From Alteromonas sp. CI.11.F.A3 (lineage in GTDB: Bacteria > Pseudomonadota > Gammaproteobacteria > Enterobacterales > Alteromonadaceae), in contig NZ_CP136708.1 in assembly GCF_032925565.1 (NCBI RefSeq), positions 3,472,001 to 3,536,000 of the forward strand: 64,000 nucleotides of DNA. The letters run 5' to 3'. How positions within the stretch are numbered: the first letter of the stretch is position 1; the number at the start of each line of letters is the position of its first letter. The position numbers were made by a program, and so were the translations under genes. The notes under the pieces are model-generated. The model was not told where the DNA came from, did no database searches, and saw only the letters and a program-made list of their open reading frames with translations. Shown in pieces: positions 1-64,000 of the stretch.

Positions 1-2
1 TG

Positions 3-95
3 ATACCTGAATTAATTTTTTTACTGCCCTTGGCCTTGATGATAGCCGCTTTTTTTTACGCTAAGCAGCACCGTAAAGCTTCAAAAAAATCTTGA
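3..95 (+). CDS. C-terminal end of a membrane protein (partial)
   Basis: The window opens inside an open frame that ends at TGA 93-95. The 30 visible residues are one hydrophobic stretch (LIFLLPLALMIAAFFYA) followed by a basic tail rich in Lys and Arg, which is typical of a last transmembrane helix with a cytoplasmic end. The start and the rest of the protein lie to the left of the window, so the family cannot be named. Supported only by the frame and its composition. Confidence 0.45.
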   Translation: MPELIFLLPLALMIAAFFYAKQHRKASKKS

Positions 96-289
96 TAAGG
101 TAGACTGTGATGGAGAAATGCTTGGGCTTGACTGTTTAAATCCTAATACTGTAAAGCTTGGCTCTTCACGCTTGGCGCTTAAAAGAGCTAGCACTGAAAC
201 CATAAGCAAAGTCATATTGTTTACTAAGGCTAAGCGTTTTTACTAGGCCCTTATTTAACGCTCTCACACAGCACATTTTCACTAAGCGC

Positions 290-1957
290 CTAACCAGCGC
301 GCGGATGCTTCGATTTAGCTTTATGTCGATACATTCGTTTGTCAGCGAGAGATATACATTCAGAAGGTAAGTTAGTTTCTAGGCTGGTTGCAATCCCAAA
401 GCTAACACCCGCATCACGCCATTGCTGGCTAAGCTCCATTGAAACATTCGATACTACTGATAAGGCGCTATCAGCCACGTTTCGAGTTTCACTGGTCGAA
501 TCGGCTTGCAATACGCCCACAAATTCATCGCCTCCTGAGCGAAAGATATCTCCCAAAGAGTAAAACGATTGTTGTAACAGGCTCGCCGTCTTAATAATAA
601 GTTTGTCGCCTTCATCATGGCCGTATTTATCGTTAATGGCCTTTAAACCATCTAAGTCGATGTAAATAATAACGTAGTAATCATCTAAGGCTTCAATGCA
701 TTCTGTTAGAGAAAATCTGTTACCAAGCTGTGTCATTGAGTCTATGCGAGACAAGTACTGGTTTCGATTGAACTCCTTTTGCGTCAATTTAAACCACTCG
801 GTTAAGCACAACAAAATACATAAGCAATCTAGCGACAATGCAAATATAACAACCGATTCGGGGTACGCTAGCTCACCAAAATACTGGCTGTGAGCAGCAA
901 TGTAGTAGCCAAGTGATGCACTGTAGAGTAGATTGCCTGCCAAGAAATATTTCGCGCGGAAATCTTGCTGTCTAATCATGCTCACACCCACCGCTATGGT
1001 CACCACTATCCAGAACATAGCCAATAAGTGAGATAGCAAATATGCGATCGTGAATGGCATGAACCACATGCCAACGCCTAACACGACGCTCACAACACTT
1101 AAGACGTTAAGAAATTTAAACAATTTTTTGTGGTCAGTTTTGCACTCAAATAAATCAGAGACAAACTGTGCGGCACAGGCAATAGCGAAAGGAAAAAGTA
1201 GCATTCCCCAATAACTGGTATTAAATGGGAAATGAACGATATCTCCTAGCATTCCAGAAGCTGCTGCCCAACCAATAGCATGAAAACCCAAATAGCCTGC
1301 ACAGGTTAACGCTACTCTTTTCCTCGTCCCAGAATAGATGAGCAAGGCCAGCAACGACAAAATGAACATGGTGGTAATGCCAGCTATGGAAATACCGTTA
1401 TTAAATTTTTGGAAGCGATAAAACTCTGCACTGTCTAACAAGGTAATGGAAACTGGCGTAGGAAACTGCTTGGCGTTAATAAACAGCCATAATTCTACCC
1501 GTTCATTCACCACAACGGTTTGCACCGTCACGGCTTGAAAATGAAGTACCGGCGGTGTGCTGTCATCAAGAAGTTGAGAGAATACTTGCGTGCTAGGTTC
1601 AGGCTGAATAGACGACGAGTATGATGCTAAGCCAACATCAATGAAGTTGGCATTGACGACAACGAAATACTGCCCTTTTTGTGGAATATCTAAGACAACT
1701 TTGGTGAAGTAACTTCCCGACATCCCACCCAGTGATGGAACAACCGCGGCGCTTTCATAAGCCTCTTTTAGAATTGCTAGCTTATCCTTTGATTCGACAC
1801 TTGATGTATCAAAAATATAATCAAATTCGTGCCACAGATTAGCATCAGCAATTATGCGCTTATCATCAACGACTGATATAGGTTCCTGACCGAATACGGG
1901 GAATACCGCCAGTAAAAGGAGAAAATACAAAACACCCAAATGAAAGTAAGAAAGCAA
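290..1957 (-). CDS. 7TM-DISM diguanylate cyclase (GGDEF)
   Basis: Probable inner-membrane diguanylate cyclase making c-di-GMP from two GTP. The 555 residues read as a signal peptide or first helix (about 1-25), a periplasmic beta-rich sensor region (about 25-185), seven hydrophobic helices (about 190-390) and a C-terminal GGDEF domain (about 400-550). The motif SGGDEF is intact near residue 474, so catalysis is expected. The usual allosteric RxxD I-site is absent: the two positions hold Tyr and Gly. The layout matches 7TMR-DISM receptors, whose ligand is generally unknown. It stands alone on the minus strand, with no obvious operon partner. Confidence 0.9.
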   Translation of the reverse strand: MLSYFHLGVLYFLLLLAVFPVFGQEPISVVDDKRIIADANLWHEFDYIFDTSSVESKDKLAILKEAYESAAVVPSLGGMSGSYFTKVVLDIPQKGQYFVVVNANFIDVGLASYSSSIQPEPSTQVFSQLLDDSTPPVLHFQAVTVQTVVVNERVELWLFINAKQFPTPVSITLLDSAEFYRFQKFNNGISIAGITTMFILSLLALLIYSGTRKRVALTCAGYLGFHAIGWAAASGMLGDIVHFPFNTSYWGMLLFPFAIACAAQFVSDLFECKTDHKKLFKFLNVLSVVSVVLGVGMWFMPFTIAYLLSHLLAMFWIVVTIAVGVSMIRQQDFRAKYFLAGNLLYSASLGYYIAAHSQYFGELAYPESVVIFALSLDCLCILLCLTEWFKLTQKEFNRNQYLSRIDSMTQLGNRFSLTECIEALDDYYVIIYIDLDGLKAINDKYGHDEGDKLIIKTASLLQQSFYSLGDIFRSGGDEFVGVLQADSTSETRNVADSALSVVSNVSMELSQQWRDAGVSFGIATSLETNLPSECISLADKRMYRHKAKSKHPRAG

Positions 1958-2145
1958 AATCGAACCTTGTCTGCAGGTAAAAGGGCAACAAAAATGTTAC
2001 TTGTCCTGTATCAAGCATAAACCTGCTTTCTCAGAATACATAATATAAAAGAGGAAATTTACTTTTTATACGCAATATTCTGTAAGGCAATAGCGACACA
2101 CGAGCTCTTAACACAGTATTAATTTTGCTTCAGCCTGCTTACTAG

Positions 2146-2334
2146 CTAAGCGTAAATACTTTCAACCGTGGTATTAAGCAACCAACGTAAAAATACTTTA
2201 GTATCTTTGTTGTTGTGAAATTGAACTGACTTTTGACACTCTGTATCGGTGAAAACAACGTTGAAGTTATTTACTGAGATTGTCGAAATAGGGGGAAGTG
2301 TACGGAGCGAAGCGCCGTTAATAGTATGAGACAT
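2146..2334 (-). CDS. Possible small hypothetical protein (62 aa)
   Basis: A 62-codon frame with an ATG start in an otherwise empty 540-bp gap between the cyclase and the cold-shock gene. The product has no signal peptide, membrane segment or motif I recognise; it holds one Cys and is mildly basic. The ribosome site is weak (an A-rich stretch, AAAGAAAA, before ATG), and a TATTAT box lies about 25 bases upstream. It may be a real orphan gene or a chance frame in AT-rich DNA. Confidence 0.25.
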   Translation of the reverse strand: MSHTINGASLRTLPPISTISVNNFNVVFTDTECQKSVQFHNNKDTKVFLRWLLNTTVESIYA

Positions 2335-2449
2335 ATAATTTTTCTTTGTATAATAATGTTGCTAGTTTTTTATTCGTTTTAAAATTCCTTTCAAAATTCT
2401 GTTCTTATCAAACCAAAAATAAATAAAAATATTAGTATTGCACAATTAA

Positions 2450-2477
2450 AAAAGGCTAAGTAGAAACTTAGCCTTTT
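2450..2477 (-). terminator. Intrinsic terminator of the cold-shock gene
   Basis: An 11-bp perfect stem (AAAAGGCTAAG / CTTAGCCTTTT) with a 6-nt loop. On the minus strand it runs straight into a run of T, about 25 nt after the csp stop codon. Confidence 0.85.
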
Positions 2478-2500
2478 GTCGTTGTATTTTAAAGTTCTAC

Positions 2501-2713
2501 TTAAAGAACAACAACGTTTGCAGCTTGAAGGCCTTTTTGACCTTGTTCTACGCTGAAGCTTACCGCTTGGCCTTCAGAAAGAGTTTTGAAGCCGTCAGAA
2601 GCGATTGAACGGAAATGTACGAATACATCTTTACCGCCACCGTCTTGAGTAAGAAAACCAAAACCTTTATCTTCGTTGAACCATTTAACTGTGCCGTTTA
2701 CTGTATCAGACAT
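2501..2713 (-). CDS. Cold-shock protein, CspA family
   Basis: A single OB-fold nucleic-acid-binding protein of 70 residues, thought to melt RNA structure or act as an antiterminator. RNP1 (KGFGFL) and RNP2 (DVFVHF) are both present, and length is typical of the family. The ATG at 2713 is chosen over an upstream in-frame codon because the family starts with [17 protein letters not shown] sequence and AAGG lies just upstream. The following terminator makes it monocistronic. The long AT-rich leader is in keeping with csp genes that are controlled after transcription. Which csp paralogue this is cannot be told from the window. Confidence 0.95.
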
Positions 2714-3141
2714 GTTTGTAACCTTATATATTTGAAGTAATTGGTGAAATTCACCGGATAGCAATAGATTTAACTTACTAGTAACGCAAATGTATATCTA
2801 TTAAAACTTCGATAAAACTGAAGAATAAAAGGGTACAACGCAGTAGTAGAAAAAGCTTTTAATTATCTAAAGCGGGCATAATGTACATCTTTCAGTCAGG
2901 TAAGTCTACCTAAATCGCTATTTATTTCTCTTATCGTGCACCACATTGCTGTAAGGCTTCTCCTACAATTGCTCACATACCTTAGCCACCGTGCCCTTCC
3001 CCGCATACACCATCAATTGGCGGCGCAATCACAACTGACAACTTACATACGTATGTTGATAGGAATGCCCCTTTATATTAGCTAGGCTCATGTTCTTGTT
3101 GCGCTAACGCGCTTAGAAATCACAACACGAGTAGAGGCTGT
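2714..3141. promoter_or_regulatory. csp leader and intergenic region
   Basis: 428 bp without a supported gene, between csp (minus) and the SDR gene (plus). On the csp side the transcribed leader would contain a perfect palindrome, GGTGAA-A-TTCACC at 2743-2755, about 30 nt before the start codon. The rest is AT-rich and should hold both divergent promoters. I see no repeat, RNA gene or mobile element. Confidence 0.4.
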
Positions 3142-3852
3142 ATGTCACAACATTATTCAGTAAACGAGAAAGTGGCGATTGTTACCGGCGGCGGTAAAGG
3201 TCTGGGTAAGTCCCTTACCCTAAGACTACTTCAAGAAGGTATGAAGGTCGCTATTTGCGGAAGAACCGCTGCCACTATTAATGAAACAGTAGCAGAGTTT
3301 GAAGCCCAATTCGGTAAGCGTATTTATGGCCAAGTTTGCGATATTAGTGATGCATCTGCGGTAAGCCACTTTATACAGGAAGTACATTCGCAGTTCGGCG
3401 ATATTCAAGTATTGGTAAATAACAGTGGCTTTGGCAAAGAAACTTTAATTTGTGAGACCAGCGAAAGCGACTGGGATGACGTTATGGATACCAACGTTAA
3501 AGGTACATTTTTGATGTGCAAAAACGTGGTGCCCAATATGATTAAGCAAAAAGAAGGGTACGTGGTAAATATTGCCTCACAAGCTGCGCTTAACGGCTAT
3601 GCCAATGCAGGCGTCTATTGCGCGTCAAAATTTGCCATGGTGGGGCTAGGTAAAGCCCTTCAGGAAGAAGTGCGTGAGTACGGCATTCATGTTCATTCAC
3701 TCAACCCTGCGCTTATTCAATCCCAAAAAACGCCAAAGGATGACATTGATTCAGGGCTTATTCAAAATGATGATCTTGCTGATATGCTCGTTTATTTACT
3801 ACAGCAACCTCGTCGTCTTAAAATAGACAATATTGGAATGTGGGGCTTTTAA
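3142..3852 (+). CDS. Short-chain dehydrogenase/reductase, FabG-like
   Basis: A 236-residue classical SDR that should reduce a ketone or oxidise an alcohol with NAD(P)H. The cofactor motif TGGGKGLG is near residue 15, the NAG motif is present as NNSG near 93, the catalytic Ser is in the IAS segment, and the catalytic pair is YCASK. Length fits the 230-260 range. An Arg and Lys pattern after strand 2 (CGRTAA) suggests NADPH. Substrate cannot be read from sequence; FabG-like is only the closest general label. It appears to stand alone; gloA follows 132 bp later. Confidence 0.85.
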   Translation: MSQHYSVNEKVAIVTGGGKGLGKSLTLRLLQEGMKVAICGRTAATINETVAEFEAQFGKRIYGQVCDISDASAVSHFIQEVHSQFGDIQVLVNNSGFGKETLICETSESDWDDVMDTNVKGTFLMCKNVVPNMIKQKEGYVVNIASQAALNGYANAGVYCASKFAMVGLGKALQEEVREYGIHVHSLNPALIQSQKTPKDDIDSGLIQNDDLADMLVYLLQQPRRLKIDNIGMWGF

Positions 3853-3984
3853 CTATCCTTTTTTGCTAGCGGTTTACCGATAGGCGCTTGCAGCCATTGT
3901 ATTTGCGCCTTAGTGTCTCATTCCTTTCACATACCCATAGTAAACTGATATATATGATGTCCTTAGAAGGACGGGGAGAATCGA

Positions 3985-4371
3985 ATGAGAATGCTACATA
4001 CCATGCTTCGTGTTGAGGATCTTGATGCGTCTTTGCACTTCTACACTAACTTGATGGGCATGAAGCTGCTAAGAAAGTCTGAAAACCAAGCTTATGAATA
4101 CACGCTCGCTTTCGTGGGTTACGGTGAAGAAACTAACACTACCGTACTTGAACTCACCTATAACTGGGGTGACAACACCTATGAAAAAGGCACAGCTTAC
4201 GGCCACATCGCCATCGAAGTAGACGATATTTATCAGTTCTGCGAAACCCTTGAACAAAATGGCTGTGATGTATACCGTAAGCCAGGTCCTGTTAAGGGCG
4301 GCTCTACTGTCATCGCTTTTGTTCGCGACCCAGATGGCTATGCCATTGAACTTATCCAAACAAAACAATAA
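3985..4371 (+). CDS. gloA: Lactoylglutathione lyase (glyoxalase I)
   Basis: Converts the hemithioacetal of methylglyoxal and glutathione to S-lactoylglutathione in the cytoplasm. The 128-residue protein keeps the four metal ligands at the positions known for the E. coli enzyme: His5, Glu56, His74 and Glu122. Its short length is that of the Ni-dependent bacterial class rather than the longer Zn class. The start is preceded by a purine-rich GGGGAGAATCG site. The glutathione synthesis gene gshA lies elsewhere in this window. Very secure. Confidence 0.96.
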
Positions 4372-4421
4372 GTCTCTATTTTAAAATACAGCGGCCCTAT
4401 TAATAAGGATATTGCCCTACC

Positions 4422-5444
4422 ATGCTAAAAATTCGTCACGCTCTACTTACTTTCTCGCTTTCTATCTCGATTTTTGCAAGCCCAGTACTATTGGCGAAAG
4501 ACTTCGATGTTATTGCTCATAGGGGCGCGTCAGGTTATCTGCCTGAGCACACATTAGAAGCCGCCACGCTTGCTTTTGCCATGAACCCTGACTTTATTGA
4601 GCAAGATGCGGTTATTACTAAAGATGGGATTGCCGTGGTCTTGCACGACATACATTTAGAAACAGTAACCAACGTCGAGCAAGTATTTCCAGAGCGTGCA
4701 CGTAAAGATGGTCGCTTTTACGCCTTAGATTTCACGTTAGCTGAGCTTCGTACTCTGCAAGTACACGAACGAGCGAACAGCAAGGGCGAACAAGTTTTTA
4801 CAAAACGCTATACAGGGAATACGGCAAATTTTACCGTGGCAACCTTAGAAGAGCACTACGAGCTTATTACTCAGCTCAATCGAGAGTTTAATACCGATGT
4901 AGGGGTATATACGGAAGTAAAATCACCAGCGTGGCATAACGAACAAGGAGTAGATGCAAGCCAGATTGTGATTGCATCACTGACACGATTTAATCTTGCC
5001 AATAAAGACGCCAATAGTTACTTGCAGTGTTTTGACTTCGATGAAATAAAGCGCATTAGAAAAGACTTAAACTATGCGGGCAAAGTGGTCATGCTAATGG
5101 GTGAAAACAGTTGGGGCGAATCAACCACAGACTACGATTGGATCAAAAGTGAAGCAGGCATGAAAGAAGTGGCAAACTATGCTGACGGTTTAGGCCCTTG
5201 GTTAGGTCAACTACTAGACCCACAAGCGATGAAAGCAGGTAAATTAGTACCCGCATCGTGGGTTGAGTATGCCCATTCAGAAGGTTTCATTATTCATCCC
5301 TACACGTTCCGCCAAGATGCCCTTCCGCCAGGCATGACAGCAGAACAGCTTCTTACTACCCTTAAACACGTGGTGAACGTAGACGGCGTATTTACCGACC
5401 ATGTGCCGCCGGTAAAAGCCTGGCTTGAGGCTCAAGGCGAATAG
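4422..5444 (+). CDS. glpQ: Periplasmic glycerophosphodiester phosphodiesterase
   Basis: Hydrolyses glycerophosphodiesters to sn-glycerol 3-phosphate and the free alcohol. The 340 residues begin with a signal peptide (about 1-25, ending LLAKD), as for the periplasmic GlpQ class. The HRGASGYLPEHT motif (about 32-43) and the HD pair in VVLHDIHLE supply the catalytic His and metal ligands of the TIM-barrel family. A late segment IIHPYTF and the end GVFTDH are also typical. It follows gloA by 50 bp, but no functional link is obvious; no glpT-like transporter is nearby. Confidence 0.94.
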   Translation: MLKIRHALLTFSLSISIFASPVLLAKDFDVIAHRGASGYLPEHTLEAATLAFAMNPDFIEQDAVITKDGIAVVLHDIHLETVTNVEQVFPERARKDGRFYALDFTLAELRTLQVHERANSKGEQVFTKRYTGNTANFTVATLEEHYELITQLNREFNTDVGVYTEVKSPAWHNEQGVDASQIVIASLTRFNLANKDANSYLQCFDFDEIKRIRKDLNYAGKVVMLMGENSWGESTTDYDWIKSEAGMKEVANYADGLGPWLGQLLDPQAMKAGKLVPASWVEYAHSEGFIIHPYTFRQDALPPGMTAEQLLTTLKHVVNVDGVFTDHVPPVKAWLEAQGE

Positions 5445-5471
5445 CAACAACAAGTAGATTATTCACTTCAC

Positions 5472-5500
5472 AAAAAAAGCGGCTATTAAGCCGCTTTTTT
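5472..5500. terminator. Bidirectional terminator, glpQ / motY
   Basis: Stem GCGGCT / AGCCGC extended by flanking A and T runs, loop ATTA. It lies between the converging ends of glpQ and motY and has a T run on either strand. Confidence 0.85.
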
Positions 5501-5528
5501 ATAGATTTCATTTAGGTTTTATATAACC

Positions 5529-6395
5529 CTAAGATTTAGATAAACGCACGACTACCCGCCTATTTTGTGCTCGTGATTCTCGGGTATCGTTATTTGCGAT
5601 ATGACGCTTCTCGCCGTGTCCCGTCAGTTGAATTCTGTCATCGGGCACGCCAATGGTCGTTAAGTAGCTTTTTACTTCATTGGCTCGGCGTATAGATAAT
5701 TGTTCGTTGTTCCATCGCCCGCCATAACTATCGGTATAGCCATCAAGCAAGACTAACTCTAAATCGCTATCTTCTTTTAGGTATTCCCCAATCATTGTTA
5801 GGCGCTTTTGAGAATACTTTGTCAGTTCGGTACTGTTTTTCTGATACGACAACACCGTATAGGCAATATCGTCGAAGTTGTAAGGCAATAAGTTAGACAC
5901 ACACTTAACGAAGTCTCTATACACCATCGAAAAATTACTGGCGTTTAATGCAACACTCACTTTATCGTATTCGTTGTACCAGTCTTGATAATAAATGGTG
6001 GGCCAGAAACCTTTTTCGAGTTCACTTAGCATAGTCCATGCAGCGTCTTGTGGAAGGTCGCCATTATATTGCGTGCGCAATGTCATATCGGCGATGGTTT
6101 TAGGCGCAACACCTGGCATCCACTTTGGCGGTACAGAATAAACAGCAGCTACATCGAAGCGGTTAGGCAATAAATGCATATCTAGCTCAAATTCCATATT
6201 AAGCCGTTTAGAAGCCACGCTTGTAAACATGGCATCGCCGTAGCCGGGTAAAGGATGGTTCAATGTACATTGCAAACGCGATGCATCAACCACTTCCCAG
6301 TTTGACGTTTCTACCGTAGCAGAATACTGACGCATAGCACCGCTTGCGACCGTAGTAAAAAACAACGGAATAAGTAAACCGAATTTACGCTTCAC
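5529..6395 (-). CDS. motY: Sodium-driven flagellar motor protein MotY
   Basis: T-ring component of polar flagellar motors, placed around the motor in the periplasm. After a signal peptide (about 1-20) comes the MotY N-terminal domain with the characteristic MRQYSA start, LQCTLNHPLPGYGDAMF, SELEKG and YQDWYN segments, and two Cys that would form the known disulphide. The C-terminal OmpA-like peptidoglycan-binding domain has DGYTDSYGG, the LSIRRA segment and the NRRVVV end. The GTG at 6395 is preferred over the GTG at 6407 because GTGGG lies about 7 nt before it and the signal peptide starts MKRKF. It stands alone, as motY often does. Confidence 0.93.
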   Translation of the reverse strand: MKRKFGLLIPLFFTTVASGAMRQYSATVETSNWEVVDASRLQCTLNHPLPGYGDAMFTSVASKRLNMEFELDMHLLPNRFDVAAVYSVPPKWMPGVAPKTIADMTLRTQYNGDLPQDAAWTMLSELEKGFWPTIYYQDWYNEYDKVSVALNASNFSMVYRDFVKCVSNLLPYNFDDIAYTVLSYQKNSTELTKYSQKRLTMIGEYLKEDSDLELVLLDGYTDSYGGRWNNEQLSIRRANEVKSYLTTIGVPDDRIQLTGHGEKRHIANNDTRESRAQNRRVVVRLSKS

Positions 6396-6652
6396 AACTA
6401 TACCCACTCAACTGATAAACCATACCTAACAAAAAGGCGCTTACAGAATATATCGTCCTTAGTGTAGAAAAGTTTAGCCTTCTATACCATTAATACCATC
6501 AATTATGCCCCTCATTTCAGGTTTCTTACGCCCCACATTGAAATTCAGGCTGGATACCGTGGGTTATCCTTGCCATAATCCCAGCACTTTTTGTAGCATT
6601 TTTATGTTGATACAGCTTTGTTACGTAACCAAAGAACCTGCTAAGAGAAACT

Positions 6653-7309
6653 ATGTCTGAGTTGCACCACTCCCTTCCTCATCGTTTTAGGGGCTACTTC
6701 CCTGTTGTTATCGACGTTGAAACCGCCGGTTTTAACGCTGGGACCGATGCCTTACTTGAAATTGCTGCCGTAACGGTAAAAATGGAAGAAGATGGCCTGA
6801 TTTATCCCGACCAAACTTTTCATTACCATGTAGACCCTTTTGAAGGCGCGAACTTAGAACCTGCAGCGCTAGAGTTTAACGGTATCGACCCTCACTGTGC
6901 CCTGCGCGGTGCCATTGAAGAAAGTGAAGCAATGAAGTCGTTGTGCAAAGGTATTCGTAAAGCGCAAAAAGATGCGGATTGCCAGCGCTCGGTGATTGTG
7001 GCGCATAATGCCACTTTCGATCAAAGCTTCGTGAACGCAGCCATAGCTCGCTGCAACATTAAGCGCACGCCTTTCCATCCGTTTGTATCATTTGATACCA
7101 CCAGCCTTGCCGGTTTAACGTTAGGCCAAACTGTTTTGGTTAAAGCCTGCAGAGCGGCAGGCATTGAGTTCGATCAAAAAGAAGCCCACAGCGCATTATA
7201 CGATGCGCAAAAAACCACGGAGCTTTTTTGCTTTATGGTAAATCGCTATAAAGCACTGGGCGGCTGGCCCTTAGCAGGTGAACCTATCTGCCCTGATGAG
7301 CCTTGCTGA
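6653..7309 (+). CDS. rnt: Ribonuclease T
   Basis: A 3'-5' exoribonuclease that trims tRNA ends and matures 5S and 23S rRNA. The 218-residue protein shows the DEDDh set: Asp21 and Glu23 in [12 protein letters not shown], the Asp in HNATFDQSF, and the final His and Asp in [10 protein letters not shown]. Length and the near-terminal GGWPLAGE segment match the RNase T family rather than the proofreading subunit of DNA polymerase. ATG 6653 has AAGAG just upstream. It converges with the peroxiredoxin gene across a shared terminator. Confidence 0.95.
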
Positions 7310-7373
7310 TATGCAACGCCTGAAATGCTGCCTTAGCGGCAAGCGCTTCAAATTAAAATCTATTCAATAGAAA

Positions 7374-7399
7374 AAAACAGCGCCGAATGGCGCTGTTTT
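7374..7399. terminator. Bidirectional terminator, rnt / peroxiredoxin
   Basis: Stem AAAACAGCGCC / GGCGCTGTTTT with a GAAT tetraloop between two converging genes; a T or A run on each side serves both strands. Confidence 0.85.
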
Positions 7400-7484
7400 A
7401 GTATTGGATAAACGGATTTGCATAAAGCCTGTTTAACAAGCCGAAATGCCTATTTTAAAGGCTTTTGTAGATACTTTCGGCCTA

Positions 7485-8090
7485 TTATAACTTGTCAGCT
7501 TCTGCTGCAAGGTACTTAGCCACGCCTTCTGGTGAAGCATCCATACCCGCTTTCCCTTGTGTCCAACCCGCTGGGCAAACTTCGCCATGGTCTTGGTGGA
7601 ATGCAAGCGCATCAACCATACGAAGCATTTCATCTACATTGCGGCCTAGTGGAAGGTCGTTAATCACTTGGTGACGGACCTGGCCTTCTTCATCAATCAG
7701 GAAAGACCCCCTAAATGCCACGCCATCTTCAGGGTGTTCTACATCATATGCCTGGCAGATTTCATGTTTTACATCGGCCACCAAGGTGTATTTTACTGGG
7801 CCAATGCCACCTTCGTTTACTGGCGTATTTCGCCATGCGTTATGAGAAAACTGTGAATCGATAGAAACCCCAATCACTTCTACGCCGCGTTTTTTAAATT
7901 CTTCAAAACGCTTATCAAAAGCAATAAGTTCAGATGGGCAAACAAAGGTGAAATCTAGCGGGTAGAAAAAAAGTACCGCTTTTTTGCCTTTGATGGTTTC
8001 AGAGAGTGAAAATGAATCAACTATTTCACCCGAACCTAATACTGCAGCAGCGGTAAAATCCGGCGCTGGACGACCAACTAATACACTCAT
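7485..8090 (-). CDS. Typical 2-Cys peroxiredoxin (AhpC/Prx1 type)
   Basis: Reduces hydrogen and organic peroxides in the cytoplasm. The peroxidatic Cys51 sits in FTFVCPSEL and the resolving Cys172 in GEVCPAGW. A GGIG segment near residue 93 resembles the GGLG loop of overoxidation-sensitive peroxiredoxins, but the C-terminal YF motif is not present (KYLAAEADKL). The ATG at 8090 is chosen because GGAG lies 7 nt before it; an upstream in-frame ATG at 8102 would overlap that ribosome site. It is divergent from bfd across a 260-bp control region. The reductant partner (AhpF or thioredoxin) is not in the window. Confidence 0.94.
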   Translation of the reverse strand: MSVLVGRPAPDFTAAAVLGSGEIVDSFSLSETIKGKKAVLFFYPLDFTFVCPSELIAFDKRFEEFKKRGVEVIGVSIDSQFSHNAWRNTPVNEGGIGPVKYTLVADVKHEICQAYDVEHPEDGVAFRGSFLIDEEGQVRHQVINDLPLGRNVDEMLRMVDALAFHQDHGEVCPAGWTQGKAGMDASPEGVAKYLAAEADKL

Positions 8091-8311
8091 GAATATCTCC
8101 AATTTTTTAAAATATTTAATAATTAGTAAAACGTCTTATTAATGGGCGTTTTCTATTTCCTTTATTGGTACTTTATCTTATATAACAAGCGGTAAAGCAC
8201 TGTACTTTCGCTAATTCTTCATGATTTATTCACTCATCGTACCAAAGGCCACCCTTCTTGATGATTTCTTGAGTGTGAATACGACTAAATCTCACTTGCA
8301 TTAGAATGAAA

Positions 8312-8326
8312 TAGCAATTATTATCA
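8312..8326 (+). promoter_or_regulatory. Fur-like box before bfd
   Basis: The 7-1-7 element TAGCAAT-T-ATTATCA fits the Fur consensus TGATAAT-N-ATTATCA with 11 of 14 positions, about 25 nt upstream of the bfd start. Iron-repressed bfd genes are well known, which supports the reading. It could also affect the divergent peroxiredoxin gene. Confidence 0.5.
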
Positions 8327-8351
8327 TTTACAGACTTATTTGGAGTGTTTT

Positions 8352-8546
8352 ATGTTTGTATGTATGTGTTACGGCGTTACCGATAAAAGCATACGCGCCG
8401 CAGTACAAGGTAATGGCGTAGGCAACATGCGTGAATTGCGTGAACATATGGAACTGGGTTCCCAGTGTGGCAAGTGCATCCAAATGGCACAACAGATTAT
8501 CGATCAAACTATCATCGATGATTCTATGTTTAAAAACGTAGGCTAG
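8352..8546 (+). CDS. bfd: Bacterioferritin-associated ferredoxin
   Basis: A small [2Fe-2S] protein that passes electrons to bacterioferritin so that stored iron is released. The 64 residues carry the four-Cys pattern of the family: Cys4-x-Cys6 at the start and CGKC near residue 40. The ATG at 8352 is preferred to an upstream TTG because GGAG lies 7 nt before it. Length is normal. A Fur-like box overlaps the promoter region, in line with expression when iron is short. No bacterioferritin gene is seen nearby. Confidence 0.93.
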   Translation: MFVCMCYGVTDKSIRAAVQGNGVGNMRELREHMELGSQCGKCIQMAQQIIDQTIIDDSMFKNVG

Positions 8547-8641
8547 TTCTTCCCTTTTTTCCTAGGCATTTTCCTAGTTTCTCCTTCCTACGTTCTATCC
8601 AGAATTTATCTGATCTTCTATTTCAATTAACTTGTGTGTCG

Positions 8642-11600
8642 TTAATCAACACTGTATTCCAACCCTAAATAATAGAAAGCACCATTAATTCCCCCTGGCG
8701 ATGTTGGCGGATATAAAGCCCCTACTTCCCCACTGAATGGATTGCTATCAGGTTTTGTATCAAATAAATTTTGCACACCTAGCGTAAATCGCCACGACGG
8801 TGAAAAAAACCATGCTACTTGCGCATCTGCCGTTAGCGTGTCGCTTCCAAAAATATCCATTCCCGCTGAAGCATCTAGATGGTCTTCGTAGTATTTACCG
8901 TAGTAGTTTGCCCGCCACGTAAAATTAACGTCGCCAATGTACTGTTCTAGCGTCAAACTGCCTCTGTGTGCTGGCAAGTTATCTTCTAGCATTCTAATGC
9001 GCTGTGTTGTCAGGTTTGGCATTAAGGTTATCTCACCATCAACCATAGTGGGATATAAGGTCACCCGCTCTACTTGTGTGTCTGTCCAATTGTAAGCTAA
9101 CAACAATGTCTGCTTCCAATCTTGTACCATGAAGTCATAGTGAACCACTAAATCGACACCTTGGGTTTGGGTATCAAAGTCATTGGTGAAAAATTTGGCG
9201 GCGTTGTATTTCGCCGCATCGTCTCGGCCCTTCGCACTAAGCACTTGGATGTCTGCGTCACTAAGCGGTATGGCCGACGTGGTACTGATCCTGTCCATTA
9301 AACGGATATTGAAATAGTCGAGGGTTGCGAAAAAGGTATCACTTACGTGCATCACCACACCTAAACTAAAATTGACCGATTCCTCTGGAGTGAGCGGTGT
9401 TGCACCTAGCTGTTGCGATATCAAATCAGTGGGCGGCAATGTGGCTTGGTCTTCTAGTCCATTTGCGCTGTAAGCAGTGGTAACATTAATCACGTTACTT
9501 TGCCCTACCGTCGGCGCCTTAAACCCCGTATTGATAGAGCCTCGAAGGGCAAATAAGTCGTTAACCTTATATCGCGTACTTAGCTTTCCATCAAAGGTAG
9601 AGCCAAAATCAGTAAAGTGTTCAACGCGGGTGGCTACACCAAACTGCCATGCTTCACTTAAGAAAAACTCCAAATCTATGTACACCGCCCAATTGCTTCT
9701 ACTCCAGTGCCCTGCAGATTGAGGCTGGTAACCAGGAAATCCGTTAGAACCAATGCTGAACCCTTGCGACGCCCCCGTGGTGGGGTCAAAAGCAAGCGAG
9801 CCTGCGGCATAAGAGGCATCATCGCCGGCTTTTTGAAAGTAAGTTTCTCTGCGCCACTCTGCGCCCATAGCAATACTAATTGGCTCTTCAAATACAGATT
9901 GAATTAGCTTTGCGAAATCAAGATTAAACGTACGCTCTACTTGGCTCACAGAGCCCGGTGTAAAAGAGAGCGGAGAGTCTGGCCCTAGCGAAGGGTTAAC
10001 TGTACCCGATAGCCGATAAGCAATATCTGAATACCCTACACTAGCACTCAAATCCATTGCCCAGCCATTGTCTAATTCCGTTTTAACTCCAGCAAATACT
10101 GAGGCATCAGTAATTGTGCCACCAAATTGTGGGGTAAACCCACCAGGAAACCACTCGTTAAAGGCAAAGCAATTCGCACCAAGTGCGGTGGTGTTATCGG
10201 CAATACGCAAATAATCGGGGTTATCCAATACATTGGTATCATCAAGGAAAATAGTGGGGCAGCTAATCCCCTGCCCTATACCGTCTAAATCCCCAACTAA
10301 TAAGCGACTTTCGCCCGTTTCTTCGTTCGTTTCAGAAAAGACGCCTTCTCGGGTTTGTGGGTTGCGATAGTAAAAACCACCACTTATTTCTCGATGTGCA
10401 TAAGTTGCTAGCGCGTATCCTTCGTAGTTAGGCGCAATATCCCACCCCGCATTTACCGACATTTTCATGTCTTCGTTAACATCTAGTGCCCCCCAAATTT
10501 GCGCGGGGCTACTTATAAATGTGTTGCCTGCGTCGATGAGGCCTTGGGCATCATCACGCTGAACAGAGCGTGATGTGCCTTGTTGCTGTCGATATTCTAC
10601 CGTGGCGTTCAAGAAGCCGTTTTCACCTAAACGAAAACCTTTATTAGCCTGTATCTGAAATAACTCACCATCACCTTCAGAATAGGTACCCGTTTTAAGT
10701 GCGATGCTGCCACCTGAATCACTATCATCAAGTACAAAGTTAATCACGCCGGCAATGGCATCTGAACCGTATTGTGCCGCAGCCCCATCTCGTAAAACTT
10801 CAATTTGCTTTAATGCATAAGCTGGGATAACCGAAATATCCGGCCCCTGTGCGCCATCAGATAAGCCACCGCCAAGAAAGGTAATGACTGCCGAGCGATG
10901 TCTGCGTTTACCGTTCACGAGCAGCAACGTGTGATCTGACGCCATACCTCGTAAATTAGCAGGTCGCACTAAACTGGTAGCATCATTAATAGGCTGATCG
11001 TTTACGTTTAAAGATGGCACCATAGTACTTAGCATCGACAAGGCATCGCTGTTGCCTTGTGAACGCAATGATTCTGAGCCAATAATATCTAGTGGCACGG
11101 GCGAGTCGACCGCACTACGAGGAGAGTTTCTCGTGCCTACAACGGCGATGCGCTCAAGCGTATTACTCGTGTCTTCTTCTTGAACCTTCTCTTCACCCTC
11201 GTCCTTTCTATTTTGAGCAACCACATCACTGCGAGAACGAATACTGACTTGCCCAGCACTGTCGGTTACTACGGCAAGCTCGGTGCCATCAAGCAATTTT
11301 GATAAAGCTTCGTTAAGGGTGAAGTTGCCCTCTAAAGAATTGGTTTTAACCGTTTGCGCTAAGTCGAAAGGAAATAAGAGTGTGGTATTAGCTTGCTTTG
11401 CTAGTTCTGTTAGCGCGTCATCGGCATCTTGGGCTGGAATTGAAAACTGAAAGGCCGTTTGATTAGACTGCTTTATTGGGCTTGGCGCATTTTCTTGTTT
11501 GCTCCGTTGACCGGCTTGAGACTCGGGCTCTTGGGCGTATGTGCCTTGAATGGGACCAGCACAAACGGCTAACACAAGGCATATACTTGCCTTGCGCACA

Positions 11601-11656
11601 CTGTTATAGCTGCGCACTACTGCACGAGAAAAATTGGCCGAACGCAAATGATGCAA
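8642..11656 (-). CDS. TonB-dependent receptor with STN signalling domain
   Basis: Outer-membrane gated receptor with a FecA/FpvA-type arrangement. The 1004 residues run: signal peptide (about 12-42, AYAQ-like end), STN domain (about 65-130, with DADDALTELAKQANTTLLF), an acidic linker, plug (about 170-290, with LRDGAAAQYGSDAIAGVINF) and a 22-strand barrel to the C-terminus. The STN domain should contact the FecR-like protein encoded just upstream, so this is the signalling receptor of the sigma/anti-sigma system. The frame opens at TTG 11656; an internal GTG 36 bases later would also keep the signal peptide, so the start is uncertain. The substrate is unknown. The barrel is strongly similar to the second receptor at 13633-16194. 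Confidence 0.92.
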   Translation of the reverse strand: MHHLRSANFSRAVVRSYNSVRKASICLVLAVCAGPIQGTYAQEPESQAGQRSKQENAPSPIKQSNQTAFQFSIPAQDADDALTELAKQANTTLLFPFDLAQTVKTNSLEGNFTLNEALSKLLDGTELAVVTDSAGQVSIRSRSDVVAQNRKDEGEEKVQEEDTSNTLERIAVVGTRNSPRSAVDSPVPLDIIGSESLRSQGNSDALSMLSTMVPSLNVNDQPINDATSLVRPANLRGMASDHTLLLVNGKRRHRSAVITFLGGGLSDGAQGPDISVIPAYALKQIEVLRDGAAAQYGSDAIAGVINFVLDDSDSGGSIALKTGTYSEGDGELFQIQANKGFRLGENGFLNATVEYRQQQGTSRSVQRDDAQGLIDAGNTFISSPAQIWGALDVNEDMKMSVNAGWDIAPNYEGYALATYAHREISGGFYYRNPQTREGVFSETNEETGESRLLVGDLDGIGQGISCPTIFLDDTNVLDNPDYLRIADNTTALGANCFAFNEWFPGGFTPQFGGTITDASVFAGVKTELDNGWAMDLSASVGYSDIAYRLSGTVNPSLGPDSPLSFTPGSVSQVERTFNLDFAKLIQSVFEEPISIAMGAEWRRETYFQKAGDDASYAAGSLAFDPTTGASQGFSIGSNGFPGYQPQSAGHWSRSNWAVYIDLEFFLSEAWQFGVATRVEHFTDFGSTFDGKLSTRYKVNDLFALRGSINTGFKAPTVGQSNVINVTTAYSANGLEDQATLPPTDLISQQLGATPLTPEESVNFSLGVVMHVSDTFFATLDYFNIRLMDRISTTSAIPLSDADIQVLSAKGRDDAAKYNAAKFFTNDFDTQTQGVDLVVHYDFMVQDWKQTLLLAYNWTDTQVERVTLYPTMVDGEITLMPNLTTQRIRMLEDNLPAHRGSLTLEQYIGDVNFTWRANYYGKYYEDHLDASAGMDIFGSDTLTADAQVAWFFSPSWRFTLGVQNLFDTKPDSNPFSGEVGALYPPTSPGGINGAFYYLGLEYSVD

Positions 11657-11734
11657 GATAAGAAATCGTACTTATTATTTGTTTTATTATATTGTCACAA
11701 TAGTTAAGCTTATGCCAAGTAATGCAAGCGCATT

Positions 11735-11752
11735 GCTTTTATAAGACAAACA
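11735..11752 (-). promoter_or_regulatory. Shared motif upstream of STN receptor
   Basis: The minus-strand sequence TGTTTGTCTTATAAAAGC matches an element upstream of the second receptor (TGTTTGTTTTATAGGAGC) at 15 of 18 positions. It is about 80 nt before the start. It may be a promoter read by the local ECF sigma factor or an operator; I cannot tell which. Confidence 0.35.
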
Positions 11753-11846
11753 CTAACCTTAAAGCATGCCTTTGACCATCAATCGCGAGTTATCTGCGAA
11801 TTAGCCCTTTAATGCCCCTGCAGTGGCCCCCTACACTAGGCTTAAA

Positions 11847-12923
11847 CTAGCTTCGGGAAACCGATAACTGAATACTGGTATCAGAAACTTTCTCGTATTC
11901 AATGTTAAAGCTGTTTTTCAGTGCCGCTAGCAAGCCATCAATATCACCCACTTTAAAGTAGCCAGCAACACGGCGACTTTTAAGTGACTCGTCAGAAATC
12001 TGAAAATGTACTTGTGTATATCTGCCAATTTCAGCAAGCACGGCTTCTAAGCGCTCGCCTTTAAACACAATCATGCCTTGCTGCCATGCTAAGTCATCGT
12101 CGATATCATTTTGCGATAAGCTTTCACGGGCATCAACATCGCCTTTAACTGTGGCTTTTTCACCCGCAAACATAAGCAGGCCTTCACCTTCAACGGGTGT
12201 TTTGGAAAACAATGATTGGTTACTACTGAATGCACTGAACCTGTCTTTAACTAATACTTTTCCGTCAGTTACCACTAACTCAAAGGCATTATCGTCAACA
12301 TATTGCATGTTAAACGCAGTACCCACCGCTGTAACCGTGTTATTTCCCGCGGTTACGGTGAAAGGGCGCGTGGTATCGTGCGCAACTTCAAAATGCGCTT
12401 CGCCTTTTAGCAAGACAATATTTCGCACATCGTCAGAAAAATCGACGGTGACCCGCGAGTTTGTGTTTAACAGTAATGTGGAACCATCAGAAAGCACAAG
12501 ATTTCTTTGTTCACCAATACCGGTTTCAATTTTTTCAGACATGTGCGCCACTGCATTTGGCTCTTCAAGCCAAACACGGTCAACCACAACTCCTACCGCA
12601 ATAGCCATCACTAAAAATGCGGCTGCTGCGCTCATGCGAGCTTGAGTAACGATACCCACGCGTCGTTTATTGCGATTATGGGCCTTGGTTTCGGTTTTGT
12701 TCTGATGACGAGGAAACAATCCACTTAACTCGTTAAGTACTGACATGTCATCCCACAAGCTTGCGGCCTCCATCAGTGCCTTACGATGATTTGGACTTTC
12801 GGCAAGCCACGCATCTAGCTGTGTTTTTTCGTCTTCGCTAAGTTCACGATCGAGACGGCTTATCCATAAGCAGGCTTGCTCTTGGATATCTTCTTTGCTG
12901 GAAAACTGACGAATATTGTTCAT
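11847..12923 (-). CDS. FecR-family anti-sigma / sigma regulator
   Basis: Inner-membrane relay that holds or activates the ECF sigma factor and senses the receptor STN domain in the periplasm. The 358 residues contain a cytoplasmic DUF4880-type domain (about 15-60, WISRLDRELSEDEKTQLDAWL), one transmembrane helix (about 98-118), the FecR domain (about 135-235, with GEQRNLVLSDGSTLLLNTNS and EAHFEV) and a C-terminal STN-like domain (about 290-355). It begins 1 nt after the sigma factor stop, so the two are co-translated. The STN receptor follows 190 nt downstream. Confidence 0.92.
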   Translation of the reverse strand: MNNIRQFSSKEDIQEQACLWISRLDRELSEDEKTQLDAWLAESPNHRKALMEAASLWDDMSVLNELSGLFPRHQNKTETKAHNRNKRRVGIVTQARMSAAAAFLVMAIAVGVVVDRVWLEEPNAVAHMSEKIETGIGEQRNLVLSDGSTLLLNTNSRVTVDFSDDVRNIVLLKGEAHFEVAHDTTRPFTVTAGNNTVTAVGTAFNMQYVDDNAFELVVTDGKVLVKDRFSAFSSNQSLFSKTPVEGEGLLMFAGEKATVKGDVDARESLSQNDIDDDLAWQQGMIVFKGERLEAVLAEIGRYTQVHFQISDESLKSRRVAGYFKVGDIDGLLAALKNSFNIEYEKVSDTSIQLSVSRS

Positions 12924-12924
12924 G

Positions 12925-13485
12925 TTAACTACGGCTTATGTCCTGAGTCGCATTACGAGATGTGCGCACGGGGGCGTCATCTTTAGATAGCTCGGCTAAA
13001 TATTTCGAGCACAACATTAATCCTTTAGCGACATGCTTTTCTACCGTACTCTCGCTTAAACCAACGAGTTCTGCGATGTCTTTTTGGCGCATGCCATATA
13101 CTTTTTTAAGTAGAAATACCCGCTTAACATCCGCAGACAACGTATCCGTTGCTCGGCAAAAGTGGATGAAGCGTTCCTTACTTTCTACATTTTTTTCTAA
13201 GCTATAACCCACCAGTTCGTGGGGTAAAATGTCCATGTCATCAATAGGCTGATTATTTTTATTTTCAGCTCTGGCAACATGGTTTAATGCTAAGTTACGT
13301 GCTGTTTTCAGCATGTATGTGCGTTCAAAACGAATCTCTTGATTCATCTCAGCTTCATAACTTTTTATGAATGCTTCTTGAACGATGTCTTCTATATCGT
13401 CGGCACCCACAATAGTACTCACCGCACGCATTAGCTTTGCGCGATATTTTAAGAAGGATTCGGTGACTGTCGACTTTCTGGTCAT
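12925..13485 (-). CDS. ECF sigma factor, FecI-like
   Basis: RNA polymerase sigma-70 family factor with only regions 2 and 4. Region 2 is at about 10-75 (DIEDIVQEAFIKSYE, then FERTYMLKTARNLALNH) and region 4 at about 115-165 (LSADVKRVFLLKKVYGMRQKDIAE, then LSESTVEKHV). ATG 13485 is preferred to the TTG at 13509; neither has a strong ribosome site. Its stop abuts fecR, the usual order for iron-starvation or polymer-uptake sigma systems. It probably directs transcription of one or both flanking receptors. A hairpin terminator separates it from the receptor gene upstream. Confidence 0.92.
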   Translation of the reverse strand: MTRKSTVTESFLKYRAKLMRAVSTIVGADDIEDIVQEAFIKSYEAEMNQEIRFERTYMLKTARNLALNHVARAENKNNQPIDDMDILPHELVGYSLEKNVESKERFIHFCRATDTLSADVKRVFLLKKVYGMRQKDIAELVGLSESTVEKHVAKGLMLCSKYLAELSKDDAPVRTSRNATQDISRS

Positions 13486-13593
13486 ATTAAAATTTTGCAG
13501 GTGTTTCAAATTGCTTACAGTTATTGAACCATCATGCCAATTAATTGGTCTTCTTGCACGATGAAATCTTATATTTTTAGCATTTAGAGAAAT

Positions 13594-13617
13594 AAAAGGA
13601 GGCGAACGCCTCCTTTT
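13594..13617 (-). terminator. Terminator of the second receptor gene
   Basis: Stem AAAAGGAGGC / GCCTCCTTTT, tetraloop GAAC, followed on the minus strand by a T-rich stretch. It lies 16 nt past the receptor stop and uncouples it from the sigma gene. Confidence 0.85.
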
Positions 13618-13632
13618 ACCTGGTTTCCGTTT

Positions 13633-16194
13633 TTAGAAAGTGTAAACACCTCTCAGGTAATAGAAACCGCCATTGATGCCGATGGGAGACGTAGTCGGAT
13701 ACAATGAACCTGCAATACCTGCATACTGCGTGTTTTCATCTGGGTACTCATCAAACGCGTTTTTCGCACCCACGGTTACAGTCAGCTCTTCTGTGAAGTT
13801 ATAAGCCATTTCCAAATCAATCGTGATTTCAGACCCTACTTTATCGATAGGTAGTGCTGAATCTAGGTGATCTTCATAGATGCTACCGAAATAGTTAAGG
13901 CGAGCTAGGAAGCGCCAGTCACCATTGGTATGGTTAGCTGTTGCACTGTAGCGTACTGCCGGAAGGTTATCTTCCAACATGCGGATACGTTCAGCTGAAA
14001 TATTATCAGATGCTCTATCTACTTCAGTAGACGTCCAGTTATACGCTAGCGAGAACTTAGTTTCGCCTTCAAACATGTCCATGCTGTAGTTAGCTACAAC
14101 ATCAAGACCTTCGGTAGTCGTATCGAAGTCATTAGTGAAGAAGCTAATTTCAGTGAAGCTAGACGCATCGTTGATGCCCTGATCTAGCAAAATCGCAATA
14201 TCTTCATCAGTAAGCGCAATACCTGAAGCAGTACTGATTCGGTCAGTCAATTCGATGTTGTAGTAATCAGCTGTAATGAACAAACCGTTATCAAAGTCTG
14301 CTACTACACCAAACGTGATACTTTCAGATTCTTCCGGAGTAAGCTGCTCACCACCTTTAAGTTGTGATACTGGATCGGTAGGCGGAAGCGTAGCGCGGTC
14401 GATAAGCTTGCCATCAGTACCAAACGCTGTGGTTACGTTACGAACGTTGCTTTGACCCAATGTAGGCGCTTTAAAGCCTGTTGAGAAAGCACCACGGAAG
14501 GCGATGTTTTCAAGTGCTTGCCAGCGGAACGCCACTTTACCTTTGGTAGTATCACCAAAGTCTGAATAATCTTCGTAACGAATAGCACCCGCTAACATGA
14601 AGGTTTCAGTAATGTACGCTTCTGCATCTACGTAGAACGCGATGTTATGACGCGACACTAGGCCTTGGCTGTTTGCCGCTAAGCCAGGGAAACCATTCGA
14701 GCCAATACCAAAACCTTGTGAAGCTAGTGGACCAATTTCGTAAGATGCGGTATCACCAGCAAAACTCTCGTAGCTTTCATGACGGTATTGGAAACCACTT
14801 GCTACAAATAACGGCTCATATAAGCCAATTTCGAAAGGTTTAGTGAAATCTACGTCAAGGGTTTGCTCTGACTGCGTGTAACGACCAGGGCTAAACTCGA
14901 AGGGCGTATCGGGACCTAATGATGGGTTGATAGTGTTGCTGATAATAAAATCAACTTCGTTTTCACCCAAGTTCAAGCTTACATCGTAAGTGATGTCGTT
15001 CGCTAACTCGCCACGGGTTCCAAATACCAATGACATATCGGTAACCGTTCCACCAAAGCGCGGTGTAAAACCACCTGGTAAAATTTCGTTGAACGCGAAG
15101 CAATCAGGGTTATTTGCCACTTCATTGATGTAACGTTCGTTAGTTAACACGTTGTCACCAGGCATGATGTCGGTGGGACAGTTGCCTGACAAGTCATCAG
15201 TTAAGTCACCTACCAACAAAGAGCCATCATCAGCCGCGTAAACACCGCCACGCGTGTGCGGGTTACGGTAGTAGAAACCACCTTCCACTTCACGCTCAGC
15301 GAAGTTACCAAACATATAGGCTTCTGCGGTATCACTTAGCTCTAACCCTAGGTTAGCAAAAAGTTTGTAGTCGTGTTTAATTTCAGGAGAACCCCAAATT
15401 TGCGCAGGGTCGGCAACAAAGGTATTTCCACCAGCCACTAGGCCTGCGGCATCATCACGCTGAACACTGCGAGAAGTATCATCGGCAGTACGGTATTCTG
15501 CAGAAAGGTTAATGAAACCTTTGTCAGATAAAGGCATACCAATATTACCAGACAGCTGAATCATGTCGCCGTCCCCTTCATAATACGAGCCGTAGCGTGC
15601 TTCAAATGAGCCGCCTTCTGACGCATCGTTTAATACGAAGTTAATAACACCCGCAATGGCGTCTGAACCATACTGCGCCGCAGCACCGTCACGTAATACT
15701 TCAATTTGTTTCAAAGCTGCTGCTGGAATAACCGAGATATCCGGGCCTTGTGCACCATCAGACAAGCCACCACCTAAGAATGTGATAACAGCAGAACGGT
15801 GACGTCGCTTACCGTTTACTAGCACTAAGGTGTGATCTGACGCCATACCACGAAGGTTAGCAGGACGAACTAGGGTAGATGCATCATTAATAGGTTGATC
15901 GTTAACGTTAAACGACGGAACAACCGTTTGCATCATAGAGACGACATCGGTGGCACCCTGATTTTTAAATTCTTCATCAGAGATAATATCGATAGGTACT
16001 GCAGATTCAGCGACAGAACGTGGTGCTGCGCGTGAACCTACGATAGCGATTTGTTCATAATCTTCTGCGCTCGCTTCTGCAGCATCGGCCGCTTCTTGGG
16101 CATGTACTGGCGCAATGGCCATAACAGAAAATGCCGCTGACGCAGCAAGTACGCCTCGAACGTGTTTGGTCAATAAAGACAAAGATGTATTCAT
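13633..16194 (-). CDS. TonB-dependent receptor lacking STN domain
   Basis: Outer-membrane TonB-dependent transporter of 853 residues: signal peptide (about 1-32, cut after VHAQ), then directly the plug (about 50-170, with LRDGAAAQYGSDAIAGVINF) and the barrel. It is a close paralogue of the receptor at 8642-11656: long identical blocks such as PANLRGMASDHTL and GKRRHRSAVITFLGGGLSDG occur in both, and the loops around TEGLDVV align. The lack of an STN domain means it should transport but not signal. A GGGAAA ribosome site precedes ATG 16194. Substrate unknown; it probably shares that of its partner. Confidence 0.93.
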   Translation of the reverse strand: MNTSLSLLTKHVRGVLAASAAFSVMAIAPVHAQEAADAAEASAEDYEQIAIVGSRAAPRSVAESAVPIDIISDEEFKNQGATDVVSMMQTVVPSFNVNDQPINDASTLVRPANLRGMASDHTLVLVNGKRRHRSAVITFLGGGLSDGAQGPDISVIPAAALKQIEVLRDGAAAQYGSDAIAGVINFVLNDASEGGSFEARYGSYYEGDGDMIQLSGNIGMPLSDKGFINLSAEYRTADDTSRSVQRDDAAGLVAGGNTFVADPAQIWGSPEIKHDYKLFANLGLELSDTAEAYMFGNFAEREVEGGFYYRNPHTRGGVYAADDGSLLVGDLTDDLSGNCPTDIMPGDNVLTNERYINEVANNPDCFAFNEILPGGFTPRFGGTVTDMSLVFGTRGELANDITYDVSLNLGENEVDFIISNTINPSLGPDTPFEFSPGRYTQSEQTLDVDFTKPFEIGLYEPLFVASGFQYRHESYESFAGDTASYEIGPLASQGFGIGSNGFPGLAANSQGLVSRHNIAFYVDAEAYITETFMLAGAIRYEDYSDFGDTTKGKVAFRWQALENIAFRGAFSTGFKAPTLGQSNVRNVTTAFGTDGKLIDRATLPPTDPVSQLKGGEQLTPEESESITFGVVADFDNGLFITADYYNIELTDRISTASGIALTDEDIAILLDQGINDASSFTEISFFTNDFDTTTEGLDVVANYSMDMFEGETKFSLAYNWTSTEVDRASDNISAERIRMLEDNLPAVRYSATANHTNGDWRFLARLNYFGSIYEDHLDSALPIDKVGSEITIDLEMAYNFTEELTVTVGAKNAFDEYPDENTQYAGIAGSLYPTTSPIGINGGFYYLRGVYTF

Positions 16195-16308
16195 AGTGGT
16201 TTCCCGGATTTTCTCCCTGTCACCTCTACGCTTTCATGAACGTAATAAGTGCAGCGAGTGATAGTTATTTTATACCTTTAACACTGACCATATACTTGTC
16301 AGCACCCG

Positions 16309-16343
16309 CTTTTTATAAGATGTAAGCTCCTATAAAACAAACA
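16309..16343 (-). promoter_or_regulatory. Tandem copies of the receptor upstream motif
   Basis: Two imperfect copies of the TTATA-containing element lie 17 bp apart, about 115-150 nt before the second receptor. One reads TGTTTGTTTTATAGGAGC and the other TACATCTTATAAAAAGC on the minus strand. The same element occurs before the STN receptor. Confidence 0.3.
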
Positions 16344-16457
16344 TTTTTGCACAAAATAATTATTTATTTTCAGACCATAGAGGATTTTGTTTTCTGGTCT
16401 GTCTATTAGTATTTACGGGAATTGAAAGTGGTGTGATTTTGCGGGTTTTTAATCAAA

Positions 16458-16480
16458 AAAGCCGGCTAATTGCCGGCTTT
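16458..16480 (-). terminator. Terminator of grxD
   Basis: Stem AAAGCCGGC / GCCGGCTTT with loop TAATT; on the minus strand it continues into a T run, 7 nt after the grxD stop. Confidence 0.85.
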
Positions 16481-16486
16481 CTAATC

Positions 16487-16837
16487 TTATTTTTCAGTCT
16501 TGTGTTTCTCTGCCGTTTCTTTAATTAACGGCTGCAATTCGTTTTGTTGAAACATTTCCATAATAATATCACAACCACCTACTAACTCGCCGTCTACCCA
16601 TAATTGTGGGAAAGTTGGCCAGTTCGCATACTTTGGTAATTCAGCGCGAATATCTGGGTTTTGCAAAATGTCTACATACGCAAACGGTTCACCACAGCCC
16701 ATTAGTGCTTGTGATGCTTGTGAAGAAAAACCACAACTTGGCAGTTTAGGAGAACCCTTCATATATAAAAGAATAGGGTTTTCTTCAATTTGTTGCTTAA
16801 TTCTGTCTACGGTGGATTGTGTTTCAGTGTTATCCAT
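16487..16837 (-). CDS. grxD: Monothiol glutaredoxin Grx4
   Basis: Binds and delivers [2Fe-2S] clusters, usually as a dimer with glutathione and BolA partners. The 116-residue protein has the monothiol active site CGFS (Cys near 37), the Lys in YMKGSP, the WPTFPQLWVDGELVGGCD segment that binds glutathione, and the typical length. It ends at its own terminator and is divergent from sodB. Its place between receptor genes and sodB fits iron metabolism, but the operon is single-gene. Confidence 0.96.
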   Translation of the reverse strand: MDNTETQSTVDRIKQQIEENPILLYMKGSPKLPSCGFSSQASQALMGCGEPFAYVDILQNPDIRAELPKYANWPTFPQLWVDGELVGGCDIIMEMFQQNELQPLIKETAEKHKTEK

Positions 16838-17346
16838 CAGGTCCTCTCAGCGGAAAAGTTATTCCCTATAAGTGGGAATGAGCGTGTAGAATTCAAGGGT
16901 AATATTATCATAGTTTCTTGTAGGGGTTTATACTCACCGCATCTGAAAAAGGTATTTATATAACCTGTGATGCTCACACCAATTGTGGATGGCAATAATC
17001 TCATATAGCCTAGTCGCATTGGTAAGATGAAAGTGATCTTATATCTTACGCTGATATTACTTACTATCAGTACCCTAGTTTCTATCGTTTGCGACGTGGC
17101 TGATACGCATCATCAGCGAGCATTCACGATATAGGGATTTACAGGGCAATTATTATAACTAGACAAGATTTTAGAATTTTCATAAATTTGTCATTGAGTT
17201 ATACAAATTTGCCCCTACATCTACAACATGCTTTTGCTATTATAAAATAAGCATCTTAGATAAAGTATTTATACAGGCTCGTTGAACAGGCATTACGAGC
17301 TTAAATTAACGTTGTTTAAAAACATTAAACCAACACGGAGACCGAT
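16838..17346. promoter_or_regulatory. Intergenic control region, grxD / sodB
   Basis: 509 bp without a supported gene between two divergent genes. It is AT-rich and includes an inverted repeat ATGCTT / AAGCAT (17228-17254) that surrounds an AT-rich stretch and could overlap the sodB promoter. The sodB start is preceded by CGGAGACCGAT, a good ribosome site. I see no convincing Fur box, repeat or RNA gene. Confidence 0.35.
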
Positions 17347-17928
17347 ATGGCTTTTGAATTACCAGCATTACCATACGAAAAAAATGCACTTGAACCGCAT
17401 ATTTCTTCTGAAACGCTGGACTATCACTACGGCAAGCATCACGCTACTTACGTAACTAAATTAAACGGTTTAGTTGAAGGTACTGATTTGGAAAGCAAAA
17501 GCCTAGAAGAGATCATCAAGTCTTCTGAAGGTGGCGTTTTCAACAATGCAGCACAAGTTTGGAACCACACGTTCTACTGGAACTGCTTAAGCCCAAATGG
17601 CGGCGGCGAACCTACTGGTGCACTTGCTGACGCAATCAATGCAAAATGGGGCTCATTCGCTGACTTCCAAGCTGCATTCAACGACAAAGCAGTGAACAAC
17701 TTTGGATCTAGCTGGACTTGGTTAGTGAAAGCTACTGACGGTTCTCTAGACATCGTAAATACAAGTAACGCTGAAACACCAATTTCTGGTGACGAGCTTA
17801 CGCCTGTATTGACTGTTGACCTTTGGGAACACGCTTACTACATCGATTACCGTAACGTGCGTCCTAAGTACCTAGAAAACTTCTGGGCACTTGCTAACTG
17901 GGAATTTGCTAGCGCGAACTTCGCGTAA
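17347..17928 (+). CDS. sodB: Iron superoxide dismutase
   Basis: Dismutates superoxide in the cytoplasm. The 193-residue protein has metal ligands His27, His74, and the Asp and His of VDLWEHAYY (about 158 and 162). The AAQVWNHTFYWNCL segment with Gln70 is the signature of the Fe form; the Mn form would place the Gln later. Length is typical. A clean terminator follows. In many gammaproteobacteria sodB mRNA is destroyed by a Fur-regulated RNA; see the candidate at 28145-28224. Confidence 0.96.
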   Translation: MAFELPALPYEKNALEPHISSETLDYHYGKHHATYVTKLNGLVEGTDLESKSLEEIIKSSEGGVFNNAAQVWNHTFYWNCLSPNGGGEPTGALADAINAKWGSFADFQAAFNDKAVNNFGSSWTWLVKATDGSLDIVNTSNAETPISGDELTPVLTVDLWEHAYYIDYRNVRPKYLENFWALANWEFASANFA

Positions 17929-17948
17929 TCATTTTCAGATAAATTTTA

Positions 17949-17970
17949 AAAACCCGCTTGTGCGGGTTTT
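17949..17970 (+). terminator. Terminator of sodB
   Basis: Stem AAAACCCGC / GCGGGTTTT with loop TTGT and a following T run, 20 nt past the sodB stop. Confidence 0.88.
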
Positions 17971-18170
17971 TTTATGCCCATCATTAAATAATATACAGAC
18001 TTTTAAGTAATACTAATGGGTGTATTTGACTCTATTTAAACGAAAAAATTCCATTTTTCGTTAGACCAAACATTTCACATCTATACAAAAGTTTACTATG
18101 ATTTTTGTTTCCTATTTCTAAATACCAACTAAGCTGAAATTACGGGCAACCGTTTTTTTAAGAGGTATTT

Positions 18171-20093
18171 ATGGGTATTTTCGAACATTACCAAAACCGA
18201 TACGAAGAACGAAAGCAGGAAGAGTTTACCATTGAGGAGTTCCTTGAGATTTGCAAGGACGATGCAGCAGCATACGCAAATGCGGCTGAACGATTGCTAA
18301 GTGCCATTGGCGAGCCTCAAATGATAGACACCGCGACGGACCCCGCACTGAGTCGCATATTTTCAAACCGCGTTATATCTCGCTACCCCGCGTTTGATGA
18401 ATTTTATGGTATGGAAGAAGCTATTGAACAAATAGTCTCTTACCTAAAACATGCCGCACAGGGGTTAGAAGAAAAGAAACAAATTCTCTATTTACTTGGG
18501 CCTGTAGGGGGAGGTAAATCGTCGTTAGCTGAGCGTTTAAAAGAGCTTATGCAACACGTACCGATTTATACCATTAAAGGCTCTCCGGTAAACGACCATC
18601 CATTTTGCTTATTTGACGCCAAAGAAGACGGCCATTTACTTGAGCAAGAATATGGCATTCCCAAACGCTACTTAAAGACCATTATGTCGCCCTGGGCGCG
18701 CAAGCGCTTGCATGAATACAATGGTGACATCACGAAATTCAAAGTAGTGCGTGTTTACCCTTCTGTGCTCGATCAAGTGGGTATTGCGAAAACTGAGCCT
18801 GGCGATGAGAACAACCAAGATATTTCAGCCTTGGTAGGTAAGGTAGATATTCGCCGGTTAGAGCAATACGCACAAAATGACCCAGATGCCTACAGCTACT
18901 CGGGCTCACTGTGTAAAACGAATCAGGGGTTGATGGAGTTTGTGGAAATGTTCAAGGCGCCAATCAAAGTGCTACATCCGCTGCTTACTGCCACCCAAGA
19001 AGGCAATTATAACCCTACCGAAGGCTTTTCAGCGTTACCTTTTGATGGCCTGATTTTAGCTCACTCAAATGAATCAGAGTGGCAAACATTTAGAAACAAC
19101 AAGAACAATGAAGCCTTTCTAGACCGAGTCTATATTGTAAAAGTGCCTTACTGTTTGCGAGTAAGTGAAGAAATTCATATCTACCGTAAATTGCTAGATA
19201 GCAGTGAACTTAAAGGGGCACCGTGCGCGCCAGATACCCTTGAATGCTTAGCTCAATTTACCGTGCTTTCAAGATTGAAAGAACCAGAAAACTCAAGTTT
19301 ATTCTCAAAAATGCGGGTGTACGATGGCGAAAGTTTAAAAGACACCGACCCTAAAGCCAAGTCGTATCAAGAATACCGAGACTATGCCGGCGTAGATGAA
19401 GGCATGGAAGGGCTATCCACCCGCTTTGCCTTTAAAATATTATCCCGAGTGTTTAACTTCGATCATCAAGAAGTGGCTGCCAACCCTGTCCATTTGTTCT
19501 ACGTGCTTGAAAGACAGATTGAGCGTGAGCAATTTCCACCTGATTTAAGTGAGCAATATTTAGAATTTTTAAAAGGCTACCTCATACCAAAATATGTTGA
19601 GTTTATCGGTAAAGAAATTCAAACCGCGTATTTGGAATCTTACTCAGAATACGGGCAGAATCTTTTTGACCGCTATGTCACCTATGCAGATTTTTGGATC
19701 CAAGATCAAGAATATCGCGACCCTGAAACCGGTCAACTTTTTGACCGCGCGTCGCTAAACGCTGAACTTGAAAAAACCGAAAAGCCTGCGGGAATTAGCA
19801 ACCCTAAAGACTTCCGTAATGAGATAGTGAATTTCGTACTTCGCGCACGGGCCAACAATGGCGGTAAAAACCCATCGTGGACGAGTTATGAAAAATTACG
19901 CACTGTGATTGAAAAGAAAATGTTTTCCAACACGGAAGATTTGCTGCCAGTTATTTCGTTCAATACCAAAGGGTCGGCCGACGAACAGAAAAAGCATGAC
20001 GACTTTGTGAATCGAATGACGGAAAAAGGCTATACACAAAAGCAAGTCAGACTATTGTGTGAGTGGTATTTACGAGTTCGTAAAGCCTCATAA
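18171..20093 (+). CDS. prkA: PrkA-family serine protein kinase (YeaG)
   Basis: AAA+-like ATPase and protein kinase that acts in stress and starvation responses. The 640 residues hold a Walker A motif GPVGGGKSS at 110-118 and the PrkA C-terminal domain (about 400-630). Length equals that of YeaG of E. coli. AGAGG precedes ATG 18171. It heads a tight three-gene unit with yeaH and spoVR, the conserved order in proteobacteria; in E. coli this set is linked to nitrogen starvation and stationary phase. The kinase substrate in this organism is unknown. Confidence 0.94.
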
Positions 20094-20136
20094 TGGGCTA
20101 TTTACTCGTGGTTCACCCTATGACAAGCAGGTGGTT

Positions 20137-21423
20137 ATGGCGCATTTCATCGACCGAAGACTTAACAGTAAAGGCAAAAGCACGGTAAACAGACAGCGCT
20201 TTATTAAACGCTATAAACAACAGATAAAGCGTGCTGTTACCGATGCCGTTGGTAAACGTTCTGTTACCGACCTAGACTCGGGCGAGCAGGTAAGTATTCC
20301 TACTCGCGATATTTCCGAACCTGTATTTCACACAGGAAAAGGAGGCAAGCGGGACATCGTCCACCCCGGTAATGATCAATTCATAGCAGGCGATAAAATT
20401 GACCGCCCACCCGGTGGTGCGGGGCAAGGTTCTGGTGATGGTGAAGCCGGCAATAGCGGCGAGGGAGAAGACGAATTTGTTTTTTCCATATCAAAAGACG
20501 AATACTTGGATATTTTGTTCGACGATTTGGCACTGCCTAATTTAAAGAAAAATCAGTTTGATAAAGTGATTCAACATGAAACCTATCGTGCTGGGTATCA
20601 GACTGACGGTGTGCCGAGTAATTTAGACATTGTTCGGTCTTTAAAGGGGTCGGTAGCAAGACGGATAGCGTTAACCGGTTCTACTCGTAAGCGTATTAGA
20701 GAGTTAGAAGAACAGTTAGCCTTGTTAATTGCTGCGCCTTCTGACAATGCGCTTGCCATTGAAGAAATTGAAAAAGAACTCGCACTACTTAAGGCCAAAG
20801 TCGCTAAAGTCCCTTTTATCGACACCTTCGATTTACGTTTCAAAAACTACGATAAGCGCCCTATCCCCACAAGCAAAGCAGTAATGTTTTGTTTAATGGA
20901 TGTTTCAGGCTCTATGGATCAAGCGACCAAAGATGTGGCCAAGCGCTTTTATATTCTATTGTATTTATTTTTGACCCGTACCTACGAAAATGTAGAGGTG
21001 GTGTACATCCGCCACCATACTCAAGCGAAAGAAGTCGACGAGCAAGAGTTTTTCTATTCTCAAGAAACCGGCGGCACTATTGTTTCTAGCGCACTAAAGC
21101 TAATGGATGAAATTGTGCGAGAAAGGTTTAGCGACGGTAATTGGAATATCTACGCGGCCCAGGCGTCAGATGGGGATAACTGGGCCGATGATTCACCTTT
21201 ATGTAGCTCACTTTTAGTCAACAATCTATTACCCGCCACCCGTTACTTTGCCTATATTGAAATAACCGAACGCCAACACCAAACCCTTTGGCGAGAATAC
21301 GAAAAGGTAAGTCAGTCTTATGACAACTTAGTATGTAAGCACATTCAAACACCGGATGATATTTACCCTGTATTCAGAGAAATATTTAAGCGTACTGAGC
21401 AGTTAAGTACGCAAGGAGGTTAG
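20137..21423 (+). CDS. yeaH: YeaH family protein (DUF444, VWA-like)
   Basis: Partner of the PrkA kinase in the conserved three-gene stress unit; molecular role unknown. The 428-residue product has a basic N-terminus ([12 protein letters not shown]), a Gly-rich loop (about 95-125), a coiled segment and a VWA-like fold with the MIDAS-type run DVSGSMDQ near residue 257. ATG 20137 is chosen: AGGTGG lies directly before it and the family begins [10 protein letters not shown]. It lies 43 nt after prkA and its last codons contain the ribosome site of the next gene. Confidence 0.92.
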
Positions 21424-21426
21424 CCC

Positions 21427-22941
21427 ATGTCTTTAAGTGAAGCGCGTCAAAAACATAAATTAGATGATGGCCCAGATTGGACGTTTTCGTTACTGACCGA
21501 ATATGAAACTGAAATAGACCGCATTGCTAAAGATTTTAAGCTAGACACTTACCCTAACCAAATTGAGGTTATTACCGCTGAACAAATGATGGACGCGTAT
21601 GCCAGTATAGGTATGCCACTAAACTATACCCATTGGTCGTTTGGTAAAAAGTTTATTCAAACTGAACAACAGTACCGCAGAGGTCAAATGGGATTGGCCT
21701 ATGAAATTGTGATTAATTCCGACCCTTGCATCGCGTACTTAATGGAAGAAAATACCATTACTATGCAAGCGCTAGTGATGGCCCATGCATGCTATGGTCA
21801 CAACTCATTTTTTAAAGGTAACTATCTTTTTCAAACTTGGACAGACGCCAGCTCTATTATCGACTACTTGGTATTTGCCAAGAAGTATATTTCCAAATGT
21901 GAGCAAAAACACGGCGTAGAGGAAGTGGAAAATATCTTAGATTCTTGTCACGCTTTAATGAATTACGGCGTGGATAGATATAAAAGACCCCAAAAGATAT
22001 CGCTTCAGGAAGAGAAAACGCGTCAAGAAGAACGTGCTCGCTATTTGCAATCACAAGTTAATGAGCTGTGGCGCACCTTGCCGAACAATCCTAAAAGCCA
22101 AGACACGGATATTCTACGCTTCCCTTCAGAGCCGCAAGAAAACTTGCTGTACTTCATTGAAAAAAATGCCCCTTTGTTAGAGCCTTGGCAGCGTGAACTT
22201 GTTCGTATTGTGAGAAAAGTATCACAGTACTTTTACCCACAAAAACAAACCCAAGTGATGAATGAAGGCTGGGCCTGTTTTTGGCACTACCATATTTTAA
22301 ATAAAATGTATGACGAGCGCTTAGTGAGCGACCGTTTTATGATGGAGTTTTTGCACAGTCATTCCAGTGTGGTGATGCAGCCCGATTACAACAGCCCCTA
22401 CTATTCGGGCATTAACCCTTATGCGCTAGGGTTCTCCATGTTTATGGATATCAAACGGGTGTGCCAATCCCCCACCAAAGAAGACTATGAATACTTACCG
22501 ACTATCGCAGGAAAAGATTGGCTTGAAACCGTACATTTCGCTATGCATAACTTTAAAGATGAGAGTTTTATCAGTCAGTTTTTATCACCTAAGTTAATGC
22601 GAGATTTTAAATTATTTGCCTTGGAGGACGACGCGAGCAATTCCTATGTGAGTGTGAGCGCTATTCATGATGAGAACGGCTATCGTACTATTAGAGAAAA
22701 ACTCTCTGCCCAATATAATTTAAGTAATTTAGAACCTAATATTCAGGTATATAACGTTGATGTAAGAGGTGATAGATCTTTGACACTTCGCTACGTACCT
22801 CAACATGGCATTCCGTTAGGAAACTCCAAAGGTGAGGTTATGCGTCATCTTCATAGATTGTGGAAGTTTGATGTAAGGCTTGAGCAAGAAAACAGTGCAG
22901 GCCTTCCTACCCTACTGGCCGAGTGCCGAACCAGTAAGTAA
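21427..22941 (+). CDS. SpoVR family protein (YcgB)
   Basis: Third gene of the prkA-yeaH-spoVR unit. The 504 residues match the SpoVR/YcgB length, with the conserved HACYGHNSFFKGNYLF and NEGWACFWHYHI segments that suggest a metal-binding or hydrolase-like core. The biochemical role is unknown; in Bacillus SpoVR affects the spore cortex, and here it is probably a stress effector. The start follows yeaH by 3 nt, with a perfect AAGGAGGT site. It ends without an obvious terminator. Confidence 0.93.
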   Translation: MSLSEARQKHKLDDGPDWTFSLLTEYETEIDRIAKDFKLDTYPNQIEVITAEQMMDAYASIGMPLNYTHWSFGKKFIQTEQQYRRGQMGLAYEIVINSDPCIAYLMEENTITMQALVMAHACYGHNSFFKGNYLFQTWTDASSIIDYLVFAKKYISKCEQKHGVEEVENILDSCHALMNYGVDRYKRPQKISLQEEKTRQEERARYLQSQVNELWRTLPNNPKSQDTDILRFPSEPQENLLYFIEKNAPLLEPWQRELVRIVRKVSQYFYPQKQTQVMNEGWACFWHYHILNKMYDERLVSDRFMMEFLHSHSSVVMQPDYNSPYYSGINPYALGFSMFMDIKRVCQSPTKEDYEYLPTIAGKDWLETVHFAMHNFKDESFISQFLSPKLMRDFKLFALEDDASNSYVSVSAIHDENGYRTIREKLSAQYNLSNLEPNIQVYNVDVRGDRSLTLRYVPQHGIPLGNSKGEVMRHLHRLWKFDVRLEQENSAGLPTLLAECRTSK

Positions 22942-23057
22942 TTGTACTTTGCGCCTTCTGGTACGCGGGGGCGCCAGTTAAATGCACACTCTTACTTCCA
23001 ACTTCTAGAGCCTAACGCGCTAAGGCGTTAACGAGCAAATACAACCGTATGAGTATG

Positions 23058-23522
23058 TTAGGCATTCAATGTTTTAATCGCCTGGTTGGGCTTAGGCTCG
23101 TCAAGAAAGCCATTTTCAGAGGCGTAGAGAAACGCGTCGTCGATGCTTTCCACATGAAAGCTAACGTAGTCTTTGGCGCGTTCGGGCAACATTTTGGCCA
23201 ATTGATAGCGTTTGACTGGGTTGGTTTGATACACATAGAAAGACGCTTTCACGCCATTTTCATAACACCATACTCCGTATTGAGTGAAGTTTTCCATGGC
23301 GTCAAAAGTGGTTAAATCCCACTTATCTAACAACACGATATGTAGCCAGCGCATGTTAAACCTTGAGGCAACCTCTTGCTTAACATCCGCAATATAGCTA
23401 TTTGATATCTCAGTAGACCACTGACCCTTTAATTCACTAATCAGCGTAGAACCGGTAATTTCTATACTGTAAGCCGCATGGGGAAACTTTTTATTACACA
23501 CCATATCAGAGCGTAAATTCAT
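23058..23522 (-). CDS. Hypothetical protein, STAS/SpoIIAA-like
   Basis: A 154-residue soluble protein with a strong ribosome site (AAGGAG, 7 nt before ATG 23522), so it is a real gene. The order of predicted strands and helices, with a central hydrophobic strand WLHIVLLD followed by a helix, resembles STAS or SpoIIAA-like proteins (PF11964 type), but I do not recognise it with certainty. Three Cys are present. It stands alone between two convergent or unrelated units. Confidence 0.6.
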   Translation of the reverse strand: MNLRSDMVCNKKFPHAAYSIEITGSTLISELKGQWSTEISNSYIADVKQEVASRFNMRWLHIVLLDKWDLTTFDAMENFTQYGVWCYENGVKASFYVYQTNPVKRYQLAKMLPERAKDYVSFHVESIDDAFLYASENGFLDEPKPNQAIKTLNA

Positions 23523-23733
23523 GCAAGCACTCCTTTATTAGTACAAAACTACTAACGTCGACACCTGTGCTAGCCTTGTACTAGACCTGCAATAATGTTC
23601 TTTATTACAACAAGGTGTCTATTGTCTTCGTACTAGTATTACTTTACGTCTAATTCAGTATAGCTACATATTGCAAGTAAAGTAGTTTTAGACGAAAGCT
23701 TTAATAAAACAAGCTTTAAACGGTGAAGGCTTT

Positions 23734-24909
23734 TTACATAAGTTGCTTGCGCTTACAGAAAAACAAGGAGACCGCCCCTATTGCTGAGAACACCGCGGCG
23801 GTGGCAAAGGTTTCATAAGCATTGGCGCCTTGGTTCCATTGTTGACCTGCCATGTAATTACCAAATGCGCCACCAAACCCAAAGGCCACACTAATATAGA
23901 TAGCTTGGCCTCGGCTGTGGAATGCCGGTGGTAAAAACTGGTGAATAAAGTGTACCGATACCGCATGGGTTAATCCGAAGCTTAACGCATGAATCACTTG
24001 GCTTAGTAATATCACCGCCATGCTATCGGCCGCTGCCGCTAACGCATACCAACGCAGTGCTGTTAATAGCAAACTGGCAAACAGCAAATTCCATACGCCA
24101 AAACGTGCAGTTAAACGACTGGCAATAAGAAAAATAACCACTTCTACCAATACACCTAGGGCGATGAATAAACCCGTTTGCTGACCGCTGTAGCCAAGGT
24201 CGCGCATGTACAGTGCAAAGAAACCATAATAAGCACCGAAACTAATTTGTAAGCATATTGAGGCAAAGATAAAAACCACAAAAGGGCGCTGTTTGGCATA
24301 CTGCCAAATGCTTCCAACAGCGGTGTGTTTCTCGGCACTCGCTTTCGGGGCTTGAATAAATAGCGTGGTCACGAACAAGAGCAATAACACGCCCACACTC
24401 ACGATGACCGGTGTTTCAGTAGAAAAGCTGTCTAAGGCCTTACCCACGCCTACGGTTAAGCAGATAAAGCCGATACTTCCCCACAACCTAATAAGCCCAT
24501 AGCTGGCTTTAGTTCCCACTACAGACTTCATAGTAATAACCTCTAACTGAGGTAAAACCGCAGTCCAGAACATCATCATTAAGCCAAAGGAAAGGGTAAG
24601 CCCCCAAAAACCTTCAAATAAGAATACCGAACAAAAGGTGGCTACCGTAAGAAAGCTACCTAGGCGCAATACACTTACCGCATTACCTTTTTTATCGGCA
24701 ATGCCCGCCCACAATCCAGGCCCTAAAATACGGGCAAGGGTTATCACTGCGAAAAGCTCCCCTATTTCAGCAGAGCTAAAACCACGACCATCGAGAAATA
24801 TACCCAAGTAAGGGACTAAAACGCCTAGTTGACCAAAGTACAGCCAATAAGTTAACGCGAGGACAATGAGTGATTTATGGTTAGCAAAAGGCAATTTAGC
24901 GAATGGCAC
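23734..24909 (-). CDS. MFS transporter, HcaT/LacY-like
   Basis: Twelve-helix inner-membrane transporter of 391 residues, probably a proton symporter. The pattern YWLYFGQLGVLVPYLGIFLDGRG at the start and the AAADSM to HALSFGLTHA segment in the second half are like the MFS_1-like family with HcaT and nucleoside symporters. GTG 24909 is chosen because GGAG lies 7 nt before it; an upstream TTG at 24939 lacks a ribosome site. No catabolic neighbour reveals the substrate. Confidence 0.85.
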   Translation of the reverse strand: MPFAKLPFANHKSLIVLALTYWLYFGQLGVLVPYLGIFLDGRGFSSAEIGELFAVITLARILGPGLWAGIADKKGNAVSVLRLGSFLTVATFCSVFLFEGFWGLTLSFGLMMMFWTAVLPQLEVITMKSVVGTKASYGLIRLWGSIGFICLTVGVGKALDSFSTETPVIVSVGVLLLLFVTTLFIQAPKASAEKHTAVGSIWQYAKQRPFVVFIFASICLQISFGAYYGFFALYMRDLGYSGQQTGLFIALGVLVEVVIFLIASRLTARFGVWNLLFASLLLTALRWYALAAAADSMAVILLSQVIHALSFGLTHAVSVHFIHQFLPPAFHSRGQAIYISVAFGFGGAFGNYMAGQQWNQGANAYETFATAAVFSAIGAVSLFFCKRKQLM

Positions 24910-25035
24910 TGCACAACTCCGTATGCGATAGCGCCACAAGTAAGATTACTTGTGGCGTATGAGGGGATGAATTGGGTTGTTACTATTTTTACTGACGCGC
25001 TGTTTATTAGCGCTTAACTAGCGTTTTCTTATCGT

Positions 25036-26136
25036 TTAGTCAGCCTGACCCGCGATGGGGGCAGTCGTCGATACCACAGAAGCATTTTGTGCACGGTGAC
25101 GTAAGTAATGATCCATTAATACAATGGCCATCATCGCTTCAGCAATAGGCACTGCGCGAATACCCACGCAAGGGTCGTGACGACCTTTGGTGATAATTTC
25201 AATTTCTTCGCCTTGCTTATTGATGGTTTTGCCTGGCACCGAAATACTTGAGGTTGGCTTAAGTGCCATATGCACTTCAAGATCTTGTCCTGTTGAAATA
25301 CCGCCTAATACGCCACCAGCATGGTTTGATAGGAAACCTTCGGGTGAAAGTGTGTCACGGTGCTCACTGCCTTTTTGGTTTATAACCTCAAAGCCATCGC
25401 CAATTTCTACGCCTTTAACCGCGTTAATACCCATCATAGCGTGTGCTATGTCGGCATCTAATCTATCGAATACTGGCTCGCCCAACCCCACTGGAACGTT
25501 TTTAACCACGACTGAAACCTTAGCGCCAATGCTATCGCCAGATTTCTTTAGCTCGCGCATGTATTCATCTAGTGCTTCAAGTTTGCTTTCATCGGGGCAA
25601 AAGAAAGGGTTGGTGTTCGTTACTGTATGGTCAACGTTTTCAACGCTAATAGGCCCTAATTGAGAAAGGTACCCATGTACTTCAACGCCATGTACTTCTT
25701 TTAAATATTTTTTAGCAATACCACCAGCAGCAACACGTACCGCAGTTTCACGGGCAGAAGAGCGACCACCACCGCGATAATCACGTGAACCATACTTTTG
25801 ATCGTAGGTGTAATCAGCATGACCAGGACGGAAACGATCAGCAATATTTGAGTAATCTTGGCTACGTTGGTCTTTGTTTTTAATCAATAAACCAATACTG
25901 GTACCCGTGGTTTTTCCTTCAAACACGCCAGACAAAATCTGCACTTCATCATCTTCACGACGGGCAGTGGTATAACGGGATGTACCAGGCTTACGTCTGT
26001 CTAAATCGCCCTGTAAATCAGCTTCACTTAACGTGAGGCCTGGAGGGCAACCATCAACAACACCACCAATAGCGATACCGTGGCTTTCTCCAAATGTGGT
26101 AACGGTGAAGAGTTTTCCAAAGCTGTTGCCTGACAT
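25036..26136 (-). CDS. aroC: Chorismate synthase
   Basis: Last step of the shikimate pathway: 5-enolpyruvylshikimate-3-phosphate to chorismate, using reduced FMN. The 366 residues contain the family signatures GESHG (about 17-21), RPGHADYTY, the SSARET segment with catalytic residues, and the late [18 protein letters not shown] block. The start [20 protein letters not shown] is canonical. It follows prmB by 9 nt, so the two are one unit, a common arrangement in gammaproteobacteria. Confidence 0.97.
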
Positions 26137-26145
26137 AATCTAGAA

Positions 26146-27081
26146 TTAATCCTTGCTGTTAAAATAGTTTTTTAATGTTGTGTTGTTTACGGCAAATATC
26201 CCCTGCCCGCCATTTTCAAAGCTAAGCCAAATGACTTCAAGGCCTGGGAAGCGAGTGTCCATGTGCACTTCGCTGTTACCTACTTCAATGAACAACCAGC
26301 CGTTGTCGGTTAAATATTGTGGTGCTTTACGCAGCATAATATCCACAAGTTCTAACCCGTCATCACCGGCCGCTAATGCGAGCTCCGGCTCATGATGATA
26401 TTCATCAGGTAAGTCGGCCATGTCTTCAGCATCAACATAAGGTGGGTTTGATACAATTAAATCGTACTTCTGCCCGGTTAAATTAGTAAATAAATCAGAA
26501 TGAATGGGGTAAACACGGTGACTGAGTTGATGCTCTTGAATATTAATATCAGCCACTTCAAGGGCATCTTCGCTTATATCTACCGCATCAACCTGGGAGT
26601 CGGGGTACGCATGCGCAAGCGCAATCGCAATACAGCCACCACCAGTACACATATCTAAAATATGCGACGGCGCTTCTTTAACGAAGGGCTCAAAATTATT
26701 TTGAATCAGTTCTGCAAACGGAGAGCGAGGAATAAGCACGCGCTCATCTACGTAAAAAGGCATACCGCAAAACCAAGCTTCGTTAGTAATGTAAGGCAGT
26801 GGCATACGAGTTTGAACTCGTTTTAAAACAAGCTCAGCAATTTTTTCCCGCTCACTTTTTGTAAGTCGTGATGACAACATACTGTCGCCAACATGCTCAG
26901 ACAACGAATGCGGCAAGTGCAGCGCTTGCATGGTAAGACTTAATGCTTCATCCCAAGCGTTATCGGTACCATGACCAAAATAGAGGGCGGCGTCGTTAAA
27001 TCGACTGGTAGCCCACCGAATCATATCAAGTATGCTGTGTAAATCTTCGATGGCTTCTTCTAAGTAAAACTTGTCGGTCAT
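26146..27081 (-). CDS. prmB: 50S L3 glutamine methyltransferase PrmB
   Basis: N5-glutamine methyltransferase that modifies ribosomal protein L3. The 311 residues show an N-terminal helical domain, the SAM motif ILDMCTGGGCIAIALA (about 138-153) and the catalytic NPPY motif (about 206-209). The size and the long N-terminal domain with ILDMIRW fit PrmB rather than PrmC. It is followed directly by aroC and faces smrB across an 88-bp promoter region, the same neighbourhood as in many relatives. Confidence 0.95.
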   Translation of the reverse strand: MTDKFYLEEAIEDLHSILDMIRWATSRFNDAALYFGHGTDNAWDEALSLTMQALHLPHSLSEHVGDSMLSSRLTKSEREKIAELVLKRVQTRMPLPYITNEAWFCGMPFYVDERVLIPRSPFAELIQNNFEPFVKEAPSHILDMCTGGGCIAIALAHAYPDSQVDAVDISEDALEVADINIQEHQLSHRVYPIHSDLFTNLTGQKYDLIVSNPPYVDAEDMADLPDEYHHEPELALAAGDDGLELVDIMLRKAPQYLTDNGWLFIEVGNSEVHMDTRFPGLEVIWLSFENGGQGIFAVNNTTLKNYFNSKD

Positions 27082-27169
27082 AAGAGCTTGGGTACATCAG
27101 GAATATGAAAGCTGGTATCATACCCAAAGATAACGCCTGCGCCCACGTTAATTTGCACATCGGTTCATA

Positions 27170-27763
27170 ATGAAAGCATTTAAAAAAGAACTAAAAGCCA
27201 TGATAAAAGGCACTGAGAAGCCAAAAGTGATTGAAGATACCTTCTCATTTGCTGATGCTGTGCAAGGCGTAAAGCCCATGGAGCAGGACAAGATTGTACC
27301 GAATAAGAAAGTTGCTCTAGAAAAGAAAAAGCAACTGGCAGGAGTTAAACACCTTAAAGGCAGTAAACAAGTAGCGGCGAGTTTCAGTTTTTCAGATATG
27401 TACCAAGCCGTACTTCCACAAGAAGGCCCTATGCGGTATTGCCGAGATGGCGTGCCAACGCACGTATTAAAGCAGCTTAGACGAGGAGACTATTCCCCTG
27501 AGTTTTTGCTCGATTTACATGGCATGACCCGAGAAATGGCAAAAACCGAAATAGCCTCATTGATTTATACCGCCCGCAAAGAGTCGGTAGACTGTGTTTC
27601 TATAATGCACGGGTTTGGGCAAGGCGTTTTAAAAAACGCGCTTCCTCACTACTTAATACAGCATCCCCACGTGAATGCATTCCACCAAGCACCCCTTGAA
27701 TACGGCGGACAAGCAGCATTGCTTGTTTTACTAGACGTGCCCACGCCAGAATATAAGCGATAG
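27170..27763 (+). CDS. smrB: Smr-domain ribosome rescue endonuclease SmrB
   Basis: Cleaves mRNA at collided ribosomes. The 197 residues comprise a basic N-terminal extension (about 1-90) and a C-terminal Smr domain with LDLHGMTREMA (about 113-123), IMHGFGQGVLK and the GGQAALLVLL end. The DLHG and HGxG motifs are the catalytic and RNA-binding parts of the fold. Divergent placement from prmB is as in E. coli and Vibrio. Ribosome site before ATG 27170 is weak, but no other start is as good. Confidence 0.93.
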   Translation: MKAFKKELKAMIKGTEKPKVIEDTFSFADAVQGVKPMEQDKIVPNKKVALEKKKQLAGVKHLKGSKQVAASFSFSDMYQAVLPQEGPMRYCRDGVPTHVLKQLRRGDYSPEFLLDLHGMTREMAKTEIASLIYTARKESVDCVSIMHGFGQGVLKNALPHYLIQHPHVNAFHQAPLEYGGQAALLVLLDVPTPEYKR

Positions 27764-27828
27764 CAAACTTAATCCTGTTTACTGAGGCTTCTTGACCTAA
27801 GCGACAATGCTCATGGGTAAAGCCCTGC

Positions 27829-27954
27829 TTACTTATCAAGCTCTGCGCTGTTGTGCATAAACATGTATGTGTAAAACACGCCCATTCCAATAATAATACT
27901 GATACCTAAAAGCGAGCCCCATACAACGGGATCTGAAATCATACTTAGTAACAT
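27829..27954 (-). CDS. 41-aa single-helix membrane peptide
   Basis: A short frame with a strong ribosome site (GAGGAGAAACACT then ATG). The product is 41 residues: a short amphipathic start with DPVVWGSLLG, one hydrophobic helix (about 12-32, GISIIIGMGVFYTYMF) and a charged tail ending AELDK. It resembles short membrane families of the DUF3149 kind, which I cannot confirm. A class II FNR-type promoter and a second FNR box lie upstream, so expression is likely under low oxygen. Small peptides of this kind often belong to respiratory complexes, but no such operon is here. Confidence 0.7.
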   Translation of the reverse strand: MLLSMISDPVVWGSLLGISIIIGMGVFYTYMFMHNSAELDK

Positions 27955-27984
27955 AGTGTTTCTCCTCACAGGGTTAGTAAGTTA

Positions 27985-28025
27985 ATGATAGCGATTTCTT
28001 GACGAGGGTTTATGATCTGGATCAA
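27985..28025 (-). promoter_or_regulatory. FNR-type class II promoter of the 41-aa gene
   Basis: An FNR-like site, TTGAT-CCAG-ATCAT on the minus strand (28012-28025, one mismatch to TTGATNNNNATCAA), is centred about 41 nt before the start site expected from the -10 box TATCAT (28000s side: 27985-27990). That is the exact class II spacing. The expected mRNA would start near 27978, 24 nt before the ATG. Confidence 0.6.
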
Positions 28026-28061
28026 GTCCGAAATACGGTAAATAGAAGGGTTATAGAGAAG

Positions 28062-28075
28062 TTGATCGAGATCAA
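28062..28075. promoter_or_regulatory. Perfect FNR box
   Basis: TTGATCGAGATCAA is an exact match to the FNR/Anr consensus TTGAT-N4-ATCAA. It lies 50 bp upstream of the first FNR-like site relative to the 41-aa gene, and about 76 bp upstream of the predicted start of the plus-strand RNA, so it could serve either. Confidence 0.65.
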
Positions 28076-28109
28076 TATAGAAATAAATTAAAAATAATTC
28101 AAAATGACA

Positions 28110-28138
28110 TTGCAAATCATTCTCATTTGCAATACATT
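28110..28138 (+). promoter_or_regulatory. Fur box overlapping a plus-strand promoter
   Basis: The 19-mer GCAAATCATTCTCATTTGC (28112-28130) matches the Fur consensus in 13 of 19 positions on the minus strand and contains a TGCAAAT / ATTTGCA inverted repeat. It covers the spacer of a promoter: TTGCAA at 28110-28115, 17 nt, then TACATT at 28133-28138. Repression by Fur with iron would be expected. Confidence 0.6.
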
Positions 28139-28144
28139 GTACAT

Positions 28145-28224
28145 GCCTGTTCGACGTAGGTTAAAAACGGTCTTGGCTTAGCGTCGTAAGGGGAACAGAC
28201 GCCCGTCTGTTCCCCTATTTTTTT
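28145..28224 (+). ncRNA. Candidate Fur-regulated small RNA (RyhB/PrrF-like)
   Basis: About 80 nt between the Fur-box promoter and a very strong plus-strand terminator. No protein-coding frame fits. The RNA could fold into a weak first hairpin (CGACG 28152-28156 with CGTCG 28182-28186) whose large loop carries CGGTCTTGGCTTA, followed by the terminator hairpin. No plus-strand gene upstream needs this terminator: the neighbours are both on the minus strand. The layout equals that of RyhB and PrrF, but I see no clear sequence homology to either, so function is inferred from architecture only. Confidence 0.55.
28189..28224 (+). terminator. Strong plus-strand intrinsic terminator
   Basis: A 12-bp perfect stem (AGGGGAACAGAC / GTCTGTTCCCCT) with loop GCCC and then A and seven T. 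On the minus strand no T run follows the stem, so it does not serve the kinase gene that ends at 28230. Confidence 0.88.
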
Positions 28225-28229
28225 GTCTG

Positions 28230-29612
28230 TTACTTTTTCGTTTTATCAATAATAAAACGCACGCATAATCCTTTTTCTTTTCGGTTTTGAATCACTAAGT
28301 GGCCATTATGTGCATCGGTAATTTCTCGGCATAGCGCCAACCCTAGTCCACTTCCATTCGCCTTAGTGGAATAAAAAGGAACCAGCGCATTTGTCATTAC
28401 GCTATCCGTCATGCCTTTTCCACTATCGAGTACTTCTATAATAACTTGAGAGGCCGTTTGCTTGATAACGAGCTCCACATTCTGTGGGTTTCCTCCCGAC
28501 TCATGGGCATTTTTAAGCAAGTTAATTAATAGCTGTTCTACTTGGACTGCATCGGCTTTCACCTCGACAGCCTCTGGCATAGTTAACTTGAAATCGCATT
28601 GATTGCTGAGTTGCGCCGTTATTTTATCCCAATCAATCGTTGTCAAAACTGGTGGAGGCAATTTCGCAAACCTTCCATACCCTTGAACAAATTGATTTAA
28701 ATGGGCAATACGCTCTTCAATAGTGTGGAACACCCGCACCAGACGAGTATCACCATTTTGCTGCCCTACAATTTGCCCGCTATGTAACAGGCTGGAAATA
28801 GGCCCTAAGGAATTATTTAGCTCGTGACTAATCACCCTTATTACTTTTTTCCAAACCGACACTTCTTGTCGGTTAAGCTCCCGAGTCATTTGCTTAAGAA
28901 TATACAATCGATGAGTTTGGTTATTGAGCAAGAAGGTTCCGGTAGCCATATGCCACGTTTGAATACCGCTGGCATCCTGAGGCAAGGTGAATAGGCCTTC
29001 TCGGTTTTCTAACAAAACATCTTTCAGCGTGTCTGGTTTATTTTTGAGTAACGTGCCAAGGGTGTAACCCTCTAAGCTTCTGCTACCCATGCTTTTCTCG
29101 CCCAAACTGTTAGCACCTACCCCATTGGCACTATTTGCCTGTAAGTCACTATCCTCCATCTTACTTGTTGGGTGGAAGAACTCGCACGCTTGGCGGTTAC
29201 TCAGTACTACATGCATCTGGTCGTTTACTAATAATAAAACGTCAGGCGAACTATGCAGCACTTTGTCTAGCATTAGCTCTCGTTGATACAACCACTGTTT
29301 TTCTCGGCGAAGGGTTTCTGCGGTATCGTTATAAAGCTGGCATAAGGTTTCAAACTCGTCCCCCGTTTTACAAGCCAGTGTTGATGAAAACTCACCGTCT
29401 TTAAAATTGAGCAAGCCTATTTCAAGGGCATCCAATTGATTAGTTATTTGTGACGTACAGATTTTCACTGCCATTGCGCACAGGCACAAAGATGCGGTAG
29501 CAAGTAGGACTTTTTGAACAACCGACAGGTCGCTTAAATACAACATAGGCGCCATGCCTATTGCCGTAGCGCAAAGCGCTGCTACCAGAAGTTTAGTTTT
29601 AATTAACCTCAC
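28230..29612 (-). CDS. NtrY/NtrB-like sensor histidine kinase
   Basis: Membrane sensor kinase of 460 residues that should phosphorylate the regulator encoded by the overlapping gene upstream. Two transmembrane helices (about 8-25 and 34-50) with almost no periplasmic loop, a HAMP-like linker, a PAS domain (about 120-230), the H-box SHELNNSLGPISS (about 264), the N-box NLLKNAHESGG and the ATP lids DSGKGM and GSGLGLALC. The small loop suggests it senses something in the membrane, perhaps the linked ABC system. The ATG overlaps the regulator stop by 4 nt. Last gene of the operon. Confidence 0.93.
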   Translation of the reverse strand: MRLIKTKLLVAALCATAIGMAPMLYLSDLSVVQKVLLATASLCLCAMAVKICTSQITNQLDALEIGLLNFKDGEFSSTLACKTGDEFETLCQLYNDTAETLRREKQWLYQRELMLDKVLHSSPDVLLLVNDQMHVVLSNRQACEFFHPTSKMEDSDLQANSANGVGANSLGEKSMGSRSLEGYTLGTLLKNKPDTLKDVLLENREGLFTLPQDASGIQTWHMATGTFLLNNQTHRLYILKQMTRELNRQEVSVWKKVIRVISHELNNSLGPISSLLHSGQIVGQQNGDTRLVRVFHTIEERIAHLNQFVQGYGRFAKLPPPVLTTIDWDKITAQLSNQCDFKLTMPEAVEVKADAVQVEQLLINLLKNAHESGGNPQNVELVIKQTASQVIIEVLDSGKGMTDSVMTNALVPFYSTKANGSGLGLALCREITDAHNGHLVIQNRKEKGLCVRFIIDKTKK

Positions 29613-30952
29613 GATTTATAATCAATTCCGTATTTATCTAGTCTGCGGTAAAGGGCTTGCCTTGATAACCCCAAGTACCTTGCGACTTTAGATATTGTGC
29701 CGTTAAATTCTGTAAGCGCCGCCTCTATCTCTAACTTGCTGGGTTCTTTTCCTCCTCTGTCCTCGGTATTCGAATCACCCTTCGCACAGGGTAAACCGAA
29801 GTCTTCAGCATCAAGGGTACCATCTGGGTGCAAAATACTAACTCGTCGACACACATTCTCAAGCTCACGCACATTTCCTGGCCATGCATAGGCTTGCAGC
29901 GCTTGTTGACCCGTTAAGCTAATGTCTCGACCTGGCAGGAAATGCTTTGCTAAAGCCAACACATCATCTCCTCGCTCATTGAGCGGCGGCACATTAATTT
30001 CGATAACATTTAAACGATAAAACAAGTCCTCGCGGAATGCGCCGTTGGCGATATCGCGAGTTAAATCAGAATTGGTAGCCGATATAATTCTTACATCTGT
30101 TTTTTGTGTTTTCACCGAGCCCAGTTTCTCAAATTCACCGGTTTGCAATACACGCAGTAATTTGACTTGGCCCGACAAAGGCAAATTGCCAATTTCATCT
30201 AAAAACAAAGTGCCTTGGTTGGCGGCTTCAAAACGGCCAATTCGCGTTTTATTAGCACTGGTAAACGCCCCTACTTCTGCGCCAAATAGCTCGGCTTCAA
30301 TAAGCTCTTGAGGAAGGGCTCCCGCGTTTACCTTCACAAAGGCAGACTGATTAAGGGGGGATTGAGACTGAATGAGTTCAGCAATCTTTTCCTTTCCGCT
30401 ACCATTAGGTCCAGTAATAAGTACCGGCACATCTGATTTAGCCACCTGCACCGACATATCTACCACCCGCTGCATGGCTGCACTTTCGTACACTAATCCA
30501 ATACTTACTGCTGCCTGGCGAGTATTGTCAAAATTTGCCGCTTGTTGCTTCAACACTTTATTTTGGCTAGCGGCCTGGCCTAGCGCTACTAGGTTTTTAA
30601 TAGTAGTAATCAGCTTGCTGTCATCCCAAGGCTTTGGAATGTAGTCTGCCGCGCCCGCTTTCACTAACTCTACAGCTTGCTCTAACTCCGTCCACGCTGT
30701 AATGAGAATAATGGGTAATAACGGGTTTAGCTCACGAAGTGCGAAGAAGAGATCGCGTCCTTCTTCGCCAGAGGTCGTATCTGCACTAAAATTCATATCT
30801 TGCAGCACTAGCCCGATAGCTTGGTAATTGACTATCTGCAGCGCTGCTTTTGGCGTGGTGGCTGTCACCACATCGTAACCATGAATTTCTAGCAATAATG
30901 ACAACGCCTCTAATACGGCTGCGTTGTCATCAACAATTAACACTTTTGTCAT
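29609..30952 (-). CDS. NtrC-like sigma-54 response regulator (GAFTSA variant)
   Basis: Response regulator of 447 residues: receiver domain (about 1-125, phospho-acceptor Asp52 in LVLQDMNF), AAA+ domain (about 155-370, Walker A GPNGSGKE 181-188, Walker B GTLFLDEIG) and a Fis-type helix-turn-helix at the C-terminus (about 405-445, ISKVARYLGLSRQALYRRL). The loop that contacts sigma-54 reads GAFTSA (228-233) instead of GAFTGA, a change at a normally conserved Gly. It overlaps the kinase gene by 4 nt. The likely targets are the palindromes before its own operon. Confidence 0.93.
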   Translation of the reverse strand: MTKVLIVDDNAAVLEALSLLLEIHGYDVVTATTPKAALQIVNYQAIGLVLQDMNFSADTTSGEEGRDLFFALRELNPLLPIILITAWTELEQAVELVKAGAADYIPKPWDDSKLITTIKNLVALGQAASQNKVLKQQAANFDNTRQAAVSIGLVYESAAMQRVVDMSVQVAKSDVPVLITGPNGSGKEKIAELIQSQSPLNQSAFVKVNAGALPQELIEAELFGAEVGAFTSANKTRIGRFEAANQGTLFLDEIGNLPLSGQVKLLRVLQTGEFEKLGSVKTQKTDVRIISATNSDLTRDIANGAFREDLFYRLNVIEINVPPLNERGDDVLALAKHFLPGRDISLTGQQALQAYAWPGNVRELENVCRRVSILHPDGTLDAEDFGLPCAKGDSNTEDRGGKEPSKLEIEAALTEFNGTISKVARYLGLSRQALYRRLDKYGIDYKS

Positions 30953-30974
30953 GTCTTCACTTCTTCAATACGAC

Positions 30975-32183
30975 TTATATGCTACGGGTAGCAATACTGG
31001 GTGAAATATTAGCGGCTCGCATAGCAGGAAAAATGACGGCAAGTATACTCATTGCAAAAATGAACACGGCGGTACCCACGATGAATTCCGGCTCTAAAGA
31101 TGCAATCGAATAGGATTTCATCATCACATTACCTAGAACCACTGCCGCTATTCCCCCTATCAGTAAGCCCGCTATACATACCATGGTATTTTCGACTAAA
31201 AAATATCTTACGATAGCAGACTTTCTTGCCCCTAATGCGCGCCGAGTACCAATTTGTTTTGTTCGTTTACTAATATTGAACTGGGTTAAGCCAAATATGC
31301 CAAGAGCGGTCACCAGTAAAAGAATAACAACCAGTACTATCAACATACGCATCATGAGCACATCAGTAGCGTCATAGTTTTCTTTGGTTTTATCTAATCC
31401 ATCGACATTAATGATGACCCGTTTATCGTAAATATCCAACATGTTCTGTTCAATATTCGCCATGACGTTAGCTCGTTCAGTTTTATCTGTTCGAACGAGA
31501 ATATGTTGATAACTTTGCACATCCATAAACGGCACAATAGCGGTGGTTTTGTCTCGCATACCATTAGGCCACGGGCTTTTCATTGTTCCCACAATACCGA
31601 TAATTTCAAGGGGCCTATTTTTAAGATAAACCGTCTCGCCCAACGCATTACCATCAGGGAATAAGGCTTTGGCGAGAGCGTGAGAGACAATAATTGTATT
31701 AGGGCCGCTACCGGTGAAGTCATTACCAACTATTACCTCTTCAGGCCTAAAGTTACGCCCTTCAATGAGCTTGATACCGAAGGTATTTAAGCCATGGTCA
31801 TCCATGTAATAGTAAGGCACGTTGATAGATTTAGACTGCTCTGGAGATGGTTTTAAACGCACTGATGATGATGAACCACCGCCTGATAAGGGCACCGCTT
31901 GAATTAAACTGGCGTCGATTACGCCAGGAAGGTTTCTTATCATGGTTTCATCGAGTTCGGCTTGTTGACTGAGAGTGCGGTCTTTTCCAAACGTCATAAC
32001 CGACAAACTAAAGATTTCCTTCTCTGGGAACCCTGTATCTTCGCGAAGATACGAAACATGATCATTAATCATAAATGCGGCATTGCTAACGATCGCCATA
32101 GTGAGCGCTATTTGAAGTAATAAAAGCAAGGCGCCAATTTTAGAGCGGCGTATTGCATTGAAGATTGGTTTAATGTCTAACAT
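30975..32183 (-). CDS. ABC transporter permease, MacB/FtsX type (second)
   Basis: Inner-membrane permease of 402 residues with one N-terminal helix (about 18-40), a large periplasmic MacB_PCD-type domain (about 45-275) and three C-terminal helices of the FtsX domain (about 280-395). It lies 10 nt after the first permease, so the two probably form a heterodimer with the ATPase. MacB-type systems drive mechanical efflux of substrates from the periplasm together with an adaptor; here the adaptor is also encoded. The substrate is unknown. Confidence 0.9.
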   Translation of the reverse strand: MLDIKPIFNAIRRSKIGALLLLLQIALTMAIVSNAAFMINDHVSYLREDTGFPEKEIFSLSVMTFGKDRTLSQQAELDETMIRNLPGVIDASLIQAVPLSGGGSSSSVRLKPSPEQSKSINVPYYYMDDHGLNTFGIKLIEGRNFRPEEVIVGNDFTGSGPNTIIVSHALAKALFPDGNALGETVYLKNRPLEIIGIVGTMKSPWPNGMRDKTTAIVPFMDVQSYQHILVRTDKTERANVMANIEQNMLDIYDKRVIINVDGLDKTKENYDATDVLMMRMLIVLVVILLLVTALGIFGLTQFNISKRTKQIGTRRALGARKSAIVRYFLVENTMVCIAGLLIGGIAAVVLGNVMMKSYSIASLEPEFIVGTAVFIFAMSILAVIFPAMRAANISPSIATRSI

Positions 32184-32193
32184 AGCCTGCTCC

Positions 32194-33507
32194 CTATTGG
32201 CTTTTTAAGTAAATTGCGGGTTGTGTTCTGCACACTAACCAAGCTGGGTACAATCCGGCTAAGAAACTGGCCACAAGTGCAATCAATGGCGCAGCTAGCA
32301 ACATTGAGACATCCATAGTTGCTAAGTCATCGTAATAGCTGTTGGTCACGCGAATTCCCCATAACCCAATTTGCGCAATCACAATACCTAACAAGCCTCC
32401 GGCTAGCCCAATTACTGATACTTCTACGATATGCTGGGCAAATATATGACGCTTGCTGGCGCCTAGCGCCCTTCGGACACCCACCTCTGGCGCCCGCTTT
32501 AAAAACTTCGCCAGTAGTAACCCTAAAATGTTGGACACACACACTAATAGGAACATAAAACTCAACCCCACCAGAATACGGTTATCTTCAGATACCACTG
32601 AGTTGTACTCCAGCCATTCCGTCACGTTTCTAAGCTTGTATTCCAACGCTTCTCGGTTAAATCGCCCTTTTTCTCTTTGATCTTCCATATAGGTCATTAG
32701 GAAATTGGCGAATTGCTGCTTCTCTTCTTCCGTGTTCAGTTGAACCCAAAATTGAAGCCACACGTGCTCTGATTGCATTAAATCTTGATAGTTCTTAAGC
32801 GCCTCATGCTTCCAGCCGTTTAAGTTTCCCCAGGTGGTAACTTCTTCTAACGCACCAATACCGAAAGGAATATAGAGCTGTTCAGAGGAATTAAATGCTC
32901 CATTGTTCACGTCGTAATACTTGACGTGGTGCTCCCAATTCGCTGTGACACCCACAATTCTGTAGCTATTGTTATCAAGGTAAATATGTTGGCCAACCGA
33001 GTCTTTGCCTGCAAATAACCTATTATTTATTTTTTCTGATATCACTACTACGTATTCGTGGGTGTCTTGCGAATTTAAAGACCAAGGTGCCCCATAAATA
33101 AAAGGTCGGTCGAAGATAGTGAAAAACTCTCTATTCACCAATCGGGCGGGCTCCATAGTAGGTTTCACGTCAGGCGAATTAAGGTGCACAGAGAAGCCAC
33201 TTCTAAAGCTCGGCGACTTAGGTACGGGAATATCTGCGTTGTACAGATTCACGGCATCCTGATAAGTCAGTTGATACGGTAGGTTGTCGGATGAATGCCA
33301 CTCATTGCCATCGTCCATAATATTCAACTGCGGATAAAAAATAGCGCCGCTTTTGTGGGGAATGGGGTCCATCGACATCATGTGATAAACCGACAGACTT
33401 GTCATAGTCAGCCCAATGCCAATGGCAATGGCAAAAACCATCAAAAAGCTAATGACGGGCGTGCGTTTAATGCTTCGCCAACTTAAATCGATATAATGGA
33501 GGAACAT
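32194..33507 (-). CDS. ABC transporter permease, MacB/FtsX type (first)
   Basis: Inner-membrane permease of 437 residues with the same plan as its neighbour: an N-terminal helix (about 17-42), a periplasmic domain and a three-helix FtsX core (about 310-435, with VGVRRALGASKRHIFAQ, the typical coupling segment). ATG 33507 is preferred to an upstream in-frame codon at 33537, because AGGAG lies 7 nt before it and the gene then begins 1 nt after the ATPase stop. Low identity to the second permease suggests an asymmetric pair. Confidence 0.9.
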   Translation of the reverse strand: MFLHYIDLSWRSIKRTPVISFLMVFAIAIGIGLTMTSLSVYHMMSMDPIPHKSGAIFYPQLNIMDDGNEWHSSDNLPYQLTYQDAVNLYNADIPVPKSPSFRSGFSVHLNSPDVKPTMEPARLVNREFFTIFDRPFIYGAPWSLNSQDTHEYVVVISEKINNRLFAGKDSVGQHIYLDNNSYRIVGVTANWEHHVKYYDVNNGAFNSSEQLYIPFGIGALEEVTTWGNLNGWKHEALKNYQDLMQSEHVWLQFWVQLNTEEEKQQFANFLMTYMEDQREKGRFNREALEYKLRNVTEWLEYNSVVSEDNRILVGLSFMFLLVCVSNILGLLLAKFLKRAPEVGVRRALGASKRHIFAQHIVEVSVIGLAGGLLGIVIAQIGLWGIRVTNSYYDDLATMDVSMLLAAPLIALVASFLAGLYPAWLVCRTQPAIYLKSQ

Positions 33508-33508
33508 A

Positions 33509-34243
33509 TTATACTCCTGACGCAACAAAGGTTTCATTGTCGCGGGTAGCCGCTACTGTCGGTTTACCTTGATACAACGTAAAGTCGGCTAACTGCCCGT
33601 CTACCACTTGAATATTTCTAGGCGCTCGGCGGGCCAATTCTGCATCATGTGTTACCATCACAATTGTTGCGCCATTTTTGTTTATTTCTTCTAGAAGCTC
33701 CATGACTTGTCGTGCCATAAGGCTGTCCAAATTTCCCGTAGGTTCATCGGCAAGTAAGAAACGAGGCTTGCCCGCAAGAGCTCGTGCGATTGCAACACGC
33801 TGCTGTTGCCCGCCGGATAACTGTTGTGGTAAATGTTTCGCTCGGCTGGCTAGTCCAACTTGCTCTAAACATTGCTCAATTCTAATTTTACGTTCTTTCG
33901 CTGCAATGCCTCGATAACGAAGGGGGACTTCGACATTTTCATATAAGTTCAAATCAGGTATTAAATTAAACCCCTGAAATATATACCCTATTTTTTGGTT
34001 TCTTAAGTCGGCAGTTTCATTGTCAGATAGCCCGCCGATATCGACACCATCTAATGTATATTGGCCGGTGGTAAACGGCTCGAGCAAACCAGCTATGTTC
34101 AGAAACGTTGTTTTCCCAGAACCAGAGGGCCCGGTAACTGCGATGAACTCCCCTTCATTAACGGTTAAGGAAAAATCCCTTAGTGCATGGGTTTGTACGC
34201 TGTTCGTTTGGTATATTTTGCTTACGTTAGTCATGGTTAACAT
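33509..34243 (-). CDS. ABC transporter ATPase, MacB/LolD type
   Basis: Cytoplasmic ATPase of 244 residues with Walker A GPSGSGKTT (about 39-47), Q-loop GYIFQGFNLIP, signature LSGGQQQRVAIARAL (about 141-155), Walker B FLLADEPTGNLD and the H-loop VTHD. The short MacB/LolD style is right for two FtsX-type permeases. The AAGGA site before ATG 34243 supports that start over the second Met. It sits between the adaptor gene (18 nt) and the first permease. Confidence 0.94.
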   Translation of the reverse strand: MLTMTNVSKIYQTNSVQTHALRDFSLTVNEGEFIAVTGPSGSGKTTFLNIAGLLEPFTTGQYTLDGVDIGGLSDNETADLRNQKIGYIFQGFNLIPDLNLYENVEVPLRYRGIAAKERKIRIEQCLEQVGLASRAKHLPQQLSGGQQQRVAIARALAGKPRFLLADEPTGNLDSLMARQVMELLEEINKNGATIVMVTHDAELARRAPRNIQVVDGQLADFTLYQGKPTVAATRDNETFVASGV

Positions 34244-34261
34244 TGCTATTTATCCTTTTTA

Positions 34262-35527
34262 TTAGCGCAGAAGTACTGTAGCCGCTTGATTAAACTGTTC
34301 GTAATTTGAAACTATTATTTTGTCGCCTTCTTGCAGCCCGCTGAGAATTTCCACTTCTCGAATACTGGTCGCACCAACCTGAATGTCGATTCGCTCTGCA
34401 AGGTCGCCGGTAACTAAATAAGCTGTGGTGCCACCGGCTTGAAGGAAGCTCCCACGGTCTACCTTAAGTACATCACTTTTGTTCTCCAACAGTATTCGTG
34501 CTGACACCTGTTGGTTCTGACGAATTGAATGCACGCTATTTTCAGGAAAGCGCACCCTAGCCGTAACTTGTCTATCGACAACTTCTGGGGATATTGAAAC
34601 GAGTGTGCCAGTCACTTTTTGGACACCCACTTTTAACTCAACACTCATCCCTAATCCCAGCTCATTTGCGTAGCTCTCAGCAACGTTGAGTTCAGCTTCA
34701 TAAGCTGTTAAATCTACCAATTTCATTAATGGCTCATTTTTGGCCACAAGTGCGTTCGGCTGAATTAGCACGTTCCCCACCACACCAGACACGCTAGCTC
34801 TAATAGTTAAATCGGCAAGTTGGCGGGTAAGGTCATCAACAACTAAAGCTTGCCTGGCGACCTTCTCTTTCGTGGTCTTAAGCTCAAAAGCTAACGTATC
34901 TGTTGCTAATTCAATTTCGCTAATGGCGTGCTTATAAGTCACTTCTGCCTTGGCTAGATTATCTAGAGCCTCTTCTAAATCTATCTGGCTAATAAGGTGG
35001 TCTTTAATAGACAGCTTTGCTCTTTTTTCTTCTCGCTGAGCAGCGACCAATTCAACGTTGGCAATATCAGCTTGTTTATTTAATAAAAGTGCCTGTCTAC
35101 GTACATCGAGCTCTTGCCTAGCAAGCTCACTTTGCAAACTTGCTAGCGCAGATTGCTCTTGCTTCATAGTATTCTGCAACTCAGGAGAATCGACTATTGC
35201 TACAATATCCCCGTATTCTACCGAATCACCGGGCTTAACTTTTAATAGGACATAGCCTTGCTCAGGGCTATATAGCTGAGGAGCGTTTGAAGCGATTATT
35301 CTGCCTGTTGTGACGATATCCCTAATCAGCTCGCCTTTCGTTACTACACTGAACTTTAGCGAATCACGGCTGCTAGATATTCCAGCGTTGGAGCTGGAAA
35401 AAAGAAAAAAATATCCGAAGACACCCACTATCACGAGTACCGCTAATACCGCTAAGACACCCACCCATTTTTTTGGCGATGGCTGCGTTACAACAACGGT
35501 ATCTTGGTTACTGGTATCCTGAATCAT
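34262..35527 (-). CDS. HlyD/MacA-type periplasmic adaptor
   Basis: Membrane-fusion protein of 421 residues, with one N-terminal helix (about 21-46), a lipoyl half-motif near 85-110, a long alpha-helical coiled coil (about 112-235) and beta-barrel plus membrane-proximal domains to the end. It should link the ABC permeases to an outer-membrane channel, though no TolC-like gene is in the operon. Its ATG overlaps the stop of the 34-aa gene in an ATGA junction, so they are translationally coupled. Confidence 0.92.
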   Translation of the reverse strand: MIQDTSNQDTVVVTQPSPKKWVGVLAVLAVLVIVGVFGYFFLFSSSNAGISSSRDSLKFSVVTKGELIRDIVTTGRIIASNAPQLYSPEQGYVLLKVKPGDSVEYGDIVAIVDSPELQNTMKQEQSALASLQSELARQELDVRRQALLLNKQADIANVELVAAQREEKRAKLSIKDHLISQIDLEEALDNLAKAEVTYKHAISEIELATDTLAFELKTTKEKVARQALVVDDLTRQLADLTIRASVSGVVGNVLIQPNALVAKNEPLMKLVDLTAYEAELNVAESYANELGLGMSVELKVGVQKVTGTLVSISPEVVDRQVTARVRFPENSVHSIRQNQQVSARILLENKSDVLKVDRGSFLQAGGTTAYLVTGDLAERIDIQVGATSIREVEILSGLQEGDKIIVSNYEQFNQAATVLLR

Positions 35528-35628
35528 AAGGCATCCTCATGACTTACGGACTCAAAATTAGCGAGCAACACCACAATGATAAAGATAATAATGGGCAGAC
35601 TGATAAAGTGAAAAAGCAACATGTTCAT
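35524..35628 (-). CDS. 34-aa membrane peptide coupled to the adaptor gene
   Basis: Short frame starting at ATG 35628 and ending in an ATGA overlap with the adaptor start. The product has a hydrophobic helix of about 20 residues (FHFISLPIIIFIIVVLLA) and a polar tail (NFESVSHEDAL). It begins about 20 nt after the predicted transcription start, so it is the first gene of the ABC operon. The ribosome site is weak, which lowers confidence. It may be a leader peptide coupling translation, or a small subunit of the exporter. Confidence 0.55.
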   Translation of the reverse strand: MNMLLFHFISLPIIIFIIVVLLANFESVSHEDAL

Positions 35629-35658
35629 CTAATTTTTGTTGGCGGTATAAACTAGTAC

Positions 35659-35674
35659 TACGAATAACGTGCCA
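35659..35674 (-). promoter_or_regulatory. Sigma-54-type promoter of the ABC operon
   Basis: On the minus strand TGGCACG (35674-35668) is a perfect -24 element. The matching -12 element four bases later reads TCGTA instead of TTGCW, so the key GC is GT. The predicted start, near 35648, is 20 nt before the first gene. A regulator of the NtrC class is encoded in the operon, which supports the reading. Confidence 0.5.
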
Positions 35675-35725
35675 AAAATTAACTACATGATTAGCAATGA
35701 TTTTTTAAAATCTTGAGTAGTTAAT

Positions 35726-35771
35726 GTGTCCGAACGGACACTTTTTATTGTCCGATTTTTTTGGCCGGACG
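35726..35771. promoter_or_regulatory. Upstream activator sites (TGTCCG palindromes)
   Basis: A perfect palindrome GTGTCCG-AA-CGGACAC (35726-35741) lies about 85 nt before the predicted start. A second, looser pair TGTCCG (35749-35754) and CGGACG (35766-35771) lies just beyond. The spacing is normal for enhancer sites of NtrC-like activators, and the regulator of this operon is the obvious candidate. Confidence 0.6.
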
Positions 35772-35896
35772 GGTTTGGAGAATTAGGGGATGGATATCAG
35801 GAAAATCACTGGGTGTTACTTAAAGACTGGTATCAACTTGCCTCAATACCCATTGATGCTAAATAAGATACAAAGATTGGGATAGAGTATTCGGAT

Positions 35897-36844
35897 TTAG
35901 CCGACTAATTGATATCTCTTTCCAGTTTTTCGTTTTACCAGCGACAAGCTTATCTTGCTGGAGAAATTACTCTCTATAGTGCTTACAATTTCAGACCAAT
36001 CTGTTTGTGTTAAACCTGTACGCGATAAAATAGGCTCGCAGTTTTGCGGGATAGCACCTTTGACGTTACTTCTTAGTTGCCTACCTGTTTGATCCACCAG
36101 GTTCAAATAATCCTCTAATCGAAAAGGTAATCCTCTTAATTTACTATTTTGTGAATCACCAATAAATGGAAGTAGCTCTGGGGGTTGTTTATTCACTTTC
36201 GCCTTTGCTATACGACGACTCACACTGGTATACATTGCCTTTTCTGGTGTCTTCGCTTTACCAACTCTAATGGGATTCAAGTCAACATAGGCCATACAAG
36301 CCAATAACGCTGATTCATCTAACAGAGCTTGAGACTTAAATCGTCCTTCCCAAAAACGACCTGTGCATTCGTCTTCCTTGTTTGCTTTCCTAGCAATAAA
36401 CTCATTAAGAAGCCGCATAAACCAACTGATATCGTACAAACGCTTTCTATAAATTTCCACGCAAGAAAATACCGTTTTTATTTGTGCTTCAGAAAGATTA
36501 GGCCTCTGATCTCTATTCATAAATTGACGAGTAAGCAAAGTTCCATTGTGAAGCGTATGCCACCGGCTTAGTACTTCTTCAGGGCTCATTGCAAGCGCAA
36601 GATTCTTATCAATGCGTAATACCGTATGGGTATGATTGCTCATTACTGCATAAGCGCAAACATCGATTGCAAAAACACTGGCGAGCTTAAGCAATCGGTT
36701 CTCTACCCATTGCCTTCTGTGCTCGTAGCTCTTTCCACTGAATCTGTCTTTACCGCATAGGAATGCTCTACGAACACAACGAGAAACGCAATGATAGTAT
36801 GGAGTCTCATCTAAACATATTAGTGACTTACGAGGACGCGGCAT
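35897..36844 (-). mobile_element. RAYT-like Y1 transposase (IS200/TnpA-related)
   Basis: A 315-residue single-domain transposase of the REP-associated tyrosine transposase kind. The N-terminus MPRPRKSLICLDETPYYHCVSRCVRR and the HUH-like motif in VMSNHTHTVLRID are family marks; here the motif is HTH. The conserved GRFWEGRFKSQALLD and AYVDLNPIRVG segments follow. No long terminal inverted repeats of a classical IS are seen; instead palindromes and GTGGGTGTC repeats lie directly upstream of its start, as expected for a domesticated RAYT with REP-like elements. It lies beside the control region of the ABC operon. Confidence 0.88.
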
Positions 36845-36893
36845 GCTTAAGTTTTGGTGTGGGTATTTGATGTTTATAGTGGATTAATCTGCC

Positions 36894-36931
36894 AGAGGAG
36901 AAAACTGAACCTTGGGTTAGTTTTCTCCTCT
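36894..36931. repeat. REP-like palindrome A beside the transposase
   Basis: Perfect 13-bp arms AGAGGAGAAAACT / AGTTTTCTCCTCT enclose a second small stem (AACC-TTG-GGTT), so nearly the whole 38 nt folds into one hairpin with a bulged G. It is 50 nt upstream of the transposase start. Confidence 0.7.
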
Positions 36932-36971
36932 GTTCCGAATCAATTGACTAAGGTGTGCGTTTTATCAAACA

Positions 36972-37002
36972 AACCTTGGACATCCATGATATGTCCAAGG
37001 TT
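36972..37002. repeat. REP-like palindrome B beside the transposase
   Basis: Perfect 12-bp arms AACCTTGGACAT / ATGTCCAAGGTT around a 7-nt loop. It does not resemble a terminator (no T run) and sits between palindrome A and the GTGGGTGTC repeats. Confidence 0.7.
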
Positions 37003-37011
37003 CTTAAAACG

Positions 37012-37073
37012 GTGGGTGTCTATGTTTTAGTAGTGGGTGTCCACAAATCTATCTTTCAGTAGGTGGATGTCCA
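37012..37073 (+). repeat. Three GTGGGTGTC direct repeats
   Basis: Copies at 37012, 37033 and 37063. The second and third agree over a longer unit, GTGGRTGTCCAYAAATCTA, at 17 of 19 positions. The first continues as TATGTTTTAG, which matches the repeat in panE at 17 of 19 positions on the other strand. Confidence 0.65.
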
Positions 37074-37093
37074 TAAATCTAAAGCTCAAAAAC

Positions 37094-37732
37094 TTAGCTA
37101 AAAAGCTTCATGAACCAGCCTTTGCTTAGCTCTTCTTCACAGGTTTTAAGCTGGGTGGCGTAGCGTAGCGATCTTGCTTTCACTTTAGATGCCACTTTCT
37201 TAAGCCAAGGTTTACGGTCGTAACTTCTACGCTTATAGCCCCCCCAGCCTTCGTGGTAATTTAAATATTGGGCATAAGCATCCCACTTTGAAATGCCATT
37301 TACTTTTTGCGATTTATAAATAAACCAACCCATAAAGTCGATGGCATCTTCGAAATCATCGCGATCAGCGCCGCTGTTATCGGTTTCGCGCATATAGTCA
37401 GCCCATGTGGGTGTCTTAGCTTGCGAATAGCCATAGGCGGAACTAACTCTGCCCCAAGGGACTAGGCCGAAAAATACATAATCACGAGGAGGCAATGCAT
37501 CGTGGCGAAAAGAACTTTCTTGATACATCATTGCCATCGGCACATGAATGGGTACCCCCCATTTATCACGTGCGTCGGCTGCTGCATCGTACCAATCATC
37601 TTTTTCAAAGAAGATTTCGCACAAATTACTGCTGTCTTTCGGCGGTGTTGTAGCGCACCCAGCGATAAATAGCGGAAAAAGCACGACCAAACTTGATAAA
37701 AAAATGAACAACGGTTTGAACTTTTGATGCAT
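37094..37732 (-). CDS. Lytic transglycosylase-like lipoprotein (SLT domain)
   Basis: Lipoprotein of 212 residues with a signal peptide ending in a lipobox LFIAGC (Cys near 26). The mature part looks like a small SLT-type muramidase: the likely catalytic Glu is in MMYQESSFRHDA (about 73), followed by SSAYGYSQAKTPTW, the GYSQ-like segment of the fold, and the AYAQYLNYHEGWGGY block. It should cleave peptidoglycan glycan strands from the membrane face. Alone on its strand. Confidence 0.87.
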   Translation of the reverse strand: MHQKFKPLFIFLSSLVVLFPLFIAGCATTPPKDSSNLCEIFFEKDDWYDAAADARDKWGVPIHVPMAMMYQESSFRHDALPPRDYVFFGLVPWGRVSSAYGYSQAKTPTWADYMRETDNSGADRDDFEDAIDFMGWFIYKSQKVNGISKWDAYAQYLNYHEGWGGYKRRSYDRKPWLKKVASKVKARSLRYATQLKTCEEELSKGWFMKLFS

Positions 37733-37784
37733 AGCTTGTCTTAACTTATGTTCTAGTAAAATGTGTGTTTCCCTGGAACCTTCT

Positions 37785-37814
37785 ACGCCTGATTTCTATC
37801 AGGCGTTTTTTTTT
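37785..37814 (+). terminator. Plus-strand terminator at the gshA end
   Basis: Stem ACGCCTGA / TCAGGCGT, loop TTTCTA, then nine T on the plus strand. The stop codon of gshA (minus strand) lies inside the stem. No plus-strand gene upstream is known, so its client is unclear. Confidence 0.7.
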
Positions 37815-39397
37815 GCTAGCGGTTCATTGAAATAATCACGAATGAAACTGTCGAAGTCTTTCGTATCAGCCACTTCCACATCAGCTTGCGCTGCTAAAGA
37901 CGTCTCAGCGGCATCTACAAACATAGCTTCCGTAGTTTGCTGATAATCGAACCCTTTCATCTGCTCTTGATACCATGCGGCTAGCTCTAGGCCGTAAACA
38001 CCGTTATCTTTATCATGTTTTAGCAGTTCCTCTAAAAGAACACCTGAAGGGGTTAACGCAGGGTTTGCAACTTTCTTCGTCTCTGCAGCAACTGCGTCAC
38101 TGTATCGGGTGGTATCATTTGCCAAGTCGAGTATTTTCGCTACTTGTTCAAACTCTTCAAACAATGATGAAGCCCACGCTGTTAGTGTTGTTTCCTGATT
38201 GTCACGAGTAAGCGCTAATTGAGGCTTTCTCCCCTCTAACACTACCCGGTTCATGTTTTCTTTCGCTTCATTTAGCTGAGCTTCGTCTAATTCAGCACTA
38301 GGCTTCAACAAGCACGTCAACAAAAACACATCAAGAAAATCGAATTGCGTTTGGCTAATACCAATGGGCGAAAATGGGTTTACATCTAACGCACGCACTT
38401 CAATGTAGCTGATGCCGCGCTTAACCAGCGCGTCGGTAGGCTTTTCCATAGACTGCGTAGGTTGCTTTGGACGAATTGGCGAGTACAGCTCGTTCTCAAT
38501 CTGTAAAATATTACGACTGAGCTGCTGATAATTACCACCATCGCCAGCAGCAAAGCTACTAAAGCGATTTGATGGCGTATCCATAGCACCACGAAGCAAA
38601 CGAACGTAGTTGTCTAACTGGTTGTAACAAATTTTAAGTGAAGACTGCTCTGCACTGGTATAGCCCAAGTCACTCATTCTCAATGACGTGGCATACGGCA
38701 TGTAATACGTACCCTTGCCTACTTTTTCGAATGGTAATGCATGTTCTTTTCCTTTCAAAAACGAACCACACAATGCAGGTGAGGCACCGTATAAATAAGG
38801 AATTATCCAGCAGTAACGACGGTAATTCCTGATTAAAGAAAAGTAGTCGGCTGAAGTCTGATCTTGGCTATGGTCAGTACCGTTAAGCTCAGCCCAAAGT
38901 TTCCAGAAATCATCAGAAAAAGAAAAGTTAAAATGTACGCCAGCAATCGCCTGCATCATGCTGCCATAGCGGTTTTTTAACCCAATTCGATATACTCGCT
39001 TCATTTTGCCGATATTAGATTCGCCAAAATAAGCAATAGGAATATGCGCTTCATCTTCGATAAAACACGGCATGCTGAGTGGCCAAATTTGCTCATCGCC
39101 AATGTTATCAATGGTGTACTTATGAACATCTTGTAACTGCGTAATAGTTTTAGCGGCGCTACTTTCAGGCGGCGTAATAAACTCTAACAACGACTCTGAA
39201 AAATCTGTGGTTATCGTGTCGTGTGTTAGCGCAGAGCCTAACGCCTTTGGATGAGGCTCTTGCGACAGAGCACCGTTTGGCTTAATGCGTAACGCTTCAC
39301 GCTCAACACCACGCTTTATTTGCGTAAGTGCCGTTAAAAATTCAGGTGATTTAAGCGAAGCCAAACGCTCGTTGAAACACGTTGAGTTTACAGTCAA
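37799..39397 (-). CDS. gshA: Glutamate-cysteine ligase
   Basis: First step of glutathione synthesis: ATP-dependent joining of Glu and Cys. The 532-residue protein is of the proteobacterial GshA class (E. coli 518). Typical segments include STCFNERLASL and LTQIKRGVEREALRI at the start, the FSESLLEFITPP block, GVHFNFSF, SLRMSDLGYTS and IEVRALDVNPF. The frame opens at TTG 39397, with a weak GGA site; no in-frame ATG fits the known N-terminus. A 10-bp hairpin lies 20 nt upstream. Glutathione is used by gloA and grxD in this window. Confidence 0.95.
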   Translation of the reverse strand: MTVNSTCFNERLASLKSPEFLTALTQIKRGVEREALRIKPNGALSQEPHPKALGSALTHDTITTDFSESLLEFITPPESSAAKTITQLQDVHKYTIDNIGDEQIWPLSMPCFIEDEAHIPIAYFGESNIGKMKRVYRIGLKNRYGSMMQAIAGVHFNFSFSDDFWKLWAELNGTDHSQDQTSADYFSLIRNYRRYCWIIPYLYGASPALCGSFLKGKEHALPFEKVGKGTYYMPYATSLRMSDLGYTSAEQSSLKICYNQLDNYVRLLRGAMDTPSNRFSSFAAGDGGNYQQLSRNILQIENELYSPIRPKQPTQSMEKPTDALVKRGISYIEVRALDVNPFSPIGISQTQFDFLDVFLLTCLLKPSAELDEAQLNEAKENMNRVVLEGRKPQLALTRDNQETTLTAWASSLFEEFEQVAKILDLANDTTRYSDAVAAETKKVANPALTPSGVLLEELLKHDKDNGVYGLELAAWYQEQMKGFDYQQTTEAMFVDAAETSLAAQADVEVADTKDFDSFIRDYFNEPLAKKNA

Positions 39398-39416
39398 TGT
39401 TCATATCCATGGATGA

Positions 39417-39443
39417 GTTGTTCCCCTCAAAATGGGGAACAAC
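39417..39443. other. Hairpin in the gshA leader
   Basis: Perfect arms GTTGTTCCCC / GGGGAACAAC with a 7-nt loop, 20 nt before the gshA start and 45 nt after the end of the upstream peptidase gene. No T run follows on the minus strand, so it is not a simple terminator; it may stabilise or control gshA mRNA. Confidence 0.5.
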
Positions 39444-39488
39444 GTATTAAATTCAAGTCAATATTACCAATGACTTGCTATCAGATAC

Positions 39489-42338
39489 TCAGTTTATCTT
39501 TTCTCGACTATTGGTATCTACCGATAATTCGATGATCGGCATATTTAACGACTCTAATTGCTCTAGAATCGCTTCTTTATCGCCAACAACGATAACTTGC
39601 AACGCATCTGTCGACAAATATTGCTTAGCCAGTGCGTTTATCTCGTCTTTGCTGATGCTATTAATTATCTCAATTTGCTCGTTTCGGTACCCTTTTTCAA
39701 GGCCATAACTTTGCAACTGGCGAAGAAAGCGCGCTTTGCTATTGGGGGTTTCAAATTCTAACGCATCACTCAACGTAAATGCATTGCGCATAAATTGAAT
39801 TTCCTCGTCAGTCGCCCCTTTGTCGATGTACTGATTTATTTCTTTAAAAACTTCAGTAATGCCCTGGGCAGTATTCGCCGCCGTTAAATCAGTTCCAACT
39901 TCAAACCAACCTAAGGTTTTACCTCCCATGAACGCACTATTCGCACCATAGGTAATGCCTTTATCTTCTCGCAAATTCAGGTTTATTCGGCTGTTAAAGC
40001 CTCCACCTAAGGGGAAATTCACTAAACGAGATTTAAAGTAATCGCCAGTTGCATCAAAAGGTAGGCTACGTTTAACAATATAAACCACCGACTGCACTGC
40101 ACTGGGGCTATCGACCAAAAACACTTGGTTCTTATCGTAAGTAGGGAAAGCATCATAATCTTCAAAGGTATAAGACTCACCCTTCCAATTCGACATAAAA
40201 TCTAATGCATCTACCACCGCATCAGAACTCATATTACCCACGACTACCGCACTTGCTTTACTCGGTGAATAATACTGATTATAAAACTGCTTCACATCGT
40301 CAAGTGTGATGGACTGAACGGTTTCAATGGTGCCTTCATCAGGAAGGCTTACACGATTATCGGCACCAAACAATACTAAATCTCGCGCACGTCGAGCCAA
40401 ACTTGACGGCGTTTTCGCTTGCTGCTGCAAGCCTTGCAACACCCGCTCTTTCATTCGAATGAAATCACTTTCTGCAAAAGCAGGATTAAAGAACTTCTCT
40501 TTTAGTAATGCCAAAGTTGGCATTAGGTTTTTAGTTAACGTAGACACATATACCTGTGAGTATCGGCCTGCTGCACTAAAGCGAATTGAACTGCCTAATT
40601 TAGCTAACTCGTTCGCTAATTCTTCATTTGTGTAGTTTTGTGTAGATTCATTCATCATTAATGCGGTGAGATACGCAGTACCTGCTTTACCCTCAGCATC
40701 TAGCAACATACCACCATCCATACTGATGGTAAGGGCTACCGTAGGCGTTTCACTCATCGTGACGCCAAGTACATTCACACCATTTGCTAGTTCACGCTCC
40801 CAATAATCCGGCACTGTGACTACAGGAGCCTCACCGGCTTTCGGTTGTACGGTTCTATCGAAACTAGATGGTGAAGACGTATATTCATGATTGTCTGGTT
40901 TTGTTTCGGGCTGCGTTTCAGGCAGTGTTCGAACCGGGCGTTCAAACGTGGGCTCCGCAGCCTGCAGTTGCGGCTGGCCTTTAGGCACAATACTCAACAC
41001 CACACTATTAGCGCCTTTGATATATTTCTTATAGACACGCATCACGTCTTCAGCGGTCACAGAATTGTACCGTGCGATATCTTCAGACACTAAATCTGGA
41101 GTTTGATAAAAAGTTTCATTAGCCGCAAGCGCAGTCACTTTACCGGCTACGCTTTGTAGGCCAAATACGGTAGAGGCTTCTATACTGCCTTTGGTTCGCG
41201 CTAAATCGTCAGGTTTAACACCGCGGGTTTCGAATTCAGCCAGAGTGGCTTCTATTACCTTTTGAAGCTCATCCAGTGACTGCACCTTTGCTGGATTAGC
41301 CAAGGCAATTAATTGAAATTCACAGGCAAGTTCCCGGCATGGGTGTGACACGACAGCTTGGACAGCCATGCCTTCTTTTACTAAATTTTTATAAAATAAA
41401 GACGTTTTGCCGCCGCCTAGAATGTCAGAGAGTACATCTAACGGTGCTTCATCAGGGTGACGTGCATATACCGTAGGGAAAGTGATTTGTAGTAAGGGTA
41501 AGTGTACCTTATCTTCTAACGTCATATAGCGCGTTTCAGATAAGGTTACTGGCTGAGGCTCAGGATCTTTTACCTCAGGCCCCTTTGGAATATCACCGAA
41601 GTATTGGGCTATTAACTTCTTAGTTTTTGCCGCGTCTATGTCACCACCTATGGTTAACACCGCATTGTTAGGCCCATACCAGCGTTTAAAAAAGGCTTTA
41701 AGGTCGTTTACATTAACCCGGTCTAAGTCTTCAACATAACCAATGGTCATCCAAGAATAGGGGTGACCTTCTGGATACATGGCTTCGCCATTTAGCTCGT
41801 GTCTTAGCCCGTAAGGCTGGTTATCTACTCGCTGAGCACGCTCGTTCTTAACCGTTTCACGTTGGTTTTCGAATTTGGTTTGATTTACCGCTTCAAGCAA
41901 ATACCCCATGCGATCTGCTTCAAGCCACAACACTTTTTCAAGCTGGTTGGCAGGCACAGTTTCGTAATAATTGGTTCTGTCGGTATTTGTCGAGCCGTTT
42001 AAACTGCCACCGGCTTCTGTAATCACCTTAAAATGCTGTTCATCTGCTACATGTTTCGAGCCTTGAAACATCATATGCTCAAAAAAGTGTGCAAAACCAG
42101 ACTTACCCACTTCTTCTCGGGCAGAGCCTACGTGGTACGTCACATCCACATGAACGAGGGGATCTGAATGGTCTTCGTGGAGAATAACCGTTAATCCATT
42201 ACTGAGCGTGTACTTTTCGTAGGGGATAGTAACTGCGGAGCTATCGGCGGGGATATCTACGTTTGCCCGTTGGCATCCGTTAAGTACGCTAATAGCAAAA
42301 ACTGCAACAATAAGGCGAAACGCCAAACTTCCTGACAT
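39489..42338 (-). CDS. M16 family zinc peptidase lipoprotein
   Basis: Pitrilysin-type peptidase of 949 residues, made of two homologous halves. A signal peptide with lipobox (VLNGC, Cys near 22) anchors it to a membrane in the periplasm. The first half (about 40-460) carries the inverted zinc motif HFFEH (about 84-88) and the distal Glu in ENQRETVKNER. The second half (about 500-930) lacks the motif, as normal for the inactive partner domain. Substrate peptides unknown. It reads toward gshA on the same strand, but with the leader hairpin between. Confidence 0.94.
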   Translation of the reverse strand: MSGSLAFRLIVAVFAISVLNGCQRANVDIPADSSAVTIPYEKYTLSNGLTVILHEDHSDPLVHVDVTYHVGSAREEVGKSGFAHFFEHMMFQGSKHVADEQHFKVITEAGGSLNGSTNTDRTNYYETVPANQLEKVLWLEADRMGYLLEAVNQTKFENQRETVKNERAQRVDNQPYGLRHELNGEAMYPEGHPYSWMTIGYVEDLDRVNVNDLKAFFKRWYGPNNAVLTIGGDIDAAKTKKLIAQYFGDIPKGPEVKDPEPQPVTLSETRYMTLEDKVHLPLLQITFPTVYARHPDEAPLDVLSDILGGGKTSLFYKNLVKEGMAVQAVVSHPCRELACEFQLIALANPAKVQSLDELQKVIEATLAEFETRGVKPDDLARTKGSIEASTVFGLQSVAGKVTALAANETFYQTPDLVSEDIARYNSVTAEDVMRVYKKYIKGANSVVLSIVPKGQPQLQAAEPTFERPVRTLPETQPETKPDNHEYTSSPSSFDRTVQPKAGEAPVVTVPDYWERELANGVNVLGVTMSETPTVALTISMDGGMLLDAEGKAGTAYLTALMMNESTQNYTNEELANELAKLGSSIRFSAAGRYSQVYVSTLTKNLMPTLALLKEKFFNPAFAESDFIRMKERVLQGLQQQAKTPSSLARRARDLVLFGADNRVSLPDEGTIETVQSITLDDVKQFYNQYYSPSKASAVVVGNMSSDAVVDALDFMSNWKGESYTFEDYDAFPTYDKNQVFLVDSPSAVQSVVYIVKRSLPFDATGDYFKSRLVNFPLGGGFNSRINLNLREDKGITYGANSAFMGGKTLGWFEVGTDLTAANTAQGITEVFKEINQYIDKGATDEEIQFMRNAFTLSDALEFETPNSKARFLRQLQSYGLEKGYRNEQIEIINSISKDEINALAKQYLSTDALQVIVVGDKEAILEQLESLNMPIIELSVDTNSREKIN

Positions 42339-42568
42339 GCTGGATCCTTCTAGGTGGCCTCGCTTTTGTAATACATTTAACTCGCATCACACTAGCGTCT
42401 ATAATAATACAACCGTTGAGACAATGGCCTGGGGCATACGTTTCATCGAAGACTACCAGACTTTTTAACGCTTTACTTGCTCTGACTTGCTATCATTGTA
42501 TTAATTTATAAAATTCTGAAATACACTGACAGTGAACACAGTACAGAAACGTAGTTAAAGGAACTTAT

Positions 42569-43126
42569 ATGGAACAGCCCGCAACAGTCTTAGATTTTGA
42601 ATTTGGCATGTCTCAACTAAGTGGTAATAAAACACTGTTGTTAACCTTATTAAATAAGTTTTCGGATGAATATCGCTCAGCAAACGATGATTTACAGCGA
42701 TTAGTGAAAGAAGGTAATTTCGACGACGCATATTCTTTAATTCACACGCTAAAAGGTGTGGCAGGTAACTTAGGGTTATTTGCGTTGCATCACGCCAGTA
42801 AGCCGGTTGAAGCAAGTGTTAGAAACGACAAATGCCTTCCCGATGACTACGCCAGCTTTTCTGCTCTCGTTGATGAAACCATAGCGGCTGTTGATGCACT
42901 ATCGGCAGCGCCTGAGCCCGCAGCGCCTGAAGCAACTAGCGCCGTGGCGGCACAAGCTCGCGATCAATTTATTGCCGCATTAAAAGCCAGTGAATTCATT
43001 TCCCAGTCAACGCTTGATGAGTGGCTAAGTGTGCTTTCACTTCCTGCTGAAACGAAGCAAGAAATTGAAGAGGCGGTAGACGAACTAGACTACGACGAAG
43101 CCATTAAATTGCTTGAAAAAGCCTAA
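42569..43126 (+). CDS. Hpt-domain phosphotransfer protein
   Basis: Histidine phosphotransfer protein of 185 residues. The Hpt four-helix bundle is at about 10-110, with the phospho-accepting His59 in HTLKGVAGNLG. A linker rich in Ala and Pro and a second small helical part (about 130-185) follow. It should shuttle phosphate between a hybrid kinase and a response regulator, but neither is nearby. AAGGA lies 8 nt before ATG. The next gene starts on the following base. Confidence 0.88.
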   Translation: MEQPATVLDFEFGMSQLSGNKTLLLTLLNKFSDEYRSANDDLQRLVKEGNFDDAYSLIHTLKGVAGNLGLFALHHASKPVEASVRNDKCLPDDYASFSALVDETIAAVDALSAAPEPAAPEATSAVAAQARDQFIAALKASEFISQSTLDEWLSVLSLPAETKQEIEEAVDELDYDEAIKLLEKA

Positions 43127-43960
43127 GTGAACGAAATTCCTATCTTAGTTGACGATAACGATGTGCTTATCGTCAACAAGCCTTCCGGCATCGCCATGCA
43201 TGACAGTGCAAATATTGCGGATACTGCTAAGACAGAAAATGCCAAGAGCACTGGGGCTGGTAAAAATATAAGAACCGGTGAAAGCGCAGACTCCGGCAGT
43301 CTCAGAAACATAGACAGCAACATAGACACCCATACATTAGGTATTGTCAGCCTACTTAGGAAACAAACCGGTTATAGCCAGCTTCATCTTTGTCATCGCT
43401 TAGATACCGGCACGTCCGGCTGTTTGTGTTTAGCCAAAAATGCACAGACAGCAGCACTTATTGGTGATTCCTTTGAGACACGCCAAGTCAGTAAGTACTA
43501 CCTTGCTATTAGTGCCGACAAGCCGAAAAAGAAACAAGGTACTATTGTCGGTGATATGAAAAACCGCCGCGGCGGCCAGTTCATGTTGCTTAAAAGCAAA
43601 GATAACCCTGCAGTCACTCAATTTTTTAGTCAGTCAGCCAAACCTGGCTATCGCGGTTTTATCGTAAAACCGCTTACGGGCAAAACCCATCAAATTCGAG
43701 TCGCCCTTAAAAGTGTTGGCGCAGCCATACTTGGTGACACACTTTATAGTGGCGCACCATCCGATAGATTGCATTTGCACGCCGGCTGGTTAAGCATTCC
43801 CCTACCCTCTCGCACTATTTCAGTGAAAGCTCCCATATTAGAAGGTGATTTATTCACTGACAGTGAAGTGGCGACCTGGTTAGCTGAATTGCCTGAACCA
43901 GATACTTTCAACTGGCCCGAGATCGCCCCTTCTTTACTACAGTTAGTTAGCAAGGCTTGA
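43127..43960 (+). CDS. RluA-family pseudouridine synthase
   Basis: Isomerises uridine in rRNA or tRNA. The 277-residue protein has the motif II HRLDTGTSG (about 88-96, catalytic Asp), KYYLAIS, and the late TGKTHQIRVAL and LHLHAGWLSI segments. GTG 43127 starts right after the Hpt stop. Between residues about 27 and 70 it carries a low-complexity insert rich in Ala, Asn, Ser and Asp that is not part of the RluA fold. There is no S4 domain. The closest type is the short TruC/YqcB-like group; the RNA site is unknown. Confidence 0.88.
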   Translation: MNEIPILVDDNDVLIVNKPSGIAMHDSANIADTAKTENAKSTGAGKNIRTGESADSGSLRNIDSNIDTHTLGIVSLLRKQTGYSQLHLCHRLDTGTSGCLCLAKNAQTAALIGDSFETRQVSKYYLAISADKPKKKQGTIVGDMKNRRGGQFMLLKSKDNPAVTQFFSQSAKPGYRGFIVKPLTGKTHQIRVALKSVGAAILGDTLYSGAPSDRLHLHAGWLSIPLPSRTISVKAPILEGDLFTDSEVATWLAELPEPDTFNWPEIAPSLLQLVSKA

Positions 43961-43968
43961 TGTAAGAA

Positions 43969-45060
43969 ATGAAAGGTGAAAAGGCAAAGCAAGGCGTGCA
44001 GGAAACAGAAAACGTTAAGGCTGAGCAGATCGCGATAAAAAAAAACCACATTGCAGGCAGCGGCGCTATTGGCTCTTTACTCGCAGGAGCTGCCGAAAAA
44101 CAAACCATGCCTTACGCGCTTTACCCAAGAAGCCTTGTATCTCAAGTTGATAAATCTGGTTTTCAGAAACCTAGCCTTAAGCAACATAATAGTGAGCAAC
44201 CAAAAACTGAGACACCCACACCCTATTTCGTAGGAGCTAAAACTGAGACACCCACTCCATACTTTGTAGAATGGATTGATGGTAGCGCATACCCCGTTAC
44301 GCAAATATGCAGTACCAAACCTCACCTTTCTGATAACGACATTCTAGTGCTGCCTTTAAAGGTACACCAACTAAAAGACGCGCTTATTCAATGGTTGCCA
44401 TTTTTAGGGAGTAACACGCCAGTTGTGCTTTTACATAATGGTATGGGTGGGTATGAAATTGCGAAATCGATATTGCCGCCAAGCCAACCATTGCTGCTTG
44501 CTACCACCAGCCATGGGGCGATGAAGCGCACTGCTACTCAGGTGATCTATACCGGCGAGGGCGCCACTCAAGTGGGTATTGCCCCTCATTTGCTTTCGCA
44601 CGAACAATCAGCCATGCCTGAGTGGGCGAAAAGTGTGTGTCACACTTTGCATGCGCTGCTTCCACCAGTGAATTACCAAGCTGATATCATGCAGGCGTTG
44701 TGGGCCAAGCTTGCTATCAATGTGGTGATAAACCCATTAACAGCGCTGAATAATATAACCAATAGTCATATTGCTGGTGAGCAGTTTGCTAATGAACGCA
44801 AAACGCTTTGTGAAGAATTTGCTCAAGTGGCAAATGCATGTGGTCAGTGCTTTGATGCGATTGAAATTGAACAGCAGGTAGTTAAAGTCGCAGAACTTAC
44901 AGGCAATAACTACTCCAGTATGCACCAAGACGTGCTACACCATCGACAAACCGAAATTGAAGCCATTAATGGGTATATTGTCAAAATGGCACAAAAAAAG
45001 GGTATTGAAGTTCCCCTCAACACCCTTCTTACCAAGCAGGTCACTGCGCGTTTACGATAA
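43969..45060 (+). CDS. panE: Ketopantoate reductase family protein with repeat insert
   Basis: Reduces 2-dehydropantoate to pantoate with NADPH in pantothenate synthesis. The 363 residues include a nucleotide site AGSGAIGSLLAG (about 29-40), LHNGMGGYE, the catalytic Lys in LWAKLAINVVINPLTALNN and the YSSMHQDV segment. Compared with the about 300-residue family it has a longer N-terminus and an insert near residues 75-105 that is a tandem repeat of KTETPTPYFVGA. The insert derives from a DNA repeat related to that beside the transposase. Whether the enzyme is still active is not known; the catalytic residues remain. Confidence 0.82.
   Translation: MKGEKAKQGVQETENVKAEQIAIKKNHIAGSGAIGSLLAGAAEKQTMPYALYPRSLVSQVDKSGFQKPSLKQHNSEQPKTETPTPYFVGAKTETPTPYFVEWIDGSAYPVTQICSTKPHLSDNDILVLPLKVHQLKDALIQWLPFLGSNTPVVLLHNGMGGYEIAKSILPPSQPLLLATTSHGAMKRTATQVIYTGEGATQVGIAPHLLSHEQSAMPEWAKSVCHTLHALLPPVNYQADIMQALWAKLAINVVINPLTALNNITNSHIAGEQFANERKTLCEEFAQVANACGQCFDAIEIEQQVVKVAELTGNNYSSMHQDVLHHRQTEIEAINGYIVKMAQKKGIEVPLNTLLTKQVTARLR
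44203..44271. repeat. Tandem repeat inside panE
   Basis: Two copies of a 36-bp unit starting AAAACTGAGACACCCAC (44203 and 44239), 28 of 33 compared positions identical. Read on the other strand the core GTGGGTGTCTCAGTTTTAG matches the sequence beside the transposase (37012-37030) at 17 of 19 positions. The unit is a multiple of three, so the frame is kept. Confidence 0.75.
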
Positions 45061-45091
45061 ACGGCGCGAGCCTGTTATTTGTCTTCCCTAC

Positions 45092-46648
45092 TTATTCCTC
45101 TTCAGCGCCTTTCGACACTTCCGGTTTCATATGCGGGAATAAAATCACGTCTTTAATCGTTGGGCTGTCAGTAAAAAGCATGGCCAAACGGTCAATACCA
45201 ATACCTTCACCTGCCGTAGGCGGTAAACCATACTCTAACGCACGAATGTAATCTTCGTCGTAGTGCATTGCTTCATCATCACCAGCATCTTTCTCTTCAA
45301 CTTGTTTAGAGAAACGCTTAGCTTGATCTTCAGAGTCATTCAACTCGCTGAAGCCGTTTGCTAGCTCACGGCCGCCAACGAAGAATTCAAACCTGTCGGT
45401 AATGAACGGGTTGTCATCGTTACGACGTGCAAGTGGCGATACTTCCCACGGGTATTCAGTAATAAACGTAGGCTGTTCAAGTTTCTCTTCCGCTGTAGCT
45501 TCGAAGATTTCACATAGGTATTTACCAGCGCCCCAAATACCATCAACTTCAGGCTCTTTAATATGCAACTGTTTAGCCATCGCTTTAAGTGCATCAAGGT
45601 TAGCTTCTGGGTCGCGAATAGCGGCTTCATTCGCTTCAGGCCAGTATTTCAAAATGGCGTTGCCCATACTTAAGCGCTCAAACGGCTTGCCAAAGTCGTA
45701 CTGTACTTCTGAAACTACGTTACCGTCGGTATCTTTAGTCGTGTTAGTAATAACACTAGAACCAAGAATATCTTCGGCAAGGGTACGCAACATGTCTTCG
45801 GTTAAGTTCATCAGATCGTTGAAATCAGCATAGGCCTGATAAAATTCCAACATGGTGAACTCTGGATTATGACGCGTAGAAAGCCCTTCGTTACGGAAGT
45901 TTCGGTTAATTTCGAACACACGCTCGAAACCACCTACCACCAAGCGCTTCAAGTAAAGCTCAGGGGCAATTCGCAAATACATATCAATGTCTAATGCATT
46001 GTGATGAGTTACAAACGGTTTAGCCGTCGCACCACCTGGAATCACCTGCAGCATTGGCGTTTCTACTTCAAGAAAGTCACGCTTAGTTAGGTAGTTACGA
46101 ATACCATTTACAATCTTACTTCTGATCATAAAGGTTTTGCGGGTTTGTTCGCTAGTAATAAGGTCAACGTAGCGCTGACGATATTTAGTTTCTTGGTCGC
46201 TTAGGCCATGGAACTTCTCAGGTAGAGGACGCAGTGCTTTCGTTAGCAATGCATACTCTTCCATGTTCACATATAAATCGCCTTTACCCGACTTATGCAG
46301 AACACCAGCAACACCAATAATGTCACCAATATCTAGCGCACCGTACTGTGCTTTAAGCGCTTTTTGCGTATCTTTATCGGCGTATGCTTGAATGCGACCT
46401 GTCATGTCTTGAAGCAACATGAAAGGGCCACGCTTAGCCATAATACGGCCAGCAATGCTGACTTTGTTACCCTGCTCTTGCAAGGTTTCTTTATCTAGTT
46501 CACCGAACTTGCCTTGAAGTTCATCAGCATAGTTTTCACGACGGAAGCTGTTTGGGAAGCCATTTGCACGGCACTGCTCACGAATTGCGCTTAGTTTTGC
46601 TCGGCGCTCAGCAATTAATTTATTTTCGTCGGTTTGTTGGTCAGTCAT
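45092..46648 (-). CDS. lysS: Lysyl-tRNA synthetase, class II
   Basis: Charges tRNA-Lys. The 518-residue enzyme has an N-terminal OB-fold anticodon-binding domain (about 60-170) and the class II catalytic core: motif 1 [10 protein letters not shown], motif 2 [20 protein letters not shown] (about 270-289), motif 3 [20 protein letters not shown]. It follows prfB by 25 nt, the classic prfB-lysS unit. The C-terminus has a short charged tail (EVSKGAEEE). Confidence 0.97.
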
Positions 46649-46673
46649 AACCTATTCACTTTCGTTGTTCGGA

Positions 46674-47772
46674 TTACAGCCCTGATTTAAGGCTGGCTTC
46701 GATAAATTTATCCAGGCCACCATCTAGCACGGCCTGAGTGTTGCGTGTCTCCACGCCAGTACGCAAATCTTTAATGCGAGAGTCGTCTAACACGTATGAA
46801 CGAATTTGACTTCCCCACCCGATATCGGACTTGCTGTCTTCCATCGCTTGTTTCTCAGCGTTTTGCTTTTGAAGCTCGTACTCGTAGAGTTTAGCTTTCA
46901 GCTGCTTCATCGCCTGATCTTTGTTTTTGTGTTGCGAGCGGTCGTTCTGACACTGCACTACAATACCTGTAGGTTCGTGGGTAATACGCACCGCTGAATC
47001 GGTTCTGTTTACGTGCTGACCACCCGCGCCCGAAGCGCGGTAAGTATCAATACGTAAATCTGAAGGGTCGATATCAATATCGATATCGTCATCCACTTCA
47101 GGGTAAACAAACGCTGATGAAAACGACGTATGACGGCGGTTGCCTGAGTCAAATGGCGACTTACGCACTAAGCGATGCACGCCCGTTTCGGTACGTAACC
47201 AACCAAAAGCGTACTCACCTGCAATACGCAAGGTAGCACTCTTAATACCCGCTACGTCGCCATCAGATACTTCAATAAGTTCGGTTTTGAAGCCGTGAGC
47301 CTCCCCCCAACGAAGGTACATACGAAGGAGCATATTCGCCCAGTCTTGCGCTTCTGTACCGCCAGAGCCAGATTGAATATCAATATAACAATCGTTGGCA
47401 TCGTTAGGCTGTGAGAACATGCGGCGAAACTCAAGCTTTTCAAGTTGCTCAAGTAGGCCTTCTAGTTCATTGTTGGCCTCATCGAAGGTTTCTTCATCTT
47501 CTGCTTCAACGGCGAGTTCAAGCAAACCTTCAACGTCTTCGGTGCCCTGCTCAAGGTTGTGAATGGTTTCTACAACCAGCTCTAAGGCCACCTTTTCTTT
47601 GCCTAACGCTTGTGCGCGTTCTGGCTCGTTCCATACCTCTGAGCTTTCGAGCTCTCGGTTAACTTCTTCTAAGCGCTCTGACTTTGCATCAAAGTCAAAG
47701 GTACCCCCTAAGCGCGTCGGTGCGCTCGCGGATATCTTTTATCGCATTGGTAACGGGGTTTACTTCAAACAT
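46674..47772 (-). CDS. prfB: Peptide chain release factor 2 (programmed +1 frameshift)
   Basis: RF2 recognises UAA and UGA. The first 25 codons run from ATG 47772 to the in-frame TGA at 47697-47695; the remaining 340 codons are in the +1 frame, giving 365 residues, the normal RF2 length. The site is AGGGGG-TAC-CTT-TGA-C: an SD-like stimulator, a slippery CTT and a poor UGA context, with UGA as codon 26, as in E. coli. The downstream part carries the GGQ motif ([11 protein letters not shown]) and the recognition segment. Low RF2 thus raises its own synthesis. Confidence 0.96.
47694..47709 (-). other. RF2 programmed frameshift signal
   Basis: On the minus strand AGGGGGTACCTTTGAC: internal Shine-Dalgarno AGGGGG, 3-nt spacer, CTT slip codon and the TGA-C stop. 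Identical in order and spacing to the well-studied E. coli signal. Confidence 0.95.
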
Positions 47773-47889
47773 AGTCCGCTTATCAACTGTAAAATAAGAC
47801 CGCGGATAGTACCGAATTTGGACGAAATTTGATAGGGGTTAACGAAATAAAAGGCAGCTTAAAGAGCCGACTAAAAATCGGCCTAGCGT

Positions 47890-48342
47890 TTAATTATCTT
47901 CACTATTTCGCACATGTTGAAAGCCCACCCAGCCCGCCATTGCGCTTGCACTGGTTAAGAAGGTGCCCCACGCCCAATCAATCACTGTGATAAACAGCGT
48001 AAAACCTTCAACAATACTGTAGTTAGTTAGGTTATAAGCACCGTAACTGGCGAGCCCAAGCAGTGCTCCATCAATACCTGCGTAATAAAGTGGTTTGTCT
48101 CTGTTCGCCACTACAGCTAATACAAAGACGACAAACCCATACATTAAGTAGAACACCACCCAAGGCCAGGTAATATAGCTTTCTCGCAATAAGCTCGCCA
48201 TTTCGGTGGTATACCAGTCACGGGCTATCCAGCCTAGCCATAGGGCATCAAGTACACCAAAGCACAATAAAATGGCCAATATCGAAAGAGCTATACTGGA
48301 AGAAAACATTATGATTTTTTGAAGCATGAACTCGCGTTCCAT
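47890..48342 (-). CDS. DUF2177 family membrane protein
   Basis: Four-helix inner-membrane protein of about 150 residues. The motif DALWLGWIARDWY in the first helix, the YLMYGFVVFVLAV segment, and GALLGLASYGAYNLTNYSIVEGFTLFITVIDWAWGTFLT are those of the DUF2177 family; function unknown. The frame opens at ATG 48342; an ATG at 48327 with GAG close upstream is nearly as likely. It follows prfB upstream on the same strand, but no operon link is proposed. Confidence 0.8.
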   Translation of the reverse strand: MEREFMLQKIIMFSSSIALSILAILLCFGVLDALWLGWIARDWYTTEMASLLRESYITWPWVVFYLMYGFVVFVLAVVANRDKPLYYAGIDGALLGLASYGAYNLTNYSIVEGFTLFITVIDWAWGTFLTSASAMAGWVGFQHVRNSEDN

Positions 48343-48420
48343 TCATAAACATGCGCAGATTATCAGTTTGTCATGTCTATGAATAAAATAGCAATATGTA
48401 AAATTTGTATACTGACGAGA

Positions 48421-49047
48421 CTAGTTCAATTTCACTGCAAGGTAAGTGACTTGCCCTTGGGAAGATTGAGGCAGAAAATATAAACCGCCAGATAAAAAGT
48501 ACTGAGTATCATGTATTTTTACTGGCAGCGCACCTTCAGGAAGAGCATCGTAGTGCTTGCCTGCTTGATATTCACCACTGTCTGCTCGCGACCATTCGAC
48601 AGGGGCTTTCACTACGATATACTCACCATCCATTCGTTTGTAATACACCCCCTCCACAACATAGTAGGTTTGCCCATCGACAAAAATGGTGTCGGGATGA
48701 TCAGGTAAGGTATGAATGATGACCCCTGCAGGCGGATACACTACAGTAAAATCGCTGCCTATTTTGCGATAATAAACACCATTTCTATATCGATAGTCTA
48801 TGCCATGGTGACGAATGAAGGCAGCGTCTTTAGGTAAGTGCCTTACTCTATGTCCTGGCTCATATCGCGGGGATGCTAGCACTGCAACAGCAACCCCCGC
48901 CGCAATGCCCGCACCTATACTTAATGCTGCATTTCCACCGTGAAAGCCACCGCGTGCACCGCCACCATGTAGCGACACCGCACATGCGCTTAGTAAAGTA
49001 ATAGAGCATACAATGGGTATTAAGCGTAAATTCGTAAGTAAATTCAT
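48421..49047 (-). CDS. DUF6515-like lipoprotein
   Basis: A 208-residue protein with a lipobox signal peptide (LLSAC, Cys near 22), a Gly/His-rich linker (SLHGGGARGGFHGG) and a hydrophobic Gly-Ala patch, then three repeats of a Tyr-rich unit: YRYRNGVYYRKIGSDFTVV, YYVVEGVYYKRMDGEYIVV and YFLSGGLYFLPQ. This tyrosine-repeat pattern is that of the DUF6515 family; role unknown, likely at the outer envelope. Stands alone. Confidence 0.75.
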   Translation of the reverse strand: MNLLTNLRLIPIVCSITLLSACAVSLHGGGARGGFHGGNAALSIGAGIAAGVAVAVLASPRYEPGHRVRHLPKDAAFIRHHGIDYRYRNGVYYRKIGSDFTVVYPPAGVIIHTLPDHPDTIFVDGQTYYVVEGVYYKRMDGEYIVVKAPVEWSRADSGEYQAGKHYDALPEGALPVKIHDTQYFLSGGLYFLPQSSQGQVTYLAVKLN

Positions 49048-49174
49048 AAAGTATTACTCCCAACAAATTAAGAGTATGGCGACAATGCCGTGTACTTAGT
49101 TATATGGGGGTATAGACCAATACAAGAATAGATCTTCTTATACCTTTACCTAAACTTTACGTGGCTTACGCCAT

Positions 49175-49798
49175 TTACTCACTAGTTCCAGACATGGCGA
49201 TATCAACAGCACTTTTACCCATGGTTTGTTCACCCACATATTTGGGGTCGAATGCCGTTCTAGAAAATATCTTTCTAACCAATGGCTCGAAGTGTGAAAG
49301 TGGTTTTGTAGGGTAGTCAGGGTCGAATGATGATTGATCCCACTTTTCACAAAAATCTACACAGGCTTGATACCAAGGGTGGTCTTTTAAATACTCTCGT
49401 TCATTCGGATCGCCACCTAAAAAATGGGCGTAATACACGTTTTGAAATAATCCATGCTGATTAATAATCCAAGTCACTTCAGGTCGCACATAGGGGCGTA
49501 AAATCGATGCCGCGTATTGCGAGTGATTGTGCGGCGCTAAGTCATCACCAAGATCATGAATAAGTGCCGCTACAATCATTTCCTCATCAGCGCCATCGGC
49601 TTCAGCGCGGGTTGCTGATTGCAGTGAGTGTCCAAGTCGTGAAACCTGATAGCCTGATAAGGTGTTCTCTAAATTTTTCAGCGCTTCCAATATTCTATCG
49701 GGCAAGCCTTTCGCGTATTCATCTTCATGTTTGGTAAGAAACAAATACTCTTCTTTTGTTCCGTCTTTCATCTGGCGAAATTGAACAGTTTCCATCAC
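49175..49798 (-). CDS. HD-domain diiron oxygenase, TmpB/PhnZ-like
   Basis: A 207-residue HD-domain protein with the ligand set HSLQSAT, ALIHDLGDD and INQHGLF, as in PhnZ and TmpB, which use a mixed-valent diiron site to cleave the C-P bond of a 1-hydroxyphosphonate. It begins right at the stop of the Fe/2OG oxygenase gene, so the two act together. PhnZ gives glycine; TmpB gives glycine betaine. The partner is of the gamma-butyrobetaine hydroxylase type, as TmpA is, hence TmpB is favoured. Plain HD phosphohydrolase remains the alternative. Confidence 0.65.
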   Translation of the reverse strand: MMETVQFRQMKDGTKEEYLFLTKHEDEYAKGLPDRILEALKNLENTLSGYQVSRLGHSLQSATRAEADGADEEMIVAALIHDLGDDLAPHNHSQYAASILRPYVRPEVTWIINQHGLFQNVYYAHFLGGDPNEREYLKDHPWYQACVDFCEKWDQSSFDPDYPTKPLSHFEPLVRKIFSRTAFDPKYVGEQTMGKSAVDIAMSGTSE

Positions 49799-51007
49799 TT
49801 AACCTCTCATTTTTGCTGTTTCTGCTGTGGCCTTGGTATTCGCTATTTCAAACTCACCGTGAGTACTTGTTGTTTCAACCGCATCGTTGGTATGCATAGA
49901 ACCTTGCCTTCTTTTAAGCGCATTGTATCGGCCTTTTGGTGCATCAATATCTATGTAAGCGCCTTGCAGGTGACGACGCCCTTCACTAGGGTCAAACCCT
50001 GTGCGCCCGTGTAACACACGGGTGTTATGAAACATCTGCAATTGACCGGGCTCTAATCTGAAACGCCACTCATATTCAGGCGAACACAACAACTGTCCCA
50101 GACGTTTACGGGCACGATGAAATATAACCATTTCTTCATCTTGTAATAGCGGCAAATAGTCGAGTCGCGGGCTATAAGCGATCCCCGTAATTCTGCCGCT
50201 AGGGTCAGATTCAATCATGGTACGTCTTTCTATCAGATCAACATCGTTGTCATAATAACGGTAACGAACAGGTACCTTGCAAAGCAATGCGAAACCCTCG
50301 GGATCTTCCTTTTTCAACTGCTCAAGCACCGACAAACTATCAACCAGTGTGGACAAGCCTTCTGTCGTTTGGTTTTCTAAACAATGCAGAAGTTGAATAC
50401 CCGGCATGGGGTTTCGGTAAGGGTTATCGGTATGCGGCCCTAAAGGCACTGAACGATAAGCAAGATCGTTAGAGTTTGGACGGGTGAAAACCTCGAAGTG
50501 TTTACCAAAGTTAGTTTCTCTCACATGGCCAAATAAATTTGCTACTTCTAATACCGCGTCTGATTCAGTAGGCACGTTATCAACAATTAGCGCCCCGTAG
50601 GTTAAGAATATTTCTATTCCTTTCATTAACCCCGCTTCCGATTTCAACGTGGCTAAATCAATATGAAATAACGATTTGTCCACATCGCTTTTCCACGGAA
50701 TATCGTTAGGCGCGCCATCCCAAACGTCGAAGTCGGCAGCGAACTCATTCAAATCGTACTCACCAGAATACCCGTCACTGAACGTTAGGTTAGCAAGCGT
50801 ATTGTGCTTCTTTTCTACCTTAATAAGCGACACATTTTCATCTAACTGATGTGGGTCGAAAAAGCGTTGCTTGGTGGTTTTATCAAGGTTTTCTGAATCT
50901 TGGCAACGCTCACGAAGCCATAACGCGGGTAAAGGATAGTGTTGTCCATTTACAGTCGCTGACACAGAAGCATTCGCTTCGTTGATAATATAGTCTATTT
51001 GCTGCAC
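49799..51007 (-). CDS. Fe(II)/2OG oxygenase, TmpA / butyrobetaine hydroxylase-like
   Basis: A 402-residue TauD-superfamily oxygenase with an N-terminal DUF971-like domain (about 10-100) and the double-stranded helix core. Iron ligands are HTD in GPHTDNPY (about 193-195) and the distal His in VLHGRTGF. The N-terminal zinc site seen in butyrobetaine hydroxylases is reduced to one Cys in WLRERCQD. Pairing with an HD oxygenase gene suggests 2-trimethylaminoethylphosphonate hydroxylase (TmpA) rather than carnitine synthesis. GTG 51007 has a GGGAG site. A LysR gene is divergent. Confidence 0.7.
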   Translation of the reverse strand: MQQIDYIINEANASVSATVNGQHYPLPALWLRERCQDSENLDKTTKQRFFDPHQLDENVSLIKVEKKHNTLANLTFSDGYSGEYDLNEFAADFDVWDGAPNDIPWKSDVDKSLFHIDLATLKSEAGLMKGIEIFLTYGALIVDNVPTESDAVLEVANLFGHVRETNFGKHFEVFTRPNSNDLAYRSVPLGPHTDNPYRNPMPGIQLLHCLENQTTEGLSTLVDSLSVLEQLKKEDPEGFALLCKVPVRYRYYDNDVDLIERRTMIESDPSGRITGIAYSPRLDYLPLLQDEEMVIFHRARKRLGQLLCSPEYEWRFRLEPGQLQMFHNTRVLHGRTGFDPSEGRRHLQGAYIDIDAPKGRYNALKRRQGSMHTNDAVETTSTHGEFEIANTKATAETAKMRG

Positions 51008-51100
51008 GAGAATCTCCCTTAAAAATCAATAGGAGAAGTATCAAGTAATCGTGGTTTATATTACAGTAGCAAAGCCTTATAGCTAACATGCAAATTAGTA

Positions 51101-52012
51101 ATGATGAAAGAATCTGAGCTACCTACACTTAACGGCTTATTGTGTTTTGAAGCTACAGTACGACATGGCTCTATGACATTAGCAGCTGAAGATCTTGGTA
51201 TTACACAACCGCTGGTGTCTCAAAGAATTCGTGCACTGGAAGATGTGGTAGGTGGTATCTTAATTGATCGTAGTAAGAAACCCGTTACACCTACGGTTGA
51301 AGGGCTTAAGTATTACAACGAGTTAAGAGGCTCTACATCATCTATTCTGCGTGCTACCAATAACGCACGAGAAGATTTTCGTGAAACAAAAACTAAAATT
51401 TCTATTAGCGCCTATTTTGGTTTTGCCTTTCATTGGATAATGCCTAGGCTACAGCGATTACAACAAGCTTTTCCTGATTATCTTTTCGAAATCCAACCAA
51501 CCAACAGTTTAAGTGACCTTACCACTGCACATGCAGATATATTATTTCACTTTTCATCAAAGATTGGTAAATATCAGTTTGAAACGATGTTAATCCCTGA
51601 GATAGTTTTCCCCGTCTGCTCACCTGAATTCGCAGCCAAATACCACTTAAAAAGCGGCCAACTACTCAGTGATTTGAGAAACCTCCCGCTACTACACAAG
51701 GACGTAGATGATTCCCGTTGGCTAAATTGGCAACGGTGGGCCCAAGCATTAAGCGTTAAGCCTTCCACAAGCCCTATTTCTTTTCGGTATAACAATTACC
51801 CTCTTATTGTTGAAGCCGCCATTGGCGGGCACGGCCTCTGCTTAGGATGGGAAGGGTTAATAAACCCTTTTATTGAAGAAGGTAAACTTATTGAATTAGG
51901 GCCGCGATTAAAATCTGAAACTCGGGGATATCAGATTTGTTCAGATCAATACGCAAACTTTGCCATAGGTAATGTAATAAAGTGGTTTATTAAAGAAGTG
52001 GAGCAAGACTAG
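51101..52012 (+). CDS. LysR-type regulator beside the tmpAB-like genes
   Basis: LysR-family transcription factor of 303 residues: a winged helix (about 10-65, MTLAAEDLGITQPLVSQRIRALE) and a substrate-binding fold. It is divergent from the oxygenase gene across 93 bp and is the natural regulator of that unit. The ligand would be the phosphonate or its product, by inference. The frame offers two adjacent ATGs; either may be used. Confidence 0.9.
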   Translation: MMKESELPTLNGLLCFEATVRHGSMTLAAEDLGITQPLVSQRIRALEDVVGGILIDRSKKPVTPTVEGLKYYNELRGSTSSILRATNNAREDFRETKTKISISAYFGFAFHWIMPRLQRLQQAFPDYLFEIQPTNSLSDLTTAHADILFHFSSKIGKYQFETMLIPEIVFPVCSPEFAAKYHLKSGQLLSDLRNLPLLHKDVDDSRWLNWQRWAQALSVKPSTSPISFRYNNYPLIVEAAIGGHGLCLGWEGLINPFIEEGKLIELGPRLKSETRGYQICSDQYANFAIGNVIKWFIKEVEQD

Positions 52013-52057
52013 ATTACAAAGGGCTAGGTTACAAAAGACTAGATTGATAAAAATGTA

Positions 52058-52078
52058 GAGGCGACGATGACTCGCCTC
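52058..52078 (-). terminator. Terminator of the FMN reductase gene
   Basis: Stem GAGGCGA / TCGCCTC with a 7-nt loop, then TACATTTTTAT on the minus strand, 18 nt after the reductase stop. Moderate, because the T run is interrupted. Confidence 0.6.
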
Positions 52079-52095
52079 CTCGCCTCAGCACTACT

Positions 52096-52677
52096 TTATA
52101 GAACCTGTGCTGTCATCTTCATTGTTAATTCAGCGGTTTGTTTACCTAAATTTTTAAGTTGTTTGATGGTTTTCTCATCGGTAACTACCCCACTGTCGTC
52201 CATCAAGGTATTTACTTTTGCCACAGCAAGTTGTGCAGGTAACACCGTTACACCAATGTTTGCCAACAGCATACGCAGAACCACTAGCACTCTCATTCCA
52301 CCCAAACCGCCGGCAGATGCAGCCATAATACCTGCCGTTTTACCTCTGAAAGCCTGCATAGGTTTATCACCTTCTTCCATGCGAGTGGCCCAATCTATGG
52401 CATTTTTAAGCAATGCAGGATAACTCGAATTGTACTCTGGAGAAGCAATTAAGAAACCATCATGCTCAGTTAACAGTTGCTTGAAGGCTCTCGCATTTTC
52501 TGGAACGCCAGATGCACGCTCTTCATCTTCATTAAAGATAGGCATTGGGTAGTCGGCTAGATTTACAACAGTCACTTTGGCACCCGACTCCCGTGCTCCT
52601 TCAGCAGCAACCGTGAGTATTGCTTGGTTAAATGAGCCGTTCCGTGTGCTGCCAGAAAAAGCGAGTAACTTCGTCAT
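52096..52677 (-). CDS. NADPH-dependent FMN reductase (ChrR/YieF-like)
   Basis: A 193-residue flavodoxin-like reductase. The FMN phosphate loop FSGSTRNGSFNQ (about 7-18) and the SPEYNSSYPALLKNAIDW segment (about 78-95) are those of the chromate and quinone reductases ChrR and YieF. Probably a two-electron quinone reductase that limits redox cycling. Stands alone between LysR and the GGDEF/EAL gene. Confidence 0.9.
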   Translation of the reverse strand: MTKLLAFSGSTRNGSFNQAILTVAAEGARESGAKVTVVNLADYPMPIFNEDEERASGVPENARAFKQLLTEHDGFLIASPEYNSSYPALLKNAIDWATRMEEGDKPMQAFRGKTAGIMAASAGGLGGMRVLVVLRMLLANIGVTVLPAQLAVAKVNTLMDDSGVVTDEKTIKQLKNLGKQTAELTMKMTAQVL

Positions 52678-53055
52678 AATTTAAATTCCTTTGTTAGTAC
52701 TATTCAAATGTTTATGCCATACAAACTCGATGCATTGTAGCGAATCACCCTACTACACTATTGAGCAAGAATGTGAGCAAAAAAATGCGAACAATAAGCC
52801 GGCTATTTAAACACTGACGCAAATCAGCAACCCAAATCTATGAATAAACATGCCCTAAGTTAGGTAATAATATTTAAATAAAGCAATACCTTAATCATAA
52901 TTAACGCTTTTATAGTATTGTTACTATACTTACCTGAATTGCTAGTGCATTTTAAATTTCACGAAAATTCACGCACGGCTTAATACGGTTATACACTACG
53001 ATAAATCTCACATTTTTCGTAGTCATCTTCGTTAAATGGATTTATAAAATAATAC
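52678..53055. promoter_or_regulatory. Intergenic region with an AT palindrome
   Basis: 378 bp, AT-rich, without a supported gene. It has a perfect inverted repeat TATAGTA-TTGT-TACTATA at 52911-52928, 127 bp before the GGDEF/EAL gene, which may be an operator. No recognisable ribosome site precedes ATG 53056. Nothing else stands out. Confidence 0.35.
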
Positions 53056-56000
53056 ATGGCGTACTTTTTTCAGTCACTGCAGTCGAGAATAATTCTCCTC
53101 ATCGTTATGGTTGCATTACCAGGGTGGGTTGGCGTTTTTTATGACTCATACGTTGAAAGAGAACACGCTATAGAAGCTGCCATAAGCCAATCCGTAAATA
53201 CCGCCAAGGCCACCTCAAAATTCCAGTCTACACTGATTGATAAAACACGTGTTTTTCTGCAAAACCTTGCCAGTTTCGACGCGGTTCAAAAGCCAAACTC
53301 TGAAGCATGCAGTGCTTTTCTTGCCAACGTACTTAAGGTAAATAGTAACTATATTAATTTAGGGGCCCCAAGGGCTGATGGCGAGCTACTGTGTAATGCA
53401 CGTCCCATCAATACCCCAATAAATGTCTCCGACCGTCCTTATATTCAAGAGGCGCTAGCCGCGCGAGATTTTTCCATCGGTGAGTTTCAAATAGACCGAG
53501 CGACTAATCTTACTAGTGTGAATTTTGCTTACCCGGTAATGAATGCTACAAACGAAACTGTGGTGGCGTTAGTGGTAGCGGTTATCTCACTAGAATGGTG
53601 GAGTGAAGCGCTCTCAGAGTCTCATTTACCCAATAATACCGTTGCTTACATCACCGATAGCGAGAATAAGATTGTTGCTGCATATCCAACCAACAACAAC
53701 CTGTTAGGAACACTATTAAGCACCTCTAGCACTGCAATAGATAACTCGAATACCGCATCTGATAATAGCGCCGTTATTTCCAATGACCCTTATCAACGGG
53801 TATATGTAAAACGCCCTTTATTTGAAGATGGTCAGCAAATCAATATTACGGTGGGCATTCCTCTTAAACAAACACTTGAAGTCATTAATGAGCGATTGAT
53901 TAAAACGGCCGGAATACTGACCGCCATAGTAGTACTACTTGTAGGTGTCTCAGTATGGGGCGTGCGAAGAAATGTATTAAAGCCGATACGCACATTACTT
54001 CAATCTACTAAAGCCCTTGCTGAAGGCAAAGACGTATGCGATGCACCTTTACATGGTAGCGTTGAGTTAGTGAAGCTACAGCAACGCTTCACCTCGATGG
54101 CAAAAACACGGCTAGAGGCAGAAAAGCGACTTATCGATAGCCAGGCTTCTTTGCTAGAAAGTAAGAATACCTTAGCAAGTCATATCGAAAATACCCCCTT
54201 AGGGTGCATTACTTGGGATACTCAGCTTATCTGTACCGATTGGAATAAATCGGCAGAAAATATTTTTGGCTATAAAAAAGAAGAAGCGATTGGCAAACAT
54301 GCTTCAGATCTCATTATACCTTTAGAACGTCGAGGTGAAATAAACGACGCATTCGCTCAGCTCATTAAGAAAAAGGCGCCAAAGCGAAAAATAAATAAAA
54401 ACGTGACTAAATTACGCCTCCCTATAATCTGCGAATGGTATAGCACCCCTATTCTTGACCTAGCAGGTAACGTAATAAGCGTAACCTCGTTAGTTCAAGA
54501 CATAACCAAGAACAAACATTTAGAAGAAAAACTAAAACTATCTGCAAGTGTATTTTCTCACGCAAGAGAAGGCATATTCATCACAGATAGCAGCGCAAAC
54601 ATTATAGATGTGAACAAAACCTTCGTTGATATAACAGGCTATAAGCGAAACGAAGTGTTAGGCAAAAAACCTAATATGTTTAAGTCGGGAAAGCAGTCTC
54701 CTGAATTCTACCGTCACCTATGGGCGTCTATTATAAGCAAAGGTTATTGGGCTGGAGAGATTTGGAACAAACGTAAAAATCATGAGGTTTACGCCCAACT
54801 ATTAACTGTTAGCGCAGTCAATGATGATGAAGGCAATGTTAAAAATTACATTGCTATATTTAGCGACATTTCGGAAGCCAAAGAGCAGCAATACAAATTA
54901 GAGCATATGGCACATTATGATGTGTTAACTAATTTGCCTAACCGCTCGTTGCTTGCCGAGCGACTAGATAGAGCCCTGTCTCAATGTAAGTCCGATAAAG
55001 GGTTTGTGGCAGTGGCGCTGCTCGATTTAGATGGTTTTAAAGAAATAAATGATAACTTTGGTCATAGTGTGGGCGACGAACTCCTTGTGATCTTGGCTCA
55101 TCGTTTAAAAGGAACATTGCGAGAGAGTGATACTATTTCACGCTTTGGAGGTGACGAGTTTGTTGCGGTATTAGCAAACCTAAAACAACCACAAGATTTT
55201 GCTGCCATTATTAAGAATATGCTGAGAGTAGCATCTGAACCGGTAAAAATTGGTGAGCACCAACTTAAAGTATCTGCCAGTATTGGCGTGACACTTTACC
55301 CTGCAGATGACACTGATGCTGATCAACTTATCCGCCACGCCGACCAAGCGATGTATGTGGCAAAACAGAAGGGCAAAAATTGCTATCACCTTTTTGATAT
55401 AGAGTCTGAAGACGCTATAAAAGCACGCCATGAAATACTCCAGAGCATAACCACAGCCCTTCATAACAGAGAGTTTGTGCTTTACTACCAGCCAAAAGTG
55501 AATATGCGCACCGGAGAAATTATTGGTGCAGAGGCCCTTATTCGCTGGGAACATCCCGTTAAAGGCATACTTTCACCTGCAGCCTTTTTACCTTTTATTG
55601 AAAATCACCAACTCAGTATAGATATTGGTGAATGGGTTATCGAAGAGTCATTGCAGCAATATAATCGCTGGCAGCAATTAGGGGTTCATATTCCCATTAG
55701 TGTGAATATTTCTGCGTTGCAGATACAGCAAAGAAACTTTCCTATTCGCTTATCTCGTTTGTTGTCCAAAGTACCTAACGTTCCCCCTGAAGCGTTTCAG
55801 TTAGAAGTCTTAGAAACCAGTAAGCTAGGTGATATTAAAAAAGTCGCGGAAATTATGGACGATTGCGTAAAGCTAGGAGTTACTTTTGCCATTGATGACT
55901 TTGGAACGGGTTATTCCTCGCTCACTTACTTAAGACGATTACCTGCAAAAGTCATCAAGGTAGACCAAACTTTTGTGCGTGATATGTTAATCGACCCAGA

Positions 56001-56244
56001 AGACAGAACCATTGTAGTAGGGGTAATAGCGCTTGCTAAATCGTTTAATCGCAGTGTTATTGCTGAAGGGGTAGAAACTATTGCCCATGGCACATCGTTG
56101 TTAAATTTGGGCTGCGAGCTGGCACAAGGATACGGTATTGCTAGGCCTATGCCCGCCAAAGACATGCCTGATTGGATAGCACATTGGTCTACTAAAACCG
56201 AATGGAAATCCCCTGCCCCGCAGCTCCTCAACAGTGAGGCATAA
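53056..56244 (+). CDS. CACHE-HAMP-PAS-PAS-GGDEF-EAL signalling protein
   Basis: Large c-di-GMP enzyme of 1062 residues. Order: helix (about 10-28), periplasmic dCACHE sensor (about 35-275), helix (about 285-305), HAMP (about 305-360), PAS (about 370-490), PAS (about 495-615), GGDEF (about 625-790, motif FGGDEF near 697, RxxD inhibitory site RESD intact) and EAL (about 800-1045, EALIRW near 826, DDFGTGYSS and IAEGVET intact). Both catalytic sets look functional, so it may switch between making and degrading c-di-GMP according to the sensor state. Confidence 0.94.
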   Translation: MAYFFQSLQSRIILLIVMVALPGWVGVFYDSYVEREHAIEAAISQSVNTAKATSKFQSTLIDKTRVFLQNLASFDAVQKPNSEACSAFLANVLKVNSNYINLGAPRADGELLCNARPINTPINVSDRPYIQEALAARDFSIGEFQIDRATNLTSVNFAYPVMNATNETVVALVVAVISLEWWSEALSESHLPNNTVAYITDSENKIVAAYPTNNNLLGTLLSTSSTAIDNSNTASDNSAVISNDPYQRVYVKRPLFEDGQQINITVGIPLKQTLEVINERLIKTAGILTAIVVLLVGVSVWGVRRNVLKPIRTLLQSTKALAEGKDVCDAPLHGSVELVKLQQRFTSMAKTRLEAEKRLIDSQASLLESKNTLASHIENTPLGCITWDTQLICTDWNKSAENIFGYKKEEAIGKHASDLIIPLERRGEINDAFAQLIKKKAPKRKINKNVTKLRLPIICEWYSTPILDLAGNVISVTSLVQDITKNKHLEEKLKLSASVFSHAREGIFITDSSANIIDVNKTFVDITGYKRNEVLGKKPNMFKSGKQSPEFYRHLWASIISKGYWAGEIWNKRKNHEVYAQLLTVSAVNDDEGNVKNYIAIFSDISEAKEQQYKLEHMAHYDVLTNLPNRSLLAERLDRALSQCKSDKGFVAVALLDLDGFKEINDNFGHSVGDELLVILAHRLKGTLRESDTISRFGGDEFVAVLANLKQPQDFAAIIKNMLRVASEPVKIGEHQLKVSASIGVTLYPADDTDADQLIRHADQAMYVAKQKGKNCYHLFDIESEDAIKARHEILQSITTALHNREFVLYYQPKVNMRTGEIIGAEALIRWEHPVKGILSPAAFLPFIENHQLSIDIGEWVIEESLQQYNRWQQLGVHIPISVNISALQIQQRNFPIRLSRLLSKVPNVPPEAFQLEVLETSKLGDIKKVAEIMDDCVKLGVTFAIDDFGTGYSSLTYLRRLPAKVIKVDQTFVRDMLIDPEDRTIVVGVIALAKSFNRSVIAEGVETIAHGTSLLNLGCELAQGYGIARPMPAKDMPDWIAHWSTKTEWKSPAPQLLNSEA

Positions 56245-56268
56245 AAAAGGCCGACACGAATGTCAGCC
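56241..56268 (-). terminator. Terminator of argS
   Basis: On the minus strand AGGCTGACA-TTCG-TGTCGGCCT, a 9-bp stem with one G-U pair and a UUCG tetraloop, then six T. It lies 80 nt after argS and overlaps the end of the convergent GGDEF/EAL gene. Confidence 0.75.
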
Positions 56269-56347
56269 TCTTAAAATAGCAACATAGACATCGCATACTG
56301 AATACTTGTATTAGAATCAGATGCCGATAACGCCTACGCGATCTACA

Positions 56348-58078
56348 TTACATTTTTTCCAATGTTTCGATACCAAGCAGATTTAAGCCTTGGCTTAACG
56401 TGCTCGCTACAAGCGCTGACAAGGCCAAACGACTGTCTCGTACTTCCAGCTCAATACCGTCTTTTAGCATTGGACAAGCCTCGTAGAAGCTCATGAAGGC
56501 ACTAGCTAGTTCGTACAAATAAGTACACAACACGTGAGGCGTTGCATCACGTGATACCAAGCCTACCACCTCTTCAAATTGTAATAACAGTACCGACAAT
56601 GCGTGTTCTTGTTTTTCAACAATATTGATATCTACTGGCATAGTTTCAATGGCAACACCGGCTTTTCTAAATAAGCTTTTAACCCGCGTGTAAGCGTATT
56701 GCAAATACGGGGCGGTATTACCTTCAAAGCTCAACATGGTGTCCCAGTTAAACATGTAGTCAGTAGTACGGTTTTTACTTAAATCAGCATACTTAACTGC
56801 GCCAATACCTACTTTACGGGCAACTTCCGCTAACTCTTCTTCAGATAAATCATTGTCACGTTCGGCAATTAATTTACCTGCACGCTCTACCGCTTCATCT
56901 AATAGCTCAACCAATTTAACCGTACCGCCAGTACGGGTTTTAAATGGCTTTCCGTCACTGCCTAACATCATACCGAATGGGCAATGCTCGTAGGTTTGAG
57001 TGGTTTCCATAAAGCCTGCTTTACGGCCCACAATTTCGGTTTGCTTGAAATGTAGCGCTTGGCGAGCGTCGGTAAGAATTAGGGTTCTATCGGCGTTTAA
57101 CGTGCCGCTGCGATAGCGCATAGCCGCTAAATCTGTGGTCGCATATAAATAACCGCCACCAGATTTTTGCACAATATAGACTGCTGGATTGCCTTCTTTA
57201 TCGGCCAATTCAGGAATGAAAACCACTTGAGCGCCTTGGTCTTCTACCGCAATCTCTTTTGCTTTTAACTCACTAATTACGTTAGCTAAGTCGTGGTTAT
57301 AGGCCGACTCACCCATGATATCTTCGCGAGTTAAGCTTACGTTTAGTTTTTTATAAACGTCTTCAGAGTGTGCAATAGACACATCAATGAACTTTTCCCA
57401 TAAGCTTAGGCATTTTTCATCACCGCCTTGAAGCTTAACGACGTATTCACGTGCACGATCGGCAAAGCCTTCTTCGTCGTCGAAACGTACTTTTGCTTCA
57501 CGGTAGAAATCTTCCAAGTCAGACAATGCCGTTTCAGCCACTTCTTGTTCAAGTTTGTCTGACAAATGCGCCAACAACATACCAAACTGCGTACCCCAAT
57601 CACCCATGTGATTTTGGCGAATGACCTTGTGGCCTAAAAACTCTAATACTTTCACCACAGCGTCACCAATAATGGTGGTACGTAAATGCCCTACGTGCAT
57701 TTCTTTCGCTAGGTTTGGTGAAGAGTAATCTACCACTACGGTTTGTACTGGCGATTTTGCAACCCCAATGCGTGGATCGTTTAGGGCCAATTCACACTGA
57801 TTTGCCAACCACTCATTGTTCAAATGAACATTGATGAAACCTGGGCCGGCCACTTCTAATTTACTGGCCACATCATCAAGCTTTACAATCTCAACAATCT
57901 TTTCTGCAATATCGCGAGGCTTTTGTCTAAGCTGTTTCGCCAACGCCATTGCGCCATTGAATTGATATTCACCAAATTCAGGACGAGCACTGCGCGATAC
58001 AGGAATAGGTGCGTTTTCAACACCCATTGTTTCTAAAGCTTCACTAAATCGATTAATTAATAATGCATGTATATTCAT
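56348..58078 (-). CDS. argS: Arginyl-tRNA synthetase
   Basis: Charges tRNA-Arg. The 576-residue enzyme begins with the additional N-terminal domain (about 1-100), then the HIGH-like motif in EMHVGHLRTTIIGD (about 121-134), a class I core with FKTRTGG, and the helical anticodon domain with the DALRP-like end. The ATG is 15 nt after prfC; these two are likely one unit. Length is usual for the family. Confidence 0.96.
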   Translation of the reverse strand: MNIHALLINRFSEALETMGVENAPIPVSRSARPEFGEYQFNGAMALAKQLRQKPRDIAEKIVEIVKLDDVASKLEVAGPGFINVHLNNEWLANQCELALNDPRIGVAKSPVQTVVVDYSSPNLAKEMHVGHLRTTIIGDAVVKVLEFLGHKVIRQNHMGDWGTQFGMLLAHLSDKLEQEVAETALSDLEDFYREAKVRFDDEEGFADRAREYVVKLQGGDEKCLSLWEKFIDVSIAHSEDVYKKLNVSLTREDIMGESAYNHDLANVISELKAKEIAVEDQGAQVVFIPELADKEGNPAVYIVQKSGGGYLYATTDLAAMRYRSGTLNADRTLILTDARQALHFKQTEIVGRKAGFMETTQTYEHCPFGMMLGSDGKPFKTRTGGTVKLVELLDEAVERAGKLIAERDNDLSEEELAEVARKVGIGAVKYADLSKNRTTDYMFNWDTMLSFEGNTAPYLQYAYTRVKSLFRKAGVAIETMPVDINIVEKQEHALSVLLLQFEEVVGLVSRDATPHVLCTYLYELASAFMSFYEACPMLKDGIELEVRDSRLALSALVASTLSQGLNLLGIETLEKM

Positions 58079-58092
58079 AGTTATTCTTTATC

Positions 58093-59682
58093 TTAATTTT
58101 CGCGCGTGTTTTTAAATTCGATGTCTGGGTAACGTTCTTGCGACAACTGTAAGTTCACTCTAGTAGGGGCGATATACGTAAGGTTATCGCCACCATCTAG
58201 TGCAAGGTTTTGCTCACCCTTGCGGCGGAACTCATCCAGCTTTTTCTCGTCTTTACAGTACACCCATCGGGCAGTGTTTACGTTAATGTGCTCGTACAAT
58301 GCATCAACATTGTATTCTGCCTTCAAACGGGCGACGACCACGTCAAACTGAAGTACACCTACCGCACCTACAATGAGGTCATTATTGGCAAGCGGCCTAA
58401 ATACCTGAACCGCACCTTCTTCTGAAAGCTGGATAAGGCCTTTTAGCAATTGCTTCTGTTTTAGCGGGTCGCGTAATCGAATACGTTTAAATAATTCTGG
58501 TGCAAAGTTAGGGATACCACTGAAGCGATAGTTATCACCTGAGGTAAAAGTATCACCAATTCGAATGGTCCCGTGGTTGTGCAGGCCAATAATATCTCCT
58601 GCATACGCCTCTTCTAGCAAGGCTCTATCGCCGGCTAAAAAGGTTAAAGCATCGGAAATACGTACATCTTTGCCAAGTCGTGAGTGACGCATTTTCATGC
58701 CCTTCTCATACTTGCCCGATACAATACGGCAAAATGCGATACGGTCACGGTGTTTAGGATCCATATTCGCCTGAATTTTGAATACAAAACCGCTGAACTT
58801 GGTATCTGTTGATTCAACTGGGCTTTCATCAGTCTCACGGCCTTGTGGCGCGGGAGCCCATTCAACCATGCCATCAAGCATATGGTCGACACCAAAGTTA
58901 CCCAATGCAGTACCAAAAAATACTGGGGTAAGCTGGCCGTCTAAAAAGAGCTCTTTATCAAAGTCGTTTGATGCACCGCGAACAAGTTCTAGCTCATCAC
59001 GCAAGGTTTCAGCCAGGTCGCTACCAATGGCATCTTCAAGCTCAGGGTTATCTAGCCCTTTTAAAATACGAACGTCTTGGATGGTGTGCCCATGCCCACT
59101 TTGGTACAAAATGGTTTCGTCACGATAAAGGTGATAAACCCCTTTAAAGCTTTTCCCGCAACCGATTGGCCAGGTAATTGGCGCGCAAAGAATATCGAGT
59201 TCGCTCTCAACTTCGTCCATTACTTCTAGTGGATCGCGTATATCGCGGTCGAGCTTATTCATAAAGGTTAGGATAGGCGTATCACGTAAACGGGTAACTT
59301 CCATCAATTTACGGGTTCTATCCTCTACCCCTTTCGCAGCATCGATAACCATTAAGCAAGAATCTACTGCGGTAAGCGTACGGTAGGTATCTTCCGAGAA
59401 ATCTTCGTGTCCGGGCGTATCCAGTAAGTTAACCAGATGGTCGTTGTAAGGAAATTGCATTACAGAGGTAGTTACAGATATACCACGCTCTTTTTCCATC
59501 TCCATCCAATCTGACTTCGCATGTTGGCCAGACTTTTTACCTTTTACCGTACCTGCGGTTTGCAGGGCGTTTCCGAACAACAGTACTTTTTCAGTAATGG
59601 TGGTTTTACCCGCATCTGGATGCGAGATAATAGCGAACGTTCTTCGCTTATTGATTTCGTTTAGAAAATCGGCATTTGCCAT
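58093..59682 (-). CDS. prfC: Peptide chain release factor 3
   Basis: GTPase that recycles RF1 and RF2 from the ribosome. The 529 residues show the G1 loop SHPDAGKTT (about 20-28), the switch segment [10 protein letters not shown]3 DTPGHEDF and G4 NKLDRD, then domains 2 and 3. Length matches RF3 (E. coli 529). The release factor 2 gene is 11 kb away; no direct link. It appears to head the unit prfC-argS. Confidence 0.97.
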
Positions 59683-60336
59683 GAAAAATCGGTCCCGTTT
59701 CGTACCCGTAATGGTACTTCAGTCTTGAGTATTTACTCGCTTTGCTTAGTGTCGTTCTTACAGTCGTACTAACTTGTGCTACGTGCTTTTGCTAACTGCT
59801 TTTGCACACAAGATAACGAAGGGACGCCAAGCATCACGCCTTCCCCTTTAAAGCCTTATTTGGCACCCAAAAAGTGGAAAGCATTGAGGGAGTATAAAAA
59901 TGCCGCTTATTATACATTTGTGGCAGCTAAAAACACGCTCTGCTGACGTTTTTCTATTAACTCACCGTTAAATATTCTCTGATGGATAAATTCGTGATTT
60001 CAGAGATGAAAATAGTGCTGGCAAAAGAGCTGCTAAAAGAGGCGAAAAGAGGCGAGAAGAGAGCCAATTAAAGACATAGTAGCGGGATTAGTGATAGGGC
60101 TGAAAAGAGCGCTGTTAAAGCTGTGGTGAAAGTGTTTTTTTAGGCAGAGATAACTGCCGTGATGAGAGAGCTAAAGAAAAGATTTCATAACCTCATATTC
60201 TCTAAAACTCAGAATTTTTTAATCTCATGATCTATTGATAGCAAAACGGGCGGCTCAACACCTTGCTATTATGTTGCGCCGCCGTTCTTTTTAATATTTA
60301 ACCTTTTAAAACGCTAACGATTTAACAAACTCAAGC
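59683..60336. other. Long gene-free region with purine-rich short repeats
   Basis: 654 bp between prfC and the MFS gene. It should carry the prfC promoter on its left. The middle (about 60010-60180) is purine-rich on the plus strand with a 10-nt tandem repeat AAAAGAGGCG (60035 and 60045) and several variants of AAAAGAGC. One 21-codon frame is there but is not supported. I see no tRNA, terminator or mobile element. Confidence 0.4.
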
Positions 60337-61512
60337 TTAAGCTGTGCGCGCATCTAAGGAACCACTGAATCGAGTTGCTACCAGCGCTGCTAAACAAATC
60401 ACGCCACCCACCCAGGCGGTATCTCGTAATTCCATGCCTTCAACAATTGCACCACCTAACACTGAACCCAGTGCAATGCCAATATTGAACGCAGCAATAT
60501 TTAACCCTGATGCCACATCTACCGCATTTGGGGTGTATCGCTCGGCTAATTTCACCACATATACTTGCAAGCCAGGTACATTACCAAAGGCAAATGCGCC
60601 CCACACCAATACGGTTAATACAGCACCTATTTGGGTGTTCATGGTAAATGTTAGGGTAAATAGTATGAGCGCGAGAGCAGTAAAAATAATAGTAAGCGCT
60701 TTTATGGGCCCTTTCTTATCGGCAAGTTTACCGCCATAAATATTACCAATGGCCACAGACACTCCGTAAACCAGCATGATAATGCTTACCGCAGAAGGCG
60801 CAAAACCGCTCTCTTGCTGTAATATAGGGGCTAAATAGGTGAATGCGGTAAAAGTGCCGCCGTAGCCTAATATGGTCATCAGATACACTAACAATAAACG
60901 GGGCTGCACTAACACCTTAATTTGATCTTTTAGTGTGGCAGGTTTCGCCTGCTTCAAATTGTTCGGCACTAAAAATGCGCTGCCAATTAATGCTAAAAAA
61001 CCTAATGCAGATACCACTAAAAAGGTGGCTCGCCAGCCAAAGGTTTGGCCAATCCACGTACCTAATGGCACGCCTGTTACCAGTGCAACGGTTAAACCAG
61101 TAAACATAATGGCAATAGCACTGGCTTCTTTGTCTTTACTTACCAAACCTGTGGCAATGGTAGAACCGATAGAGAAGAACACGCCATGGGCAAGCCCTGT
61201 TAAAATGCGTGCCATGATCAAGCTCTCATAACTGGGGGCTTGCCATGCCAGTAAGTTGCCACCGACAAACAGTGCCATTAGCGTTAACAGCACGTGTTTT
61301 CTATTCCATTTTCCGGTTAACGCAGTTAACACCGGCGCACCAATGGCCACGCCAAGGGCGTATAAGCTAACCAGTAAACCCGCGCTAGGCAGTGAAACAC
61401 CTAAATCGGCAGCAATAGTAGGAACTAAACCAACAATAACAAATTCAGTGGTGCCTATAGCAAACGCACTGAGGGTTAACGCAAACAATGCAATGGGCAT
61501 TTTTATCCTCAA
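60337..61512 (-). CDS. MFS efflux transporter, AraJ-like
   Basis: Inner-membrane drug or sugar efflux transporter with twelve helices, 391 residues. The start LFALTLSAFAIGTTEFVIVGLVP and the RILTGLAHGVFFSIGSTIA and GVPLGTWIGQTFGWRATF segments are those of the AraJ/YdhP and chloramphenicol-efflux branch. A LysR gene is divergent with a 100-bp gap, a common arrangement where the regulator controls the pump. Substrate unknown. Confidence 0.9.
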   Translation of the reverse strand: MRIKMPIALFALTLSAFAIGTTEFVIVGLVPTIAADLGVSLPSAGLLVSLYALGVAIGAPVLTALTGKWNRKHVLLTLMALFVGGNLLAWQAPSYESLIMARILTGLAHGVFFSIGSTIATGLVSKDKEASAIAIMFTGLTVALVTGVPLGTWIGQTFGWRATFLVVSALGFLALIGSAFLVPNNLKQAKPATLKDQIKVLVQPRLLLVYLMTILGYGGTFTAFTYLAPILQQESGFAPSAVSIIMLVYGVSVAIGNIYGGKLADKKGPIKALTIIFTALALILFTLTFTMNTQIGAVLTVLVWGAFAFGNVPGLQVYVVKLAERYTPNAVDVASGLNIAAFNIGIALGSVLGGAIVEGMELRDTAWVGGVICLAALVATRFSGSLDARTA

Positions 61513-61546
61513 AAAGTAAGTTTCAGTGCGTGCATTGTGCAGATTG

Positions 61547-61561
61547 TTTTCGTTGCGAAAA
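61547..61561. promoter_or_regulatory. Candidate LysR operator between MFS and LysR
   Basis: A perfect palindrome TTTTCG-TTG-CGAAAA in the 100-bp divergent gap, flanked by TGTTT-like ends. It sits where a LysR factor would bind to control both genes. A second small palindrome, TGCA-TTG-TGCA, is 16 bp to the left. Confidence 0.45.
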
Positions 61562-61612
61562 ACAGCAATAATAACAAAATACCTTTGTGATTATTGATAA
61601 AGTAAAAGCTAA

Positions 61613-62500
61613 ATGAGCGTAAGTGCTAAAACCGAAGATATAGAAGCGTTTGTTGTCGTAGTAGATGCAGGCAGCTTTTCTCGCGCCGCTGAATTGCTGG
61701 GCCAGCAGGTAGCAAAAGTTTCTCGCGCTGTGGCGCGTTTAGAAGGCGTGCTTAATGTTACCCTACTTAACCGTACCACCCGCCGACTGGAGCTAACCGA
61801 AGAAGGTGTAGTCTACCTACAGTACGCCCGCGACAGTGTGAACTTACTAGAAAAAGGCGAAGAAGCGTTACGGCTGCTAAACCAAAAACCTTCTGGGTTA
61901 TTAAGAGTAGATGCTGCAAGCCCTTTTGTGCTGCATCAGTTAACCCCATTAATAGGTGGATTCCGTGAGGCATATCCAGAGATAAAACTCGATATCACCA
62001 GTCACGATAATATTATTGATTTGCTTGAACACAAAACTGATATTGCCATTCGGATTGGCGCCTTAAACGATTCTAATTTGCATGCCAAAACCTTGGGGCG
62101 AAGTGCACTTCATTTGGTGGCGAGCCCAGCCTATTTAGCAAGTTCTAATATTGATGTGTCTATAACGTCATTGGGCGAACATCGACTCATTGGCTTTTCC
62201 AGTGGCGCTAGCTTGAACCGCTGGCCTTTATCAGAAGAGGTAAAACTTAATTTCGATTTAAAAGCATCCAGCGGGGAAACCATCAGGCAGCTTTGTTTAG
62301 CAGATCAAGGCATTGCCCTACTGTCGCACTTTATGGTGGCAGACGATTTAGAAAACGGTAAACTTGTCAGCGTATTAGGCGAGCACTTACTTACACCAAA
62401 CAATCGAGAGCCCGTGCAAGCGGTGTACTACCGAAACAGTGCAGTGTCGTCACGTATCTCGGCTTTTTTAGATTTTATACAGCCACGTCTCAAGCTGTAG
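61613..62500 (+). CDS. LysR-type regulator of the MFS gene
   Basis: LysR family factor of 295 residues with an N-terminal winged helix (about 8-66, GSFSRAAELLGQQVAKVSRAVARLE) and effector domain. The helix-turn-helix is slightly atypical (QQVAKVSRAV), like the CrgA/DsdC-like group that is often encoded beside efflux genes. Divergent from the MFS gene, which it probably controls. Confidence 0.9.
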   Translation: MSVSAKTEDIEAFVVVVDAGSFSRAAELLGQQVAKVSRAVARLEGVLNVTLLNRTTRRLELTEEGVVYLQYARDSVNLLEKGEEALRLLNQKPSGLLRVDAASPFVLHQLTPLIGGFREAYPEIKLDITSHDNIIDLLEHKTDIAIRIGALNDSNLHAKTLGRSALHLVASPAYLASSNIDVSITSLGEHRLIGFSSGASLNRWPLSEEVKLNFDLKASSGETIRQLCLADQGIALLSHFMVADDLENGKLVSVLGEHLLTPNNREPVQAVYYRNSAVSSRISAFLDFIQPRLKL

Positions 62501-62521
62501 CGACTTGTTTATTGGCCCAGT

Positions 62522-63463
62522 TTATTTGGTTTGACCAGGCACCTTGGATATCAATTTCTTTAGTGCCGACTTTGGCAACGCGTTGAGGGTAAGTGCACAA
62601 AGCATTACAGTGGCGCCAACAATCACCATGGGCAGCAAGGTTTCACCTAGTAACAGTACCGAGCTTACGTAACCAATGATTGGCGTAAGCGTGCTAATAA
62701 GTACGATGCGCTCAGGCGGAAGCTTAGGCCCTGCAGACACCATAAGACCAAAACCCAACCCAGTAGCGATTGGTCCAATGTAAGATAGTGACAACCAACC
62801 TCGCGCCCCGTATTCAGCAAAGTTGGGGACACCCTCAATAGCACAGGCAATTGCTAGCATTACTACTCCAGCCAATGCAAATTGCCAGAACACCGCATCA
62901 ATAACACTACCATGCCATTTGTGAAATGAAACACGCCTTATCGACACGGCCCACAATCCCGAAGCTAATAGCATGCCAAACAAAGGTAACCAAGCACCAG
63001 GCTGGCCCGACGCGAATAATATTAAGCCAACGCCAATTGTAGAGATACTCGTCAGTAAAAAACGTTTTGCTGCAGGTCGCTGTCGATACCACACGGTATC
63101 AATCACCAGCATCCACAGTGGTGTGGTGTAAATTAAAATACTCGCGGTACCGGCAGGAATGTACTGCAGGCAAACCGTGATTAACCCCATAGAGCCAATG
63201 AACTGCACCAAGGCTACCGTAAAGATAACCGCGCGATCGGGCCGTGAAAAAGTAGGTAATCGTTTTTTGGTGATAAACACAAACAAGGCGATAACAGGCA
63301 AGGCAAATAATAACCTAAGTGTCACCATCCAATACGCACTTACGGAATCTAAACCTAGCTTCATTGCTGGCCAACTTAAGCCTAAGCACAACACTGAAAC
63401 AAACAGCATTTTAATGCCTTTTGCTTGAACTGACGGAGGAGGCAACGCAGAAGACATATTCAA
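62522..63463 (-). CDS. EamA/DMT family transporter
   Basis: Ten-helix inner-membrane exporter of 313 residues with two EamA repeats (about 15-150 and 160-295). Motifs such as WPAMKLGLDSVSAYWMVTLRLLFALPV and the YIPAGTASILIYTTPLW segment belong to the drug and metabolite transporter superfamily, RhaT/YdcZ-like. Substrate unknown; amino acids or aromatic compounds are usual in this family. It converges with the LysR gene, 20 bp apart. Confidence 0.9.
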   Translation of the reverse strand: MNMSSALPPPSVQAKGIKMLFVSVLCLGLSWPAMKLGLDSVSAYWMVTLRLLFALPVIALFVFITKKRLPTFSRPDRAVIFTVALVQFIGSMGLITVCLQYIPAGTASILIYTTPLWMLVIDTVWYRQRPAAKRFLLTSISTIGVGLILFASGQPGAWLPLFGMLLASGLWAVSIRRVSFHKWHGSVIDAVFWQFALAGVVMLAIACAIEGVPNFAEYGARGWLSLSYIGPIATGLGFGLMVSAGPKLPPERIVLISTLTPIIGYVSSVLLLGETLLPMVIVGATVMLCALTLNALPKSALKKLISKVPGQTK

Positions 63464-63629
63464 TACCTATAAAATGAAAAAGCATGCGCTATTTCACAAA
63501 AAATAAGACAGTAAGTGACATTTCACTTAGCCGCGCAATATACGCGAATAACCTGAAACCGGATATAGACCTTAACGACGTAATTAGGCGCCTTATCGCG
63601 CATAAAGGACAAGGGAAATAAAGGTTAAA

Positions 63630-63929
63630 CTAAGGTAATAATATTGCCACAGACAATAGTTTGCGTTGCCCTTGTTGAATGGGCGTAACACTATGACTGT
63701 ACAAATCAGGCCGAAAGAAATAAACACGGTTAAATAAGTTAAAAATAACCTTGTCGGCACAAAACACCCCACCTACTTTTGGCTGCTTTAATACCACATT
63801 AAACTTATAGTATTTCCCTTCGCTTACAGGGTCGTTATGTCTCATTACCCGATGACCTTCAGGATAGGTCACAAGATTAATGGCAAACCGTTTAAATCGC
63901 ACAATCTCCCGATTGATAACCTTTGGCAT
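63630..63929 (-). CDS. Small 2OG-Fe(II) oxygenase-like protein
   Basis: A 99-residue protein that looks like just the core of a prolyl-hydroxylase-type oxygenase. The likely iron ligands are the His and Asp in MRHNDP (about 29-31) and the His in YSHSVTPI (about 79), with Arg in GQRKLL to bind 2-oxoglutarate. AGAGG precedes ATG. It is shorter than usual (170-230), lacking the N-terminal support helices, yet all four key residues are present. It is complete within the window. Confidence 0.6.
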   Translation of the reverse strand: MPKVINREIVRFKRFAINLVTYPEGHRVMRHNDPVSEGKYYKFNVVLKQPKVGGVFCADKVIFNLFNRVYFFRPDLYSHSVTPIQQGQRKLLSVAILLP

Positions 63930-64000
63930 TTATCCTCTTTAGTTAGTTTTTAACAACGTAAACATTGAATGTTATTGTCTCAGAGAACAGGAGTAGACTG

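Follow-up and report, generated by a model that had tools for sequence, protein, structure and literature searches.

An intergenic stretch of the Alteromonas sp. CI.11.F.A3 genome quite probably carries the gene for a trans-acting small RNA of about 79 nt, which would be repressed by Fur, serve to spare iron, and use two exposed seeds to pair with target mRNAs, that of sodB being the best supported. Alteromonas is a common copiotroph of the sea, much of which is limited by iron. When A. macleodii is short of iron, transcripts of iron-containing enzymes of the TCA cycle, respiration and the Entner-Doudoroff pathway fall and Ni-SOD, FumC and SUF go up, and the section of that report on iron limitation names no mediator, post-transcriptional or other, nor states how sodB behaves; in its main text “small RNA” occurs once, for CsrA, and “sRNA” does not occur (PMC7190382). 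The element described here offers a concrete candidate mediator for this response, with mapped seeds and a first predicted target, in bacteria described as genetically tractable (PMC7190382), and it is a clean case of a regulatory RNA whose seeds are kept while the scaffold is replaced. At the sequence level it has the traits of the Fur-repressed, iron-sparing class, namely a conserved Fur-like palindrome in the promoter, a short, structured, apparently non-coding intergenic RNA, and a terminator; such an RNA would probably be made under iron scarcity and would probably shut down iron-using enzymes such as superoxide dismutase.

The features of the locus and of the predicted target are collected in Table 1, with positions numbered along the window, by which we mean the whole 64,000-nt stretch of DNA analysed. 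A first-pass annotation of this DNA had proposed a Fur-like site over a promoter with a 17-nt spacing, followed by a very strong terminator on the plus strand, and this is confirmed. The promoter agrees with the sigma-70 consensus at eight of 12 positions and was not listed by an automatic promoter scan because the threshold of that scan was nine; its position is conserved in alignments of homologs. The same scan gave two promoter-like sites close by on the minus strand (28164-28136 and 28102-28074); in the segment 25000-31500 neither promoters (8 vs 12.0 in shuffles) nor terminators (7 vs 6.6) are in excess. The palindrome, TGCAAATCATTCTCATTTGCA, matches 11 of 14 positions of a 7-1-7 Fur consensus and 14 of 19 positions of a 19-mer consensus, but 12 places in the window reach the former score and six, this one included, the latter, so that a single Fur match of this quality is not beyond chance. 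The terminator is the best of the window in a crude scan that took the energy of 40-nt pieces, each followed by a T-rich octamer. No plus-strand gene accounts for these elements, as had been pointed out, since smrB lies upstream and both the DUF3149 gene and the kinase gene are on the minus strand. Neither the promoter nor the Fur match is convincing alone; it is conservation that lifts the element above chance. Among 52 aligned homologs the Fur-like box scores 11-14 of 14 against the 7-1-7 consensus in 50, and a perfect core of 14 is found in eight, six of them of the rewired genus type described below and two from another genus, g35. The iron genes to which attention had been drawn are likewise all in the window: sodB (17347), grxD (16487), and a gene for a bfd-like [2Fe-2S] protein (8352-8546, plus strand; PF04324) that is too short for the ORF list, which holds frames of at least 80 aa.

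Table 1. Positions (in the 64,000-nt window) of the candidate small RNA gene, its parts and neighbours, and the predicted sodB target.
Feature	Position	Strand	Remarks
smrB	27170-27763	+	Upstream of the element
DUF3149 small-protein gene	27829-27969	-	Pfam PF11346; usual neighbour of the element
Sigma-70-type promoter	28110-28138	+	-35 TTGCAA (28110-28115), 17-nt spacer, -10 TACATT (28133-28138); read directly
Fur-like palindrome	28111-28131		Overlaps the promoter
Predicted small RNA, about 79 nt	28145-28223	+	Start inferred from promoter, end from terminator
5' tail GCCUGUU	28145-28151	+	Predicted single-stranded; proposed first seed
First hairpin	28152-28186	+	13 pairs; loop at 28165-28172
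Conserved core ACGGUCUUGG	28167-28176	+	In loop region of first hairpin; proposed second seed
Rho-independent terminator	28189-28224	+	Stem-loop 28189-28216 (12-bp stem, 4-nt loop), then A and seven T
Sensor kinase gene	28230-29612	-	Other flank of the element
sodB, iron superoxide dismutase	17347-17928	+	NCBIfam superoxide dismutase [Fe], 350 bits vs cut-off 348
sodB site 1, AACAGGC	17285-17291	+	In leader hairpin loop; complementary to RNA 5' tail
sodB site 2, GAGACCG	17338-17344	+	On ribosome-binding site; complementary to RNA loop (CGGUCUU)

Folded alone, the predicted RNA has a free 5' tail GCCUGUU, a first hairpin with the loop AAACGGUC, and the terminator, and none of 200 shuffles is equally stable (z = -5.3), much of that stability being due to the terminator. 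The tail (GCCTGTT in the DNA) and ACGGTCTT are invariant across the 45 aligned genus copies, and the tail is also kept in 12 rewired homologs, while the helices around them vary in a compensated manner. RNAalifold on the 45 sequences gives 19 pairs, of which 13 show two-sided changes in one sequence or more (three of nine in the first hairpin and all ten in the terminator). When the first helix is followed through 52 sequences in a MAFFT alignment that was not fitted to structure, 96.6% of its cells are paired, six of its nine pairs have changed on both sides, and its covariation score of 0.684 exceeds those of shuffles (0.345, sd 0.020) and of slid versions (at most 0.194). As the 5' tail and the loop stay constant while the stems vary, they are the likely seeds; a fixed GCCUGUU end and a fixed loop ACGGUCUUGG amid a rewritten stem are what would be expected of elements that act by base pairing.

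By blastn (E <= 8.3e-10) the element is found in 45 of 58 genomes of the genus, its own included, and in none of the 40 genomes tested outside it, and when named genomes were searched by pattern, 31 stretches were returned, under the titles Alteromonas, Salinimonas, Aestuariibacter or Alteromonadaceae. Model R2, which comprises the Fur box and the core and was trained on 34 rows from the genus and nine from g35, detects the element in 58 of 59 genus genomes (E <= 2.7e-8), with scores of 55-70 bits for 12 genomes missed by blastn and outside its training set. The 12 rewired loci have a Fur box (for example TTGATAATAATTATCATTT), then ATGCCTGTT, the same loop as elsewhere, ACGGTCTTGG, and a second hairpin followed by a T-rich tail, but their first stem is of unrelated sequence (GGGTTTCCG..CGGAATCCC or GGGTATCTG..CAGATACCC); DUF3149 lies in the flank of ten of them. 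The first-pass annotation had made its case depend on the Fur site, core and terminator recurring in related species, and across the genus these are conserved or covarying in 58 of 59 genomes; its placing of the element next to a kinase operon did not generalise, as the usual neighbour is DUF3149/smrB (DUF3149 within the flanks examined of 38 of 45 loci) and the kinase is found at only nine of the 45. The draft genome G006 has no copy by R2, and none turned up within the 20 kb next to its sodB when filters were switched off. Of the second R2 matches in the genus, the eight examined (L158-L165) were discarded, as they have no core and, by eye, several clearly precede a ribosome-binding site and start codon.

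The element reaches beyond the genus. Model R3, built from all types of the element, was searched in 395 genomes of the family (E <= 0.01) and matched in 60, of which 31 belong to the genus and 29 do not. Apart from two (g72 and g48), the latter were read individually, and 23 of these 27 genomes have a Fur-like box, a first hairpin able to show GGUC(C/U), and a second hairpin; they fall into g35 (12 genomes), g40 (five), g81 (three), and g67, g73 and g45 (one each), and eight of the 23, all from g35, supplied nine R3 training rows and so match by construction, which leaves 15 independent cases. Six g35 loci were read by eye, not by automatic register, and in two loci (L347 and L352) the minimum-energy fold pairs otherwise than in the first-hairpin pattern. 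The core is absent from the other four genomes read (three from g58, one from g68); the R3 matches outside the genus that were dropped for having no core are L355, L356, L358 and L361. At the order level R3 matched in 11 of 345 genomes, seven of them in the genus, and the four outside the family (L367-L370) are, by eye, without the core. Over 295 family genomes model R1 matched in 26 (15 in the genus, 11 outside); only L104 of the outside matches looked real, and the other ten, together with L115, a second match in the genus, were put down to chance by eye; in g35, where 17 of 22 genomes had R1 matches at E <= 1, seven clear copies and those of the L125/L131/L133 type looked real. One g35 genome (G381) carries two divergent copies about 21 kb apart (L125, 1546-1618, and L131, 1467-1540), both near Fur-family genes (PF01475) and one of them immediately after a gene of Fe2+ transport (PF10634). 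By eye, the second hairpin in other genera (L131, L133, L345, L347-L349, L351, L353, L357, L359, L360) often has a UCUCC..GG-type loop with complementarity to ribosome-binding sites; a closely following T-tract is missing from the second g35 type and from most of the g40 copies. In these genera the second hairpin may be a third seed, or the RNA may be terminated differently.

Target prediction points to sodB. Both seeds were scored against the start regions of 1522 ORFs of the same genome, drawn from the blocks 0-0.8, 1.5-1.9 and 2.4-2.8 Mb together with the window (about 1.66 of 4.66 Mb, or 36%), and sodB ranked first by the summed energy of the two seeds, fourth by the tail and 58th by the loop, in a scan that was not blind, the sodB leaders having been examined before seed lengths and search ranges were set. 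Twelve varied settings that include the leader gave ranks of 1, 1, 6, 1, 4, 2, 28, 4, 2, 2, 11 and 2, four settings restricted to positions -40 to +25 gave 36-114, and a 17-nt loop alone gave 58-192; with 40 shuffled seed pairs sodB never came first, its best rank being seven. The leaders of sodB were then compared in 50 of 59 genus genomes (the 30 best matches and 20 of the rest, nine being left out), with the seeds of the window used throughout. AACAGGC lies within 120 nt of the sodB start in 24 of the 50, and GAGACCG, GAGACUCG or GAGACCCG is found at the ribosome-binding site in 38; in summed energy 31 leaders, from related species and hence not independent cases, surpass 190 or more of 200 dinucleotide shuffles (25 by the tail alone and 21 by the loop alone). 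Of 25 leaders with AACAGGC, 24 leave it unpaired in the local fold, and the hairpins that present it differ in stem sequence between species groups. The complementarity has its limits within and beyond the genus: none of seven sampled sodB leaders from the 12-species clade reaches the level of 190 in 200 shuffles, it is not significant in G006, two named Salinimonas (L214 and L216) and several others, and neither motif occurs in any of the 21 g35 leaders, although the 12-species clade, Salinimonas and g35 all have the RNA. As a single case, the one genus genome that lacks the RNA, G006 (L362, L205), is also without both sodB sites; two genomes with the RNA (L194 and L209) are likewise without GAGAC. 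The two sodB sites follow each other along the mRNA in the order that the seeds have along the RNA, so a single RNA could not occupy both in an ordinary antiparallel duplex; they could be used one after the other, by two copies of the RNA, or in a kissing-type fold. In Alteromonas proper, where the two sites are common, sodB is the best-supported target, its predicted repression being read from complementarity.

No second target that was considered proved convincing. Other iron proteins, recognised by their motifs, have no strong rank by summed score, a haem-copper oxidase being 82nd and CydA 100th of the 1522. A gene at 490033 with the look of a c-type cytochrome (a CxxCH motif and no Pfam match) was considered for the pairing of its start region with the 5' tail, and set aside: CAGGC is present in all six genomes where the match is full-length, whereas in the other 17 of 23 genomes the match falls short of the start and the inferred region has no CAGGC, so the gene gives no support as a target. 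Far from the window in the same genome, the gene at C1:16126 (minus strand; L217), presumably that of a sarcosine oxidase subunit from its appearance, has a ribosome-binding site, GGAGACCGTC, that resembles sodB site 2, and ranks ninth of 1522 with the loop seed.

The proposed mode of action can be outlined as follows. With iron plentiful, Fur-Fe2+ would sit on the palindrome inside the promoter and block transcription; with iron short, Fur would leave and the RNA would be made, ending at the strong terminator, with two single-stranded seeds on display, GCCUGUU in the 5' tail and ACGGUCUUGG in the hairpin loop. These would pair with target mRNAs, perhaps with the assistance of Hfq, which the genome encodes. 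On the sodB mRNA the tail would bind AACAGGC in the loop of the leader hairpin and the hairpin loop of the RNA would pair over the ribosome-binding site, so that translation would be blocked and iron spared, and other mRNAs would presumably be blocked likewise. A wider proposal, which we regard as speculative, is that of a family-wide class of Fur-controlled RNAs, with seeds fixed and the stem rewritten between clades, for which the sodB leader hairpin evolved as a receptor; tail and loop would then grip the sodB mRNA at two points, the loop of its hairpin and its ribosome-binding site, as a kissing-type complex that is not antiparallel, and the RNA would be the mediator of the Alteromonas iron-sparing response.

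The first-pass annotation had likened the plan of the element to that of RyhB and PrrF while calling its sequence different, and the latter judgement is borne out by covariance searches, made for RyhB over the genome and the locus and for PrrF over the window and the locus, in which no match exceeded the cut-off. No Rfam gathering score is reached at the locus or at nine homolog loci tested (L345 as a short stretch at E <= 10, and eight others). For RyhB (RF00057) the best score in the genome is 17.5 bits vs a cut-off of 55, with no match in the window and none at the locus with E <= 10; in a control search six of 14 genomes had matches, with E. coli listed first, and one was over the cut-off. 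PrrF has no match in the window at gathering score and is absent from the nine matches at the locus with E <= 10. The best weak match, to tfoR (RF02100; 26.7 bits vs 70, E 4.8e-05 for a short stretch), spans promoter DNA and was rejected. On the best reading, the element represents a separate sequence family that would work like RyhB, PrrF, BrrF and HrrF. RyhB is a short intergenic RNA with a Fur palindrome over its promoter and a terminator, and pairs at the sodB ribosome-binding site; the Alteromonas RNA has the same plan and is predicted to pair at the same place, but differs in having two fixed seeds on another fold. PrrF1 and PrrF2 of Pseudomonas have the same plan and the role proposed here, and the two copies in the g35 genome G381 recall the paired PrrF genes. 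BrrF of Burkholderia cenocepacia, from another lineage, is raised by iron depletion in a context that fits Fur control, and its targets include sodB and TCA enzymes, so that it has, by description and not by sequence, the role proposed for the Alteromonas RNA (PMC7377471). HrrF of Haemophilus influenzae is Fur-regulated, has a stability independent of Hfq and occurs in one bacterial family only, as the Alteromonas RNA appears to, but its reported targets differ (PMC4144887). In Alteromonas itself, the CsrB/RsmX analogs Aln1a-c have CsrA-binding motifs in single-stranded regions (PMC5864184), whereas the Fur-linked RNA has no repeated GGA in loops and its sole GGA sits in the terminator stem; membership of the CsrB/RsmX/Aln1 group was accordingly rejected. 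The RNA may be an unnamed one among the 127 chromosomal sRNAs that a study of A. macleodii Te101 counted; the main text of that paper does not contain the word “iron” (PMC5864184). Among the open-access matches listed, a field that excludes subscription papers and supplements, no title or opening of an abstract describes a Fur-regulated sRNA of Alteromonas.

Other explanations of the locus deserve weighing. That promoter and terminator stand together by chance, with no RNA gene, might be argued from the fact that the individual elements are not in excess, but conservation across the genus, with covariation, refutes this as far as sequence can, and its probability is next to nil. It is very improbable that the stretch encodes a short leader peptide or small protein. 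There is an ATG at 28143 that opens 12 codons (MPVRRRLKTVLA), and 24 of 45 homologs have ATG at the equivalent point; the other 21, however, have CTG, TTG, GTG, TCG or AAG there, and the distance from GCC to GGTCTT is 24, 25, 26 or 27 nt in nine, 22, nine and five of the 45 copies, so that the reading frame is not conserved. One-base length changes shift the frame, and it is the structure and not the peptide that is conserved; moreover, if the start near 28145 is right, the ATG lies at or before the 5' end of the RNA. An sRNA controlled by some other regulator, such as Zur or an unrelated factor that binds palindromes, and not specially tied to iron, gains some credit from the imperfect Fur match of the window's own box, but we hold it to be unlikely in view of the perfect Fur cores at the matching place in eight homologs and of the neighbours of the two g35 copies, Fur-family genes and, for one, a gene of Fe2+ transport.

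A closer competitor accepts a Fur-repressed sRNA and differs over its target: sodB would not be the main one, the conserved targets would be other mRNAs, and the sodB sites would be lineage-specific or in part coincidental. The RNA and its seeds do reach well beyond the species with matching sodB leaders, site 2 overlaps an ordinary ribosome-binding site of the GGAGA type, and the target scan, besides not being blind, covered about a third of a single genome. Against this, sodB comes first of 1522 with the real seeds and never with the shuffled ones, AACAGGC is presented unpaired by leader hairpins whose stems differ in sequence, and the absence of both sites accompanies the absence of the RNA in G006, although two RNA-bearing genomes also have no GAGAC. 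On balance this alternative is plausible enough to be kept in mind yet rather doubtful, and a Fur-repressed RNA with sodB as its best-supported target is the reading we prefer. Elsewhere in the window, an Rfam match to the cspA thermoregulator at 2447-2897 on the minus strand (84.2 bits) is an ordinary one.
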